Made by a program: the position numbers and the translations under genes. The notes beneath the pieces were generated by a model. The model did no database searches and was not told the DNA's origin. It saw nothing but the letters and a program-made list of their open reading frames with translations. This document shows positions 1-64,000 of a stretch of 64,000 nucleotides of DNA, piece after piece. Source of the stretch: Planktothricoides sp. SR001 (GTDB lineage Bacteria; Cyanobacteriota; Cyanobacteriia; Cyanobacteriales; Laspinemataceae); NCBI RefSeq assembly GCF_001276715.1, contig NZ_LIUQ01000001.1, positions 56,829-120,828 of the forward strand. Direction: 5' to 3'. Numbering within the stretch: position 1 is the stretch's first letter; each line of letters begins with the position of its first letter.

Positions 1-37
1 GGTTTTTTTTGTAATTTATAACTATGACAATTGCGAT

Positions 38-78
38 AATTAAAAAGGAGAGGAAATCATTTCCCCTCCTTTTTAATT
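38..78 (-). terminator. Hairpin terminator of the LamG gene
   Basis: An A/T-flanked inverted repeat (arms AATTAAAAAGGAG... and ...CTCCTTTTTAATT with one internal mismatch, loop near 57-59) lies 14 bases beyond the stop codon of the minus-strand giant gene. On the minus strand it ends in a T-run, as expected of an intrinsic terminator. Confidence 0.7.
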
Positions 79-91
79 ATCTAATTATCGA

Positions 92-3000
92 CTATTTCTG
101 CTCTTGCAACAAACTGAGGATAGTATCCAGTTTTTCCTCAAGTTTTTGGTTTTTCTCCTCCAATTTAGTAATCTTATCCAACAGTGCTTGATTTTCCGAA
201 ATTTCCGCTGCCGCCCGCAATTTACGGACATCGCGACCAAAGCCCATCAATGCTGGACGTTCCACATAAGTAACCCGGTGCAGTACCCGCCAGGCTTTAT
301 TGGGTTTACCTGCTTGGGCCTGACGCAAAGCCACCGCTTCCTCATCATTACTGCGTAACCATTCAGGATCGACTACATAGTTAAAGAAGTCGTGGAAGTG
401 ATTGCTACTGCCTTCTAGGTAGAAACTCATAAACCGATAGCGGTCTACTTTTTCCCCAGGCATAATCGGGCGATCGTTGTAGTCGGTAATGCCTTTATAT
501 TCCAAACCACTCAGATCTACATTCAACTCAAAACCCTTACTCCGAGCTTCAGTTTTGCTCATGGTTTGAGTTAAGTTGACCGTAGCTTGGGCGGTGAGTT
601 CTACATCAACCCCCCCTATTGAGAATGAACTGTCAACTCCTAACCCGGCATTCAGACCAAAAGAGCCACCAATGGTATGTTCTACGGTATTGGCAAAGCT
701 TTGGGCTTCAGTTCGCAGACCACCATCGGCATCCCAAACGTAGGTATTGACGATGTTGCGCTTACCTGCCCGAATTTGGATACTTTCCATCCGTTTCTGC
801 CAGCCGGCAAAACTTTCTGTGGCTTGCACTCGTTTGTCTTGGTCAGTAATTTGGCTTTGAATCTCCGCTTGTTTAGCTTGAGCGGCAGCGCTGGCCTTGT
901 CAGAAGCAGCAGCAGTATCTGCTTGAAATTGTTCGGCTTTCTGGTCTTGGGCTTTTTTCTTCTCCTCGTCAGTCATTTGGGTATTCGGTTTGTCTTCTTC
1001 CCGTTGTACTCCAATGGTGGTTGGTGCATCCCCACTGTCGATGTTTCGGTTCAAAGAGAGTTCATCGACTAAACGCACATTAAAGTTAGAAAAGTAAGAT
1101 TCTCGGCGTTTATCTTCCGCTTCAATTTGGCGTTTTAAGTCATACGCCTCTTTCAAGCGATAGTAACTAGCGGGATAGAGAGAACCATACTGGCTACGCA
1201 TTTCGGGAACGTGCTTGAAGAAGCGCTGGCTAGTAGCACTGCTGCCGGTCATCCCGTCCAAGCTACCGCTCATCGTGTAGGCAGGATTCATCAAAAAGGT
1301 GATGGTGTTGACATCTGGAGGAATGCCATCTACCGGCTGCACTTGGTAGCCGACCATTTTGCCACTGCGGGCCAGTCGGGTGACAAACACATCTGCCAAG
1401 GCTGAAACAACCAAAGCATAGCCAATATTCTTGGGAATAAATCGTGTCCCCAAATGGGGAAACTTAGTAGTTTCTTCGGGTGTGCCGCGTAGTTCCAGTT
1501 TATCGGTCATGCTCAGAGATGAACTCGAAGTAATGTTACTTTCATTTTGGAATTGGTAGCTGAAGTCAAAGTTGCCTTTAAAACCCACTCTGGCACTGCT
1601 GTCGATGGAAGTCCCCACACCCGCAGCTGTAGTGATAAAAGACATTGTTCCCCCTGCTCCAATAAAGGTATCAATTGTTGCTCCTAACCCAGCATCTTGC
1701 GATCGGTTCCAGCTAAACTCGACATCTTCAGACATGGTTAATTCCACAGAAGTCGCGCCATTGTAATCGTCTGACAAGGTTAGGTTTTCACTGGGTACGG
1801 GGGGTGGACCTTCGATATAACCCAACAAAGTCGGAGCAAATTGGGCGTTACCAATCCATTTCAGTTCTAAGGTTTCAATCCGCTTATCTGGTAGCAGGGT
1901 GACTCCATTGGTGGCAGGATAAGCAAAGAATCGCCGCATGATGGCCACCTTGGTTTTCGTGGATGATTCCACAGTCACGCTGCTGTACTCAGCAGAAACT
2001 AGGGCATCGGCACTAGGGAGATTGTCAATTTTGCCAATGGGTGCTGTACAACCCCACCAATTTGCCCCCGATACCGTGGCATGATTGCCATTACCGGAAT
2101 GGTCGCGCACTTCCACTCCTGTGGCTTCACTCATGGGGTAGTAAGCCAACAAACCTGGTTCGTTGCCACTCAGAAGTAGGGTGCTGTTGATAGCAATTTC
2201 ATCATCACTTAGGGCAACTTTCCAAACACGAACTTCTGCCAATTTACCGAACTGCTCACCTCGGATGAAGCGGGCAATAGATAGGGTTTGATCCTGCACG
2301 ATGTTCGCTTCCACCACAGTGCCACGATTATTCGCCACTAGGTCTAGAACTCTTCTGGTAGCACCTTCGACTTGAATGAAATTAAAGGGATAATAGGCCA
2401 CTAAATTCGCTTCTTTTCCACTAAGGCGTCGAGACATATTAGCCTTAATTTCTGCTTGGGTGCGGGCTGTATTCCAGATGCGGACATCGGTAATTTGGCC
2501 ATGAAAAAATCTGTCACTAGACCAGTTACTTCTGCCAATATAGTTAATAGTCCGTCTCAGATTATTTGGAAGATGCACTCTGCCTGTTTGAATCCGCTCA
2601 CCATTTTTATAAAGGGTTGCCATTCCTGAAGCATCAATGGTTGCGGCTAGGTGAATCCATTTTTTTGTTTCTAATGCACCTGTTGCTCTAACTGACTGTT
2701 CTGTGGATTGCCGATATACCCCAAAGTGGAGTGTGTTAGATGATCCGTCATTGGCAAGCAGGATATTTTCATTACCAGCACCATTGCCAAAGTCGATAAT
2801 TCTGGACCAAGATTGGAAACTGTCATACCATACCCAAGCTTCCACCGACATTCCTTTAGATAAGTCATAGTTGATTTCCGGTAAAGATACACAATCATTT
2901 ACCCCATCAAACTTCATCACTGAATAATCAGGAGACTGATTAATAGCTAAATGATTGTTCGCAATCGCATAAACATGGCTATTAGATTTCAGACTAGCTT

Positions 3001-6000
3001 TTTTAATGTCTGTAACCTTTTGCTTCGCGGCGGCATCGTTGGGGTTTTTATTCAGATTCTCTTCCGCATCTTTTAGGGCTTTTGCTTTCACATCACCCAC
3101 TTTTTTGCCATCAATATAAAACAGAGTCGTATCCCCCCGACCGACAGCAGCGACATGATGCCATCCCTCGGTTAACAACTCCATATTGAAACCGCTATCG
3201 TAAAAGTTCTGCCCCAAAGAATCATTGGTCAGATAAATCCCTAACTGTTTACGATTTCTGACCAGAATGTGATGATTGGCATCTTTTCCTCGGATTAAAG
3301 TATTCCATTCTGCCGTTTCTGGTAATGGATAAACAAACCAAGCTTCAATACTCCAGTCATCTGGAAGATACAAGGCTTGATTTAAGGTAACGATACTATT
3401 GCTGTTGCTAAAGTTTAAACAGGCCCGTTGAGCATCAGGAATCCACTGTTCAAAGGCGGCATTTTTTCCGTCTGCTGTGGCATCATAGTTCGTTTGTCGC
3501 ATCCGTCCTTCCCTGTCCAAATAACTCAATTGGACATTGCCTTCACAGGTTTCAATGGCATTCAGACGGCCGGCAGGTTGCACAAAACCAAGTAACACTC
3601 CTTGAGTGACTAACCCCTTGCTATCTTTAGCAACCTGGGGCATTGTTTGAGGCTTTGCCTGAGTGTTTTTGACAGCATTGAGGAAGTCAGTGTTCAGGGT
3701 ATTTAACTCTGTTTGAAGTGCAGTGATTAAAGCAATCACTTGTGCCAAACGCGCATCCCAAGCTGCTTTATCCGCAGGAGTCGCAATTAATGCTGCATTA
3801 AGCAATTTAAAGCGGTCTTGTGCTTGGTTGAGTTCTTGAAGTTTTTTCTCCCAAGCTTCGCGTGCAAGAATAATTTTATCATTGCTAGTCTGATTCGTTT
3901 TTTGGATTTGAAACAGATTTCCATTGCCCTGATGTCGAATTAGCCGAACATAGTCATTATTCGACTGGTTTTCAACGTGGATTCCTTTCCACTCAGTTCC
4001 TACTTGTACACTGATGTAATAATTGCCCCCGTCAGCGACAGAGAATCGGAAAAGATTCCCATTACCTTGATGCCGAATCAAAGAAGCATAGTCATTATTC
4101 GACTGATTTTCAACGTGGATTCCTTTCCACTCAGTTCCTACTTGTACATTAACGTAAGAATTTTCACTGTCAACGGCATAGAATCGGAAAAGATTCCCAT
4201 TACCCTGATGTCGAATTAGCCGAGCATAGTCATTATTCGACTGGTTTTCAACGTGAATTCCTTTCCAAGAATCACCGACTTTTACTAGAATGTAGCAGAA
4301 ATAATTAAAAGGGCTACTATTTTCGGCATTAAATCGAGATAATAGGGTTTGCTCTTCACTGGTGAGTTTTTGAATTTCTGCGGTTAATTTCTCAATCTCT
4401 GCTCTAGTCGCAGCCTGAGCATTATAGGCAGCAATTTTTGCTTCTAACTCTCGCTTTTCTTTGAGCAGAACAATTTCCTGTTTCTCTTTCACCTCCAGTT
4501 CTTTTAACTTCGCTGTTAAGGTGGCATGGTCATCGGCCAAAGTTGCCAAAGTCACACCATCTGAGTATTTCGCTTCCGTAATACTATCGGATAAGAGGCG
4601 AATCCGGTGTTTGCGAATTGCTAAGGATTGCCAACTTCCTTTAACATTGGCAATTTCAAAGGAACGTAACACACTGACTTCATCGGGAATTGTCACATTA
4701 CAGGAAGCACGATACCAACCATTGCCCAAGTCTTCAAACTTATTTTGTACCCCCGAAATGGTCTTTTTCTCTTCGGCACTGCGGCTGGTTTTTCCCCAAT
4801 AGGAAAAGGTGAAAATTTTCGTGCCAATATTTTTACCATCGGCATTGTCTAGATAGGCTAAATTAACCGGATTGGCTGAGTTAACTTTAAACTCAAAACT
4901 TTCCTCGTAAGTTGCCCGTTCGCTAACGGCAAATAGCTCAGGATTGCTATATTTAACCGCTGCAGATCCTCCGGCAAGATTGCGGTTGAGAGTTGCCGCA
5001 CTGACATAAGGTTCACCATAGAGAGTGCCGTCATTGCAGTTCACAGAAAAGTCAACTACTTTGCCTTCAGAGATACCACCTAAGCGCCAATACCCCACTA
5101 AACCGACTTCTTTTCCTGTCAGTTGTAGGTACATACTATTTTTAATGTCTTCAGCAGTCCGGGCTACTGTCCAAAGACGCAAATCGCTAATTTTACCGTT
5201 AAAGTAGCTGTCATTAGACCAATTACTTCTGCCGATATAGTTCTTAGTCCGTTTGTTATTATTAGGCAAGGCAAATTTACCCGATTGTACCTCCAGACCA
5301 TTTTTGTATAGTTTGGCAGTTCCTGAATCATCAACTGTGGCGGCTAAGTGCAGCCATTTTCCGGTTTCCAATGCTCCTATGGCTTTAATACTTTGGACTT
5401 TTCCTTCCTGAAAGATAAAAAAGGCTAGGTCATTGGATGTGCCGTCATTGGTAAACACAATATTATCCGCCGCGCTTCCATTGCCAAAGTCAATAATTCT
5501 TGAAGAAGATTGGATACTGTCATACCAAACCCAAGCTTCTACGGTAATTCCTTCGGAGAAATTGTGATTGATCTCGGATAGAGAGACATAATCATCCACC
5601 CCATCAAATACGATCCCCCGTCGCTTTTGGGATACCAATTTCACATTAACAGCTTCTCCCATTACCCATTTGCGTTCAATTACAAAATGGGTGTCATCAA
5701 TTTTTTGCACGGGGTAGCTATCGTTGTAGTCTTCTGTGCCAGTAATTTGGACTTGATCGCCATTTTCCAAACCATGATTAGCACAGGTGACTCGTAATTT
5801 GCCATCGGCAGTTTTTTGATAAGCGGTAATCATGCCATCAACAATCAAACCACCTTCTTCTTGGTCTTCTTTTTCCCAATAACCCAATCCACCATCCAAG
5901 GAGATGTCAATATCAAAGGTATTTTCATCTACTTTAATCGTCGGATACAACCCTTGATAATCACTGGTGCCGCTGATTTTTACCAAATCGTAATTGGCTA

Positions 6001-7201
6001 AATCTGAAGCACCGCCATCGGTTGATATTTTAACTAAATCTTCGATATCTTCCTCATCAGTTCCTGCGGAGAATCCGCTAATAATGCCTTGGGGAGGAGG
6101 AGTTCTGTCACCTATTGCTTTTATTTCATCTAAGGTGTTTAAGGGTAACAAAACTTCTCGCTGACGACTGCGAATAATCTTGCTATCTGGGGTTTCGTCA
6201 ATTTCTCCTAAAGTACCATCCCCTGCGATGGCAAAACTAAAAGCGGCCGCCCCTTTATCTGTGGGAATCGCTAACATTAATCGCGTGGCAGTCTTTAACA
6301 GTTGTTCTTCCCCAGACTGGGTTTGCTGGGCCTGTTGTAAATCGTATTTAGTGGCCGATAAACCGTTGGTGACTGTCACCCCATTAATGTCTAAAGTCCG
6401 CTTAATCACCCCCGGAATTTTTCGGGGAACTAGGCTATCGTTTGATTCTTCAAAAATGGTGTAATCTTGAACATCAAATAGTCCCACTTCCGAGGCGCGA
6501 ATCGTGGTTAATTCCACTTTCTGAGTTTGACTATTGTAGGCGAAAATATGCCAGCGATAAACATCATTTTCAATCGTCGGAACCAATACCACGGAAAACC
6601 AGCCCTTATGCAGGTTATTGACTAAACTTAATTCGGTGGTGGGTTCATAGAAAAATTTACCGTTGGCATCACGAAAGTCTAAGGTGTCAACATTAACCAG
6701 TCCACTAGACCGCCTTTGCATATTTTTCGTGGGTTCGTGTTTCTGCTTACTCCGTTTAAACCGAACTTCTAGCTTGCGGTTCAGCTTATTGGTCATGCCG
6801 TCTAAGATAAAACGATCTACCAATAAAGTGTTAGATTTGGACTGACGAAAAACATAAATATGTTCCAGTGCGGCAATGACTTGTACTGGCGCAACTGCGG
6901 TTATATTTTCGGTTTTGTAAAGGGATTTGAGAAGATATTGACTGGGATTTTCTTGGTGAGTCAGTTCGGCTTTTTCTTTCTCAATTACGGACTGGTCATC
7001 AGCTTCATCGGGGAATTCTAGAGTTTTCCAGTTTTCCCAGCCGGTTCTTTGATCGGCGGGGGTGTTGAGGTAGCTATCTTCAAACCCATCTTGCTTCACC
7101 GTATAGGAAATTTTTCCCTCGCTATCGGTGGCTAAGACGACTATTTTACCCTCATGGGTAATTGTACTAATATGTTGGAGTTTGTCTTTTGTTAGGTACA
7201 T
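92..7201 (-). CDS. Giant LamG/concanavalin-like multidomain protein
   Basis: About 2369 residues; function not recognised. Seen in order: N-terminus without an obvious signal peptide; two short modules of the 'HGLxxGDxVxIxGxxxY...' type (about residues 400-525); a LamG/jelly-roll domain (about 530-710); a coiled-coil stretch; three near-identical 35-residue repeats around 'GIHVENQSNNDY' (about 967-1105); a second LamG domain apparently split by a third one (about 1254-1717); two Ser/Thr/Gly-rich beta-like segments (about 1800-1900 and 2210-2270); and a C-terminal leucine-heptad coiled coil (about 2337-2369). LamG folds usually bind glycans or proteins, so an adhesion or toxin-like surface role is an inference. 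The open frame extends to a TTG at 7255, but ATG at 7201 is preceded by AGGAACTT, a good ribosome-binding site, and is preferred. It stands alone, divergent from the kinase cluster. Confidence 0.85.
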   Translation of the reverse strand: MYLTKDKLQHISTITHEGKIVVLATDSEGKISYTVKQDGFEDSYLNTPADQRTGWENWKTLEFPDEADDQSVIEKEKAELTHQENPSQYLLKSLYKTENITAVAPVQVIAALEHIYVFRQSKSNTLLVDRFILDGMTNKLNRKLEVRFKRSKQKHEPTKNMQRRSSGLVNVDTLDFRDANGKFFYEPTTELSLVNNLHKGWFSVVLVPTIENDVYRWHIFAYNSQTQKVELTTIRASEVGLFDVQDYTIFEESNDSLVPRKIPGVIKRTLDINGVTVTNGLSATKYDLQQAQQTQSGEEQLLKTATRLMLAIPTDKGAAAFSFAIAGDGTLGEIDETPDSKIIRSRQREVLLPLNTLDEIKAIGDRTPPPQGIISGFSAGTDEEDIEDLVKISTDGGASDLANYDLVKISGTSDYQGLYPTIKVDENTFDIDISLDGGLGYWEKEDQEEGGLIVDGMITAYQKTADGKLRVTCANHGLENGDQVQITGTEDYNDSYPVQKIDDTHFVIERKWVMGEAVNVKLVSQKRRGIVFDGVDDYVSLSEINHNFSEGITVEAWVWYDSIQSSSRIIDFGNGSAADNIVFTNDGTSNDLAFFIFQEGKVQSIKAIGALETGKWLHLAATVDDSGTAKLYKNGLEVQSGKFALPNNNKRTKNYIGRSNWSNDSYFNGKISDLRLWTVARTAEDIKNSMYLQLTGKEVGLVGYWRLGGISEGKVVDFSVNCNDGTLYGEPYVSAATLNRNLAGGSAAVKYSNPELFAVSERATYEESFEFKVNSANPVNLAYLDNADGKNIGTKIFTFSYWGKTSRSAEEKKTISGVQNKFEDLGNGWYRASCNVTIPDEVSVLRSFEIANVKGSWQSLAIRKHRIRLLSDSITEAKYSDGVTLATLADDHATLTAKLKELEVKEKQEIVLLKEKRELEAKIAAYNAQAATRAEIEKLTAEIQKLTSEEQTLLSRFNAENSSPFNYFCYILVKVGDSWKGIHVENQSNNDYARLIRHQGNGNLFRFYAVDSENSYVNVQVGTEWKGIHVENQSNNDYASLIRHQGNGNLFRFSVADGGNYYISVQVGTEWKGIHVENQSNNDYVRLIRHQGNGNLFQIQKTNQTSNDKIILAREAWEKKLQELNQAQDRFKLLNAALIATPADKAAWDARLAQVIALITALQTELNTLNTDFLNAVKNTQAKPQTMPQVAKDSKGLVTQGVLLGFVQPAGRLNAIETCEGNVQLSYLDREGRMRQTNYDATADGKNAAFEQWIPDAQRACLNFSNSNSIVTLNQALYLPDDWSIEAWFVYPLPETAEWNTLIRGKDANHHILVRNRKQLGIYLTNDSLGQNFYDSGFNMELLTEGWHHVAAVGRGDTTLFYIDGKKVGDVKAKALKDAEENLNKNPNDAAAKQKVTDIKKASLKSNSHVYAIANNHLAINQSPDYSVMKFDGVNDCVSLPEINYDLSKGMSVEAWVWYDSFQSWSRIIDFGNGAGNENILLANDGSSNTLHFGVYRQSTEQSVRATGALETKKWIHLAATIDASGMATLYKNGERIQTGRVHLPNNLRRTINYIGRSNWSSDRFFHGQITDVRIWNTARTQAEIKANMSRRLSGKEANLVAYYPFNFIQVEGATRRVLDLVANNRGTVVEANIVQDQTLSIARFIRGEQFGKLAEVRVWKVALSDDEIAINSTLLLSGNEPGLLAYYPMSEATGVEVRDHSGNGNHATVSGANWWGCTAPIGKIDNLPSADALVSAEYSSVTVESSTKTKVAIMRRFFAYPATNGVTLLPDKRIETLELKWIGNAQFAPTLLGYIEGPPPVPSENLTLSDDYNGATSVELTMSEDVEFSWNRSQDAGLGATIDTFIGAGGTMSFITTAAGVGTSIDSSARVGFKGNFDFSYQFQNESNITSSSSLSMTDKLELRGTPEETTKFPHLGTRFIPKNIGYALVVSALADVFVTRLARSGKMVGYQVQPVDGIPPDVNTITFLMNPAYTMSGSLDGMTGSSATSQRFFKHVPEMRSQYGSLYPASYYRLKEAYDLKRQIEAEDKRRESYFSNFNVRLVDELSLNRNIDSGDAPTTIGVQREEDKPNTQMTDEEKKKAQDQKAEQFQADTAAASDKASAAAQAKQAEIQSQITDQDKRVQATESFAGWQKRMESIQIRAGKRNIVNTYVWDADGGLRTEAQSFANTVEHTIGGSFGLNAGLGVDSSFSIGGVDVELTAQATVNLTQTMSKTEARSKGFELNVDLSGLEYKGITDYNDRPIMPGEKVDRYRFMSFYLEGSSNHFHDFFNYVVDPEWLRSNDEEAVALRQAQAGKPNKAWRVLHRVTYVERPALMGFGRDVRKLRAAAEISENQALLDKITKLEEKNQKLEEKLDTILSLLQEQK

Positions 7202-7563
7202 AAGTTCCTGTTTTAGGGAAAATTGGCTAGAAATTTTATTCCGCACTTCTAACAAAGATCGCGATCACCCACTCCTACCGTGGAGGGGATCGCTGCTATC
7301 TATATGCAAACTTCACCAGACATTATCCGATGATTAGCTTTCAACTGTAGCGTAAAAGCGATCGAACGACTAAATTCTTTAGCTTTTTTTAAGAAAGTAG
7401 CGATCGCCTAATAATTCAGCGATTTTCCAGGCAAAATCGTAAAAATATTATTTTGTCAATAGCATTTTATTAAAGTTTTGTTAAGGCAATTACTCCATTA
7501 ATGGTGAAAATTTATTCTTTGATTATTTTTTTCTCTTTGGTCTACGCATATCTTATGACCGCC

Positions 7564-7675
7564 AACCAAAGAATCCCTAACCAAAGAATCCCTACCCAAA
7601 GAATCCCTAATCAAAGAATCCCTACCCAACAATCAAAGAATCCCTAACCAAAGAATCCCTACCCAACAATCAACA
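7564..7675. repeat. Tandem repeat, 15-nt unit CCAAAGAATCCCTAA
   Basis: About six imperfect copies of CCAAAGAATCCCTA(A/C), some spaced by CCAACAAT, lie in the 575-base gap (7256-7830) between the divergent giant LamG gene and the first histidine kinase. Single or double copies recur at about 24526-24543 and 31650-31673, so the unit is dispersed. No gene is visible in the rest of the gap, which must hold the promoters of both genes. Confidence 0.85.
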
Positions 7676-7830
7676 ACAAAAAAAGTCCGTATTTATACGA
7701 CTAATACTTGAGTGAATTTACGGAAAAAAATCTCTGGATTTTCCCGGATGACGGAATGAGGAATCAAACAGATAATATACTTAAATAGATAATCAAATAA
7801 TCAAAACCAGAGTAAAGTAGCAGAAAGATT

Positions 7831-9612
7831 ATGGCAATTAATTTAAAGAAATTATGTGACTCTCCTCTATTGTTAGAGGCGATCGCCGATTTAGTCAAGT
7901 CTATGGGTACATCCATTGTAATACAGGATACTAAAGGACGGGTGATTTTCGGTGATGAGAGTAAAAAAGCTGGCAGTCAATTGCCCATAGAAATCGATGG
8001 TGAGGTCATAGGATGGGCGATCGGGGAGGCAAAAGTCGCCCCTATTGCCTCAATTATCTCTTGTTTCGCCCAAAAAGAATTAGAGAAAAAGACTTTAGCC
8101 CACGAAGTCCTGGATAACTATCGGGAAATTACTTTTCTGTACGATCTGTCCGAAAAGCTAACTGCCAGTTTAGATATTGATGAATTGGTTAACTTATTAT
8201 TAGCCGAAGCTAAAGAGTTAATTAAGGCCACCAGTGGGGCAGTCATGTTACTGTCAAACACAGGCAACACTGAGGAATTGAAGGTAGTCTCAGCTTTTGG
8301 TCAGGAATGGAATCGCGATCACCTCCGTATTCCCTTGGATGAAAGTATTTTGGGTGTGGTGGTGAAAAATGGCTTGGGAGAAATTATTAATGATGTTGCC
8401 AATGACCCGCGATGTATGGATTTTGAGGCGACGATGAGTGCTTTAATTTGCATACCTTTAATCAGCAAAGGTCGTCCGATCGGCGCGATCGCCCTGGGCA
8501 ATTCTTCTCCCGTTACCTATACCGCAGCGGATCTCAAACGGATGAATACCCTAGCATTTCAAGCAGCAGCAGCGATCGACAATGCCCAACTCTATCAAGA
8601 AAGTTGTATTGCCGCAACTACAGCCCAATTGCAAGCGGAAAAATTACAGCAAGCGTTGCGGGAATTGCAAGAAACCCAAAGCCAACTGATTCAAAGTGAA
8701 AAAATGTCTAGTTTGGGTCAGTTAGTAGCCGGAGTTGCCCATGAAATTAATAACCCAATTAATTTTATTTCAGGGAATCTTTGTCACGCCCAACAATATA
8801 CTGAGGAACTGTTAAAAATCCTGCAACTCTATCAGCAAGAATTCCCCAATCTGACCCCAGCCCTGGAAGCAGCGATCGCGGAAATCGACTTAGAATTTTT
8901 ATCGGCAGACTTTCCAAAACTCATTTATAGCATGAAATTGGGAACCGATCGCATTAGAGAAATCGTTTTATCCCTACGCAACTTTTCTCGGTTGGATGAA
9001 GCCCAAACTAAACCCGTAGATTTGCATTCGGGGATTGATAGCACCTTAATGATTTTACAACATAGGTTAAAACCCCAGCCCGGACGCCCGAATATTCAAG
9101 TGATTAAAAATTATGGCGATCTGCCGCTGGTGGAATGTCATGCGGGGCTGATGAATCAGGTATTTATGAATATTCTGAGTAATGCGATCGATGCCCTAGA
9201 AGAACAACAAAAACCGGGAGAAATTGTGATTACTACTGAGTTAATTTCCCATAAACCAAGGCTTTTGGCCACAACAGGAGAACCCATGTCCCATGATGGC
9301 AACGAAAGCGTACTAATTAAAATTCGCGATAATGGCTTTGGTATTCCTGAAGAAATTTGCTCGCGATTATTCGATCCTTTTTTTACCACTAAACCTGTAG
9401 GCAAAGGCACCGGCTTAGGTTTATCAATCAGTTACAAAATTATCGTGGAGAAACACGGAGGAATCATCAAATGTTTATCTCAACCGGGTCTAGGTACAGA
9501 ATTTTATATTCAAATTCCTCTAAAACTATCGATTGAATTAGGGAAAAATTCTGCCGCCACTGCGGTGCGCCGTCGGTCTCCGTCGGCGCACCGCAGTGGC
9601 GTATTATTTTAG
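7831..9612 (+). CDS. GAF-domain sensor histidine kinase 1
   Basis: 593 residues, cytosolic (no membrane segment seen). An N-terminal module of about 75 residues, shared with the kinase at 10133, is followed by a GAF domain (about 105-250), a coiled-coil linker, the phospho-acceptor H-box 'VAHEINNPINF' (His near 305) and a HATPase domain with N-box 'NILSNAIDA', G1 'DNGFGIP', F-box 'DPFFTTKP' and G2 'GKGTGLGLS'. It lacks a receiver, so it should phosphorylate a partner in trans; the receiver protein at 19118 is a nearby candidate (inference). The last 19 or so residues are encoded by a palindromic repeat (9555-9601) and are unlike the kinase at 10133, so the original C-terminus has probably been replaced. 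Confidence 0.93.
   Translation: MAINLKKLCDSPLLLEAIADLVKSMGTSIVIQDTKGRVIFGDESKKAGSQLPIEIDGEVIGWAIGEAKVAPIASIISCFAQKELEKKTLAHEVLDNYREITFLYDLSEKLTASLDIDELVNLLLAEAKELIKATSGAVMLLSNTGNTEELKVVSAFGQEWNRDHLRIPLDESILGVVVKNGLGEIINDVANDPRCMDFEATMSALICIPLISKGRPIGAIALGNSSPVTYTAADLKRMNTLAFQAAAAIDNAQLYQESCIAATTAQLQAEKLQQALRELQETQSQLIQSEKMSSLGQLVAGVAHEINNPINFISGNLCHAQQYTEELLKILQLYQQEFPNLTPALEAAIAEIDLEFLSADFPKLIYSMKLGTDRIREIVLSLRNFSRLDEAQTKPVDLHSGIDSTLMILQHRLKPQPGRPNIQVIKNYGDLPLVECHAGLMNQVFMNILSNAIDALEEQQKPGEIVITTELISHKPRLLATTGEPMSHDGNESVLIKIRDNGFGIPEEICSRLFDPFFTTKPVGKGTGLGLSISYKIIVEKHGGIIKCLSQPGLGTEFYIQIPLKLSIELGKNSAATAVRRRSPSAHRSGVLF
9555..9601. repeat. Perfect palindrome overlapping the 3' end of histidine kinase 1
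   Basis: Two 18-base arms (CGCCACTGCGGTGCGCCG at 9555-9572 and its exact complement at 9584-9601) enclose an 11-base centre that can pair for three more bases. The palindrome encodes the Arg/Ser-rich tail of the kinase and ends just before its stop codon. No T-run follows directly, so a mobile palindrome is as likely as a terminator. The 520 bases from 9613 to 10132 contain no convincing gene. Confidence 0.9.
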
Positions 9613-10132
9613 CAACAACGGTTCGTCCCAAATGCTGAAGCCGCACCTAGAATCACCAATTTGCCACGGGAATACCCCAGTCAATTATTAACAATTTTGT
9701 CCCGCAATCAAATTGTTAATTTTTGTAAAAATAAAGCATCTAGGCAATGGAATAGCCGCTAATTGCTCTATATTAATTGATTGATGGATTAATTGAAATG
9801 GTGAAAATAAACAAATAATATTGTATTGTATGGTGAAAATTACCGACCATTCCTGAAGAATATTTTCTGCTGGAAAATCACCCGCATATCTGCCTATAGA
9901 CATAAGGGCTAATGCTTCGCCAGGGCGCGGTATCAGGCTGATGAAAAAAAATCATACAAGAATATTAAGAGATTACTGACTGAAAGTGATTAAGGTGATT
10001 TTTGACTAATAAAATAAATTAATTAATTTATTTGGTAATTAACAGATAAAAATTGGTAAAGTTTAAGTTTAAATGTTTACTTTTTTGAAAAAAATAGTTA
10101 TCCTAGAAAAATGATAAACCAGAGGTTAATTT

Positions 10133-12511
10133 ATGTCTCAAATTAGTCTGAAAAAACTATGTGCCAAGAAAGAAATTATGGAAGTAGTGGATGAGTTAAT
10201 CCAAACTTTAGGAGTCCCAGTGACTTTGAAAGAGTTAGACGGGAAAGTCATTATCGATCGCGGCAATAAATCCGAGCGTTATCAAAAAAATCAATATCAG
10301 ATTACCTGGGAGGGAGAAATCATTGGCTGGGTAGAGGGGGATGAAAAATCTAAAATTATCGCGATACTCTTTGAGTTATTTGCCAGCAAAGAACTAGAGA
10401 AAAAAGCCCTAGCGCAAGAAGTATTAGATAAATACCGTGAACTGACGCTATTCTATAATATTTCTGATAAAATATTAGGGATTATCGAGCCAGAAAAAGT
10501 AGCAAAATTAGTGTTTGAAGAAGCCCGTAAATTTATCAAAGCCACTAATGGCGTGGTGATGTTATTCGATGACAGTACCGGCGAACTGGAGAGCATCGGG
10601 TCGTTTGATTCCGACCCAGAATATTCAACGGAATACCGGACGTATCGTCCCTGGAAAAGTGAGGATTTTGTTTATCATGTGGCTACTTCTGGTCGGGGAG
10701 AAATTGTCAATGAAGTGTCATCAGATCCTCGGTTAATTGATAGTCAATTGCTGGTGACTTGTATGATTTGCGTTCCCTTGAAAACCAAAGATAAAATAAT
10801 TGGCGCGATCGCCCTTGGCAACAAAACACCGGTGACATATACCGCAGAAGACCTCAAACTTCTGACCACTTTGGCATCCCAGGCCGCCAGCGCAATTAAT
10901 GCTTTGCTGCACGAAAATAAGCTAAAAGAAAGCCGCAAAGAAGCCCTATTATTTCGGTTAGCTAGTCAAATTAGGTTGTCTTTAGACTCTAATTGTATTT
11001 TAACTATTGCCCTGAAAGAAATCCGCCGGTTATTGCAAATTGATCGCTGTCTATTTATGTGGTATAGACCGGCAAATTGTCCCGCCGAACTATTCACGGA
11101 GCCATCGGGAAAAAAATTGGAAAAATTTAGCGGTTGGCTGGTGGTCAATGAAGCAAGTCAAGCGGATATGCCCAGACTGATTAATCACTATTATGCAGAA
11201 TCGCCAATTGGCAAAATAACCGGCTGGACGAAAGAACTGTTAGCCATGAAAATTCTCCGCATCGATGATATCAATTGTTTAGAAGATAAGGCTATGCGCG
11301 ATTTTTTTCTCGCCCAAGGGTTGCTGTCACTTTTAGCCGTACCACTGGAGACGCGATCGGGAAAAATTGGATTGATTAGTTGTAGCAACTGTCAAACGTT
11401 ACGTCCGTGGAGTGACGATGAAGTGGAACTGCTACAATCCGTAGCCATTCAGTTGGCGATCGCCCTCGATCAAGCCGAACTATACCAACAAAGTCAGACC
11501 GCTAAAGAAATAGCCCAAGCCAAAGCGGAAGAATTGCACAAAGCCCTGGAAGACTTAAAAAAAGCAGAAGTCCAGTTGATTCAAAGTGAAAAAATGTCTA
11601 GCTTAGGTCAAATGGTAGCGGGGGTTGCCCATGAAATTAATAACCCAGTTAATTTTATCCACGGCAATTTAAGCTACCTGCAAGACTATGTAAAAGACTT
11701 ACTGGACTTGGTGGAAATGTATCAGCAGGAATATCCCAGCCCATCATTAGCCATTCAACAGGCGATCGAGGAGATGGATTTGCAATTTTTAGCCGAAGAT
11801 TTACCCCAAATTCTTGGTTCTATGAGAATTGGGACAGAAAGAATTCGGGAAATTGTGCAGACTTTGAGAAATTTCTCTCGTGTGGATGAGGCACAAATGA
11901 AGTCAGTGGATATCCACAGTGGGATTGATTCGACTCTGCTGATTTTGCGCGATCGCCTCAAAGCCAAGCCCGGGCATCCTACCATTGAGGTGATTAAAGA
12001 CTATGGGGATTTGCCGGAAATCGAATGTTATCCGGGTCAACTAAACCAAGTCTTTATGAACCTATTAGCCAACGCCATTGATGCCCTAGAAACTGCCATA
12101 GAAACGAAAGTAATTGGAGAGCGATCGCCGACTATTTGGATTCGCACGGAAGTCAAAAGAGGCGTCCCCAACGAGCAAATTTCTGGCAATGGTCAAGAGC
12201 AATATGGTAATACAGTAATTGTACCGAGTAGCGATCGGGCAATGATTCGGATTATTGACAACGGATCGGGAGTTTCTGAGGCAGTGCAACGGCGGTTATT
12301 TGACCCTTTTTTCACCACCAAACCCGTGGGCAAAGGCACTGGCTTAGGACTTTCAATTAGTTATCAGATTGTGGTAGAAAAACATCATGGCACATTAGAT
12401 TGTATTTCCACTCTTGGTAAAGGCAGCGAGTTTGTGATTTCTTTACCCCTGCGACAAAGCCTGCAAGGGCAAACTAGGGAGCGATCTCCGCAAGCATCGT
12501 TAAAAACATAA
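10133..12511 (+). CDS. Double-GAF sensor histidine kinase 2
   Basis: 792 residues, soluble. It is a paralogue of the kinase at 7831, with the same N-terminal module (opening 'SLKKLC' against 'NLKKLC') and a first GAF domain (about 105-260), but with a second GAF domain inserted (about 275-455). The H-box is 'VAHEINNPVNF' (His near 500). The HATPase has 'NLLANAIDA', 'DNGSGVS', 'DPFFTTKPVGKGTGLGLS'. ATG at 10133 has an AGAGG ribosome-binding site. The two kinases are nearly identical around the H-box and the G2 region, which points to local duplication. GAF ligands cannot be told from sequence; the phytochrome-type chromophore Cys was not seen. Confidence 0.93.
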   Translation: MSQISLKKLCAKKEIMEVVDELIQTLGVPVTLKELDGKVIIDRGNKSERYQKNQYQITWEGEIIGWVEGDEKSKIIAILFELFASKELEKKALAQEVLDKYRELTLFYNISDKILGIIEPEKVAKLVFEEARKFIKATNGVVMLFDDSTGELESIGSFDSDPEYSTEYRTYRPWKSEDFVYHVATSGRGEIVNEVSSDPRLIDSQLLVTCMICVPLKTKDKIIGAIALGNKTPVTYTAEDLKLLTTLASQAASAINALLHENKLKESRKEALLFRLASQIRLSLDSNCILTIALKEIRRLLQIDRCLFMWYRPANCPAELFTEPSGKKLEKFSGWLVVNEASQADMPRLINHYYAESPIGKITGWTKELLAMKILRIDDINCLEDKAMRDFFLAQGLLSLLAVPLETRSGKIGLISCSNCQTLRPWSDDEVELLQSVAIQLAIALDQAELYQQSQTAKEIAQAKAEELHKALEDLKKAEVQLIQSEKMSSLGQMVAGVAHEINNPVNFIHGNLSYLQDYVKDLLDLVEMYQQEYPSPSLAIQQAIEEMDLQFLAEDLPQILGSMRIGTERIREIVQTLRNFSRVDEAQMKSVDIHSGIDSTLLILRDRLKAKPGHPTIEVIKDYGDLPEIECYPGQLNQVFMNLLANAIDALETAIETKVIGERSPTIWIRTEVKRGVPNEQISGNGQEQYGNTVIVPSSDRAMIRIIDNGSGVSEAVQRRLFDPFFTTKPVGKGTGLGLSISYQIVVEKHHGTLDCISTLGKGSEFVISLPLRQSLQGQTRERSPQASLKT

Positions 12512-12591
12512 TTTTATTTTCATTTATTTTCAGGGATGCCATCTATTAATCACTTATAATCACTTGAAAAATTCAATCAGGAGAAGAAAAA

Positions 12592-15500
12592 ATGACTCTG
12601 ACCCTCAAAGGATATCAAATCACTGAAAAAATTCACCAAGGAATCAACACAAAAATCTATCGGGGAATTCGCTTTGCCGACCAAAAGCCAGTGATTATAA
12701 AAATGTTGGTGGCAGATTATCCCACCCTGGAAGAATTAACTCAATTCAGAAATGAATATGAACTGAGTAAAAATATTCAAGAAATTCCCGGCATTGTCAC
12801 CCCCATAGAATTACTAAATTACCAAAATGGAATGGCGCTAATTTTAAATGACATGGGCGGGATTTCTCTGAAACAATATCTAGAACAAAAATCAGCCCAA
12901 TCTAGCCAAATTTCTGGCTTAAGCTATTCTGGCTTAAGCTTAAAAGAATTTTTCTCTATTGCCATTCAACTTGCTACTACTCTGGGGGAACTACACCAAA
13001 GGCAAATTGTCCACAAAGATATCAAACCGCAAAACATCATTATTAACCCGGAAAATGGGTCAGTCAAAATCACCGATTTCAGCATTGCTTCTCGCCTCAG
13101 CGAAGAAATTGCCACGGTGAGTAATCCCGACCAATTAGAAGGCACTCTAGCCTATATGTCCCCGGAACAAACCGGCAGAATGAATCGCACCTTAGATTAT
13201 CGCAGTGATTATTATTCTCTGGGAGTTACTTTTTATGAAATGCTCGCTGGCTGCCTGCCTTTTGAATCAGACGACCCCCTAGAATTAATTCACTGTCATA
13301 TTGCCAAAAAACCGCCCAAATTAAGTCAGTTTAATCCAGAAATTCCCCCAGCCATAGAAGGCTTAGTGCTGAAACTAATGGCCAAAGCTGCGGAAGACCG
13401 TTATCGCAGTGCCAACGGGCTAATGTATGACTTACAAACCTGTTGCCAACAGTTAGAAACAACCGGAACTGTTAACCTAATTCCGGGAGAAAGCGATCGC
13501 GCCGGTCAATTATTAATTGCCCAAAGACTCTATGGTCGAGATGCGGAAGTCACTCAACTAATGGAAACCTTCGACCGTGTTGCCAACCCCCCCGAACCTG
13601 GGCAAGCAGGGACAGAAATGATCCTCGTCTCTGGATATTCGGGAATTGGCAAAACCGCCTTAGTCTCAGAAGTACACAAACCCATCGTTAAAAGTCGGGG
13701 TTATTTTATCAGTGGCAAATTCGACCAGTATAAACGAAACATTCCTTATAGTTCTCTAATTCAAGCCTTTGCCGAACTAATTCGCCAACTGCTAACCGAA
13801 CCAGAAAGCGCCATTCAAACTTGGAAAAAACAACTATTAAATGCCCTAGGAAGCAACGGCCAAGTGATTTGTGATGTGATTCCCGAAGTCGCCCTAATTA
13901 TTGGCGAACAACCAGAAGTGCCCTCCCTCGGCCACACGGAATCCCAAAACCGTTTTAACCGGGTATTTCAGCAATTTATGGGCGTGTTTACCACCAAACA
14001 ACACCCCCTAGTAATTTTCCTCGACGACTTACAATGGGCAGACAGTGCTTCATTAAAATTAATCCACCTATTGCTGACTAATTCAGATAACAAATACCTG
14101 CTATTTATTGGCGCTTATCGTGACAATGAAGTCAGTCCCACTCATCCCACAATTCAAACCATAGAAAAAATTGCCGCTGCTGGAACTCCGGTAAATAATA
14201 TCCTTTTAAAGCCATTGGAACTTCACCAGGTTTGCGCCTTCCTTGCCGATACCCTAACCAACAGTGCGGGAACCGAAGAATTAGCGGAATTACTGACTCA
14301 CAAAACCCAGGGCAACCCATTTTTCTTAACCCAACTGCTGAAAACTTTATATGCAGAATCCTTGTTAGTCTATGACTATAGCCAAGGCTCATGGCAGTGG
14401 AATATCCAGGAAATTCAAGCCCTAGGCATCACCGATTATAATGTGGTAGAACTGATTGCCAGAAATCTGCAAAAACTTCCGGCATCTACCCAGGAAGTCT
14501 TAAAAATAGCCGCTTGTATTGGCCACCAATTTAATTTAGAAGTGCTGGGAATTGTGGCGGAAAAATCGCAGACAGCAACCGCAGGAGATTTATGGGCATC
14601 CTTACAATCCGGGTTAATTTTACCCCTGAGTAAAGATTATAAAATTCCTCTGGTATTTGGCAATGATAAGAAAAACGGGCAGCCGCGATCGGATGTGAAG
14701 ATAAATTACAAGTTTTTACATGATCGTGTACAACAAGCCGCCTATTCTTTGATTCCCGAATCTCAGAAAAAAGCCACCCATCTAAAAATTGGCCAATCCC
14801 TGCTCCGAAATACCAGTGAAGCTGAACGATCAGAGCATATCTTTGCCCTGGTCAACCAACTGAATTATGGAATTGATTTACTCAAAGACCAAAGGGAAAA
14901 AGATGAACTGGCTTATTTAAATCTTTTAGCGGGGAAAAAAGCCAAAGAAGCTACCGCTTATGAAGCGGCTGTCAAGTATTTAAGTTTGGGTATCGATCTA
15001 TTAAGCGAAGATAGTTGGGTCAGTAACTATGACTTGACATTAGCTTTATACACCGAAGCAATGGAAGCGGAATATTTCTATACCAACTTTGACCGGACAG
15101 AAGTTTTAGGGCAAGTGATTTTAGCAAAAGCAAAAACTTTGCTCGATCGCATCAAAGTTTATGAAATTCAGATGCAAATGTATGCGGCGCAACATCAAAT
15201 TATTAAAGCCATTGAGATCGGAATGCAAGCCTTAGACACCATGGGAATTTCTCTGACAAAAATCCCGAAAAATCAGGATAAAATCGTCAAATTGCCCGAC
15301 GTTGAGGAATTAGAGACTTTTCCAGAAATGACCGATCCATATCAACTAGCTGCTTTGCGGATTTTAATGAATTTATTAGCGCCAGCTTTGCACACAAAAT
15401 CTGATATATTTCCTCAGCTAGTGTTGACAATGGTGCATCTTGGTTTAGAAAAAGGTCATTCTGCCTTATCCGCTTTTACCTATAGTTGGTATGGCACCAT

Positions 15501-18500
15501 GTTGTGTGGTGCTGGGGAACTGGAAACTGGATATTTAGCGGCTCAATTGTCCTTGAAATTGCTAGAACAATTTCATGCGACTTCCCTAAAATGTCAAGTG
15601 TATAATATGGTTTATGCTTTTATTCTGCACTGGAAACAGCCCGTCAAAGATACCATTAATGCTTTCATTGATGGGATGCAAAGTGGTTTAGAAATGGGCG
15701 ATCTGGAATATGCCAGCTATTGTGCTTGTAAGTATTGCAGTTACTTATTTTTAAGTGGGGAATATTTGATTTCTGTAGCCGCCGAACAAGCGAAATACAT
15801 GAAATTACTGCGAAAACTGAAATATGAGATTTCTCTCAATGATGGCAGTATTTGGACTCAATTAACGGCAAATTTACAAGGGCGGGCTACTGATAAATAT
15901 CGGTTGATTGGGGAAACTTTTGATGAAGCGATCGCCTTACCTCGGTTGCAAGCTGCTAACGATAACTGGTCTTTATTCAACTTCCATCTAGCCAAAACCA
16001 TTTTGCTTTACATACATAAAGACCATCGCGGGGCGCTGCATCATGGGTTAATGGCAGTCGATTTTGTCGGTGCAGTGAGTGGGGCTTTGACCATGACCGC
16101 TCATAATTTTTACTATTCTTTAGTGCTGCTCAAAAATTATCCCAATGCCCTGGAAGAAAAACAAATCGAATACCTAAAACAAGTAGAAATCAACCAACAA
16201 AAATTACAGCAATGGGCGAACCATGCGCCGATGAATTTTCAGCATAAATATGACCTGGTAGCCGCAGAAAAAGCGCGAGTCTTGGGGCAAAACTTAGCAG
16301 CAATGGAACTATACGATCGCGCCATTTCTGGAGCGAAAGAAAACGAATATCTCCAGGAAGAAGCCCTAGCCAACGAACTAGCCGCCGAATTTTATCTATC
16401 TTTAGGACGAGAAAAAATCGGCAAAACCTATATCACCGATGCCTACTACACTTATGCCAAATGGGGCGCTGTAGCCAAAGTCCAAGACTTAGAAAGCGCA
16501 TATCCTCAATTATTAGAGCAAATTAAACAACAGGCAGGAAACAAAACTCTGGCTGATAAATCCACTCAAACCACCATTGTCAAAACCACCCTAGGCAATA
16601 CCGGCGCCCTGGACTTAGCCACCGTAATGAAAGCCTCCCTAGCCATTTCCAGTGAAATTGTTTTGGATAAATTACTCGGCCAATTAATCAACATTCTCCT
16701 AGAAAATGCCGGTGCCGAAAAAGCATTTTTATTCTTAAAAGAAAAAGCAGGATTAGGACTTGCGGCTAGTACCCAAGTCAACCAAGAGGCGATCGTCTAT
16801 CCTACACCCTACACCCTACACCCTACACCCTACACCCTACACCCTACACCCCCGAATACAGATTTGCCCCTGGGAGTGATCAACTATGTGCAACGAACGG
16901 GCAACCATCTGATGCTGGCTGATGCCCAAACCCAAGGTGTCTTTACCAATGACCCTTATATCACCCGGCATCAAGTCAAATCCTTGTTATGTGCGCCCAT
17001 TATTAAAGGGTCAAAATTAGTGGGCATTATCTATTTAGAAAATAACCTCACCACTGGGGCATTTACCAGCGATCGGCTGAAATTCTTACAACTGCTATCA
17101 GGACAAGCGGCTATCTCCTTAGAACTTGCCCGTTCCGTCAACGAAGTGCAAAACACCTTAGCCTATCTCAAAAGCATCCTCAACAACATTGCCGATGGCT
17201 TATTAGTCACCGATCGAACGGGTCGGATCACTCAATATAATCCCGCCCTATGCCATTTGTTTGGTTTAGCTTCATCTGCCTCCCTGGGAAGCCAATATTG
17301 CCACGAAGCATTAACCGTAGAAATTGGCACTTTGGTGACGCAAACCTTAAGCAAACCACAAGAAGTTTTGAGTGCAGAAATTAACCTAACTCCTGGGCGA
17401 ATTGGTGGGGCAGTAGCCACCGCCATTACCACAGACAAATCCCCTGAAGTGATTGGTTGTGCCATCATCATCCGGGATATCACGGCGGAAAAAGAAATCG
17501 ATCGCATGAAAACCGACTTTATCTCCACCGTCTCCCATGAACTCCGCACCCCATTAACCTCCGTGGTGGGATTTGCCAAAATTATCCATAAAAAGCTCAC
17601 GGAACAAATCACTCCCGCCTTAGTTTCAGCGGACAAAAAAACAGTGCGATCTGTGCAACAAATTGGCGACAATATTAATATTATCATTTCCGAAGGGGAA
17701 CGGCTGACCAACCTAATTAATGATGTGCTCGATATTGCCAAAATGGAAGCGGGTAAAATTGAATGGGTAATGCAGCCAGTCAACTTGGGCGAAATCATCG
17801 ATCGCGCCGTCAATGCCACCTCTTGTCTATGGCAAACTTCTGGACTACAGCTAATTAAACAAGTCCCCCATGAACTGCCAAAGGTCAAGGGCGATCCAGC
17901 CCGCTTACTTCAAGTGCTAATTAATCTAATTTCCAATGCGGTTAAATTCACCAACCAAGGTTCAATTACCATCACCGCCGCACAGCAATTTTCCCCAGAG
18001 GGAGGGGCGCAAATTATCGTTAGCGTCATTGATACGGGAATTGGCATTGCCCCGGAAAACCGGGAAAAAGTGTTTGAAAAATTCAAACAAGTCGGTGAAG
18101 TAATGACCGACAAACCCCAGGGAACTGGACTGGGACTGCCCATTTGCCAACAAATTATCGAACACCATGAAGGTCGCATTTGGGTGGAAAGCGAGTTAGC
18201 AGTTGGCAGTAATTTCTCCTTTGCCTTACCCTTAAACTCTTCTAATATTCAGGGAACAGAAAATCTAAACTTCGATACTCTCGTGCGACAATTAAAACAA
18301 AGTATTGTACCCAAGTCTTCGGAATCTACGGAAGAGCAAAAAACCATTCTGGTAGTAGATGACGAACCTTCCATTCGCTCGCTTCTGCGACAACAATTAG
18401 AAGACCAAGGGTATATCGTCAAAGAAGCTGCGGATGGCATGGAGGCGATATCCCAAGTCAAACAAGTGCCCCCGGATTTGATTATTTTAGATGTAATGAT

Positions 18501-18957
18501 GCCTGCGATCAACGGCTTTGATGTAGCGGCGGTACTGAAAAATAATCCCACCACAATGGATATCCCGATTATCATCTTATCCATCGTGGAAGATAAACAA
18601 CGGGGCTGGAAACTGGGGGTTGACCGTTACCTCACCAAACCCATTGATAGCGAAAAACTGTTGAAAAATATTGAGGTGCTAATTTCTCGCGGCAGTTCCC
18701 CTAAGAAAGTCATGGTAGTGGATCAAGATGTGTCCGCGATTAAGACCCTAACTGAGGTATTGCAAGCCAAAGGATATAGTGTGGTTGAAGCCTTGTCCGG
18801 TTCAGAATGTATTCAGAAAGCCTTAGCTGAAAAACCTGATATGATTATTGTGGATTCTCTTCTGTCACAGCAGCATGATTTGGTCAAAACTTTGCGCTTT
18901 GAAAAAGGGCTGGAAAACGTTTTATTTGTCTTGTTAGCTGACCGGCAAGAAGATTAA
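12592..18957 (+). CDS. Hybrid Ser/Thr kinase - ATPase - histidine kinase - receiver protein
   Basis: 2121 residues, a giant signalling protein type common in filamentous cyanobacteria. Order: Ser/Thr kinase (about 8-275; 'HKDIKPQN' catalytic loop, DFS in place of DFG); AAA/STAND-like ATPase with P-loop 'SGYSGIGKT' (about 348) and Walker B 'LVIFLDDLQWAD'; a long helical TPR-like region (about 700-1340); GAF (about 1355-1520); PAS (about 1521-1640); histidine kinase with 'VSHELRTPLTS' (His near 1648) and 'GTGLGLPIC'; receiver 1 (about 1917-2035; 'VDDEP', 'LIILDVMMP', 'YLTKP'). A second receiver-like domain (about 2039-2121) keeps 'MIIVDS' but ends before the conserved Lys. A (CCCTACA)n tandem repeat is read in frame inside the GAF domain (residues about 1403-1419). 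ATG has an AGGAGAAG ribosome-binding site, 80 bases after kinase 2, so it may share its transcript. Confidence 0.95.
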   Translation: MTLTLKGYQITEKIHQGINTKIYRGIRFADQKPVIIKMLVADYPTLEELTQFRNEYELSKNIQEIPGIVTPIELLNYQNGMALILNDMGGISLKQYLEQKSAQSSQISGLSYSGLSLKEFFSIAIQLATTLGELHQRQIVHKDIKPQNIIINPENGSVKITDFSIASRLSEEIATVSNPDQLEGTLAYMSPEQTGRMNRTLDYRSDYYSLGVTFYEMLAGCLPFESDDPLELIHCHIAKKPPKLSQFNPEIPPAIEGLVLKLMAKAAEDRYRSANGLMYDLQTCCQQLETTGTVNLIPGESDRAGQLLIAQRLYGRDAEVTQLMETFDRVANPPEPGQAGTEMILVSGYSGIGKTALVSEVHKPIVKSRGYFISGKFDQYKRNIPYSSLIQAFAELIRQLLTEPESAIQTWKKQLLNALGSNGQVICDVIPEVALIIGEQPEVPSLGHTESQNRFNRVFQQFMGVFTTKQHPLVIFLDDLQWADSASLKLIHLLLTNSDNKYLLFIGAYRDNEVSPTHPTIQTIEKIAAAGTPVNNILLKPLELHQVCAFLADTLTNSAGTEELAELLTHKTQGNPFFLTQLLKTLYAESLLVYDYSQGSWQWNIQEIQALGITDYNVVELIARNLQKLPASTQEVLKIAACIGHQFNLEVLGIVAEKSQTATAGDLWASLQSGLILPLSKDYKIPLVFGNDKKNGQPRSDVKINYKFLHDRVQQAAYSLIPESQKKATHLKIGQSLLRNTSEAERSEHIFALVNQLNYGIDLLKDQREKDELAYLNLLAGKKAKEATAYEAAVKYLSLGIDLLSEDSWVSNYDLTLALYTEAMEAEYFYTNFDRTEVLGQVILAKAKTLLDRIKVYEIQMQMYAAQHQIIKAIEIGMQALDTMGISLTKIPKNQDKIVKLPDVEELETFPEMTDPYQLAALRILMNLLAPALHTKSDIFPQLVLTMVHLGLEKGHSALSAFTYSWYGTMLCGAGELETGYLAAQLSLKLLEQFHATSLKCQVYNMVYAFILHWKQPVKDTINAFIDGMQSGLEMGDLEYASYCACKYCSYLFLSGEYLISVAAEQAKYMKLLRKLKYEISLNDGSIWTQLTANLQGRATDKYRLIGETFDEAIALPRLQAANDNWSLFNFHLAKTILLYIHKDHRGALHHGLMAVDFVGAVSGALTMTAHNFYYSLVLLKNYPNALEEKQIEYLKQVEINQQKLQQWANHAPMNFQHKYDLVAAEKARVLGQNLAAMELYDRAISGAKENEYLQEEALANELAAEFYLSLGREKIGKTYITDAYYTYAKWGAVAKVQDLESAYPQLLEQIKQQAGNKTLADKSTQTTIVKTTLGNTGALDLATVMKASLAISSEIVLDKLLGQLINILLENAGAEKAFLFLKEKAGLGLAASTQVNQEAIVYPTPYTLHPTPYTLHPTPPNTDLPLGVINYVQRTGNHLMLADAQTQGVFTNDPYITRHQVKSLLCAPIIKGSKLVGIIYLENNLTTGAFTSDRLKFLQLLSGQAAISLELARSVNEVQNTLAYLKSILNNIADGLLVTDRTGRITQYNPALCHLFGLASSASLGSQYCHEALTVEIGTLVTQTLSKPQEVLSAEINLTPGRIGGAVATAITTDKSPEVIGCAIIIRDITAEKEIDRMKTDFISTVSHELRTPLTSVVGFAKIIHKKLTEQITPALVSADKKTVRSVQQIGDNINIIISEGERLTNLINDVLDIAKMEAGKIEWVMQPVNLGEIIDRAVNATSCLWQTSGLQLIKQVPHELPKVKGDPARLLQVLINLISNAVKFTNQGSITITAAQQFSPEGGAQIIVSVIDTGIGIAPENREKVFEKFKQVGEVMTDKPQGTGLGLPICQQIIEHHEGRIWVESELAVGSNFSFALPLNSSNIQGTENLNFDTLVRQLKQSIVPKSSESTEEQKTILVVDDEPSIRSLLRQQLEDQGYIVKEAADGMEAISQVKQVPPDLIILDVMMPAINGFDVAAVLKNNPTTMDIPIIILSIVEDKQRGWKLGVDRYLTKPIDSEKLLKNIEVLISRGSSPKKVMVVDQDVSAIKTLTEVLQAKGYSVVEALSGSECIQKALAEKPDMIIVDSLLSQQHDLVKTLRFEKGLENVLFVLLADRQED
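16801..16851. repeat. In-frame heptanucleotide repeat (CCTACAC)7 inside a GAF domain
   Basis: Seven perfect copies of the 7-base unit run from 16801 to 16849. Three units make one peptide period, giving repeats of 'LHPTPYT' in the hybrid kinase. The same unit, on the opposite strand, forms intergenic (GGGTGTA)n at 21148-21180. Confidence 0.95.
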
Positions 18958-18958
18958 T

Positions 18959-19083
18959 TCCAGAAACCGGGTTTATCTCGCAAATCTTTGTGTATTCCAG
19001 AAACCGGGTTTCTATCCCAAATCTTTGCCGAAGTACAAGAATTACATAGAAACCCGGTTTTTTTATGTTTATCACCCGGTTTA
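18959..19083. repeat. AGAAACCGGGTTTCT-type repeat cluster, possible terminator
   Basis: Two direct copies of CAGAAACCGGGTTT (18961 and 18998) and inverted copies (AGAAACCCGGTTTTTTT at about 19048, ACCCGGTTTATT at about 19073). The inverted copy followed by seven T could terminate the hybrid kinase transcript. The cluster begins one base after the kinase stop codon, where the last receiver domain is cut short. Confidence 0.85.
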
Positions 19084-19117
19084 TTAACAAAAATAATCTA
19101 AAAAATAGGAAATTCTT

Positions 19118-19492
19118 ATGTCTAAAAAGATATTAATTGTCGATGATGAACCCCATATCAGAATTTTGATTTCGCAAACCCTGGAAGAATTGGAGGATGA
19201 AGGGGTAGAATTGCTAACAGCCACCAATGGGGAAGAAGCATTAGAAATCATTCAACAGGAAAAGCCTGATTTGGTATTTCTTGATGTAATGATGCCAAAA
19301 ATGAACGGTTTTGAAGTTTGTCAAAAGGTGAAAAATGAGTTAGGAATGCCAAATATTTACATTATTATGCTCACCGCCAAAGGCCAAGAGTTTGATAAAC
19401 AAAAAGGCAATGAAGCCGGGGCAGACCTTTACATGACCAAACCTTTTGACCCCGATGAAATTTTGGCAAAAGCAATGGAAGTTTTAGGTTAA
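19118..19492 (+). CDS. Stand-alone response regulator receiver
   Basis: 124 residues, a single CheY-like receiver domain without an output domain. The acidic pocket is 'VDDEP' (Asp9, Asp10), the phospho-acceptor is Asp56 in 'LVFLDVMMP', the switch Thr is Thr86 and the conserved Lys is Lys108 in 'YMTKPF'. ATG at 19118 is preceded by TAGGAA. It is the only free receiver in the cluster and could take phosphate from either receiver-less kinase upstream or from the hybrid; this is an inference from position. Confidence 0.93.
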   Translation: MSKKILIVDDEPHIRILISQTLEELEDEGVELLTATNGEEALEIIQQEKPDLVFLDVMMPKMNGFEVCQKVKNELGMPNIYIIMLTAKGQEFDKQKGNEAGADLYMTKPFDPDEILAKAMEVLG

Positions 19493-19527
19493 TTCCCTCC
19501 AAGAAACAGGCAGAGGTTAGAAACCGT

Positions 19528-19623
19528 CGGGGGTTTTAACCCCCGCCTCATAGCGCAAGTCGGATAAATCCGACTAAAATTATATAATTTAAAATTCCGA
19601 ATTTCAGTCGGTTTTAACCGACT
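19528..19623. repeat. Three small intergenic palindromes
   Basis: CGGGGGTT/AACCCCCG (19528-19545), AGTCGGAT/ATCCGACT (19558-19575) and AGTCGGTT/AACCGACT (19606-19623) are perfect short inverted repeats downstream of the receiver gene. The first could help end transcription, but none is followed by a T-run. Confidence 0.7.
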
Positions 19624-19655
19624 TTAGCTATTAGCCAGGGAAGACGATTCCCCGG

Positions 19656-19792
19656 CGGAATAACGGAATAACCGAATAACGGAATAACGGAATAACGGAA
19701 TAACGGGATAACGGAATAACGGAATAACGGAATAACGGAATAACCGGATAAACGGATAAACGGATAAACGGATAACGGAATAACCAGATAAC
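19656..19792. repeat. Octanucleotide tandem repeat (CGGAATAA)n
   Basis: About 17 copies of an 8-base unit CGGAATAA, drifting to CGGATAAA near the distal end. Open frames across it on either strand are repeat artefacts. Confidence 0.92.
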
Positions 19793-19797
19793 GAAAT

Positions 19798-19874
19798 TCC
19801 CGAAACCGGGTTTCTTTCCCAAATATTTGCCACCAACCAAGAAACCGGGTTTCTTACAAAAGCCGGTTTCTTTA
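19798..19874. repeat. AGAAACCGGGTTTCT-type repeat pair
   Basis: Two copies of GAAACCGGGTTTCTT (19801, 19840) and a partial inverted copy AGCCGGTTTCTTT (19861) fill the space up to the stop codon of the minus-strand miaE gene. Confidence 0.85.
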
Positions 19875-19877
19875 AAC

Positions 19878-20477
19878 CTAACTATGTATCCGAGGTTCGG
19901 GATGCAATGTGGCTAATAAATCACTTTCCACGGTGGATAATTCTTCTAACCTTTCGGTGACTTCTGTGGGGTCAAAATAAGTATTGGCTAATACCCAATA
20001 AATGCCATAATGTCGGGCTTCGGATGCCATTAATCCGCGATAAAATTTCGCCAAATCTGCATCAGGGCAATGGGTGCCAAGTAATCCCAAACGTTCGTGA
20101 CTGCGGGCTTCAATTAATGCGGAAATCAGCAGAGAATCTAATAATCTTTTGGGTTCATCTCGCCGAATTGCCGCTTTGAGTCCAGCCGCATAAGGAGGGG
20201 CGGAAAGGGGACCGAGGGGAATGCCCCGTTGTTCTAATATTTGGTTGACTTGTTCAAAGTGTTCTAGTTCTTCTTGGGCGATCGCGGTCAGTTGTCGGAC
20301 TAGCTTCGTATTCGACGGATAACGAAACATTAAATTTAAGGCAACTCCTGCCGCTTTCCGTTCGCAGTGGGAATGATCCAAGAGAATCGTATCGAGATTA
20401 GATAAAGCTTGTTCGACCCACTCGTTCAAAGTTGGTTGCTTGAGAAACTTGATTTTCGGCAAAGTAGGGGACACCAC
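19878..20477 (-). CDS. miaE: tRNA 2-methylthio-N6-isopentenyladenosine hydroxylase (MiaE-like)
   Basis: 199 residues, a ferritin-like all-helical di-iron enzyme expected to hydroxylate the isopentenyl group of ms2i6A at position 37 of tRNAs reading UNN codons. Di-iron ligands visible: Glu39 ('CERKA'), Glu70/His73 ('EELEHFEQ'), Glu123/His127 ('EARSHER'), Glu153/His156 ('SEARHYG'). Length and motifs fit the family. The start is a GTG (a second GTG follows at once), with GGAG upstream. It is a single gene between repeat DNA and the divergent adenosine-specific kinase gene. Confidence 0.88.
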   Translation of the reverse strand: MVSPTLPKIKFLKQPTLNEWVEQALSNLDTILLDHSHCERKAAGVALNLMFRYPSNTKLVRQLTAIAQEELEHFEQVNQILEQRGIPLGPLSAPPYAAGLKAAIRRDEPKRLLDSLLISALIEARSHERLGLLGTHCPDADLAKFYRGLMASEARHYGIYWVLANTYFDPTEVTERLEELSTVESDLLATLHPEPRIHS

Positions 20478-20659
20478 AGGGCAACACTCCGGCTATATCT
20501 CGGCAATTTTTGATGGCAAATTTGACTAAGCTGTGATTGTATCGCAATTTTAATGGTGAAAAGAATGGCAACCAACAGAAAGGGAACTATTCCCTGGTTA
20601 TGCTGGTTGCCCCAAATATCGGATATTTGTGTAATTTACAAGAAATCGAGGTAAAAACG

Positions 20660-21142
20660 ATGGAACTCAAATCCGTAGCTGCAGAAATTCCCGAAGGGGC
20701 CAATGTCATCATTGGTCACTCTCACTTTATTAAGACCGTGGAAGATTTACATGAAATTCTGGTAGGAATTTCTGGGTCAGTCAAATTTGGTCTGGCTTTT
20801 TGCGAGGCTTCTGGCCCTTGCTTAATTCGGGTTACAGGAAATGATGATCGTCTGCAAGCGATCGCCACCAAAAATGCCCAAGCGATCGCCGCAGGTCACA
20901 GCTTCGTCATTCTGATGCAGCAAGCATTTCCGGTCAACTTCTTGAATGCCATCAAACAATGTCAAGAAGTCTGCACAATTTACTGCGCCACCGCTAACCC
21001 CGTAGAAGTGATTTTGGCGGAAACCGCACAAGGACGAGGAATTCTCGGCGTCATCGATGGCTTTTCTCCCAAAGGCGTAGAAACCCCAGAAGACGTGAAG
21101 CACCGCAAAGATTTTCTGCGACAAATCGGCTATAAGCTTTGA
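20660..21142 (+). CDS. Adenosine-specific kinase family protein (DUF355)
   Basis: 160 residues from ATG at 20660, which has GAGG eight bases upstream and gives the usual family length. The open frame extends to 20537, but those 41 extra residues look unrelated. The protein matches the small adenosine-binding family first described from Pyrobaculum ('GHSHFIKTVEDLHE', 'KFGLAFCEASG', 'GHSFVI', 'ILGVIDG'). The exact reaction is not settled for bacterial members; adenosine phosphorylation is the family annotation. Confidence 0.85.
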   Translation: MELKSVAAEIPEGANVIIGHSHFIKTVEDLHEILVGISGSVKFGLAFCEASGPCLIRVTGNDDRLQAIATKNAQAIAAGHSFVILMQQAFPVNFLNAIKQCQEVCTIYCATANPVEVILAETAQGRGILGVIDGFSPKGVETPEDVKHRKDFLRQIGYKL

Positions 21143-21147
21143 TTACT

Positions 21148-21228
21148 GGGGGGTGTAGGGTGTAGGGTGTAGGGTGTAGGGGGAAGAGGGGGAAGAGGGG
21201 GAAGAGGGGGAAGAGGGGGAAGAGGGGA
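21148..21228. repeat. Adjacent (GGGTGTA)n and (GGGGGAAGA)n tandem repeats
   Basis: About four copies of a 7-base unit run directly into about five copies of a 9-base unit. A 17-base direct repeat containing CACACTCCGATGGCGGC follows (about 21239 and 21269). Together these fill the 267-base gap before the aminotransferase gene. Confidence 0.9.
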
Positions 21229-21409
21229 AATTTCCTTCCCACACTCCGATGGCGGCCTCCCACACCCCCCACACTCCGATGGCGGCTCCCCACACTCCCC
21301 ACACTCCCCTAACAGTGGCGGATCGGCGGAAACATCGTGCATAACAATAGTAGGGGCGCTTCGGCTTGCGCCCGCTATCAATGGCAAAAATTGTTTTAAA
21401 TCAGCACTT

Positions 21410-22549
21410 ATGTCTAGCCCTACCGTTAAAGTCCCCTTCGTTGACCTGCAAATTATTCATCAGCCCATTCAAACAGACTTAGAAAAAGCGATCGCCTCTG
21501 TACTGCACCAAGGGGATTTCATTTTGGGGCAAGCGGTCACAGAATTTGAGTCTGATTTTGCCGCCGCTTGTGGAGTAAACTATGGCATTGGTGTCGCCTG
21601 TGGCACCGACGCGATCGCCTTGGGACTAAAAGCTTGTGGCATCCAACCAGGGGATGAAGTAATGTTACCCGCGAATACCTTCATTGCTACCTTAATTGGG
21701 GTGGAAAGGGCTGGGGCAATTCCGGTGTTGGTAGACTGCGATCGCTGGACGGCTTTAATCGATCTGGAAGCAGCAGAAAAAGCCATTACCCCGAAAACCC
21801 GTGCGATCGTTCCCGTCCATTTATATGGTCAAATGGTTTCGCCGCAAAAACTCAGATATCTGGCGGAAAAATATCACCTGATTATCCTCGAAGACTGTGC
21901 CCAAGCCCACCTAGCGGAAAAAGAAGGCGATCGGGCAGGTTCAATCGGTATGGCAGCCGCTTTCAGCTTCTACCCCAGCAAAAACCTCGGCGCCTTCGGA
22001 GATGGGGGCATCGTCGTCACCTCCGACCCCGAAGTCGCCCAAAAAATGCGAACCTTGCGGAATTATGGCGCCCCCAAAAAATACTTACATACCGAAGTGG
22101 GCACCAACAGCCGTCTAGACACCTTACAAGCCGCCATTCTCAAAACAAAACTGCCCCATCTTGCCCAATGGAACCAATGGCGTAACCATGCCGGTAAACA
22201 ATATGACGCCGCATTAGCACCCCTGCAAAGCCAAGGCATTCGACCCATTCAAAATCAAAGCAATACCGGCCATGTATATCACCTCTATGTGATCCAAGTC
22301 ACCGAAGATTGTCCCATTGACCGCAATACTTTACAAAATATACTCAATCATCAAGGGATTCAAACGGGAATTCATTATCCTATTCCCTGTCATCTACAAC
22401 CGGGCTATCAAAATTTAGGTTATCATCAGGGTGACTTTCCCCACGCAGAAATGCTCTGCGAGGAAATTTTGTCATTACCAATGTATCCGGGCATCAACGA
22501 AAGGCATATTCAGCAAGTTGTCACCGCCATTGAATCAGCTTTGATCTAA
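21410..22549 (+). CDS. DegT/DnrJ/EryC1/StrS sugar aminotransferase
   Basis: 379 residues, a PLP enzyme of the sugar aminotransferase family that makes amino sugars, usually as nucleotide-sugar precursors of surface polysaccharide. The PLP Lys is Lys191 in 'FYPSKNLGAFGDGG'; Asp162 in 'LEDCAQAH' pairs with the cofactor nitrogen; 'GTDAIALGL' binds the phosphate. The C-terminal 'GIQTGIHYPIPCH' is typical. It opens the exopolysaccharide/exosortase run, which supports a role in building the secreted glycan. The sugar substrate cannot be read from sequence. Confidence 0.92.
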   Translation: MSSPTVKVPFVDLQIIHQPIQTDLEKAIASVLHQGDFILGQAVTEFESDFAAACGVNYGIGVACGTDAIALGLKACGIQPGDEVMLPANTFIATLIGVERAGAIPVLVDCDRWTALIDLEAAEKAITPKTRAIVPVHLYGQMVSPQKLRYLAEKYHLIILEDCAQAHLAEKEGDRAGSIGMAAAFSFYPSKNLGAFGDGGIVVTSDPEVAQKMRTLRNYGAPKKYLHTEVGTNSRLDTLQAAILKTKLPHLAQWNQWRNHAGKQYDAALAPLQSQGIRPIQNQSNTGHVYHLYVIQVTEDCPIDRNTLQNILNHQGIQTGIHYPIPCHLQPGYQNLGYHQGDFPHAEMLCEEILSLPMYPGINERHIQQVVTAIESALI

Positions 22550-22556
22550 TCTAAAA

Positions 22557-22645
22557 CAAGAAACCGGGTTTCTGGCATAAGTTTTGCCACCAAACAAGAA
22601 ACCGGGTAACTTTGGCGAAACCCGGTTTCTAACCCGGTTTCTAAA
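22557..22645. repeat. AGAAACCGGGTTTCT-type repeat cluster
   Basis: Direct copies at 22558 and 22597 and inverted copies GAAACCCGGTTTCT (22617) and ACCCGGTTTCT (22633) fill the gap between the aminotransferase and exosortase genes. Confidence 0.85.
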
Positions 22646-22674
22646 ATTACGCAAATTTTACGCAAATTTTAGCC

Positions 22675-23559
22675 ATGCAAATTCTGGAAAAAAAATCTAG
22701 TTTAATTCAGCAATATTCCGGCTGGATCGTTATCGGATTATTAACGATAATTTACGCGCCTTTAGTCATGTATTGGTATGACGGATGGTTAAATAAAAGT
22801 ATTAGTATTGAGCACGAATATTTTAGCCACGGCTTAATTGGCCTGCCTTTTGCTGCCTATATTGCTTGGGGCGATCGCCAAAAATGGCTCAAATTGCCTG
22901 AAAAAACTCATCCCATAGGTGGATTTTTACTTGGTTTAGCAGCGGTATTTTATCTCAGCACTTTACCAGACTTAGTAAATTTATCCTTGCCGATAGTTTT
23001 AGCGGGAATTTGTTTATGGTTAAAAGGAATCGATGGATTAAAAATGCAAGGATTTCCCCTGTTGCTGGTTTGCCTTGCCACTCCTAACCAAATTCCCTAC
23101 TTAATCTCTCCTTATATTATTCCATTGCAAGCATTTATTGCCGCGATCGCTGGGTTTATTTTACTTCAATTTAGCATAAATGTTAGAGTGGAAAATATTT
23201 ATTTATATGTCAATGATGCCGTAGTCGAAGTAGCCCCCCATTGTTCTGGCTTAAAAATGTTACTAACGAGTTTATATGTAGCGTTAATGTTACTATACTG
23301 GAGAGATGACTTATCCTCCCGATTCAAAATAAATCTATTTTTATTCAGTACAGTGATTTTGAGTGTACTGGGTAATATTATTAGAAATACGTTACTGACA
23401 TTTTTTTATGGCACAGAACGGGATCATCTTTTTCATTGGTTACATGAAAGTTGGGGCGGAGATTTATACTCAGCATGTATGTTAGGTTTGTTAATTCCCC
23501 TGCTGATTGGCATAGAAAACATCGCTGACCATTTAACGGTGCCACCTCACGAGTCATAA
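22675..23559 (+). CDS. Cyanoexosortase (exosortase/archaeosortase family transpeptidase)
   Basis: 294 residues with about eight hydrophobic segments. Exosortases are membrane transpeptidases that cleave a C-terminal sorting signal and hand the protein to the cell surface. The catalytic triad is visible: Cys190 in 'APHCSGLKM', Arg237 in 'NIIRNTLLT' and His257 in 'LHESWGGDLY'. The following gene looks like the family-specific partner protein, which points to cyanoexosortase A. The neighbouring polysaccharide export genes fit the known link between exosortases and exopolysaccharide loci. No protein with a clear PEP-CTERM-like tail was seen in this window, so the substrates must be elsewhere. Confidence 0.9.
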   Translation: MQILEKKSSLIQQYSGWIVIGLLTIIYAPLVMYWYDGWLNKSISIEHEYFSHGLIGLPFAAYIAWGDRQKWLKLPEKTHPIGGFLLGLAAVFYLSTLPDLVNLSLPIVLAGICLWLKGIDGLKMQGFPLLLVCLATPNQIPYLISPYIIPLQAFIAAIAGFILLQFSINVRVENIYLYVNDAVVEVAPHCSGLKMLLTSLYVALMLLYWRDDLSSRFKINLFLFSTVILSVLGNIIRNTLLTFFYGTERDHLFHWLHESWGGDLYSACMLGLLIPLLIGIENIADHLTVPPHES

Positions 23560-23632
23560 ACCGGGTTTCAGCATAAAACAACCAAGAAACCGGGTTTATT
23601 AAAGAAACCCGGTTTCTAATCCGGTTTCTTTA
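23556..23632. repeat. AGAAACCGGGTTTCT-type repeat cluster
   Basis: AAACCGGGTTTCA (23558), AGAAACCGGGTTTATTA (23585) and inverted AGAAACCCGGTTTCT and TCCGGTTTCT copies (23604-23632). The first copy overlaps the exosortase stop codon. Confidence 0.85.
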
Positions 23633-23714
23633 AATCGTGGATAATCCTGAATTAGATGAAGTCCTATTTTTTTCTATTTAAAGTATATTTAAAGTGTTAA
23701 AGCAATCTTCACTA

Positions 23715-24476
23715 ATGAGAATATTATTACTGTTGCTCCTGCTATTACTATTGGGAGGAGCAAACATACCCAGCTATCTCCAGGGTATCAAGCCTTGGAA
23801 AGAACCCCCCCCAGTTCCAGGGCTGAAAAAACTACAAGAATTACAAAGTAATGGCATTCAAGTGGCTGGATGGGAAACCGTAAACAAAGTGACAATCGAA
23901 GCCGGGGGGCGGAAATGGTTACTCCATGAACTCAACCAAAACAATCAGATGGCATTATTGCTCCTGCGATCGCAACGGGGATCGACGGAACAACCCCAAG
24001 TTGAATGGATGGATATTAATGGATATTGGCGATGGAAATCTGACTCTGAAACCTGGTCTGAATTTACCGTGGAAATACCGGGCACAGATCCCCGGTTTCT
24101 TGAAGAAACCGGGGATCTAAAACCAGAAACCGGGGATCTAAAAGGGGCTCTAAAGCCAGAAAACGGGGATCTAAAACAAAAATTAGCATTAGTTGAAGCC
24201 CGCTATTTCCGGGGTGTCACCAGGCAGCAAACCTACGCCATCATGCAATGGTATGCCTTCCCTGATGGAGGACATCCCAAAGCGAGCCGTTGGTTTTGGC
24301 GCGATCGCCTCTACCAAATCTCTGGCAAACGGGAACCTTGGGTAGCCGTATGTATCATCATGCCCATTGAACCTTACGGTGACATTGAAAAAGCCCGACC
24401 CCTCATCGAATCTCTTGCCAAAACCGTTCAAGCGACCTTAATGGCAGAAGCGTTTAACAATATATCTGCACGGTAA
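23715..24476 (+). CDS. Cyanoexosortase system-associated protein
   Basis: 253 residues from ATG 23715; the frame reaches a GTG at 23694. An N-terminal membrane anchor (poly-Leu, residues 2-14) is followed by a periplasmic domain with 'GWETVNK', 'LLLLRSQRG', 'EWMDINGYWRW', 'QTYAIMQWYAFPDGGHPKASRWFW' split elements and a C-terminal 'WVAVCIIMPIEPYGDIEKA'. Gene order and these motifs match the accessory protein encoded next to cyanoexosortase A; its molecular role is unknown. In its middle (about 24086-24177) an AAACCGG-type repeat is translated as three copies of a 'KPETGDL'-like unit, an unusual expansion for the family. Confidence 0.8.
   Translation: MRILLLLLLLLLLGGANIPSYLQGIKPWKEPPPVPGLKKLQELQSNGIQVAGWETVNKVTIEAGGRKWLLHELNQNNQMALLLLRSQRGSTEQPQVEWMDINGYWRWKSDSETWSEFTVEIPGTDPRFLEETGDLKPETGDLKGALKPENGDLKQKLALVEARYFRGVTRQQTYAIMQWYAFPDGGHPKASRWFWRDRLYQISGKREPWVAVCIIMPIEPYGDIEKARPLIESLAKTVQATLMAEAFNNISAR
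24086..24177. repeat. AAACCGG-type repeat translated in frame
   Basis: CCGGTTTCTTGAAGAAACCGG followed by two further AGAAA(C/A)CGGGGATCTAAAA units sit inside the cyanoexosortase-associated gene. Frame is kept. Confidence 0.85.
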
Positions 24477-24544
24477 GCGAAGCAATGCCGCAGGCTATAT
24501 GCTTCGCCCTTAGCCGTCAACCGTCAAAGAATCCCTACCCAACC

Positions 24545-26836
24545 ATGAACAGTCAACACTCAACCCTCAACATCCTGCTTTTGGTTTGTTTAGGAGTCAT
24601 TCAGTGGCCATTTTCTATATTCGCCAGACCCGCCCAAGTTTTGGCCGCCACGAATATCTGTCAACTACCAACTCGTGCCGGTATTTCATCGAACCCAGTC
24701 CCTCCGACAGCCAACGGGACAGCCAATGGCGGAAATATTCCCAGTCTAATTCCCAGCCCAATTCCCAGCCTAAATTCTCCGGGTAGCCGCATCCCCGTCT
24801 CTCCTGTTGCCGAACCTGACTTACCAAACACTTCGCCACTCCCTACACCCCCCGCCGAAGTACCACGGCAGACGAGGCGCGATCGCGCCAACCGACTAGG
24901 ACGTTATCGCCTCGGTCCTGGGGATCAAATCTACATAGAAGTGCAACCCTTTAACGAACTCAGCCTGCAAACCGCGATCAACCCAGAAGGCAGTATCGTA
25001 CTGCCCCTGATCGGGGCAATTTCTCTAGAAAAACTCACTCCTGCCCAAGCCCAACAAAAAATCCAGGCTCAATTAAATCAATATCTCGTCAATCCCATCG
25101 TCAGCCTGCAACTGCTGGTGCCAAGACCCATTAACGTCACCATCACTGGAGAAGTTGCCCGACCAGGATTCTATCCCGTCACCCCAACCGGAGCCACCCT
25201 CGCCACCCTATTAGCCACTGCCGGAGGCACCACCGCCAATGCCGACTTACGGCAGGTGCGTTTACGTTGGACAGAAAACGATGGCATCCTCAGAGAACAA
25301 GAAGTTAACTTGTTAACCCCTTTAACCCAAGGACAACCAATTCCCGATATCCCCCTAGAAGATGGAGATGCGATCGTTGTCCCCAAACGGGAATCCCTGG
25401 AAGACCGACAGTATAACCGCAGCCTCATCAGCCGCTCCAACCTAGTAGCCCCCCCGTCTGCCGTAGAAATTACCGTACTGGGAGAAGTCGCTCAACCGGG
25501 ATTCTATATCCTCCCCCCCTCCATTCGTCCCTTAGCCGATGCCTTACTCATTGCCGGGGGAGCCACTCCTGCCGCCGACCTCCGCTGCGTCATCGTGCGT
25601 CGGTTACAAGATGATGGCACTTTAACCGAACCGATTTTCTTAGACATTTATAATGCCTTACAAACCAACGGCCAAACCTTGCCAGACTTTCCCTTAAATA
25701 ATGGGGATATAGTGATTATTCCCAAACTGCCATTAGCAGATCCAGATTATGACAATAATTTGGCTCGTCGCTCTAATATTTCCGCCCAACAACCTGTACA
25801 AATTACCATTGTCGGCGAAGTCACCCAACCGGGTTATCATATACTCCCGGCATCCCTTCGCCCCTTACCAGATGCCTTATTAATCGCTGGGGGAGCCAGT
25901 CCAACCGCAGATTTGAAAAATATTCAAGTGCGTCGCTTACTCGCAGATGGCACCATCAGTGAAGAAACCGTTGATTTATTCACTCCTTTAATGAATGGGG
26001 AAGAACTTCCTTCCATTCCCTTGAGCAATGGGGATGTAGTATTTGTCCCCAAACGACCATTAGGCGATGATCAAGATTATGATCATAATATCGTCGGTCA
26101 ATCCAACTTAGCCGCCCAGCAACCTGTGCAAATTACGGTACTCGGAGAAGTAGCTCAACCGGGATTTCATCTTCTGGATCCGGCTCCCCGTCCCCTGCCC
26201 AATGCTTTACTGATTGCCGGTGGCACCACCAGTGAAGCGGACTTGCGATCCGTTCGGGTGCGCCGATTAATTGGCAATGGCACCGTTAGTGAAGAAATCG
26301 TAGACCTATTTACTCCTTTACAAACCGGGGCAGAATTACCTTCTTTACGCCTAGGAAATGGAGATGTAGTGTATGTGCCGAAAATTGAACCAGGCACCGA
26401 TCAAGATTATGACCGCTTGCTTATCGCTCGTTCCACCTTGGCCAACCCGGAAATGACTGTCCGAATTTTAAGTTATCCTGGACAAGGGGCAAATTTAATT
26501 ACCCTACGCAATGGCAGTACCTTTTCGGATATTCTCAACACCATTCCTCTCAGTCAAGCAGATTTAAGAGACATTGCCGTGATTCGCTTTGACCCAGAAC
26601 AAGGACGTGCTGTCACCCGAAAAGTGGATGTCAAAAAATTACTTGAAGGTGATAACTCCCAGAATATCCCTTTACAAAATAATGATGTGGTGGTGATTGG
26701 GCGAAATCTCCTAACCAAGTTGACCTATTCACTGAATACGTTTACCCAGCCTTTTCGCGATGTTCTTGGCTTTTTGCTATTTTTTGATCAGTTACGGGAT
26801 AGCGCTGATGCTCTCTTTGGACCCGGTTCTAATTAA
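24545..26836 (+). CDS. Wza-like polysaccharide export protein with SLBB repeats
   Basis: 763 residues from ATG 24545, which gives a clean signal peptide (hydrophobic 'ILLLVCLGVIQW' then 'VLAA'). The frame reaches ATG 24485, but the extra 20 residues come from repeat-like DNA. A Poly_export domain ('YRLGPGDQIYIEV', 'GSIVLPLIGAI') is followed by four SLBB-type repeats, each opening with a variant of 'ITVLGEVAQPGFY', and a fifth degenerate one. Such proteins form the outer-membrane export channel for exopolysaccharide. The four repeats are very alike, indicating internal duplication. It lies between the exosortase pair and the Wzc-like gene. Confidence 0.9.
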   Translation: MNSQHSTLNILLLVCLGVIQWPFSIFARPAQVLAATNICQLPTRAGISSNPVPPTANGTANGGNIPSLIPSPIPSLNSPGSRIPVSPVAEPDLPNTSPLPTPPAEVPRQTRRDRANRLGRYRLGPGDQIYIEVQPFNELSLQTAINPEGSIVLPLIGAISLEKLTPAQAQQKIQAQLNQYLVNPIVSLQLLVPRPINVTITGEVARPGFYPVTPTGATLATLLATAGGTTANADLRQVRLRWTENDGILREQEVNLLTPLTQGQPIPDIPLEDGDAIVVPKRESLEDRQYNRSLISRSNLVAPPSAVEITVLGEVAQPGFYILPPSIRPLADALLIAGGATPAADLRCVIVRRLQDDGTLTEPIFLDIYNALQTNGQTLPDFPLNNGDIVIIPKLPLADPDYDNNLARRSNISAQQPVQITIVGEVTQPGYHILPASLRPLPDALLIAGGASPTADLKNIQVRRLLADGTISEETVDLFTPLMNGEELPSIPLSNGDVVFVPKRPLGDDQDYDHNIVGQSNLAAQQPVQITVLGEVAQPGFHLLDPAPRPLPNALLIAGGTTSEADLRSVRVRRLIGNGTVSEEIVDLFTPLQTGAELPSLRLGNGDVVYVPKIEPGTDQDYDRLLIARSTLANPEMTVRILSYPGQGANLITLRNGSTFSDILNTIPLSQADLRDIAVIRFDPEQGRAVTRKVDVKKLLEGDNSQNIPLQNNDVVVIGRNLLTKLTYSLNTFTQPFRDVLGFLLFFDQLRDSADALFGPGSN

Positions 26837-26924
26837 TAGACCTCTTGCAAAAATCCGAATCGATCCCCCCAACCCCCCTTCCCAAGGGAGGCTTATTAGA
26901 ATTTTGCCAGAAGTCTAATCAAGC

Positions 26925-27190
26925 TATTGGTTATGAGTTATTGGTTATTGGTTATTAGTTATTGGTTATTGGTTATTGCTCCCCTGCTCCAGAAGGGCGC
27001 AAGCATTGCGCCCCTACATCTGTGTTCCCCCCGCACCAGAAGCTCCGGGGCAACCACCGCCTTAAGGAATTGCCCCTACCTCCCTGCCCCCCTGCACAAG
27101 CGCACCCCTACCTCCCTGCTCCCCTGCCCCCCCTACCTCCCTGCACAAGCGCACAAGCGCTGCCCCCGTTCCCCCCGTTCCCCCCTATTT
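26925..27190. repeat. (TTGGTTA)n tandem repeat and C-rich low-complexity DNA
   Basis: About seven copies of a TATTGGT heptamer (26925-26977) are followed by low-complexity CCCCTGC/CCTACCTC stretches with repeated GCACAAGCGC. This fills most of the 361 bases between the export gene and the Wzc-like gene. Two overlapping open frames here are Pro-rich repeat artefacts. Confidence 0.85.
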
Positions 27191-27197
27191 TTGACTT

Positions 27198-29429
27198 ATG
27201 GCTCCTTCAATTGTTAAGCGTTATCAAATAGCTTTTGCTAAATACAAATGGTTCGGATTCGCCGTAGTGGTACTCTGTTTGGCCGGTGCGGGTGTCATCG
27301 TTATGACCAAGGAAACGCCGGAAACCACTTATGATGCTAGAGGTATCCTGAGCTATTATCATCCGCCTGTAACTTTTTCCGATACGGGAGGACTGATTCA
27401 AGAACAAGGAAAAGCACTGACGGAGGAAATTCTAAAATCTGATTTTGTGCTGAATACTGCTGCTGCCAAAGTTCAGGAAGATCCGAAAAGGATTAGAAAA
27501 ACGTTTACTGTTCGCTTACCGAAGCCAGACTCCCCCCCTGTGATTACCGTTTACTATGACGGTGCTCCCAGTAAAGAAAGAGGGCTGGAAATTATGGAAG
27601 CCTTATTGGATGCAATGATTGAGCAGAGTCGGTTGATTAATACGGAAAGATTGCGGACTTTGATTACGACAATTAATCAACGATTACCAGAGGTGGAACA
27701 GAATCTCGATCAAGCGGAACGAAAATTAGAACAGTATGAACGGCAACAAGGAGTGGCAATTTTAGCCGCCCGTTCTGGCAGTTTGGCCAGTGAAATTGTT
27801 GCGAATCAAGCGCAACAAGCTCAACTCCAAATGCAAATTGAAGGGGTGCAAGGGCAAATGATCGATTTAGAGGAAAGATTGGGATTAACGGTGGATCAAG
27901 CTTATGTGTCCCAAGCCCTGAGCGCCGATCCGATTATTGCGGATATCCGAGCGGCATTACATCAAATTGAAACTCAGATTTCACTGTCGAGTAAGAATTT
28001 TCGGCCTGCCCATCCTCAGATGGTTGAGTTACGCAAACAGCAAGAAGCGTATAACCAACTGTTAGAAAATCGTGCCGCTGAGGTGATTGGAGGAGATGGA
28101 ATTACGGCACCTTTGTTGAGTGGGACGCAAATTAGAAAAGATAGTAGTTTAGATCCCGAACGGCAGCGGTTAGCCCAAACGCTGATTGGTTTATCGACTC
28201 AGAAAGAAAGCTTAGAAGGTCAGCTTAGTGCAATGACGAAACGAGAAGCGGAGTTGAGAAGAGAATATGCGACCCTGCCTAATTTGCAGTTGGAACAACA
28301 ACGGTTAGCCCAGCAGGTAGCGTTGCATAAACAACGCTACGATCGCATGCAAACCGCTTTGTCTGATGCTCTCGCGGCTGAGGCGGAAACCGTCAGCAGT
28401 TTGTTGAAGCAAAACCCCTATGTAAATACCAACAAGCCCCAACCATTCAGCGCTATGTTGACGGTGGTTATGGCTGGTGTGATTGGTACGGTGTTGGGTG
28501 GCGGAATCATTTTTGTGCTGTCTTTGCTCGAAGGCAAATACTACACAATGGAAGAAATCAAGGCGGGTTTACAGGGATTAGATTTGCGGGTTTTGGGGAT
28601 TTTGCCCGAGGTGATTTCCTCAGATCCAGAGAGTAATTTAATGCCACTAATTTTAGACTCTCCCAGTCCCTATTTGAGTTTTTGTGAACAACTCCGCAGT
28701 AACTTACGGCGTTTGGGAGAAAAGCAGATCAAAATGTTGTTAATTACCAGCGTGGGAATAGATGAAGGCAAGAGTTTTTGTGCGTATAATTTGGCGATCG
28801 CCTCAGCGAGAGCGGGCAAACGCACTCTGATTATTGAAACCGATTTGCGATCGGCTTCTGCTTGTCGTTCCCTAAAATTAACTCCAGATACTTCAGCCAG
28901 ATTAGAACCTTTACGTTACTATAGCGATTTGAGTCATTGTATTCGCTTGGCTCCAGAAGTAGAAGAACTTTATATTATTCCTAGTGTTGGGCCATTACCA
29001 AATAGCGCGGCTATTCTTGAATCTAATGAAATGCGGCGAATTATTAAAGAAGCTGCTCATCGGTTTGATATGGTGGTTTTAGAGGCGCCTCCTTTGAGTG
29101 TTTGTAATGATGCATTTCTGTTAGAACCATTAACTGATGGGATGGCGATCGTGACTCGACCAGGTTACACTCAAAGCAGTTTGCTGGCGGAATATATTGA
29201 GCCCTTAATTGAACAAGAGGAAACCACAATATTGGGTGGGATTATTAATGGGGCGGATATTCCGGTAAATTTTGCCGAAAATCCCAGTGAATTTTTACCA
29301 GAATATCCACCTACCACTGACTCTTTTGAACAATTTGAACCCTCTGGTGCCGACATTTCTGTTAACGGTGTTCGGGGCGATCGCTCTCGTTCCCAAGAGT
29401 CTAAGAACGAGAGTAGTAAAATCGCCTAA
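27198..29429 (+). CDS. Wzc/GumC-like polysaccharide chain-length protein with C-terminal ATPase
   Basis: 743 residues. A Wzz-type domain has membrane segments near residues 15-35 and 415-440 and a long periplasmic coiled coil (about 145-400). A cytoplasmic P-loop ATPase follows: Walker A 'VGIDEGKS' (about 519), Walker A' region 'LIIETDLRSA' and Walker B-like 'MVVLEAPPLSVCNDA'. This is the layout of bacterial tyrosine kinases that control polysaccharide polymer length. Two oddities: 'IIETDLR' and 'VVLEAPP' carry Glu where the family usually has Asp, and no Tyr-rich tail is present (the C-terminus is Ser/Asn/Glu-rich). It may therefore be a non-autophosphorylating relative. It probably works with the Wza-like protein upstream. 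Confidence 0.88.
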   Translation: MAPSIVKRYQIAFAKYKWFGFAVVVLCLAGAGVIVMTKETPETTYDARGILSYYHPPVTFSDTGGLIQEQGKALTEEILKSDFVLNTAAAKVQEDPKRIRKTFTVRLPKPDSPPVITVYYDGAPSKERGLEIMEALLDAMIEQSRLINTERLRTLITTINQRLPEVEQNLDQAERKLEQYERQQGVAILAARSGSLASEIVANQAQQAQLQMQIEGVQGQMIDLEERLGLTVDQAYVSQALSADPIIADIRAALHQIETQISLSSKNFRPAHPQMVELRKQQEAYNQLLENRAAEVIGGDGITAPLLSGTQIRKDSSLDPERQRLAQTLIGLSTQKESLEGQLSAMTKREAELRREYATLPNLQLEQQRLAQQVALHKQRYDRMQTALSDALAAEAETVSSLLKQNPYVNTNKPQPFSAMLTVVMAGVIGTVLGGGIIFVLSLLEGKYYTMEEIKAGLQGLDLRVLGILPEVISSDPESNLMPLILDSPSPYLSFCEQLRSNLRRLGEKQIKMLLITSVGIDEGKSFCAYNLAIASARAGKRTLIIETDLRSASACRSLKLTPDTSARLEPLRYYSDLSHCIRLAPEVEELYIIPSVGPLPNSAAILESNEMRRIIKEAAHRFDMVVLEAPPLSVCNDAFLLEPLTDGMAIVTRPGYTQSSLLAEYIEPLIEQEETTILGGIINGADIPVNFAENPSEFLPEYPPTTDSFEQFEPSGADISVNGVRGDRSRSQESKNESSKIA

Positions 29430-29459
29430 TAGATAATAGAAAACCTAAATTTCTAGAAG

Positions 29460-30413
29460 TTACTCAGCCCCGGATATTTCTGCTGATGTTGGCCAAACAA
29501 AATCAGCGAGCGGTTTGTTTGTGTCCCATTCTAATTCCGGGATGGGACTTAAAAGTACCGAAAGTTGGCGAAAAGGTTCTCGCTTGTTTTTTTCGGTGTT
29601 TTGCTCGGTGTTTTGTTCAGTGACTCTTCTCAGGACTCGACTGGGGATGCCATAACCATAAACAATATGACCTTTTCCGGCTAACACAATGATTTGATAA
29701 TCGGGGTTAGCTTGCCGAAATTTGGCAATGACTTCGGCCATTGTTTCGTCCCAAAGAACTTGGGCTAAAAAGAAATTTTCAAAGTTATCACTACTGCCAT
29801 GATTTTGGTGAATTGCGTCATATACTTCGCGGATTAACTGACGATATTCAAGGTTATCTGTGCGAATTTCTGAAAATGGAGGAATAAATTTTTTTTGTTC
29901 TGCTGTCAAACTTTCTAACCCTTGGCGGGCAACTTGGCGGGTAATTTCATTGGGAACATTTAAGGCTAATACGGGGATTTGATTTTCTTGAGCAAACCGT
30001 AAGATTGGGGCATAAAATTCCCAAGGAAACCCCCAGCGGTTTTGATATTCTGTTTGTTCAATGAGTTCGGCTTCACTGAGGTTGCCTCGGAGGTATTCGT
30101 CTAAAACACTTTGATAAGGTCGCTGGAACATTTCCATGGCGATCGCAATTTTGTTGTTTCGGCTCATTTGCTGAATAATCTCTAATTTTGCTGCATGATC
30201 CGCTGGATTATCATGGGTTTCTCCTAAGTAAATTACATTGGCATCAAACAGTTGTTTTAAAATCTCTTGGGCGGATGGGTTTGATGATGAGGATTTGATG
30301 GGGTAAGGTTCTACGGAATTGACAATCCCTTCATTCGATAAAACAGGTTTCTGACTAACCGCTAAGGTGCCGATCAGCAACAAAACCAGGCTATAAATTT
30401 GAAGTTTGAGCAT
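29460..30413 (-). CDS. ChaN-like (haem-binding uptake) family protein
   Basis: 317 residues with an N-terminal signal sequence (about 1-24) lacking a lipobox Cys. The ChaN/DUF399 family signature is visible: 'VIYLGETHDNPADHAAKLEII' split across residues 55-75, 'AMEMFQRPYQ', 'NRWGFPWEFYAPI' and 'LAGKGHIVYGYGIPSRV'. Campylobacter ChaN binds haem; a role in haem or iron handling here is inference. A short 'NTEQNTEKN' repeat lies near the C-terminus. It converges with the Wzc-like gene (30-base gap) and diverges from the RNase HI gene. Confidence 0.87.
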   Translation of the reverse strand: MLKLQIYSLVLLLIGTLAVSQKPVLSNEGIVNSVEPYPIKSSSSNPSAQEILKQLFDANVIYLGETHDNPADHAAKLEIIQQMSRNNKIAIAMEMFQRPYQSVLDEYLRGNLSEAELIEQTEYQNRWGFPWEFYAPILRFAQENQIPVLALNVPNEITRQVARQGLESLTAEQKKFIPPFSEIRTDNLEYRQLIREVYDAIHQNHGSSDNFENFFLAQVLWDETMAEVIAKFRQANPDYQIIVLAGKGHIVYGYGIPSRVLRRVTEQNTEQNTEKNKREPFRQLSVLLSPIPELEWDTNKPLADFVWPTSAEISGAE

Positions 30414-30562
30414 ATCGGATTTTCTTTTTTTCTTTTAATGATGACTTTTGGCCGAGCAATGAGCGAACTCATGGATGCGCTTTGGGTTAATTTTAACCAT
30501 TGCCATGACGGATAATTTTTGGCAAAAATCCTGAGTATCATAAGATTATATCAAAAAATATC

Positions 30563-30612
30563 AAAAAGTATAAAATTATATGAAAAAATATTCATATAAT
30601 TTTATACTTTTT
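30563..30612. repeat. Perfect 22-bp AT-rich hairpin in a divergent promoter region
   Basis: Arms at 30563-30584 and 30591-30612 are perfectly complementary with a 6-base loop. It lies between divergent genes (ChaN-like and RNase HI), so it terminates neither. It may be a regulatory site, an RNA hairpin in the rnhA leader, or a mobile palindrome. Confidence 0.85.
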
Positions 30613-30711
30613 ATATAAAATTATATGATTTTATCCATTGATAATGTTAAGATTAGCGGGCAAAAATGATTTTAAGGCATTCCCTAAAGAAAAAAATATG
30701 GAGTTTCTTCT

Positions 30712-31551
30712 ATGACAATTAAAAGCATTTATACCGATGGATCTTGTAACGGCAACCCTGGGCGTGGTGGCTGGGCTGCAATTATTTGTTATCAGGATGG
30801 GCAGATCCATGAAATGGGGGGAGGGGATCCCAGTACCACTAATAACCGGATGGAAATGCAAGGGGCGATCGCCGCCTTGGAATTTTTCAAGAAATCTGGA
30901 CAAATTGAGCCAATTATTTTGCATACGGATAGCGAATACTTAATCAAAGGAATTACCCAATGGATTCATGGGTGGAAAAATAAAGACTGGAAAACTGCCA
31001 GCGGTAAACCTGTGCTGAATCAAGACTTGTGGCAAAAGTTAGATGGCCTCAACTCTTCTGTCATTAAATGGCAACATGTGCGCGGTCATAGTGGCGATCG
31101 ATACAATGAACGATGTGATGCGATCGCCAAAGCTTATGCATTTGGTAACAAAGTCAAACTTCAAGAATATCAACCAAAATCCCACAGTCCGATAGAGAGG
31201 TTACAATGTTCGGGGAACTCTGACCATAAACTCTCTGATTTAAATATGGACATTAATCTTAACGCATCTTCTGAATCTATAGATTCCTTACCTCGTGAGG
31301 TTAGGGTAAACCAACTGAGAAACTTGATCGAGACTCTGCAAATTGCTGATGAAATTTCCACGAAAGGGTATTTAATTACCAGTTCCGAACTCGCAGACTT
31401 GATGGATGTCAATGCCAGTGCTGTCACCAGTCGTGGTGATAATTGGGTATGGCGTAATTGGATTGTGTCACGAGTGCGGCGCGAAGGAAACCAAATTCTC
31501 TGGCAATTAGAAAGAGTGGATTTGGTCAGTGAAGAAGCAGCAGAAAGCTAA
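30712..31551 (+). CDS. rnhA: Ribonuclease HI with C-terminal helical extension
   Basis: 279 residues. The N-terminal 150 form RNase HI, which cuts the RNA strand of RNA-DNA hybrids: Asp9 in 'IYTDGSCNGNPG', Glu48 in 'NNRMEMQG', Asp73 in 'LHTDSEYLIKG' and a final Asp in 'RYNERCDAIA'. A linker (about 155-195) leads to a 75-residue helical domain ('LRNLIETLQIADEIS', 'ELADLMDVNASAVTSRG', 'WRNWIVSRVRREGNQI') that resembles a winged or helix-turn-helix DNA-binding module. Typical bacterial RnhA is about 155 residues, so this is a fusion. ATG 30712 has GGAG upstream. Confidence 0.92.
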   Translation: MTIKSIYTDGSCNGNPGRGGWAAIICYQDGQIHEMGGGDPSTTNNRMEMQGAIAALEFFKKSGQIEPIILHTDSEYLIKGITQWIHGWKNKDWKTASGKPVLNQDLWQKLDGLNSSVIKWQHVRGHSGDRYNERCDAIAKAYAFGNKVKLQEYQPKSHSPIERLQCSGNSDHKLSDLNMDINLNASSESIDSLPREVRVNQLRNLIETLQIADEISTKGYLITSSELADLMDVNASAVTSRGDNWVWRNWIVSRVRREGNQILWQLERVDLVSEEAAES

Positions 31552-31715
31552 TTGTTAGTTGTTAGTTGTTAGTTGTTAGTTGGTAGTTATTAATCTAACA
31601 ACTAACAACAAACAACTAACAACTAACAACTAAGAACCAACAACTAAGAACCAAAGAATCCCTACCCAACAACTAAGAACCAACAACTAACAACAAACAA
31701 CAAACAACTAACGAT
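31552..31715. repeat. (TTAGTTG)n and (CAACTAA)n inverted tandem repeats
   Basis: Heptamer TTAGTTG runs rightward from 31552 and its complement CAACTAA from about 31598, with one CCAAAGAATCCCTACCCAAC unit embedded near 31652. The two halves could fold into a long hairpin between the convergent rnhA and cruG genes. Confidence 0.9.
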
Positions 31716-31729
31716 TAAACTAACTAAAA

Positions 31730-32980
31730 TCATTGATAACTACGGCCACGCCATTGAGTGGGTCGGTTTATGGCGGAAATAAAAATCCGCAGAAAGGCGA
31801 ATGGATCTGCGAGAGGAGAAAACCAAAACATCAACTTAGCTAATGGAGTGGCACGACTGCGATCGTAAGAAGGGGCGATCGCAAAATTCAAAGCAAATCT
31901 AATCACCAGCAAAAATATATTTAACCTCAGCAATAGTAGGAATAGTATGTTGGGTTGAGGAACGAAACCCAACGAGAAAACACCTGAGAACAAACCCGTC
32001 AACACCACCGGCAACGGTAAACCTTGAACCGCGAATAGCAGCAATACATCTCCCCAAGTCTGAAGTTTAGATGAAGCATCTTTCAGATCGAGACTGCGGC
32101 CCCATTCTTGCCAAGTTTCTTTCATCCCCTCATACATTCGCACCTTGAGCACTTTTGCCCCATCCAAAAAGCCCACTTTAAACCCTTGTTTGGCGGCATT
32201 TCTGGCTAAAGTCACATCATCACAAAAAGATTTCCGGGCAGTGGTATAGCCATCAAGTTTAGTTAACACCGATCGCCGACAGAGAAAACATTGCCCATTA
32301 GCCATCACCCGTTGCTCTCCACCACTGTTGGTCCCCGTCGGGCCAAAGCGGTAAACCAAGGTCATCAACAACGCCGGTTGTAACCACATTTCCCCAGGGG
32401 TTTCTAAAATAAATTGCGGGGAAAGGGAAACCAAATCATAACCGCCCGCTTCGGCTACTTTGAGTAAACCAGCGATTAACCCTGGGTGGGGTTGGGTATC
32501 CGCATCAATGCCTAAAATCCACTCGCTGGCTGGAGAACTTTGTAAAAAACCTGTATGCAATGCCCACGGGCGTCCCACCCAATCTTTTGGTAATGGATCG
32601 TCATTAATTAAGCGAAAGCGGGGGTCTTTGTGGGCGATCGCCTGAACCAATTCGGGAGTGCGATCGGTGGAATAACTATCCACCACAATCACTTCCCGGA
32701 GTTCATAGCTTTGGCGGGTCAAGCCATCCAAACAAGGCTGAATCCGTTGCGCCTCATTCAAAGTAGGCACCACCACCGTCACCCAGCCCAATTGTTCCAG
32801 AGTGGCGGACTGGGGTTCAATTGGCGGCATCCTAAATGGACCTTTGATCAAGCGAGAAAGTAACAAAATCACCGCTGGGATTTGCAGCAGCAGGAGTGGT
32901 ACAACCCAAGCGCTGATTGACCAATCGGCGAAAATCGATGTTTGGGCAAATAATTGGGCAAATAAAAAGTAAATCATCAT
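31730..32980 (-). CDS. cruG: Carotenoid glycosyltransferase, CruG-like (GT2)
   Basis: 416 residues from ATG 32980; the frame reaches a TTG at 33061 through a small duplicated stretch and is less likely. It is a family 2 glycosyltransferase with an N-terminal membrane segment, nucleotide-sugar motifs 'VVDSYSTDRTPE' and 'GIDADTQPHPG', an acceptor-side 'RKSFCDDV' and two or three C-terminal membrane helices. Adjacency to cruF supports assignment as the 2'-O-glycosyltransferase that adds sugar to myxol. Without that context it would only be a GT2 membrane enzyme. Confidence 0.82.
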   Translation of the reverse strand: MMIYFLFAQLFAQTSIFADWSISAWVVPLLLLQIPAVILLLSRLIKGPFRMPPIEPQSATLEQLGWVTVVVPTLNEAQRIQPCLDGLTRQSYELREVIVVDSYSTDRTPELVQAIAHKDPRFRLINDDPLPKDWVGRPWALHTGFLQSSPASEWILGIDADTQPHPGLIAGLLKVAEAGGYDLVSLSPQFILETPGEMWLQPALLMTLVYRFGPTGTNSGGEQRVMANGQCFLCRRSVLTKLDGYTTARKSFCDDVTLARNAAKQGFKVGFLDGAKVLKVRMYEGMKETWQEWGRSLDLKDASSKLQTWGDVLLLFAVQGLPLPVVLTGLFSGVFSLGFVPQPNILFLLLLRLNIFLLVIRFALNFAIAPSYDRSRATPLAKLMFWFSPLADPFAFLRIFISAINRPTQWRGRSYQ

Positions 32981-33116
32981 AACAAAATCTTTAATCAGGC
33001 AACTTGGTTGCTTATCACTTGGTTGCTTATCATAATTGTTTCCGGGATGGTTTCCAGGCAAACATTGACGGTTTTAAAGGTTTTGAGCGGGGCAAAACTC
33101 TTAATAAATACAAATA

Positions 33117-33158
33117 AAAAGAAATAAAAAGCACTGGTGGCGTTAGTCGTCCAGTGCT
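33117..33158 (-). terminator. Intrinsic terminator downstream of cruF
   Basis: Arms AGCACTGG (33130-33137) and CCAGTGCT (33151-33158) with a 13-base loop; on the minus strand the stem is followed by TTTTTATTTC. It lies about 65 bases after the cruF stop and before cruG, suggesting the two are transcribed at least partly separately. Confidence 0.7.
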
Positions 33159-33223
33159 ATGGGATGCATGAGTATTGCCATCCAAGGTGCTGCTAGGTTA
33201 AATCAGTGCGGCGGAGACTATGG

Positions 33224-34171
33224 TTATTTTGCCAGCATTTTTACCGGGGACACTACTAAATTTTCTGCGTTGTCCGGTTTGACCCCATCGCTGTTGCTGA
33301 TTGCTTCTTCCGTAGAAGTTGGTGCGGCCATCCACCAGAGGACGATCGCCGGTACGACACCCACCAGTAAGCCCAAGGCGGTGGGAATTAAAAAGCGAGA
33401 GTCTAAGGAAGTAACGGTAATTACGGCACCGAAGGCGAAGTTAACCAGATAAACCGTCAGGGGAACCAGTAGTTGCGATCGCTGCACATTTAAGGGTTTT
33501 TTCTCCCAGACGATGGCAGCAACGGTCATAAAGACTACACCAGTGCCGATCCAGCCGCTGAGGTTACGATAGGGCATCCCAAAGAATTCTCCTACTTCTT
33601 GGAATTGCCAGAAGGGAACGGCGGTCTGAGTCATGGCGGGGTCCAGTACCAAATCCCAGGCGGTGAGTAAGATGGAACCCAGGGCGATCGCGCCAACCTG
33701 CTGAATCCAAGGGGCTATTCTAGTATTTTCCAACCCAGCGCGGGCTAGGAGATAAGCGGAAAAACCGAGATAAAACCAGGACAGGGGAATGGTAAATGGG
33801 ACTAAACCGGCAATTTTATATCCCAACCCACTTAAATATTGGTAATGACCAAAGGGAAAACCTGTGCTGGTGCCTAAAAGTTCACTGCTTAAGGACAAGA
33901 CCACCGCTGGCAACATAAAACCCAACCACTGCCGCACCCCTAATACTCGATAAGCATAGATGGCAACTGCGGCGGCTCCTAACACAATATATCCGACCCC
34001 GCCATTCGCCATGCTCACTTGGAAAACATCTTGGCCAAATTTTGACAAGCTCAAAATAAATTCTGGATTGGGAATCACCAGGATGAGTCCCGCCAATCCA
34101 AAGGCCATTGCAGCGATATGACCAATTAGGCATATGCGCTCGATCGTTACAAGTTGCCTTATCGAAATCAT
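33224..34171 (-). CDS. cruF: Carotenoid 1',2'-hydratase CruF (DUF422 family)
   Basis: 315 residues with about eight membrane segments. It matches the CruF/CrtC-analogue family: 'GTSTGFPFGHYQY', 'IPLSWFYLGFSAYLL', 'TAWDLVLDPAMT', 'YRNLSGWIGTG'. CruF adds water to the psi end of gamma-carotene-type carotenoids on the way to myxol glycosides, which stabilise cyanobacterial membranes and give photoprotection. cruG lies next downstream in the same orientation. ATG 34171 is the only good start. Confidence 0.9.
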   Translation of the reverse strand: MISIRQLVTIERICLIGHIAAMAFGLAGLILVIPNPEFILSLSKFGQDVFQVSMANGGVGYIVLGAAAVAIYAYRVLGVRQWLGFMLPAVVLSLSSELLGTSTGFPFGHYQYLSGLGYKIAGLVPFTIPLSWFYLGFSAYLLARAGLENTRIAPWIQQVGAIALGSILLTAWDLVLDPAMTQTAVPFWQFQEVGEFFGMPYRNLSGWIGTGVVFMTVAAIVWEKKPLNVQRSQLLVPLTVYLVNFAFGAVITVTSLDSRFLIPTALGLLVGVVPAIVLWWMAAPTSTEEAISNSDGVKPDNAENLVVSPVKMLAK

Positions 34172-34393
34172 AAAGAAATTCTTAGAATAGGGAGTTAGTT
34201 CGCTTTAAACTTTATATTACTTTACATTTAAACAATAAACCACAGATTGTCAATCAGATTGTCAGATACAGCTTGTTCATTATTTACTTAACACATTGCC
34301 CTCACCCTAAATCCGGATCCTCTACCCCCCTTTGAAAGGGGGGGAGGGAGAGGGACTTTGAAAGCAGATCGGATTATTTCTGAACAAGCTGTA

Positions 34394-35746
34394 CTACCAT
34401 ACCTGTAAGGCTTGACCGCGTACTTCGGTGTTAATCTTTCCTCGGTTATAGACCACTTGTCCCCCGACAATTGTCACCACGGGCCATCCGGTTAAATTCC
34501 AGCCTTCAAAGGGACTCCAACCACATTTGGTGAGCATATTTTCCGCCAATACTGGATGATAGCTGTTTAAATCCACTAACACCAAATCCGCATCATACCC
34601 AGGAGCGATCGCGCCTTTATTGGCAATACCATAGCCTTTCGCGGGGGCGGCGGACATCCAGTGAGCCACTTGTGCTACGGTACAGCGTCCTTGCATTGCT
34701 TGGGTCAACATCAACGGCAGAGAGGTTTGCACTCCGGGCATCCCCGACGGACTATTGGGATATGCTTCGGCTTTTTCCGCCAAAGTATGGGGCGCATGAT
34801 CCGTGGCAATAAAATCAATCACCCCATCCAGCAGCGCTTGCCAGAGAATCTCATTATCTTCGGGATCTCTTAAAGGCGGATTCATCTGTGCCAAGGTGCC
34901 AATAGTTTCATAAGCACTGGTATTTAAGAGTAAATGCTGCGGTGTAACTTCTGCTGTCACCCAACTGGGTTTATCTTGGCGCAGCAAATTCGCCTCAACC
35001 CCCGTGGACAGGTGCAAAATATGCAGTCGTCGCTGATATTTTTTGGACAATCGTAGGGCTCTTTGAGTCGCCAACAACGCCGCTTGCTTATCTTGAATGG
35101 TTGAATGAATCGCGGGATCGGTACATCCGGCAAATTCCTGTCGCCGTTGACTAATCCGTTCTTGGTCTTCCGCATGGACGGCAATTAACCGCGAACCATT
35201 GGCAAAAATTGGCTCTAGCAATTCATCGGTATCTACCAAAAGATCCCCCTTCATCGAGCCCATAAAAATCTTAATTCCCGGAGTGGGAGTGGCTGCGAGT
35301 ATATCCGCTAAATTTTTGCCCGTTGCCCCAATAAAAAAGCCATAATTAACTAAGCATTTCTGGGCTGCTCGCGCTAACTTATCATCAAGGGCTGCTTGGT
35401 TGCTGGTAATTGGCCGAGTATTGGGCATTTCCAAAAAAGAAGTCACCCCACCGGCAGCACAAGCACAGGTGGCGGTAAATAAATCTTCTTTATGTTCCAA
35501 ACCCGGTTCCCGGAAATGAACTTGCGGATCGATGACTCCAGGCAACAAAGTTAAGCCCGTGGCGTCGATAATTTCACAGTGGTGGCTCTCAGGGGGCGAA
35601 ATTTCTCGATCGATTTGGACAATTGCTCCCCCCCGCACCAAGACATCACCGAGTAAAAATTCCCCATCAGTTTGGAGGATCCGAGCTTGTTGGATTAATA
35701 AGTATGAATCAGCAGACATGGCTTCAATTAGGCGGGGTTCCCCCAC
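34394..35746 (-). CDS. pyrC: Dihydroorotase
   Basis: 450 residues, an amidohydrolase of pyrimidine synthesis converting N-carbamoyl-aspartate to dihydroorotate. Visible motifs: metal ligands in 'DPQVHFREPG', 'EMPNTRPI', 'HAEDQERI', 'HILHLST', and the catalytic Asp in 'DFIATDHAPHT'. GTG 35746 is preceded by GAGGAAAG, a strong ribosome-binding site; ATG 35719 is the alternative. The 494-base gap to the divergent signal peptidase gene (35747-36240) shows no gene or strong structure. Confidence 0.93.
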   Translation of the reverse strand: MGEPRLIEAMSADSYLLIQQARILQTDGEFLLGDVLVRGGAIVQIDREISPPESHHCEIIDATGLTLLPGVIDPQVHFREPGLEHKEDLFTATCACAAGGVTSFLEMPNTRPITSNQAALDDKLARAAQKCLVNYGFFIGATGKNLADILAATPTPGIKIFMGSMKGDLLVDTDELLEPIFANGSRLIAVHAEDQERISQRRQEFAGCTDPAIHSTIQDKQAALLATQRALRLSKKYQRRLHILHLSTGVEANLLRQDKPSWVTAEVTPQHLLLNTSAYETIGTLAQMNPPLRDPEDNEILWQALLDGVIDFIATDHAPHTLAEKAEAYPNSPSGMPGVQTSLPLMLTQAMQGRCTVAQVAHWMSAAPAKGYGIANKGAIAPGYDADLVLVDLNSYHPVLAENMLTKCGWSPFEGWNLTGWPVVTIVGGQVVYNRGKINTEVRGQALQVW

Positions 35747-36240
35747 CTTTCCTCACGAGTCGCTTTACAATACTAGGATATGACTTTCCGGTGCCGAATG
35801 GTTGCCACCAGGGGATAGAACTGAAAAAAATAAAAAAGTTGTCAAAAATTCTTTTAACCTTTTAAATTAGAAGTAAGACGTTGGTAAATCTGAAGATCGG
35901 CGGCTGGGGCGATTCCGCTATCTCCCCCATCCAAACAGTTCAATATGCTTACCAGGGCAGCTTTGTGGAATTTCCCCTTACCAGACCCCATATTACCCAG
36001 TCACAGATTTGACACCAAACTTACCCTAACCACTGGTCATCACTGACACTAACCATTTGTACAAAGAAAACAATCATCAAAACCTATTACCGGCGATCGG
36101 TTCTTCTTTCTTTCCGACCGATAAAAGCCCTCGTCAAAATTTGAGGTGAGGATTTTCTGTTGGCTTCAGTGAAAAGAGAATTGACCAAAAGCCCCTAGCA
36201 TTTTATTCACTTATCTAAATCTTGGATCTAAATAGGCAAC

Positions 36241-36846
36241 ATGACCCGTATCGAGGAAACCGTGTCTGATTCTAAATCTCAATTACCCGTTAATCAAGCC
36301 CCAAAGTACACCGAAGAAAACCCCTGGCTTGAATCACTAAAGACCATTGTACTGAGTGGAATTTTAGCAATAGGGATTCGCACTTTCGTCGCCGAAGCCC
36401 GTTATATTCCTTCGGGTTCCATGTTACCCACCCTTGAGATCAACGATCGCCTGATTATTGATAAGTTGGGTTATCGTTTTAAAGACCCGCAGCGGGGAGA
36501 TATTGTTGTCTTTAGCCCGACCCCTGCATTACAAAAGGAAAACTTTAAAGATGCTTTTATTAAGCGGGTGATTGGTTTACCTGGTGATACGGTAGAGGTT
36601 AAAGGAGGAAAGGTGTATGTTAACGATCAACCGCTCCAAGAACAATATATTCAAGAGCAACCTAACTATGATTACGGCCCAGTGGTCGTGCCGGAAAATC
36701 AATATTTGGTGTTAGGAGATAACCGCAATAATAGTTATGATAGCCACTATTGGGGCTTTGTCCCTCGCGAAAATATTATTGGTCAAGCAGTGATTCGTTT
36801 TTTCCCTTTTAATCGCATGGGTGGCATTGATTCTGCTGATAATTAA
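36241..36846 (+). CDS. lepB: Signal peptidase I
   Basis: 201 residues with one N-terminal membrane anchor (about 33-50). It removes signal peptides from exported proteins at the membrane. The catalytic dyad is Ser60 in '[10 protein letters not shown]' and Lys108 in '[11 protein letters not shown]'; box E is '[15 protein letters not shown]'. Length is typical of single-anchor cyanobacterial signal peptidases. Confidence 0.95.
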
Positions 36847-36854
36847 TAATTTAA

Positions 36855-37000
36855 AATTGATAATTGATAATTAAACCCAGTTATCAATTATCAATTATCA
36901 ATTACTAGCGAAAAACAACAAACAACAGGGAACAGGGAACAGGGAACAGGGAACAGGGAACAGGGAACAGGGAACAGGGAACAGGGAACAGGGAACAGGA
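36855..37000. repeat. 16-bp AT hairpin and (AACAGGG)n tandem repeat
   Basis: A perfect inverted repeat (36855-36870 and 36881-36896, 10-base loop) follows lepB and could end transcription in either direction. It is followed by about 11 copies of AACAGGG (36924-37000). Three overlapping minus-strand open frames across the array are repeat artefacts. Confidence 0.9.
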
Positions 37001-37118
37001 AACAGGCATTCTTGCATTCTGGCAATATTCCCTGATAACCGTTCCCCGTTCCCTGATAACTGTTCCCATTTCTCCAACAGCAAACAACAAACAACAACCA
37101 ACAATATCTGAATGTTTG

Positions 37119-37571
37119 CTAAGAGCGATCGCAGCGAATTTCTAACATAAAGCCATCGGGATCGTAAAAATAAATGCCTCTTCCTGTAGGGCGACTGACT
37201 GGGCCGTGGTCAATGGGAACTTGATGCGATCGCAACACGGCTACCGCTTGGTCAAATAACTCTGGATCGATATCAAATGCCAGATGATTTGCCCGAGTAA
37301 ATGCTTTTCTCGGATCTGGATCTGCTGGAGATAAATCCGGTTCAGAAAATAGATCGATGACGGTGCCATCTGGAGTGACAAAATTAGCCACTTTTCCCTC
37401 CTCCACTAACTTTTTCAGGGTTGCAGGAATTTCCGCTCCCGTGAGTTCACGCAACCCAAGAATCTGGCCGTAAAAATGGCGAGAAACCTGCAAATCTTGG
37501 ACGTTAAAAGCAATATGGTGAACGCGACGTAAATTTCCAGCCTCAATCCCGGTCAGATTTGAATTAGACAT
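37119..37571 (-). CDS. VOC/glyoxalase superfamily protein
   Basis: 150 residues, one vicinal-oxygen-chelate domain of two beta-alpha-beta-beta-beta modules: 'VHHIAFNVQDLQVSRHFYG' (metal His18 or His19), 'NHLAFDIDPELFDQAV', and C-terminal 'GRGIYFYDPDGFMLEIRC' with the Glu ligand. The family includes glyoxalase I, dioxygenases and resistance proteins; the substrate cannot be read from sequence. It is a single gene, convergent with lepB. Confidence 0.88.
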   Translation of the reverse strand: MSNSNLTGIEAGNLRRVHHIAFNVQDLQVSRHFYGQILGLRELTGAEIPATLKKLVEEGKVANFVTPDGTVIDLFSEPDLSPADPDPRKAFTRANHLAFDIDPELFDQAVAVLRSHQVPIDHGPVSRPTGRGIYFYDPDGFMLEIRCDRS

Positions 37572-37689
37572 GATGATTCTCTAGGTTATATTTTTAGTCT
37601 TATTCTATCTTAATTGAAAAACGTAATTGAAAAATTTTTCCCCTTGTCTCCGCGATCGCACGATTGAACATTTTCCATGAAAACCCTAG

Positions 37690-38760
37690 ATGCTGACTAT
37701 TTTTTTTCCCCAAAGCGTTCAGTGGATTATTTTTGCCATAAATTCGGCGGTTTTTGCCGCATTTTTAGGCACAATGTTGGAGTTTGCTGGTCGAATTTGG
37801 TGGGGGTTTGAACTGCTGGATCATCCCAGACCCCAATATTGTTTACTGTTGGTATTAGCGATGATTGCTGGGGCGATCGCTGGCAAAACTATTACTGACA
37901 AAAGTGTTATTTTTATTTGGTGTATCCCGATTGCCATAAATTTGGGATTAATTTTGCCGTTATTTTTTTCCCACCTTTAACCCAGGATTTTAAATCGGTT
38001 AATATCAGTGCTATCCCCAATTTACCGCATCCAAATTTACAGATTGTTCATGCCAATTTAGACCGCGATAATCAGAATTTTTCAGAGGCGATCGCCTATT
38101 TAAAAAATCAAAAAGCCGATATTCTCTTGTGGCAAGAAGTGACCCCACAATGGTTGACAGAACTTTCTGCTAGTCTAGCGGATTATCGGTTGGTGATTTC
38201 CCGACCCTTAAAAAATACTCAGGGAGTGGCCATGTTTGTGGCTAATAATTCAACCTCCGTATAAATTATGAACCCAGAAATTATTCATTTACCCGACGGT
38301 TTCGACCGACCGATGATTGCATCGATTATGCGCTTTTTTGGGAAATAAATTGCTTTCTTTATTAAGTTTACATACCATTCGTTCCCGAAGTCAAGATACT
38401 TCCGCTTATCAAGAAATAGAGTTTTCTGCCGCTGCCCAATGGAGTCAAAGGCAGTTAAAGGCTAATCGAGAAGTGATAATTATTGGGGATTTTAATAGTA
38501 CGCCTTGGTCCGATCGATTTCGCCAGTTTGTGCGAAGGTGCTCCGCACCGCGGCATATGCCGCGATCGAGTGATTTAATTAATTCTCAAAAATGATATGG
38601 CTTACAACCGACCTGGTTAGCGGGATTTTCTTGGTTTTTAATGATTCCCATCGATCATTGCTTACATAGTAAATCTCTGGTGACTTATGAGCGCATTGTG
38701 GGAAAAAATATCGGTTCAGATCATCTCCCTTTATCGGTCAAAATTGCGGTTCGTTATTAG
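37690..38760 (+). pseudogene. Decayed membrane endonuclease/exonuclease/phosphatase family gene
   Basis: Fragments of one protein appear in order in different frames: an N-terminal membrane part (37690-37980), the EEP core start 'LQIVHANLDRDNQNFSEAI... DILLWQEV' (about 37960-38264), a middle part 'LLSLHTIRSRSQ... IIIGDFNSTPWSDRF' (about 38340-38560) and the C-terminal 'PIDHCLHS... GSDHLPLSVKI' ending in TAG at 38760. At least three frameshifts or stops separate them. A palindromic insert (GCGGCATATGCCGC near 38560) sits at the third break. The ancestral product would have been a membrane-anchored EEP hydrolase. Confidence 0.82.
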
Positions 38761-38914
38761 TTGTTTTTAATGGTTTATTATGGTTTATTGTTGATTGCTT
38801 GTTTGTAATGTTATATCTACCCCCAAACAAACCATACCCGATCAAAAATTATCCCTATTATAACCAATTAAACCAATTAGAACGAGATCATGCTGAATTT
38901 TTGGTAATTTTATC

Positions 38915-39751
38915 TTAATCTGATGGCGCTTTGATATCATTAGCTTCCCAGGATTTTGCCGATCGCCACCACCATTCTTGAACCAATTTCTGCACATCCG
39001 ATCGCACTTGTTCATAATATTGAGACTGACACCAAGGACGTAAAGATAATACGGTGCTTTTAGGAGAAATCGCCTTCACCAGACAGCTAGGGGCTGGTTC
39101 TTTCAGTACCAAAGGATGAGTTTTGATTAATTGTAATAACTCATAAATTGTGGTATCTAAAGAATATTTTTTTGCTTCATTTAAGCAGATTTCGCCCAAG
39201 TCTACGGTGACATCTACTCGACGAATTTTTAAAGTTGTCGTATTTTTTAAAGTGCCATTAAATAACTGGGCATTAGGCACCATAATTTTAATATAATCTG
39301 GGGTAATAATTGTAGTAGAAAAAATACCAATGGCATCTACTAAACCCGATACTCCAGCCGCTTCAATCAAATCACCAACTTCAAAAGGACGCAAAGTAAT
39401 CAACATCACCCCAGCAGCAAAATGAGACAATGTATCCCGCCATGCTAACCCAATGGCTAAACCAGCAGCCCCCAAAACTGCCACCAGAGAAGTGGATTGA
39501 ATTCCTAACGCATTCAAAGCGGCAATTACGCCAATAATTAAAGTAGAAGTTTCCGCCGCTTGAATTAAGAATTTGCGTAAGGTTGCCTCGGTTCGGCTGA
39601 GGGTTTTAGTCATCACTCGACTAACCAAACGAATGGCAAACCGAGTCAACACTAAAATAGCGATCGCCACCAAAAGTTTTGGCAGCAATAGCCAAATTTG
39701 CGTTAATACCTGATCGGAGATTAAAACGATTAATAGAGTGTGAAGCATCAT
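38915..39751 (-). CDS. Small-conductance mechanosensitive channel (MscS family)
   Basis: 278 residues from ATG 39751. The frame extends to 39829, but that extension is encoded by a dispersed GGGGCGAATGGCC repeat and is unlikely to be translated. Membrane helices near residues 1-30 and 60-90 are followed by the pore helix with small residues ('VAVLGAAGLAIGLAWRDTLSHFAAG'-type, split here), 'RPFEVGDLIEAAGVSG', then the cytoplasmic beta domain with 'VPNAQLFNGTLKN'. Such channels open under membrane tension to release solutes during hypo-osmotic shock. Confidence 0.9.
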   Translation of the reverse strand: MMLHTLLIVLISDQVLTQIWLLLPKLLVAIAILVLTRFAIRLVSRVMTKTLSRTEATLRKFLIQAAETSTLIIGVIAALNALGIQSTSLVAVLGAAGLAIGLAWRDTLSHFAAGVMLITLRPFEVGDLIEAAGVSGLVDAIGIFSTTIITPDYIKIMVPNAQLFNGTLKNTTTLKIRRVDVTVDLGEICLNEAKKYSLDTTIYELLQLIKTHPLVLKEPAPSCLVKAISPKSTVLSLRPWCQSQYYEQVRSDVQKLVQEWWWRSAKSWEANDIKAPSD

Positions 39752-39789
39752 ACAGCAATTTTCTATTAAATAAACCACAATAATTTGTA

Positions 39790-40045
39790 GCGGCCCGCGC
39801 ATTCCGGCAGTGTAGGGGCGAATGGCCATTCGCCCCTACGATGCTTAGAATATTAACTGTACGGGCGAATGGCCATATAGCCTGACGGATTATGCTCCGC
39901 AAGGACGCCCCTACCCTTGGGCGCAGGCCCGATCGTGGTTTAGTAATCTGAAAACCCCTGTAAAAATAGGGAATGGTAGGGGCACAATGCTTGCGCCCGC
40001 TTGCGCCCGCAACGGGTAGGGGCGATCGCGAATCGCTCCTATATA
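39790..40045. repeat. Composite GTAGGGGCGAATGGCC repeat block
   Basis: Contains the palindrome GGGGCGAATGGCCATTCGCCCC (39815-39836) and a composite unit GCGAATGGCCATATAGCCTGACGG...GCAAGGACGCCCCTAC (about 39865-39913), then TAGGGGCACAATGCTTGCGCCC and further variants. The same composite unit occurs at 53090-53140, so the family is dispersed and probably mobile. Confidence 0.88.
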
Positions 40046-40051
40046 TAGCTG

Positions 40052-41269
40052 TCACGATCGCGCTACTTTTTCCAGGGGTTCTAGCTGATCCACGGTGACT
40101 CTAGGCAGTCGATGTTTAAAACCACAGAGAATTTCCCAAGAAATCGTACCGATCGCGTTTGCCCAGTCATCGGCAGTAATTTCATAATCTCCGTCACTGC
40201 CCAACAGGGTGACAACTTCTCCCGCTTGTACATTGGGAACGCTACTGACATCAATCATCATCTGATCCATTGTAATGGCTCCCAACTGGCGCACCTGCTG
40301 ACCTCGGATTAACACCTGCATTTTATTGGAAAGCAGACGGGGCACACCGTCCGCATAGCCAATACCAATCACCGCAATGCGTAAGGGGCGATCGGCAATA
40401 AACCTATAACCGTAACTGACCCCAGTCCCCGCTTCAATGGTTTTTACCTGGGTGACACGGGCTTTGATTTGCATCAGGGGTTTCAAATTGCAAGTATGGC
40501 GCAAATGGGGCGCCGGATATAATCCATAAAGTCCCAAACCCACTCGCACCATATCGTAATGTAATCCTGGATCTGTTAATGTCGCCGCTGAGTTGGCAAA
40601 ATGCAGGCGGGGCATTTTAGGCTGGATCTGAGCAATAGTGCGAATGGCTTGTTGAAATCGGGCTTGTTGTTGCCGCATCACCGTTTGATCTAGGCTATCG
40701 GCGGTGGCTAAATGGGAATAGATGCTGGCAATGGTGAGATTGGGCAAACCCTGGATCAGTTTGACAAACTCTGCCGCTTGCTGCCAGGGTGCCCCTAGTC
40801 GGGACATTCCCGTGTCTAATTTAATATGTACCGGCACGACCCAATCGGTATCGCTCAAAATCTCAGAAAATACCAGGGCTTGCTGGGGCGTGCAAACTGT
40901 TGGTTGTAGCTGCCATTGGGCGATCGCGCAGATTTGCTCTGGGGTATAGGTGGCACCCAAAACCACGATCGGGGCGGTAATTCCCGCTTGCCGCAGTTCA
41001 ATTCCTTCGGGAATAGTCGCCACCCCCAGCCAACTTGCCCCCGTTTTCAGTACCGTTTGGGCAACGCTGACCGCCCCATGACCATAAGCGTCTGCTTTCA
41101 CCACTGCCATCAAATCCGTCTCCGATGAAATCAGCCGTTTAATCTCTCGGACATTATGGCTTAAAGCATTCAGGTCAACTTCTACCCAAGCACGTTGACG
41201 CAACCAGTCCACCGAATTCTTGCTCTCACTCCTTGATGGCACTCTGGGGGTTGGATCGGGGCTTAACAT
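40052..41269 (-). CDS. alr: Alanine racemase
   Basis: 405 residues, a PLP enzyme interconverting L- and D-alanine for peptidoglycan. The PLP Lys is Lys58 in 'AVVKADAYGHG'; other signature stretches are 'LDTGMSRLG', 'RVGLGLYGLYP', 'GVSYGYRF' with the catalytic Tyr, and 'MDQMMIDVS'. Length is slightly above the usual 370-390 because of a variable N-terminus. It is followed on the same strand by the MscS gene after a repeat-filled gap of about 300 bases. Confidence 0.95.
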   Translation of the reverse strand: MLSPDPTPRVPSRSESKNSVDWLRQRAWVEVDLNALSHNVREIKRLISSETDLMAVVKADAYGHGAVSVAQTVLKTGASWLGVATIPEGIELRQAGITAPIVVLGATYTPEQICAIAQWQLQPTVCTPQQALVFSEILSDTDWVVPVHIKLDTGMSRLGAPWQQAAEFVKLIQGLPNLTIASIYSHLATADSLDQTVMRQQQARFQQAIRTIAQIQPKMPRLHFANSAATLTDPGLHYDMVRVGLGLYGLYPAPHLRHTCNLKPLMQIKARVTQVKTIEAGTGVSYGYRFIADRPLRIAVIGIGYADGVPRLLSNKMQVLIRGQQVRQLGAITMDQMMIDVSSVPNVQAGEVVTLLGSDGDYEITADDWANAIGTISWEILCGFKHRLPRVTVDQLEPLEKVARS

Positions 41270-41628
41270 CTTTCATCACTCCTTGTTTTGGCTAATGTTG
41301 CCTAATTTTGTCACACCACTATTGAACTTGGGACGGCACTATTTATCCGGAAGTCCTTGACAAGTAGATTTTAAACAGAGATTTTAAGAGGCGATCGCCT
41401 CAAGTTACAATTTAATCTGACCGTTTACCATCTATTTATTTGCTATTCGTTATTACTTATTCGTTATTCAAAAGGCTATATTACCAATAAACAATACTTG
41501 ATAAGTAATATAAATCATCCTCTAGTGGCTATTGTTGAGGCAAAATATCGGCAATAACTTCATTGAAAATCCCTCACAATTGCCCGTCAATCAACTCAAC
41601 TTCATCACATTTATTTACCATTAATAAT

Positions 41629-41679
41629 TATTTGCTAAAATTATTTGCTAAAATTACTTGCTAAAATTACTTGCTAAAT
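41629..41679. repeat. 13-nt tandem repeat TTATTTGCTAAAA
   Basis: Four near-identical copies sit 60 bases upstream of the diguanylate cyclase ATG. The rest of the gap 41270-41736 is AT-rich without a visible gene and must hold the promoters of both divergent genes. Confidence 0.8.
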
Positions 41680-41736
41680 CACCAAGTATTGATCAATGAT
41701 AAATTATTTACACAATATAATGGATCTATTTTGATT

Positions 41737-43623
41737 ATGTTAACTCTAATTGAACAAGTTATTTTGCAAAAACAATCAATTATTTATGTAGTAATTGACA
41801 AAAAATTTAAAATTGTTATGGCGTCAGATAATGTTAATAAATATACAGATGCTTCGGATATTATTATAATTGGAAACGATATCAGAAATTATTTTCCCGA
41901 AATATTCGGCCTAGAAGCAAAATGCCTGGATCTGATAAATAATACCGATCAACATAGCTTTGAAATCGAAGGTATATCACGAGAAAAAAGCGATAAAAAA
42001 CCTGTTTACTTTAACTTAAACATTGTGGGAATTGCTGAAAATGTAAATCCTGGTTTCATTGTCTTAATAATCAAAGATGTAACTAGGGAGTTTTCCCTCA
42101 AGCAGAAGTATGTACAATCGGTGAATAATTACTACCTATTTTTAAACAAAATAATGGAAACAAATGCTTATATTAATCGATTAATTGATTCAATGGCAGA
42201 TAGTTTATTTGTTACGACATTTTCGGGTAAAATTAAACAATTGAATCAGGCGGCGAAGCAGTTGTTTGGTTATGAGCAAGAGGAACTAATTGGCCAGCAA
42301 ATTTCGCTGATTATTACCGATGAAATAGTTTTGAAAAAAATCAGTAAACAAAGCGATGAGTTAGATCCTAATTATCCCTGGGAAGACAAAAGTGGGAAAT
42401 ATCTAGAGGTAAATTGCCGGACTAAAAATGGCAAGGAAATTGTGGTGGCTTTTTCTTGTTCTATGTTTTCCACCGAGAGTGCTGAGTTACAAAATTATAT
42501 TTACATTGGTCGAGATATCACCGATCGCCTGCGGATGGAAGCGGCACTGCAAAAAGCTAATGAAAATCTGACCGAATCAGTGCATCAATTACAAGAGCGT
42601 AACCAGGATATTACTCGATTAAGCAAATTGAGCTATCAACTTCAAGGGTGTTTTACTTTAGAGGAAGCAGAAAGAGCGATCGCGGCAATGGTGCCGCCAA
42701 TATTTCCCGAAAGCATTGGGGCAATATTGACAACGCTCGACGATCAATCAGAGCCGAAACTGGTGACGACTTGGGGTGACTTACCTGCGAGCAACTGGCA
42801 AAACTTCTTGATATCTAATTGTCCGGCATGGACATCAGGACAACGCTATTTTATTTGTGATCATCAACTATGCTCATTTCGGCAAAATATCGGCCTAGAT
42901 TCATCAAGGGATTCATCTTGCTGTATTCCCATGCTCGTGCAAGGACAAACCATCGGCTTATTATATTTGAGTTGGCCTGAATTAGAGCAAATCACTCAGG
43001 AAAAACAAGAATTAGCCATGACCGTGGCCGAACATATTGGGTTAGCTTTGATCAACTTAACCGTGCGAGAAACGTTAAAGAATCAAAGTATTCGCGACCC
43101 CCTGACCGGATTGTTTAATCGGCGTTATCTCCAAGAATCTGTGGAACAACAAATCCAGCGAGCGGCAGCACAACAACAATCGATGGGGATAATTATCTTG
43201 GATGTGGACTATTTTAAACGCTTTAATGATACTTTCGGACATCAGGCTGGGGATATCGTTTTGCAGGTGATCGGCCAATTATTAATCCGATCGATTGGCA
43301 ATGGGGATCTGGCTTGTCGCTACGGGGGTGAAGAATTTCTGGTGGTATTACCAAATGCTGACTTGGAAGTGACTCAAGCCAAAGCCGAAACACTCCGGTC
43401 AGGGGTGAAGTTGCTCCGGTTAGAGGATAAAGGCCAATCTCTGGGATCAATTTCCGGCTCTTTTGGGGTGGCTTGCTTCCCGGAACATGGCCAGACCCTC
43501 CCGGATTTAGTGGCGGCAGCAGATGCGGCTTTGTATGAGGCGAAAAGGCTAGGGCGCGATCGCGTCGTCACAGCGGCGGATATCGCGATCGCCGATGGGA
43601 AATCCCATGATTTCGATCCCTGA
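41737..43623 (+). CDS. PAS-PAS-GAF diguanylate cyclase (GGDEF)
   Basis: 628 residues from ATG 41737; the longer frame starts at a TTG inside a tandem repeat. An N-terminal PAS-like input (about 1-115), a second PAS ('INRLIDSMADSLFVTTFSG', about 145-265), a GAF domain (about 310-440) and a GGDEF domain (about 455-620). The GGDEF domain has 'DPLTGLFNRRYL', 'DVDYFKRFND' and an intact 'RYGGEEFLVVLP', so it should make cyclic di-GMP. The Arg of the RxxD inhibitory site is absent ('GNGD' precedes the motif), suggesting weak product feedback. The N-terminal input resembles that of the adenylate cyclase immediately downstream. Confidence 0.92.
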   Translation: MLTLIEQVILQKQSIIYVVIDKKFKIVMASDNVNKYTDASDIIIIGNDIRNYFPEIFGLEAKCLDLINNTDQHSFEIEGISREKSDKKPVYFNLNIVGIAENVNPGFIVLIIKDVTREFSLKQKYVQSVNNYYLFLNKIMETNAYINRLIDSMADSLFVTTFSGKIKQLNQAAKQLFGYEQEELIGQQISLIITDEIVLKKISKQSDELDPNYPWEDKSGKYLEVNCRTKNGKEIVVAFSCSMFSTESAELQNYIYIGRDITDRLRMEAALQKANENLTESVHQLQERNQDITRLSKLSYQLQGCFTLEEAERAIAAMVPPIFPESIGAILTTLDDQSEPKLVTTWGDLPASNWQNFLISNCPAWTSGQRYFICDHQLCSFRQNIGLDSSRDSSCCIPMLVQGQTIGLLYLSWPELEQITQEKQELAMTVAEHIGLALINLTVRETLKNQSIRDPLTGLFNRRYLQESVEQQIQRAAAQQQSMGIIILDVDYFKRFNDTFGHQAGDIVLQVIGQLLIRSIGNGDLACRYGGEEFLVVLPNADLEVTQAKAETLRSGVKLLRLEDKGQSLGSISGSFGVACFPEHGQTLPDLVAAADAALYEAKRLGRDRVVTAADIAIADGKSHDFDP

Positions 43624-43798
43624 GCAGATATTTGAGGTTGGGTGAGGAAAACCTAGGCAACCCTAAACACCGAGACTAAATTACCAAGGCAGGGTAAATC
43701 CGATTAAAATGTTCAAGCAGATAATCTGGAATCAAGCCTGGAATCAAGCAAAAATTCCCCCAAAGGTAATGGGTAAGTCCTGTAGAGCATAATAAGGA

Positions 43799-46700
43799 AT
43801 GAACCGAACCAAATCTGATGTTCATCATCACGCTTGGGTACGCGGATATCAGGGGTCTGAGAAACTTGTTTATGGGAGCAATGTGGCAAGCGCAATGAAT
43901 CCTTTTTTAAAAAAATTCTGCGCTGGGCGTGGTCTGGAGTACCTGAAGGTCGATGAGCATTGGCGAATCCAAGATTTTTCTCACGACGTTCAAAAGTTTG
44001 TGATTGCTCCAGAAACTCTCGCAGTGGGAAAAGATATCTATGAATTTTTACCGGAACTTTCCGACTGGAAAGACTCTTTAAGTGCTGTTTTAAGCGGGCA
44101 AACCGATCATTTTCAGTTAAGCAAGATTCATCGGGGGTCAAAAAACCAGCCTCCGGTTTATTTTGATTTGTGGGCGATCGCCAACGATAACGCTGCACCT
44201 ACCGACTTGTCCACCCCGAATCAGCCCCATCAATTGATGATTTTCCTGGAAGATACCACCGCCTCTTTTATCTTAGAACAAAAATTAGCGAAACAGGACA
44301 AACAGGTTAATTTTTTACTCAACAAAATTCAAACGGATCACTTGTCCATCGATCAAATCATTGATTGGCTAGGATTTCCTTTATTTATTACTGATGACTC
44401 TGGGGATATTTTGAAAGCTAATTATGCGGCTGAAAAAATCTTAAAATATCATAGAAATGAACTAATTGCCATAAATATTAATGAAATTATTACTGATTTC
44501 AATATTTTAAGTTATATCAAAAACAACCATCTAGTTGCCGAAGATGATTGCCTAAAATATGTCGAAACCTTATGCAAGCAAAAAACAGGTGAAGAAATTT
44601 ATCTAGCTTTTTCCGCCGTATTAATTCACTCAGAAATCCCAGAAATTAAATCAACTTATATTTATCTGGGTCGAGAAGTAGGCAATAGTAAACAAATGGA
44701 ATTGGCGATTCGGCAAAATGAAGCTTACTATCGATTAATTACGGAAAACACTAATGATTTAATTTCTCGACAAACTCCAGAAGGCATTTATTTATTTGTT
44801 TCTGATTCTTGTCGCTCTTTATTAGGTTATGAACCAGAAGAAATGATTGGTTGTTTGGCGGATGAGTTTTTTCATCCAGAAGATAAAGTGCCAATATTTA
44901 ACAGCAATAATCCCTTGGTACGTCACCGGATCCGTCGTCAGGATGGTGCTTATATTTGGGTGGAAACCAATCGCCGCTTAGTGCGGAATCCCCAAAATTC
45001 TAAAGAATTAGAAATTCTGGCAATTTCTAGAGATATTTCTGAATATATTAGCGCCGAAGCTAAGTTACAAGAACTGAATGAAACTTTAGAAACTAAAGTG
45101 GCTGAACGTACGGCGGCTTTGGAAGAAGTGAATATACAGTTTTTAGAGGAAATTGTAGAACGGAATCGAGTGGAAAAAACGCTCCGATCCAGCGAACAAA
45201 GATTGCGGCGGCAAAGTAATGCTTTATTAGAACTGACAAAACATCGCACCCGGACCGGGGGAGATTTACATTTAGCCATTCAGGAAATTAGCGAAGTGGC
45301 GGCTCGAACTTTGGAAGTGGAACGGGCGAGTGTCTGGCTATATAATGAGAAAAAAAGCGCGATTGTTTGTTTTGATTTGTATGAGCAAAGCAGCGATCGC
45401 CATGGTTCAGAAATGCCGATATCCGTCAGTGATTATCCCCAATATTTTCAAGCTTTAACCGCTGAACGCATCCTGGCAATAAGTCATGTGGAAACTGACC
45501 CTAGGGCTCAAGAATTGGCGGCTAATTATTTAGTACCTTTAGGGATTGTTTCTCTTTTGGATGCCCCAATTAGACTAGCAGGTAAGATTGTTGGGGTGAT
45601 TTGTATTGAACATACCGGCAGTCCCCGGCAATGGGCTTTAGAAGAAGAAAATTTTGCCGCTTCTTTGGCGGATTTTGTGGCTTTAGCGATGGAAGAGTCG
45701 GAAAGAAAACGGGCTGAGGCTGAACTCCAAAAAGCTAATGAAGAGTTGGAAATGAGGGTAGAAGAACGCACCGCAGCTTTGCAAGCGTCTAATCATCAAT
45801 TAAGAATTGAAATTCAAGAACGTCAGCAAGCTACGGAAGCTTTGCGAGTTGCGGAGGCGAAATATCGAAGTATTTTTGAGAATGTGACGGAGGGGATTTT
45901 TCAAACCAGTCCTGATGGACGTTTTCTTAGTGCTAATCCCGCATTAGCGAGAATTTTGGGCTATGGGACTCCGGAAGATTTGATGCAGCGGGTGACGGAT
46001 ATTCGCAATCAACTTTATATCGATCCAAAACGTCGCGATGATTTTATTCATGCGATCGCCAATTCTGGGGCTGTATCGGATTTTGAGTCTTTAGCTTATT
46101 CTACTGGGGGCAATGTAATTTGGATTTCTGAAAATGCTCGCGCCGTTTATGATGAACATGGTCAAATCCTTTATTATGAAGGTACGGTTCAAGACATTAC
46201 TACCCGGAAAATTGTGGCGGAAGCCCTGCGTTATCAGCGGGAAGAATCGGAACAATTGCTGTTGAATATTTTGCCAAAACCGATCGCCGAACGGTTAAAA
46301 CTGAATGAAAGTGTGATTGCGGATAGCTTTCCCGAAGTAACGGTGATGTTTGCGGATATTGTCGGTTTTACCCAGTTAAGTGCCCAAATTTCCGCGAAGC
46401 AATTAGTGGAATTGTTAAATAAAATTTTCTCCCTGTTCGATCAATTAGCGGATAAACATGGGTTGGAGAAAATTAAAACTATTGGGGATGCTTATATGGT
46501 GGTGGGAGGCTTGCCCACTCCTCGACAGGATCACGCGGAGGCGATCGCGGAAATGGCCCTGGATATGCAAGCGGCAGTAGTCCAGTTTAACCATGAGTTA
46601 AATATCCCCTGTCCGGAACCGTTGCGGATTCGCATTGGGATTAATTCTGGCCCCGTGGTGGCTGGGGTAATTGGCTTGAAAAAATTTATTTACGACCTGT

Positions 46701-46891
46701 GGGGAGATACGGTGAATACTGCCTCGCGCATGGAGTCTCAGGGCATTCCGGGCTGCATTCAAATCACCACCTCCACTTATCAGTTACTCAAAAACCAGGA
46801 TAAATATCATTTTGAACAGCGCGGGCAGATCGAGGTTAAAGGTAAAGGTCTGATGACTACTTATATGCTAACCGCTAAAACTTCTATTTAA
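43799..46891 (+). CDS. Multi-PAS/GAF class III adenylate cyclase
   Basis: 1030 residues from ATG 43799; ATG 43895 is a plausible alternative, because the first 32 residues look non-conserved. Order: N-terminal PAS-like input (about 45-160), PAS (about 180-300), PAS/PAC (about 305-420), coiled coil, GAF (about 475-640), coiled coil, PAS (about 690-815), signalling helix 'LLLNILPKPIAERLK', cyclase domain (about 845-1025). Metal Asp residues sit in 'MFADIVGF' and 'GDAYMV'; the purine-selecting pair is Lys in 'EKIKTIGDAY' and Asp in 'YDLWGDTVNTASR', which predicts ATP rather than GTP. It should make cAMP in response to internal cues. No membrane segment is seen. Confidence 0.92.
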   Translation: MNRTKSDVHHHAWVRGYQGSEKLVYGSNVASAMNPFLKKFCAGRGLEYLKVDEHWRIQDFSHDVQKFVIAPETLAVGKDIYEFLPELSDWKDSLSAVLSGQTDHFQLSKIHRGSKNQPPVYFDLWAIANDNAAPTDLSTPNQPHQLMIFLEDTTASFILEQKLAKQDKQVNFLLNKIQTDHLSIDQIIDWLGFPLFITDDSGDILKANYAAEKILKYHRNELIAININEIITDFNILSYIKNNHLVAEDDCLKYVETLCKQKTGEEIYLAFSAVLIHSEIPEIKSTYIYLGREVGNSKQMELAIRQNEAYYRLITENTNDLISRQTPEGIYLFVSDSCRSLLGYEPEEMIGCLADEFFHPEDKVPIFNSNNPLVRHRIRRQDGAYIWVETNRRLVRNPQNSKELEILAISRDISEYISAEAKLQELNETLETKVAERTAALEEVNIQFLEEIVERNRVEKTLRSSEQRLRRQSNALLELTKHRTRTGGDLHLAIQEISEVAARTLEVERASVWLYNEKKSAIVCFDLYEQSSDRHGSEMPISVSDYPQYFQALTAERILAISHVETDPRAQELAANYLVPLGIVSLLDAPIRLAGKIVGVICIEHTGSPRQWALEEENFAASLADFVALAMEESERKRAEAELQKANEELEMRVEERTAALQASNHQLRIEIQERQQATEALRVAEAKYRSIFENVTEGIFQTSPDGRFLSANPALARILGYGTPEDLMQRVTDIRNQLYIDPKRRDDFIHAIANSGAVSDFESLAYSTGGNVIWISENARAVYDEHGQILYYEGTVQDITTRKIVAEALRYQREESEQLLLNILPKPIAERLKLNESVIADSFPEVTVMFADIVGFTQLSAQISAKQLVELLNKIFSLFDQLADKHGLEKIKTIGDAYMVVGGLPTPRQDHAEAIAEMALDMQAAVVQFNHELNIPCPEPLRIRIGINSGPVVAGVIGLKKFIYDLWGDTVNTASRMESQGIPGCIQITTSTYQLLKNQDKYHFEQRGQIEVKGKGLMTTYMLTAKTSI

Positions 46892-46910
46892 CCGACCAAG
46901 TTAACTGACA

Positions 46911-46944
46911 AAAAACCTCGGTTGTCCCAAACCGAGGTTTTTTT
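46911..46944. terminator. Intrinsic terminator after the adenylate cyclase gene
   Basis: A perfect 13-base stem (AAAAACCTCGGTT at 46911-46923 paired with 46930-46942) with loop GTCCCA, followed by T residues. It lies 20 bases past the cyclase stop. The A-rich other flank would let it work for the opposing small gene as well. Confidence 0.9.
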
Positions 46945-46972
46945 GTATTTATCAAGTGACTTATCGAGTTAT

Positions 46973-47010
46973 TTGGATTAATGTTTGGATTAATGTTTGG
47001 ATTAATGTTT
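46973..47010. repeat. 12-nt tandem repeat ATGTTTGGATTA
   Basis: Three to four copies directly downstream of the small minus-strand gene at 47021. Confidence 0.8.
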
Positions 47011-47020
47011 AGAACACGGT

Positions 47021-47236
47021 TTAGAGCACGGTAGAGAGTTCATCGACAATTTGCACTCGTCCCCGGTAGATAGAACCCAGGAGGCGATCAACGGAAAAGC
47101 GGTCTTCTTCGCTGATGGATTCATCTAAAATTGCGGCCATTAGTCCATAGCGGTCTGCTTTGGTGATTTTATGAGTGTCGCGGACAACGGCAAGTAGTTC
47201 AGAAATGGCTCCGGGGATCAGTTTAATGGGGAACAT
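47021..47236 (-). CDS. Small conserved-looking protein of unknown function
   Basis: 71 residues, probably a real gene: clean ATG, regular amphipathic helices ('AISELLAVVRDTHKITKADRYG'-type, split here), cyanobacterial codon use and no overlapping gene. Charged and leucine-rich, no membrane segment or signal peptide, so probably a small helical cytosolic protein. Function not recognised. It is the last gene of the minus-strand run that includes the CHAT protein, with 257 bases between them. Confidence 0.7.
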   Translation of the reverse strand: MFPIKLIPGAISELLAVVRDTHKITKADRYGLMAAILDESISEEDRFSVDRLLGSIYRGRVQIVDELSTVL

Positions 47237-47493
47237 GGGACGTTTTTTTAACTCGATACTTATATCATCTCCCCATTACCCAGATTAACCTGCGATAGCG
47301 CATCCGCGCCGCGAGAGCGATCGCACCTGTCAAGCACTGGTGATTTTTTCCCTGCGATCGCGTGATTTCCGTTATCCCTGATGATGATTTTGGTCACAGT
47401 CAATGATCCTTATTGGTTATTCCGGTGAATTGATCGATAACCAATCACCAACCAATCACCATAATTCGTAGCTTAACCGACTTATCCATGTCC

Positions 47494-50157
47494 CTATCGC
47501 CAATTGCCCACTAAAACATAAGGCGACCAAAAATAAGGAAATTTGTATCCATCTTGTTGTAAAAGACTTAACTGAGCCCGTCGCAGTGCTTCGGCTTTAG
47601 AAACGTTGGGATCGCGGGCTAATTCCTGATAGAATCTGACCATTAGCTGTGCCGTAGAATCATCGCTGACTTGCCACAATGTGGCCAAGGTACTGCGTGC
47701 CCCTGCCCTGACCACAACACCCGCTAATCCCAAGGCAGCGCGATCGTCTCCAGCGGCGGTTTCACAAGCACTGAAAACCAATAATTCAATCGGCCTCGAT
47801 AATTCTGCTTCTTTTTTGCGGAGTAAATTATCTAAATCTTTGACATTAATTTTACCATCCCAGCTTAAAATAAAGGTATTTTTCGCTTGAGAACTAAATT
47901 GGCCGTGAGTAGCAATATGAACTACTGGAAAAGATAGTGAATTGATTTGCTCTTGTAAAGTAGCGCTAGTAAATTCCTCATTTAAGATAACCTGACTGGG
48001 AATTTCTGTGGTAATTTGCTGTATTTCCTTCTCTACATTCGGCAGCGCCGAGAACCCATGCCTTGCTGCTGATAAACCGGCGATTAGTAGTTGGAGATTT
48101 TCTCTAAATAACGGTTGAGATGGGAGGAGTTGCAGTCCAGGATTGAGGGCAATACTATAGGTTTCAATTAAATATTTATCTCCATCGTGCAAAGCCGCCA
48201 TTGGAATATTTCGCAGGAGTCCATCGAGGATAAATACCAAAGTTTGCACCTGACTATTTTTTAAATCAGATTCAGCAGGCAAAATTAGCCAATTATATAT
48301 TTGTTGAGCCGTTTCTAAACCTCGTTTATTGTTACCCGATTCTCGGGCGATATTTTGCCTTAATTTATTTATTTCTGATTCAACTTTTCCCTGAGTTTGC
48401 ATTGTATTGTAAAGACGTAATGGTGCGTTGGGTAAAGCTAAGATTACGGCAATTCTGTCCGGTAAAATAATCGGATAAATTACCGCAGCGGTGGGATCAA
48501 GTTGGTCAATTTGTACAGGGTTTGCGTCTAAACAAGCTTCTTGAAAAAAGTTGTCTAGTTCAGCGAGTTGTAGGTATTCGATCGCCTGTCTAGCGGCTCG
48601 TAAATTCTCTTGATTCGCTTCTTCATTCGGAGCGGTTAATAAACTGACAAATTCCCGATAAACGGGTTCAATACTGTCCCGAAAAGAAAACTGAATATCC
48701 GGGTTATCGGGATTGATAGAAGCTAAATCTTTGCGTAGATATTGCAGGGTTTCCACGGCAACGGAATAAGCAGCGATCGCCTCTTTTCTATTTCCTTGGG
48801 CTTTCAACACTCTTCCTAACTGCCACTGCCATCGATAAGCAATTTCTGTGGCATTGATGGATTGGGCTAAAACTAAAGCTTTTTCGGTGATATTTTTGGC
48901 TTCTTCCGGTTGTTTTGTCAGTTCATATAATTTCCCTAAACTACCTAGGGCATAAGATTCAGTGCGGGGGTCATTTAACTTTTTGGCCTGTTGAACTGCG
49001 ATCGCTAATTCCCTAGCCATCTTAGAAATTTGCGATCGCTCATTTAAGGATGAATCGCGATCGAAAGATAATCGCATTAAATTGTTAACCCAATTAATTC
49101 GAGCATTTACCGATTGACGACTAATGGGTAATTGCTCAAGTTGTTGTTGAATTAAGGGAACTAAAGATTGCGCTTCCTTGAGTTTTTCTGTATCAATTAG
49201 TAAACTAAGCTGGTTAAGCTGCGCTCGCAATCTCAAAGCGGGAGAATTAGATTGATCCGCTACTTTTTGATAGCCATTGAGAGCAATTTTGATTTCAGTA
49301 TTGGCGGTTTTTTGGTCTCTGAATTCGAGGGCATTTTTGGCGATCGCTCTAGCTGTATTGGCTAAACTTAACTCAGCCTCTGCGATCGCCGATGATAACC
49401 TTAAATTTTGTGATATAGTTAAACTTTGCTGCAATAATTCCCGGGATTTGGCTAAATCCCCGGTAGCCCGTAAGACATTGCCTAGACTGCGTAATCCCGT
49501 GGCTTTAATTAAAGAGGCCGGTTCATTTTTTATGGCAATTTCTACCGCTTCCAAAGTTGTCCGCGATCGCCGATAAAGTCCTAAAGTTTGCATTGCCTGA
49601 GCTTGGTTAATTTTGGCGCCGATCGCTCCTGCGGTATCATTAATTTCGGCGTAAGTTTTTGCGGCATCCTGCCAACTACTTAAGGCTGCTTCCGTTTGAC
49701 CTGTCGCATATTGCAAATGACCTTGGGTATTGAACGCTTGCGCTAAAATCGATAATTCTGCGGCATTAAAATCAGTTTTTTCCGGGGTTTTAATCAGGGC
49801 AATACAAGAGGCGATCGCATTCGTCGCCTCTGGCCATTGTCCTAATTTTTGAGCGGCCAAAGATAAATAATTCAATGCCAACGCTTCATTTAATGAATCT
49901 CCTGCCCGATGAGATTCTGTCACCGCTTGTTGCCACACCGTTGCCGCTTGGGAAAATTGTTCCGCTTGGAAAAAATCCCGACCTTCTTGCAACCGTTGTT
50001 GATAATTATAATTCTGGGGAGTTTGGGCAACGGCTGTTATATCTTTGGTGTCATCGCTATTTGATTTTAAAATAGCGATCGGATTTGGCAGAATCGGCAT
50101 CATAGCGATCGCCATTCCCACCCCAATACTAAAAAAAAATTTTGGATAATTTTTCAT
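47494..50157 (-). CDS. TPR-repeat CHAT domain protein
   Basis: 887 residues. A signal peptide or anchor (about 1-25) is followed by about ten TPR-like helical repeats (about 50-500) and a C-terminal CHAT domain (about 600-885). CHAT is a caspase-like (clan CD) peptidase fold; the catalytic dyad is visible as His in 'VVHIATHGQFSS' and Cys in 'LLVFSACETAAGDD'. 'GARSTLATLWQVSD' and the final 'PYFWSPYVLVG' are typical. TPR-CHAT proteins are common in cyanobacteria beside TPS exoproteins; processing of a secreted partner is an inference. The next gene upstream is the FhaB-type exoprotein. Confidence 0.92.
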   Translation of the reverse strand: MKNYPKFFFSIGVGMAIAMMPILPNPIAILKSNSDDTKDITAVAQTPQNYNYQQRLQEGRDFFQAEQFSQAATVWQQAVTESHRAGDSLNEALALNYLSLAAQKLGQWPEATNAIASCIALIKTPEKTDFNAAELSILAQAFNTQGHLQYATGQTEAALSSWQDAAKTYAEINDTAGAIGAKINQAQAMQTLGLYRRSRTTLEAVEIAIKNEPASLIKATGLRSLGNVLRATGDLAKSRELLQQSLTISQNLRLSSAIAEAELSLANTARAIAKNALEFRDQKTANTEIKIALNGYQKVADQSNSPALRLRAQLNQLSLLIDTEKLKEAQSLVPLIQQQLEQLPISRQSVNARINWVNNLMRLSFDRDSSLNERSQISKMARELAIAVQQAKKLNDPRTESYALGSLGKLYELTKQPEEAKNITEKALVLAQSINATEIAYRWQWQLGRVLKAQGNRKEAIAAYSVAVETLQYLRKDLASINPDNPDIQFSFRDSIEPVYREFVSLLTAPNEEANQENLRAARQAIEYLQLAELDNFFQEACLDANPVQIDQLDPTAAVIYPIILPDRIAVILALPNAPLRLYNTMQTQGKVESEINKLRQNIARESGNNKRGLETAQQIYNWLILPAESDLKNSQVQTLVFILDGLLRNIPMAALHDGDKYLIETYSIALNPGLQLLPSQPLFRENLQLLIAGLSAARHGFSALPNVEKEIQQITTEIPSQVILNEEFTSATLQEQINSLSFPVVHIATHGQFSSQAKNTFILSWDGKINVKDLDNLLRKKEAELSRPIELLVFSACETAAGDDRAALGLAGVVVRAGARSTLATLWQVSDDSTAQLMVRFYQELARDPNVSKAEALRRAQLSLLQQDGYKFPYFWSPYVLVGNWR

Positions 50158-50205
50158 TGATATTCCCCTAGGAATGATGGTGATAATATTAAGTGCGATC
50201 GGACA

Positions 50206-50272
50206 GAAACCGGGTTTCTAGCAAAATTGTTGGGAATAGACGCAAAAATCATCGCAGAAACCCGGTTTCTTT
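50206..50272. repeat. Inverted pair of AGAAACCGGGTTTCT repeats
   Basis: AGAAACCGGGTTTCT (50206) and AGAAACCCGGTTTCT (50255) form an inverted pair in the gap between the CHAT and FhaB-type genes. Confidence 0.85.
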
Positions 50273-50377
50273 CATTCGGATATTAATAGGACTTACGGAA
50301 CGAATCTATATATGGCGTATTGGTGCGTTACTGCTCGGAACAACACCCTACGGATAGCGTTCATGCGTAATTCCTGA

Positions 50378-52984
50378 TTAATTCACAAGACAGCCCTCCT
50401 GGGGTCTTAGATTAAGATTATTCGGCGTTGCCGTCGGCGTTTTAGCCACCAACTCCATATTTCCATTAGCATTAATCGTCCATCCTTGGGCTTCCACCAG
50501 TGGCAGATTTGACTGTGCAGAAATCACCGGATTTGGGATTTTTTCCCAAGAGAAAAACTCTCCCAGGGGTCTTAAATCAATCCAAGTGGCCTCATCATTC
50601 ATCGCATCAATTGGATTTGGTGGTATCCCCCCCTTGCCGGTGACAATAAACTCGCTTTGTTGCTCACCGGGACGGCAGCTAGAATCGATTTGTTTGGTGG
50701 CATCCACAATATTTTCCGGTAACTGGATTAACCCAGAAGTCACATCAATTTCTGTATTAATTTCCACGATGCCACTAAATTCCGCACCTAGTGCTGATGT
50801 AGCAGTAATGTCACTTTTGGGGGTTGGTTCATCCCGAAACGCTGTGCCAAAAATCCCATTTGCATCGATCATCACACGACCGCCAAAACTTTGTGCGGCA
50901 TTGGCATTAATATCACTATTTTCTAAAGCCACTAAGTTGTCCGTATTGATGGTAATATTCCCACCAGTTGCTAGGCCGGTGGCTTCGGTGATCATGGTAC
51001 TACCCCGACGTAATTCAATATTTGATGCGTTAACAGTAATATTCCCCTGGTCTCCAGAGGCTGCCTTTGCCGTAATAATTCCCTCGTTATCCAATAAAAC
51101 AGAATTTGCTTGAATCTCAATACTACCCGCTGGCCCTTTTCCTTGAGGAGTTAGGTTACGACTATGAAAATTACTCGCGCTTACGGTAGCACCATCCCGG
51201 ATCGTCAGTCGATCAGTAATAATATTCACATCGCCCCCCGCTCCTGTCCCAGTGCCATCTTTCCTCCCATCTATGGCACTGGCCAATAACCCAGTGCGAC
51301 GGATTTCAGTCTGACCAATTAGCTCTATGGTTTCGGCTGTGATGCTTAATTGACCAGCATTCCCCGCCGCAAAAGTAATCGTGCTGATCTGAGATCCATC
51401 AGTGAGGGCTAACTGACCTGTTTTTATGGTCAAGTTGCCTGCATTGCCTTGTTTATTGGTATAAGTAGTAATTGTAGCGCTATCAGAGAGAGTTAACTGG
51501 CCTGTTTCTATCAATAGGTTTCCTCCATTTCCAATAGCTTCTGATTCCACGGAAGTCGCCAATCTGCTACCGGATTTATAAGCAGTATTCAACCCGCTTA
51601 AAGTGACTGATTCACTAGCGCGAATCGTCAAATCCCCTGCATTGCCTTGTCCGTAGGTTGCTGTAGAGATAAAAGCTCCATCATAGAGATTTAATTTTGT
51701 CGTTTCCAGAGTCAAATTGCCTGCATTCCCAGTGGCTTGTCGATAAACTGCCATCTGCAAGCGGCTACTTACGCCATTGCTATCTAACCCACTGAAAGTC
51801 ACTGAATCCGCAGCCCGAATACTCAAATCTCCCCCATTTCCCTGTCCTAAAGTTGAGGTGGTGATAGCGGCTCCATCAGAGAGAGTTAAATTATTGCTTT
51901 CCAGGATAACTGTGCCTGCATTGTTGCTGCCGTTGACATCAACCCCAGTGCCGACAAGACTCGCAAAACCCAAGGGGTTAGAACCGTTTAATTGTATGCT
52001 CTCGGTGGTGCGAACCGTCAGATTTTGACCAGGTTGGTTTCCTTCTGTGAAAGAAAGAATCGCTGACCCGTCCCTTAACCACAGATTTCGCCCTTGAATT
52101 TGGATTCGACCGCCGCCAGATCCCGAAGCATCTAACGAGGCAGCAGCATTGAGGTAAATATCTCGGAAATCTGTGAGTTCTGAATATCCTAAGTCCCAGC
52201 CATTGTCTGTGGCATTTAAGTCAACGGTTTGATGATCTCCAATCCCAGCGAGTTCAATTCTTCCCCCTCTTGACGTGAGGTTTCCTCCGTTTAGCTCAAT
52301 GTCAGCACTGACTAAAGCTAAGGTTTTATCTTGTACTTCTAAGCCTATAGGACGATTGTTTCTGAGAATTAATCCGGTATTTGGGTCAACAGAGAGATTA
52401 TTTCCAGAACCTTGGACAATAATTTTGCCCGGATTGACTCCCATTTGTAAGCCGACGGGAAGGGTTACCGTGAGTAAGGGTGTGGTGTCACTGGGTAGGC
52501 TACTGAAAGTCGCGCCATCAGCAAAGTTAATTTGATGAGCCGTCGAAGCAAAAAATGAGCCGCCGATGTTTAATTGGGCATTTGGGCCAAAGACCATCCC
52601 GTTAGGATTTAGCAAAAATAAATTAGCGGTGCCATTGGCTCGAATTAACCCATCAATATGAGAAATCGAGTTGCCGGTCACTCGACTAAAAATATTTTGA
52701 ATATCCAAAGCATTATTAAAAAATACTTCCCTACCAGTGGTTAGGGAAAAAGTTTCAAAGCTATGAAACAAGTTTCCCCCAGATTGGGTTCCTCCGTCAA
52801 TCTGATTAATATTCCCCTGTGGGGTGACAAGGGAATTCACTGGAAGAGTTGCATCGGGGACGATTTGAGCTTTAGCTGCACAGGTTAAATCTATGAAAAA
52901 TATCGATAAAATTAATATTGTCCTTTGAGTATTTAGGTGGATTTTTAATCGTAAATTTACGATTTTTTCTAGGTAATATTTCAT
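50378..52984 (-). CDS. FhaB/TpsA-type filamentous haemagglutinin-like exoprotein
   Basis: 868 residues from ATG 52984; the frame reaches a TTG at 53014. An extended signal peptide ('ILILSIFFIDLTCAAKAQ') leads to a TPS secretion domain (about 35-290) with 'GGNLFHSFETFSLTTG', 'SHIDGLIRANGTANLFLLNPNGMVFGP' (split here) and 'GSFFASTA'. The rest is a beta-helix of repeats such as 'LTLSDGAAITT' and 'GNAGDLTIRA'. Such proteins cross the outer membrane through a TpsB partner (Omp85-like); no TpsB gene is present in this window. The C-terminus lacks a haemagglutinin repeat tail and is short for an adhesin, as is common in cyanobacteria. Confidence 0.92.
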   Translation of the reverse strand: MKYYLEKIVNLRLKIHLNTQRTILILSIFFIDLTCAAKAQIVPDATLPVNSLVTPQGNINQIDGGTQSGGNLFHSFETFSLTTGREVFFNNALDIQNIFSRVTGNSISHIDGLIRANGTANLFLLNPNGMVFGPNAQLNIGGSFFASTAHQINFADGATFSSLPSDTTPLLTVTLPVGLQMGVNPGKIIVQGSGNNLSVDPNTGLILRNNRPIGLEVQDKTLALVSADIELNGGNLTSRGGRIELAGIGDHQTVDLNATDNGWDLGYSELTDFRDIYLNAAASLDASGSGGGRIQIQGRNLWLRDGSAILSFTEGNQPGQNLTVRTTESIQLNGSNPLGFASLVGTGVDVNGSNNAGTVILESNNLTLSDGAAITTSTLGQGNGGDLSIRAADSVTFSGLDSNGVSSRLQMAVYRQATGNAGNLTLETTKLNLYDGAFISTATYGQGNAGDLTIRASESVTLSGLNTAYKSGSRLATSVESEAIGNGGNLLIETGQLTLSDSATITTYTNKQGNAGNLTIKTGQLALTDGSQISTITFAAGNAGQLSITAETIELIGQTEIRRTGLLASAIDGRKDGTGTGAGGDVNIITDRLTIRDGATVSASNFHSRNLTPQGKGPAGSIEIQANSVLLDNEGIITAKAASGDQGNITVNASNIELRRGSTMITEATGLATGGNITINTDNLVALENSDINANAAQSFGGRVMIDANGIFGTAFRDEPTPKSDITATSALGAEFSGIVEINTEIDVTSGLIQLPENIVDATKQIDSSCRPGEQQSEFIVTGKGGIPPNPIDAMNDEATWIDLRPLGEFFSWEKIPNPVISAQSNLPLVEAQGWTINANGNMELVAKTPTATPNNLNLRPQEGCLVN

Positions 52985-53066
52985 TATACTTAAACCATCG
53001 ATTGAGCAAACCAAATTTCAGAGAAGTTAAGGAATTTTCTATTTAGAAAACCAGAAATATCTGTAG

Positions 53067-53260
53067 GGGCCAAGCATGACCGCAGTAGGGGCGAATGGCC
53101 ATATAGCCTGACGGCATGGGCTTCGCAAGGACGCCCCTACAATATTGTACGGGCGAAGCATTCCGGCAGAAGTTTGATGCTGAAAATATTAAATTAAATA
53201 CCGGAATGCTTCGCCCCTACGGAATGCTTCGCCCTACCGTGGTTCAGTAGGGGCGAAACC
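53067..53260. repeat. Composite GTAGGGGCGAATGGCC / GGAATGCTTCGCCCC repeat block
   Basis: Carries the same composite unit as 39865-39913 (GCGAATGGCCATATAGCCTGACGG ... GCAAGGACGCCCCTAC, split here), plus inverted CGAAGCATTCCGG and CCGGAATGCTTCGCCCC copies. It fills much of the 413-base gap between the exoprotein and DUF928 genes. Confidence 0.88.
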
Positions 53261-53312
53261 GCTGTAAGTGATTTTGGCGATCGTTAACAATTAGCTTGTA
53301 ATGAGAGCGCAA

Positions 53313-53340
53313 TAGGGTGGGTAAAATTTTGCCCACCCTA
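53313..53340. repeat. TAGGGTGGGTAAAATTTTGCCCACCCTA palindrome
   Basis: Two 14-base arms with one mismatch, 58 bases past the DUF928 stop codon. The half-site GGGTGGGCAAAA also bounds the element at 62820-62964, so it is a repeat family member; terminator action is possible but there is no T-run. Confidence 0.75.
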
Positions 53341-53397
53341 ACCAGAAGTAGCTCCTGATTTTTCCGTAAACACTGTTACTTTTTCAGATTAAGGAGT

Positions 53398-54252
53398 CTA
53401 TTCTTCTGTTGATTCTTCTAATGAGATCGTCTCTATTGGTAAGGACACAAATTCTTGAAGTCCTGCGGAGTTTAAGAGATTTTGCCACTTTTCCGCAGCG
53501 ATCGCATCATCAGAGTTTTCCTGCCGAAGTTGGGCTAAAATGGCGATCGCATCATACCAAATTCCCGTTTTTGCATATAAGCCCGATTGAGTCAGGGTAT
53601 CTGCATTTTTCAGTTCATTCGCTAAAGCTGGATTAACTTCGACTCGTTGCGTCCAGGCATTGATATCAACATTCTTGCTTAAATTATCAGGATCGCACAC
53701 GATAGAAAAATACCAGTGATAACTACGATTAACTTCAAGATTAATCGATTCAGGCAAGCGGATAACTAAGGTTTTCGCTTCCCCAGAAATGGGAAAGGTC
53801 TTTCTGTAGATATCCTCCTCATTTTCATCTTTTAAAACAAATTCTGCGGTTGATGCCGTCGTTTGAGGACTATAGATGAAAAATTGAGGAGAAGCGGAAA
53901 CTGTCATTCCCGATCTTGGGGGATGATTTGGCAATTTGGGAGTTAATGGAGCCAGCGATGATCCGATTAAATCCTGGTCTAACTCCTGGTCGGCTTCGCA
54001 TCTTCCTCCTCGATTTTCTAGAGCAAATGGCTTAGATGTTTCAAATGCTTCTGGTGGCGGTGGTGCATAACCGCCTTGGCAACCCGGGTTATTTATGGGG
54101 CACCCCTGAGCCAATAGATTCTCTTGTGGAGAATGGTCAGGCCCAAATTTTACTGAGGTATTAGCTTCTCCGGGAAAAGGTCGCACAATTCCCGCAATTG
54201 CACTAATTGAAACAAGACAACTGAAAATGCTTAATTTCCATAAAACGCTCAT
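53398..54252 (-). CDS. DUF928 domain protein, secreted
   Basis: 284 residues. A signal peptide (about 1-30) precedes a linker and the DUF928 domain (about 80-250): 'NRGGRCEAD', 'LTVSASP'-like 'MTVSASPQFFIYSPQT', 'AEFVLKDENEEDIYRKTFPI', 'YHWYFSIVCDPDN', 'AWTQRVEVNP', 'LYAKTGIWYDAI'. The domain's function is unknown; in cyanobacteria it recurs next to TPR-CHAT and TPS exoprotein genes, as here. A periplasmic or outer-membrane role alongside the exoprotein is likely but unproven. Confidence 0.9.
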   Translation of the reverse strand: MSVLWKLSIFSCLVSISAIAGIVRPFPGEANTSVKFGPDHSPQENLLAQGCPINNPGCQGGYAPPPPEAFETSKPFALENRGGRCEADQELDQDLIGSSLAPLTPKLPNHPPRSGMTVSASPQFFIYSPQTTASTAEFVLKDENEEDIYRKTFPISGEAKTLVIRLPESINLEVNRSYHWYFSIVCDPDNLSKNVDINAWTQRVEVNPALANELKNADTLTQSGLYAKTGIWYDAIAILAQLRQENSDDAIAAEKWQNLLNSAGLQEFVSLPIETISLEESTEE

Positions 54253-54537
54253 AATTAGAAAATCCTACTAGGATATATTTAATATTGACAGACAATCACG
54301 ATAGCCGAGAGCAGAAAGCCGCCTTTGCTATATCAGCCGTCATCATCTAAGCCTTCACCAGGGAATCAGACATTTATGTAAGTAGGCTTTTGGCCTAATT
54401 GCACGACTAATTACATAATTGAGAACATAATTTAGATGCAGCCATATGATTTTAAATCTTAACAATAACCTGATTAATCATATAGCAATTTAGCTTGGGT
54501 TTTTCAGTCTGGGAGTTCAGTCATCAATCATCAACAT

Positions 54538-54828
54538 TCATAAAAATGATCGGCCAATTTCGGCATTGGTGAATCCGGGCGCTGTTTTTGAGTCTTCTTC
54601 CCATTGTCCTCTATGAGTACCTCCCCCAAGTATAAGAGGAGTGCCGTCAAATCCTCTTCGTGGTGGTGTATATTTAGCCCGTTTATTTTCTTTTGGGGAA
54701 GGTTATTGGGCGAAGGTTACGGAATGATAGGCTAGTCTGAGAAATGGTCGGAGAGTTCCACTGATTCCACCAATCGTAAAAATAAAACCAACAATCGCTA
54801 TTTTCCCGATTCTGCTCACAAATTTCAT
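54538..54828 (-). pseudogene. Truncated DUF928-like gene with internal stop
   Basis: Reading from ATG 54828 (preceded by AGGAGTACCT) gives a signal peptide of 41 residues ending 'HSVTFAQ', then an in-frame TAA (54703-54705). The same frame continues with 'KYTPPRRGFDGTPLILGGGT', which resembles the start of mature DUF928 proteins, until TGA at 54538-54540. The rest of the domain is missing. This looks like a decayed second copy just upstream of the intact DUF928 gene. The remaining gaps (54253-54537 and 54829-55090) show nothing else. Confidence 0.6.
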
Positions 54829-55093
54829 AGGTACTCCTATTTTGAGTTCCTGTAGGCACTAACCTAACACATAATATTGGGATCTGTCTAGTTCTGCAAT
54901 AAAAATTAATCTATCAATGCACCCTTTAACCCTTAGCTTAGGTCAGCAAAACCCGATAAACCAGATCGACATTCACGGGGTGTTGGCGTTTTTTTTAGCA
55001 AATGCAGATAAATTATGTGCGACTTTTAGCTGGTAGATATTCGCGTTTTTTCGGCAATTAATACCGTTTACAATTAAAAAAGCATAGAATAGC

Positions 55094-55212
55094 GGGGCGG
55101 GGCGAAGCATTCCGGTATATAGGTTAATATTTTGATCATTGTAGGGGCGAATGGCCATTCGCCCTTGTACGGGCGAATGGCCATTCGCCCCTACGGAATG
55201 CTTTGCCTCTAC
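55094..55212. repeat. GGGGCGAATGGCCATTCGCCC repeats
   Basis: Two tandem copies of the palindrome (55144-55165 and 55171-55193), flanked by GGGGCGAAGCATTCCGG and CGGAATGCTTTGCC, so a further block of the dispersed family seen at 39790 and 53067. Confidence 0.85.
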
Positions 55213-55377
55213 TGTTGGATGAATTTTTGTAAATAGTATAAAATCCGGTAAATACCCCTATAAATGGATTTTGCAAAACTTTATAATTTGGCTAGAATAT
55301 TATTATGTTTATTGCCAAATAAAATTGCTTTATTTAAACCGATCGCTCGTCGTTTCTGTTCTGTGACTTTTGCCAGT

Positions 55378-56169
55378 CTATTTCCGACTAATTAAAGTTC
55401 CTGGAGTCTTGTAAGCCAATAAAGTTGCCTCTATTTGTCCCACAACTTTACCGCTAAAAATTCTAACTTCTAAATCCGGTAATTCTTGAATTAATGCTAA
55501 CATTTTTGCCACTTTGTCCGCCATACCCCCGGTGACATCAGTGCCATCAGACCCGCCTAATTCTGGCGCGATCGCATCAAAGTTGTCTGGGGTAATTTTC
55601 TCAATAATCTTGCCGGTGCGATCGTAAATACCCGCCACTTCTCCTAATAAAAAAATCCGCTGCGGCTTTAATTCTTTGGCTAAATAGGCAAATATTTTTT
55701 CTGTAGAAATAATCGTGCCTCCCAGCCGTGCATCCACTGCCACATCCCCATAAACCACGGGAATCAAGCGATGTTTTAATGCGGTGACAATTGGCACCGT
55801 TTGCATATGAATTATTTGGCCATTTTCACATAAAGTAGATGCCGAAGGCTGTACAGAAAAAATCGGTAAACGAAATTCTGATAAAGTCTCGATAACTAGA
55901 TGATTTAATCGTCTAGCCATGACACTAACTTCGGCAAATCCCTGCCATTGTTCAGCGGTGACAACTCCATCGATTGTGCCATATTTTTTGGCTACAAAAT
56001 GACCAAAAGACCCGCTACCATGCCCAATTAACCAGCGCCATTCCGGTTGTGTTCTTCTGACCTGGGCAATTTCTTGGGCAACTTGATAGATAATTTGGCG
56101 ATGAAAGCTGCTAGGTTCTCGTTTGTCCGTAATCAGAGAACCACCCAATTTAATAAAAGTTAACATCAT
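55378..56169 (-). CDS. Isopentenyl phosphate kinase-like amino acid kinase family protein
   Basis: 263 residues of the amino acid kinase fold. 'IKLGGSLITDK' binds the phosphates; 'GHGSGSFGHFVAKKYG' carries the His (His57) that marks isopentenyl phosphate kinases; 'VYGDVAVDARLGG' and 'GTDVTGGMADKV' complete the family pattern. The enzyme phosphorylates isopentenyl phosphate to isopentenyl diphosphate. It is best known from archaea and plants. Cyanobacteria make isoprenoids by the MEP route, so here it would salvage the monophosphate (inference). Glutamate-5-kinase and uridylate kinase are excluded by the His motif. It stands alone between repeats. Confidence 0.82.
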   Translation of the reverse strand: MMLTFIKLGGSLITDKREPSSFHRQIIYQVAQEIAQVRRTQPEWRWLIGHGSGSFGHFVAKKYGTIDGVVTAEQWQGFAEVSVMARRLNHLVIETLSEFRLPIFSVQPSASTLCENGQIIHMQTVPIVTALKHRLIPVVYGDVAVDARLGGTIISTEKIFAYLAKELKPQRIFLLGEVAGIYDRTGKIIEKITPDNFDAIAPELGGSDGTDVTGGMADKVAKMLALIQELPDLEVRIFSGKVVGQIEATLLAYKTPGTLISRK

Positions 56170-56202
56170 GGCAATTTTCTTAGATAAGCGATCGCTGACA
56201 AA

Positions 56203-56320
56203 AAAGAAACCGGGTTGCGAAAAAAAAACCGGGTTTCTGGGTTAACTTAATCAAAAAACTCGGTTTCTGGGTTAATTTTAGCATCATCGCCCACATCTTA
56301 GTTAAGAAACCGGTTTTCTT
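56203..56320. repeat. AAACCGGGTTTCT-type repeat cluster
   Basis: Four degenerate direct copies (GAAACCGGGTT, AAACCGGGTTTCTGGGTTAA, AACTCGGTTTCTGGGTTAA, GAAACCGGTTTTCTT). An open frame across them is an artefact. Confidence 0.8.
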
Positions 56321-56447
56321 GGGACTTTGGTTTCTGACAGAAAAGGCGATCGCCACCTGATCGCCTGCCGACCGAAAAAGCAATCTCCGCCTAATTAATT
56401 TGAAAAATGCTATAATCTTAATAACTGTTTAGGAGAATTGAGTAATT

Positions 56448-56806
56448 ATGACAGTTGAACAAATTGAAGCCGCTATTTTAAATCTTTCCGAAACAGATTT
56501 TGCTAAATTACGCAATTGGTTACTAGATTTAGATTATCAACAATGGGATCGACAATTAGAACAAGATATTCTGGATGGTAAAATGATTTAGCTAAAGAAG
56601 CCCTGGCTGACTTTGAAGCTGGAGACTATCAATAAATATAATGCGATATACCGAATCATCCTTCTCTACATTTTAAGAAAGTTAATCAATATTGGTCGGT
56701 TAGAGTGGGAAAATCCTATCGGGCTTTAGGGATAGAAGTTGAAAATGGGATTTTATGGTTTTGGATTGGGTCTCATGGTGAATATGATAGATTAATTGGC
56801 AAATAA
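56448..56806 (+). pseudogene. Broken toxin-antitoxin pair (ParE/RelE-like toxin remnant)
   Basis: The antitoxin begins at ATG 56448 (AGGAG upstream): 'MTVEQIEAAILNLSETDFAK' and on to 'QDILDGK'. It then meets TAG at 56589-56591, whereas one extra A in the AAAA run at 56580-56583 would restore 'DLAKEALADFEAGDYQ' and a stop at 56633-56635. About 15 bases on, the toxin survives only as its C-terminal half (56651-56806): 'HPSLHFKKVNQYWSVRVGKS', 'YRALGIEVENGILWFWIGSH'. That matches RelE/ParE-type toxins without the first 40 or so residues. Neither product should be functional. Confidence 0.72.
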
Positions 56807-56821
56807 GCGATCGCACTTCTC

Positions 56822-56907
56822 AAGAAAAGAAACCGGGTTTCTGGGTGTGGAAAAAGAAACCCGGTTTCTTGAAGAAACCGGGTTTCTGGGTTAACTTAGG
56901 GGTTTCT
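56822..56907. repeat. AGAAACCGGGTTTCT repeat triplet
   Basis: AAGAAACCGGGTTTCTGGGT (56826), inverted AAGAAACCCGGTTTCTTG (56852) and direct AAGAAACCGGGTTTCTGGGT (56871) just downstream of the metH stop codon. Confidence 0.88.
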
Positions 56908-56917
56908 GGGTATTGAC

Positions 56918-59900
56918 TTATGCACTGAAATATTTCGCCACTGGGTGATAAGTAATAATCGCCGTAGTTGACTGTTCAGGATAAATTTGTTCGCTTTCGT
57001 CCATATACATATTAATGCGATCGCATCCTAGCAACTCTAGCTGCTTATATTGGTCTTGCATATTCGGACAAGCGGGATAACCGAAACTATACCGAGAACC
57101 GCGATAACGTTGTTGCAACATATCGCGAATATTGTCCGGTTCTTCTGATGCAAATCCTAACTCCCGACGAATTCGGGCATGAAGCCATTCCGCGATCGCC
57201 TCTGCGGTTTGGACGGCGATACCGTGGAAATACAAATAATCGGTATATTGATTAGAATCAAACAACTTCTTAGCGTATTCCGTGGCAATTTCGCCGACTG
57301 TCACCGCGTGCATGGGAAACACATCAATTTTACCTGTTTCTTTCGGGGCAAAGAAATCCGCAATACATAACCGTCGTCCTGACTTTTGCCGGGGAAACTC
57401 AAAGAAAGTAATCGGTTCTAGAGACTGAATATCTTGATTTTCGGCCACAGCTTGCGGGTCATATATATATAAAGTGTTGCCCTCTGCTTGACAGGGGAAA
57501 TAGCCATAAATTGCCTGGGGATGCAGGATATTTTCCGCCACCACTCGCTGTTTCCATTCCGCTAAAATCGGATGGACGGTTTCCGCGAGAAACTGGTCAT
57601 ATTCTTCCCGTGATTGTTCTTTCGGTTTGCGGAATTGCCACTGCCCCACAAATAGGGCTTGTAAGTCCAAATGCCAAAAGATTTCTTCTAAAGGAATATC
57701 CGCCGGTTGCAATATTTTCGTACCCCAGAATGGTGGGGTGGGTCGTTCAATATCCACGGCAACGGCTTCCGAACGTCGCGTATCAATTTCTACGATTGTT
57801 TCTGCTTTTTGCTCTCCCTCTTTTTGACCGGGGCTAGAATTAGAAACCGGGTTTATATCAGGATTTTGGTTATTTGACAGAGATTCTGTTAATAAACCCG
57901 GTTTCTGAGTTTCTGATATTTCATCCAGGAAGCCTTGGATATCATCCCAGTTACCTGCTTTTTTCGCAGGCATTAATTTATCCATAAAATGCAAATCAGA
58001 AAAGGCATCTTTTCCGTAAATCACTTTACCTTTATAGGTATTTTGGCAATCTTGATGGACAAATTTCGGGGTTAAAGCTGCCCCTCCTAAAATCACGGGG
58101 ACGGTAATGCCGCGTTCGTTGAAAGTTTCCAGGTTATCTTTCATAAAAGCGGTGGATTTTACCAGTAACCCACTCATGGCAATACAGTCAGCTTTATGCT
58201 TTTGGTAGGCTTCGATGATATTTTCTACCGGCTGTTTAATGCCCAGGTTAATCACCCGATAGCCGTTATTAGAGAGAATAATATCGACTAAGTTTTTGCC
58301 AATATCATGGACATCCCCTTTCACCGTGGCAATGACTAAAGTTCCTTTGGCATTATCCCCTGCTTCTTCTTTTTCCATGAAGGGTTGGAGATAGGCAACG
58401 GCGGCTTTCATGGTTTCCGCAGATTGCAATACAAAGGGCAATTGCATTTGCCCGGAACCAAACAGTTCGCCCACAACTTTCATCCCATCTAATAGATAGA
58501 TATTGATGATATCTAAGGGAGGATATTTTTCTAAGGCTTGGGCTAGTACCTGTTCTAAACCAATCCGTTCGCCATCAATAATATGCTGGGTGAGACGTTG
58601 TTCTAAGGGCAAGTTTTCCGTGGCGCTGCGATCGCGCTTGGTGGTCTTACCTTCAAATAATTTAGTCAGTTCTGTTAATGGGTCATAAATGCAAACATCC
58701 CCATCAAATTTACGTTCGTCGTAAATTAATTGACGGCAAACTTCTTGATGTTCGGGGTCAATTTTGGCCAAAGGAAGAATCTTACTAGCGCTAACAATGG
58801 CGCTATCTAAACCTACCTGCATGGCTTCATGCAAAAACACTGAATTCAGCACTTGGCGGGCCGCTGGATTCAAGCCAAAGGAAATATTAGAAACCCCTAA
58901 TAAAACATGACAACCGGGCAATTCTTCGCGAATGCGCTTAATCGATTCAATGGTAGCTTGGCCATTTTTGCGGTCTTCTTCAATACCCGTAGAAATGGGT
59001 AAAGCCAGAGTATCAAAAAAGATTTCATGGGCAGGAATTCCATATTCAATGGCGGCATTATAGGCCCGTTGCGCGATCGCAAATTTTTTATCGGCTGTGC
59101 GGGCCATACCCTCCTCATCAATGGTGCCCACCACCACCCCGGCGCCGTATTTTTTCGCCAGTTCTAATACTTGATAAAAGCGCGGTTCCCCATCTTCATA
59201 GTTAGTGGAATTCAGCAAACATTTGCCCCCTGCCACCTTTAAACCCGCCTCCATCTTTTCCCATTCTGTGGAGTCCAACATCAGGGGTAAAGTCACATTT
59301 GTGACTAACCGGGACACTAATTCATGCATATCCCGTACCCCATCCCGACCCACATAATCAACGTTCACATCGAGGACATGGGCGCCTTCTTTTACTTGGG
59401 ATTTTGCCAAAGCAACCAACCCATCCCAGTCTTCATTATTCAACATGGTTCGGCATTGCTTAGACCCACTAGCATTTAAGCGTTCGCCAACAATTAAAAA
59501 TGAATTATCTTGTTGATACGGTTGGGTACTATATATAGATGCGGCAGCGGGAATATAGTTGAGAATTTGCCGGTCTTGTTCATTTTGCAAATGATTGCGA
59601 ACGGGGCGCGGTTTCGGTTTCAAAGTTTGGACAACTTCCGCTAATGCGCCAATATGTTCTGGTCGGGTTCCGCAACAACCGCCAATAATTTGTACGCCCA
59701 AATCTTCCACAAAGTGCATTAAAGCCATGCGGAATTCCATCGGGGTTAATTTGTAGTGGGCTTGACCGCCAACATTTTCTGGCAAACCGGCGTTAGGAAT
59801 ACAAGAAACAATAAATGGTGACTGTTCCGCAAGATAGCGGATATGGTCTTTCATTAAATCCGGCCCAGTGGCGCAATTTAGACCCAAGATATCAATAGGA

Positions 59901-60556
59901 TAGGGTTCTAAAATTGACAAAGCGGCGTTAATTTCTGACCCTACCAACATTGTGCCCATTTGTTCCATTGTGACGGAAACCATAATCGGACGGCGATCGC
60001 CTTTTTTGGCAAAAACCGCCTCAATACCATTCAGGGCTGCCTTAATTTGCAACACATCTTGGCAAGTTTCCACCAAAAATAGGTCTACGCCCCCGTCATA
60101 AAGTCCTTCCGCTTGTTCGACGAAAGCGTGATACAGAGTATCAAAATCAATATGTCCCAGGGTCGGTAATTTCGTCCCCGGCCCGATCGAACCCGCCACA
60201 AACCGGGGTTTTTCCGGGGTGGAGAACTCAGCGGTCACGGATTTTGCCAATTCTGCCGCCGTTTTGTTCAGTTCATAAGCTTTGTCTGCTAAGTCGTACT
60301 CAGCCAAAACTATAGAAGTGCCGCCAAAGGTGTCCGTTTCGATCACGTCAGCCCCCGCAGCCAAAAAACTGCGATGGACTTTTGCCACCGCTTCCGGTTT
60401 GGTGTAAACCAGGTATTCGTTACAACCTTCATACTCCGGCCCGCCAAAGTCCGCAGCAGTCAGGTTTTGGACTTGCAGGTTGGTGCCCATTGCGCCATCA
60501 AAGACAATTACTGGGCGATCGGGGCTGTGGAGACGTTCCAAGAAGGGGCTTTTCAT
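56918..60556 (-). CDS. metH: Cobalamin-dependent methionine synthase
   Basis: 1212 residues from ATG 60556, which has GGGAGA seven bases upstream and matches the family N-terminus ('[15 protein letters not shown]'); the frame reaches ATG 60598. It moves a methyl group from methyltetrahydrofolate to homocysteine via methylcobalamin. Domains: homocysteine binding with zinc Cys in 'GLNCATGPD' and '[10 protein letters not shown]' (1-320); pterin binding (about 345-610); B12 binding with axial His in 'GDVHDIGKN' (about 745); and AdoMet-dependent reactivation (about 955-1205; '[15 protein letters not shown]'). An AAACCGG inverted repeat (57842-57906) is translated in the linker before the reactivation domain. 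No cobalamin riboswitch was recognised upstream. Confidence 0.95.
57842..57906. repeat. AGAAACCGGGTTTAT inverted repeat inside metH
   Basis: Perfect 15-base arms at 57842-57856 and 57892-57906 surround 35 bases. On the coding strand the element reads through in frame as about 22 residues ('QKPGLLTES... [11 protein letters not shown]'). Confidence 0.92.
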
Positions 60557-60630
60557 TCGTGTTCTCCCAAAAATCTTTATCCTTAAGGATTTTCTCATTA
60601 TTCGCTATTCTATTTTGCCTTGTTTTCGGG

Positions 60631-60735
60631 TTTCTCTCTGTGTCTTCGTGTCTCTGTGGTGAAATTTATGGAATGGAACCACAGAGACACAGAGTTACAC
60701 GGAGAGCACCAGAAACCCGGTTTCTTGTCTCTCTG
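60631..60735. repeat. CTCTGTGTCTCTGTGGT inverted repeat with AAACCCGGTTTCT unit
   Basis: CTCTCTGTGTCTTCGTGTCT/CTGTGGT pairs imperfectly with ACCACAGAGACACAGAG...CGGAGAG across a 17-base loop, and is followed by CAGAAACCCGGTTTCTTG. It lies just upstream of the metH start, in the 200-base gap to the nuclease-like gene. Confidence 0.8.
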
Positions 60736-60756
60736 TCCCTCGGTGTCAAAGAAAAC

Positions 60757-61323
60757 CTATTCCAATTTACCGATTAAGCGGTTAAACATCAAAGTGTTGG
60801 GAGAATAAATTTTTAACATATTTTCGGGGCGATCGCACGGTTGAGAGTTAGGCTTTTCACGAGTTGAACGTTTGGCAATGTTAATATGTTTTAGACTAAT
60901 AAAGCGATATTGATACCCGGTGAGAAAATTGGGCTGATGCCAAAATAGCTGACCAATTTTCTGGCAATAAGCGATTAAGCATTCTGAACCCCTCAGTTGA
61001 TGAATTACTTCCTTTTCAATCGCTTTTCCAGCTTTCATTTCAATCACAATAATAAATTTTCGCCGGTTCTCGTCAGAAATAATCAAATAATCAGCCCGTT
61101 TACATTCTCCCTGGGTTCCTTGAAAAAATTTGGTCGGGGCGGGAAACTCATCAGACTTAATCACCAGAGTATTTTTAGGAATATTTTTAATGGTGACTTC
61201 GTAGTTAACTCCATGAGTTTCTCTTAACTCTACTTGAAATTTACCATAGGCTTCAGTTAAGGGGACTTTGGCACTATCTTGAATCATTCGATCGAGAATT
61301 ATCAGGTCTTCTGACTCATACAT
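60757..61323 (-). CDS. PD-(D/E)XK nuclease-like protein, partner of the upstream ATPase
   Basis: 188 residues. The core 'CKRADYLIISDENRRKFIIV' followed by 'IEMKAGK' has the D...ExK pattern of PD-(D/E)XK nucleases (Asp78, Glu95, Lys97), with a helix 'EVIHQLRGSECLIAYCQ' next, as in restriction-like folds. The start codon lies one base after the ATPase stop (TAATATG on the minus strand), so the two are translationally coupled. Family not recognised beyond the fold. A role as the nuclease arm of an ATPase-gated defence or repair module is inference. Confidence 0.75.
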   Translation of the reverse strand: MYESEDLIILDRMIQDSAKVPLTEAYGKFQVELRETHGVNYEVTIKNIPKNTLVIKSDEFPAPTKFFQGTQGECKRADYLIISDENRRKFIIVIEMKAGKAIEKEVIHQLRGSECLIAYCQKIGQLFWHQPNFLTGYQYRFISLKHINIAKRSTREKPNSQPCDRPENMLKIYSPNTLMFNRLIGKLE

Positions 61324-61324
61324 A

Positions 61325-62707
61325 TTATTCGCCCCAGATGATCTGTTCCTGAATGCGGTTCATGGTGGCGATCGCACTATCAAAACTCTTCACCTCAATT
61401 CCCAATTCTGGGCTAATATCCGCTGGGGTCAGGGTTTGGCAGCGAGTTTTTCGCTGACCCCCATCAAGTTTAATCGATGCGAGTTCGGCAATATAGACTT
61501 TGAGGCGATCTACTGAAAGCAATTCTTCAGGAACATAGCCTTCAGCTTTGGCAATTTGCTTGAGATAATTCTTATCCTGATTCAGCATAATCAGAGTGTT
61601 TAACTCTTTAATCAAATAGTCGCTATGAGTAGTGACAAAAACCCGAATCCCCAGATTTACCAATCGAGCCAAAATTCTGGCCATCCGCCGCTGATTTTCC
61701 GGGTGAAGATTTAGTTCTGGTTCATCAATCATCAGTAAATCTCCCGGTTTAGCAATATGCTTTAAATAAAAGCCCACGTTCAACAAAGAACGCACCGCAC
61801 TAGAACTTTCATCCATTGAAATTTTTACTTTTTTCCCCTGGGGAATATAATAAAGTTCATCATGTTGTGTCACGGTATAATCACCGCCAATCATCTCCGC
61901 CAAAATCTGGAGTAAATCCGGGTGATGTTCGGCAATAAAGCTAGTTTGCTTAAAAATACTTTCTAATTTTCGGGTAAATTCTACATTGCTTTTAATCGGC
62001 AAAGCATAATCATCATATCCTTTAAATAACAATTCCATTGGGTCAATTGTTCTATCCGATTGACTCAATTCTTCCAGTAGCCGGTTGCGGGCAAAATTTA
62101 ATTCTTTTCTAAAAATTGCGGTGCCAGTTCTTTCGGCACTGGCAATAAAAGGATTTGGGAAAAAATCCCCAAAAAGAATCTCTTTCACTGCATCACTGAT
62201 AATTTGCTTAATAATCTCGGTGGGAAACTTAATTGGCTCTTTTTTCAGCAGCAAAGCGATCGTCAAATCTGGGCTATCGGCATTTTTTACCAGGGAAAAT
62301 AGATCCAAATTGGCTGAACCAATTGATTCTTGGTATTGCCGTTGTAAATAGTTGGGTCGATCGGTCAGATAGACTTGAAATTCCGTATTTTTAAACCGAG
62401 TTTCGGGAGCGGCAAAAATTTTCGGCAACAAAGCCGTATATTGCTGACAACCTTTAGCCAGAATGTCCGCAATTTCTTGGCTATATTGGGCAATATCTAG
62501 GTGAATCACGCCATCTTTGAGTAATTGCTGAATTGTGGCATCTTTGATATCAATCGATATTACTTGCTTCCAATAGAACAAAAAGCCAAATAGAGCATAA
62601 TTCGCATAGGTTTTACCCGTATTATTGCCGCCACAAATAATCGTGAAATTTCCCAGGGAAAATTCTGCTTGTTTTAAAATACCGAGGTTTTTGATTTTTA
62701 TCTGCAT
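61325..62707 (-). CDS. ABC-type AAA ATPase (AAA_15/AAA_21-like), OLD/RecF-related
   Basis: 460 residues. Walker A 'CGGNNTGKTY' (about 25-34) directly after 'FTIICGG', typical of RecF/OLD-like ATPases; signature-like 'SSSAVRSLLNVGFYL' (about 300); Walker B 'LLMIDEPELNLHPENQRRM' (about 322-340); H-loop 'VFVTTHSDYLIKEL' (about 352-365). The region between the motifs is helical and lacks the long Rad50 coiled coil. No TOPRIM domain is present, which excludes a full OLD nuclease. Stand-alone ATPases of this type act with a nuclease or toxin partner in several defence systems; the next gene encodes a nuclease-like protein. Starts at ATG 62707. Confidence 0.87.
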   Translation of the reverse strand: MQIKIKNLGILKQAEFSLGNFTIICGGNNTGKTYANYALFGFLFYWKQVISIDIKDATIQQLLKDGVIHLDIAQYSQEIADILAKGCQQYTALLPKIFAAPETRFKNTEFQVYLTDRPNYLQRQYQESIGSANLDLFSLVKNADSPDLTIALLLKKEPIKFPTEIIKQIISDAVKEILFGDFFPNPFIASAERTGTAIFRKELNFARNRLLEELSQSDRTIDPMELLFKGYDDYALPIKSNVEFTRKLESIFKQTSFIAEHHPDLLQILAEMIGGDYTVTQHDELYYIPQGKKVKISMDESSSAVRSLLNVGFYLKHIAKPGDLLMIDEPELNLHPENQRRMARILARLVNLGIRVFVTTHSDYLIKELNTLIMLNQDKNYLKQIAKAEGYVPEELLSVDRLKVYIAELASIKLDGGQRKTRCQTLTPADISPELGIEVKSFDSAIATMNRIQEQIIWGE

Positions 62708-62819
62708 ACAAGACCTGAAACCGTCAGAGAAAAACCGGCTTTCTTAGTTAACTGTTGATATTTTCCCATCAATCTTATACCATTTACAACAATTCATCCA
62801 ACAGCCCCTAAGATTCTTC

Positions 62820-62964
62820 GGGTGGGCAAAAACTGCATAGAAAAGAGGAGAGAGGAAATAGAGGAGAGAAAAAAGAAGAGAGAAAAAAGAATTTTCATGG
62901 TTCACCTCTTTCCTCTTTCCTCTCTCCTATGAACCTTCCATAAGTGTGGAGTTTTGCCCACCCT
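62820..62964. repeat. Miniature inverted-repeat element
   Basis: Ends GGGTGGGCAAAAACT (62820-62834) and AGTTTTGCCCACCCT (62950-62964) are inverted copies differing by one base. Inside, a purine-rich strand with GGAGAGAGGAAA (62847-62858) is mirrored by TTTCCTCTCTCC (62916-62927). The 345-base gap 62708-63052 holds no gene. Confidence 0.75.
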
Positions 62965-63052
62965 ACAATATAAATACTTTCTAGCGATCGCCCACTTAAT
63001 ATATATCCGCTGCCAACTTTCCAGCGCTCGCATGAATGACTAATTGATTCAA

Positions 63053-63865
63053 TTACTTATTCGTTTGCAAATCTAAAAAAGGCATCCCACTGGTAGACAT
63101 AGGTAGTTGACCATTCCATTTTTCCAGGGCTTCTTTCTGAAGCAATTGGGGAGTAATTGAATCACTCAAAACCTTATTTGATTGAGCATTAATTTTGGCA
63201 ATTTCCAGTTCCGTTTGCGCTTGTTTTAAGCGATTTTCTGCTTCCGCTGCTTTTTGGGCTGCGGTTAGGGTGGCATTAATGGAATTTTGTACTTGCTGAT
63301 CCACTCGCAGGGCATTGACAAAGGTAATTAACTGCACCTGAATTCCTTTTGCTTCTAAGCGCTGATTGAGGATATTTTTCACTTCAGTTAAAAGTCCTTC
63401 TTTGCCCGCGCCAAAAATATCCGTTACTTTCATTTTACTGGCGACTAAATTAATCGCATCCCGCACTTGCGCTCTAATAATCGTCGATGTAATATCATCA
63501 GCATTCTGGCGATATTCTTGGAAAATTTGCGGGACTTTTTCCCGTTTAAAAACGAAAGAAATCGCCACATCCGCATTCACTACTGCCCCTTCAATGCTAT
63601 TAAAAGTAATCGATTCATCGGTGCTACTGCCTTCATTAATATCTTTTGTCCAAACATAGTTTTGTACAAAGACCGGAAAGGTATATATTTCTTCCGTCCA
63701 AGGATTATACATCACCCGACCTGTTTCTAGGGTATAGTCTTGAACCCCGCGATCGCCCCCAAAATTATTAATTCTAATCCCCACATATCCGGGTTTAATG
63801 GTAGTACAGGAGGTCAACCCCCAACCGACTACACTTAATAAAAGAAGTTGAGTAATTTTCTTCAT
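63053..63865 (-). CDS. SPFH/Band-7 (prohibitin-like) lipoprotein
   Basis: 270 residues. A lipoprotein signal 'LTSC' (Cys20) is followed by a Band-7 domain: 'IKPGYVGIRINNFGG', 'SIEGAVVNADVAISFVFKRE', 'IIRAQVRDAINLVASK', 'LEAKGIQVQLITFVNALR', then an Ala/Glu-rich coiled coil (about 200-235). Such proteins form large rings or scaffolds in membranes and interact with proteases or transporters; the exact role here is unknown. ATG 63865 has AGGAGAG upstream, and that site overlaps the end of the small membrane protein gene before it, so the two are probably one transcript. Confidence 0.9.
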   Translation of the reverse strand: MKKITQLLLLSVVGWGLTSCTTIKPGYVGIRINNFGGDRGVQDYTLETGRVMYNPWTEEIYTFPVFVQNYVWTKDINEGSSTDESITFNSIEGAVVNADVAISFVFKREKVPQIFQEYRQNADDITSTIIRAQVRDAINLVASKMKVTDIFGAGKEGLLTEVKNILNQRLEAKGIQVQLITFVNALRVDQQVQNSINATLTAAQKAAEAENRLKQAQTELEIAKINAQSNKVLSDSITPQLLQKEALEKWNGQLPMSTSGMPFLDLQTNK

Positions 63866-63876
63866 AGCTAACTCTC

Positions 63877-64000
63877 CTATTTTTCATTTTTATTAAAAAA
63901 CTTGCGTAAATCAGGAAACCAAAAAAAGAGGCTGCCAATCCCCACAGCGATCGCTGATACAATGAGTAAAAATCCCCAAGTCACATCTGCATCACTGGGT
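63877..64000 (-). CDS. C-terminal end of a small membrane protein (runs off the window)
   Basis: A minus-strand frame open to the window edge ends with TAG at 63877-63879. The visible 40 residues contain one membrane helix ('WGFLLIVSAIAVGIGSLFFW') and a basic tail 'PDLRKFFNKNEK'. Eleven bases separate its stop from the Band-7 start. Probably a small partner protein; no family recognised. Confidence 0.6.
   Translation of the reverse strand, partial: PSDADVTWGFLLIVSAIAVGIGSLFFWFPDLRKFFNKNEK

Follow-up and report, generated by a model that had tools for sequence, protein, structure and literature searches.

A dispersed heptamer repeat, likely tolerated in a length-variable GAF loop of a giant hybrid kinase

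A perfect CCTACAC array is read within a GAF domain

We analyzed a 64,000-nucleotide stretch of Planktothricoides sp. SR001 DNA (the window), in which one open reading frame (ORF) encodes a giant hybrid kinase (Table 1). Within this ORF, 51 nt consist of 7.3 perfect CCTACAC units, which can be seen directly in the sequence and which TRF reports with a period of 7 and a 100% match. The Pfam match to GAF encloses the residues that the array encodes. TRF, the ORF, and Pfam thus bear out the sequence-only reading, which had placed seven perfect CCTACAC units inside the GAF domain of a giant hybrid kinase. The longest perfect period-7 runs in 30 first-order Markov simulations of 64 kb each were 13 to 20 nt, versus the 51 nt of this array. 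The longest such run of the window is made of a different heptamer, AACAGGG (76 nt), and its further perfect period-7 runs of at least 24 nt are GGGTGTA (CCTACAC on the opposite strand), TTGTTAG, and TTATCAA. Several different heptamer runs in one window suggest that this genome is rich in such repeats. The C-rich strand of the CCTACAC repeat is free of stop codons in all frames; in the G-rich direction, a TAG is reached within three units in any frame.

Table 1. Positions of the array, the kinase, and its domains in the window
Feature	Position	Strand	Details
Giant hybrid kinase ORF, 2,121 aa	12592..18957	+	STPK, AAA_16, GAF, PAS, HisKA, HATPase_c, two receiver stretches (Pfam)
GAF domain holding the insert, residues 1358-1510	16663..17121	+	Pfam PF01590, E 1.7e-13; AlphaFold2; PDB fold matches
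(CCTACAC)7.3 perfect tandem array	16801..16851	+	Residues 1404-1420, peptide PTPYTLHPTPYTLHPTP; sequence, TRF
PAS region, residues 1525-1634	17164..17493	+	Pfam; beyond the stop upon frameshift
HisKA + HATPase_c, residues 1639-1882	17506..18237	+	Pfam; SHELRTP at residue 1648; beyond the stop upon frameshift
Receiver stretch with the best score, residues 1919-2027	18346..18672	+	Pfam; two stretches counted
Second CCTACAC-heptamer array (as GGGTGTA)	21151..21181		Outside long ORFs; one unit shorter in G001

The heptamer is dispersed and lies mostly outside longer ORFs

We searched the window's own genome (G000), the single-contig assembly of a second strain of the same species (G001), and a sibling species (G002). 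A three-unit CCTACAC pattern gave 186 overlapping hits in G000, versus 0 for the reversed control. The five-unit pattern gave 66 overlapping hits in G000, 106 in G001, and 57 in G002; counted from the listed positions, the 66 hits in G000 form 22 arrays of at least five units. A four-unit pattern was found in 26 of 243 genomes of the host's order and in 4 of the 14 genomes of its family (G000, G001, G002, and G013).

An ORF of at least 200 aa, the threshold of this test, spans 2 of the 22 arrays in G000; genes shorter than 200 aa are outside its scope. One of the two is the kinase, and the other is a 503-aa ORF at locus L126 that has no Pfam match. Adding five loci with shorter arrays to the kinase and the 21 other arrays of at least five units gives 2 of 27. 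At L119 and at L169, one end of a longer ORF overlaps the array. A 311-aa ORF at the G001 locus L153 was rejected as a further coding array, since its J-domain-like start, in our own reading, comes after the array.

STRR heptamers are known from Calothrix PCC 7601, and the CCTACAC repeat resembles them as a heptanucleotide tandem repeat in a cyanobacterial host. It fits a dispersed heptamer of the STRR kind: its unit is a 7-nt tandem unit, and its many arrays lie mostly outside genes and, at some loci, vary in unit number between strains. A passage of PMC4692102 mentions three heptanucleotides for Calothrix PCC 7601. Other passages of that paper describe the G-rich heptamers GGGGA(C/T)T of Nostoc PCC 7120 and GGGAATC of Xanthomonas as dispersed, mostly intergenic (68% for the Nostoc repeats), and quadruplex forming in vitro, with four units preferred and more stable surroundings. 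As far as these passages go, the CCTACAC repeat is like them in its dispersal, in a GGG run per unit, in a mostly extragenic position with some intragenic cases, and in a variable unit number. The claim that heptamers are usually intergenic is thus roughly true here, but intragenic heptamers were already known (PMC4692102, in the passages cited).

The repeat differs from the Nostoc and Xanthomonas heptamers in its unit, GGGTGTA, and in that a quadruplex is known for theirs, whereas here the spacing of GGG runs makes one conceivable. A role at the DNA level would have the G-rich template strand, (GGGTGTA)n, fold into a quadruplex and thereby influence transcription or replication. In its favor are the minus strand, where GGG recurs every 7 nt, and the in vitro behavior of other G-rich heptamers in the cited part of PMC4692102. 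Our fold tool, which may not model quadruplexes, gave no structure for this strand, and we regard such a role as very doubtful.

Unit numbers differ between strains at other loci

To compare the two strains, we paired 22 stretches with 29 arrays; L120, whose three arrays had no right anchor, was left out. Whole-unit differences between G000 and G001 were found at 6 of the 26 anchored arrays (L119, +5; L121, +1; L128, -1; L129, +1; L131, +2; and L133, -1), which indicates that the repeat slips. All six have about six or more units. L129 was counted despite other indels nearby. At L121, a one-unit difference was found despite 0 mismatches in 5,101 aligned bp; at L117, the array is unchanged, with 0 mismatches in 5,001 bp. 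The remaining 20 of the 26 arrays showed no clean whole-unit change. At L114, L115, L118, L125, L127, L132, and L168, the length differs next to the array or at its edge, and these differences were not counted as whole-unit changes. For the G000 loci L123, L124, L169, and L173, the G001 stretches retrieved included no partner. L160, the G001 partner of L120, which is outside the 26, has other unit numbers.

Among the period-7 rows of the window, 8 of 11 keep their length in G001. At window position 21151, where the array is one unit shorter in G001, the anchored segment is 11 bp longer in that strain, and its right anchor falls in neighboring repeats. The AACAGGG array at 36924 is 7 bp shorter in G001. 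Also shorter, by 48 bp, is an octamer array (CGGAATAA) at window positions 19656 to 19784.

The kinase array is identical in G001, with the same copy number and in frame. We found that it lies in a 7,042-bp block (12555 to 19596) without differences between G000 and G001, and the octamer array adjoins this block. The invariance of the kinase array therefore says little, and we rejected it as an argument against switching. Aligned blocks elsewhere are 98.4 to 99.7% identical between the strains, versus 100% across this block, suggesting recent exchange or strong conservation. The ORF-internal array of L126 (L164 in G001) is also unchanged, with 26 mismatches in 5,071 bp. That both ORF-internal arrays are unchanged could hint at constraint, with tiny numbers.

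Short-read assemblies are error-prone at short tandem repeats, and an assembly error had been named as an outcome that would undo the reading of the array. The two strains have differences elsewhere, yet their assemblies, one of 165 contigs and one of a single contig, give exactly the same sequence at this place, which argues against such an error; we consider it extremely improbable.

The sibling species carries a different insert in the same loop

In G002, there are two tandem copies of the kinase (L031, 5933 to 18862), versus a single copy at the corresponding place in the window. The GAF loops of the two copies are nearly identical, perhaps through gene conversion. Both encode an unrelated peptide, from a sequence that matches a dispersed palindrome at 23 of 29 positions; the best matches in 20 simulated 20.8-kb sequences were 16 to 20. 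This palindrome pattern of 28 to 29 bp occurs at 29 places in G002, 2 in G000, and 3 in G001. GTCCCTACACCCCCG stands at the right edge of the sibling's palindromic insert. Dispersed REP and RPE palindromes are described, in a passage of PMC3733652, as occurring in frame within genes. The loop sites are like these cases in that a dispersed repeat is read within an ORF, and the sibling's insert resembles those palindromes, whereas the insert in the window consists of tandem units. The G002 palindrome has GTAG/CTAC at both ends able to pair, and the same source, in the part cited, describes GTAG-tagged REP termini as unpaired.

The CCTACAC heptamer is also found in G002 just upstream of the kinase gene (as GTGTAGG, 50 nt; L031, 5775 to 5824). 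In the window, TRF reports none ahead of the kinase gene. Behind the same gene, the two species have different repeats (window 21151 to 21309 and L031 20645 to 20831), which indicates that repeat content there turns over quickly.

We compared the loop among relatives. It spans 53 to 80 aa in one comparison, which drew on the best 79 of 441 candidate loci and on 13 further loci, not all of which yielded rows, and 59 to 79 aa in a second. The commonest span is 59 aa; here it is 69 aa. The best of five AlphaFold2 models of the GAF domain has a mean pLDDT of 80.6 (range, 61.8 to 80.6). Most core blocks have a pLDDT of 81 to 92, and model residues 85 to 98 fall below 50; the insert is at 81 to 97. 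GAF proteins are among the best PDB matches by sequence and by fold. These predictions suggest that the insert is probably a disordered loop within a GAF fold. In the comparison of orthologues that had been proposed for the insertion, the loop varies in length, and the sibling carries another, nontandem dispersed repeat there.

The insert could instead be a functional linker without an on/off role, its PTPYTLH heptapeptides adjusting the GAF domain by three units at a time. Consistent with a linker, it adds about 10 residues beyond the common 59-aa span and is predicted to be disordered. Its sequence is not conserved, however, with an unrelated peptide in the sibling, and the peptide is merely what the dispersed DNA repeat encodes. 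We find this explanation quite improbable.

Changes of one or two units would truncate the kinase

We simulated changes in the unit number of the kinase array. Gain or loss of one or two units brings a stop 28 or 71 nt past the array, so that the shifted kinase would end after about 1,410 to 1,460 residues; with three units gained or lost, the frame stays open. Together with the Pfam positions, this upholds the prediction that a one-unit change cuts off the PAS, kinase, and receiver domains, and the same holds for two units. Two GTG codons, at residues 1429 and 1433, come after the array, and in one of the shifted frames the stop lies close to residue 1429. Reinitiation at these codons was given no weight, as the sibling is without the residue-1429 GTG.

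All four kinase sequences, from the two strains and the two sibling-species copies, have an open frame. Using our own Nei-Gojobori script, we compared the window's kinase with the two G002 copies. Downstream of the repeat, dN/dS was 0.133 and 0.16, versus 0.257 and 0.209 upstream. These values speak for a tolerated repeat whose shifted alleles are mostly lost, but they span time before the repeat arose and are compatible with short-lived off states.

It had been proposed that the array could act as an on/off phase switch. As a phase-variable contingency locus, it would toggle the PAS-kinase-receiver half by slippage. The precedent is the coding heptamer of neuO in E. coli K1, which a passage of PMC3046976 describes as a working switch. 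As in that VNTR, the coding unit is 7 nt, three units make a heptapeptide, and other changes shift the frame. According to the same passage, however, the neuO array begins two nt past the start codon, and phase variation has been demonstrated for it, whereas the kinase array is in mid-gene and invariant in two strains. Work cited in the part of PMC4692102 considered here found SSRs suppressed in mid-gene and enriched near termini. Of the switch proposal, the frame arithmetic stands as the sole support at the kinase, and we saw no sign of switching there: the array is in frame with equal unit number in both strains (though inside the identical block), all four kinase sequences of the strains and the sibling have an open frame, and the sibling's insert at this spot is different and nontandem. 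Whole-unit changes of the same heptamer at other loci speak for the switch. On balance, we think a switch unlikely. We rate as rather improbable its most far-reaching form, a slippage switch in a central signaling kinase, with the contingency locus belonging to a sensor protein and not to a surface structure; if true, unit changes would sever the histidine kinase-receiver half from the Ser/Thr kinase-AAA half.

The repeat is likely a tolerated, slippery passenger

We conclude that the array is likely a slippery, dispersed genomic repeat, tolerated in a length-variable and probably disordered GAF loop, and that shifted alleles are mostly lost. According to this model, a heptamer dispersed in the genus would have come to occupy the GAF loop of a giant hybrid kinase. 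Its tolerance there is suggested by the stop-free C-rich strand, a total insert that keeps the frame, and a loop that accepts inserts. Arrays would grow and shrink by replication slippage, a process that we infer for the kinase from unit changes shown elsewhere. One- or two-unit changes would most likely be nulls removed by selection, and three-unit steps would alter loop length only. The array may have grown from a single resident unit, as the sibling's GTCCCTACACCCCCG beside its palindromic insert suggests. The perfection of the kinase array points to a young or maintained repeat and counts against its being a passenger.

On this explanation, the locus illustrates a way in which giant sensor kinases of filamentous cyanobacteria may acquire dispersed tandem repeats within their coding frames; slippage there could yield null or length variants. 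It also offers a concrete place for asking whether cyanobacteria use tandem repeats as switches. A literature search with peptide and unit terms gave no relevant co-mention among the matches listed, which does not prove absence; PMC10581220 was set aside, as its subject, in the part cited, is an IS insertion.

Repeats are also found in related kinases. A Symploca kinase has a degenerate GGGGAGAT array in a neighboring GAF turn, about 10 residues away in our own reading of the alignment, and this octamer is dispersed in that Symploca genome (33 overlapping three-unit hits). Outside the GAF region, 7 of the 79 related kinase ORFs (the best 79 of 441 candidates) carry period-7 arrays with a TRF score of at least 50 (L044, L065, L076, L077, L081, L096, and L104), after ORFs of fewer than 800 codons and minus-strand matches had been dropped. 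The Symploca kinase ORFs L065 and L076 each have several different heptamer or octamer arrays.
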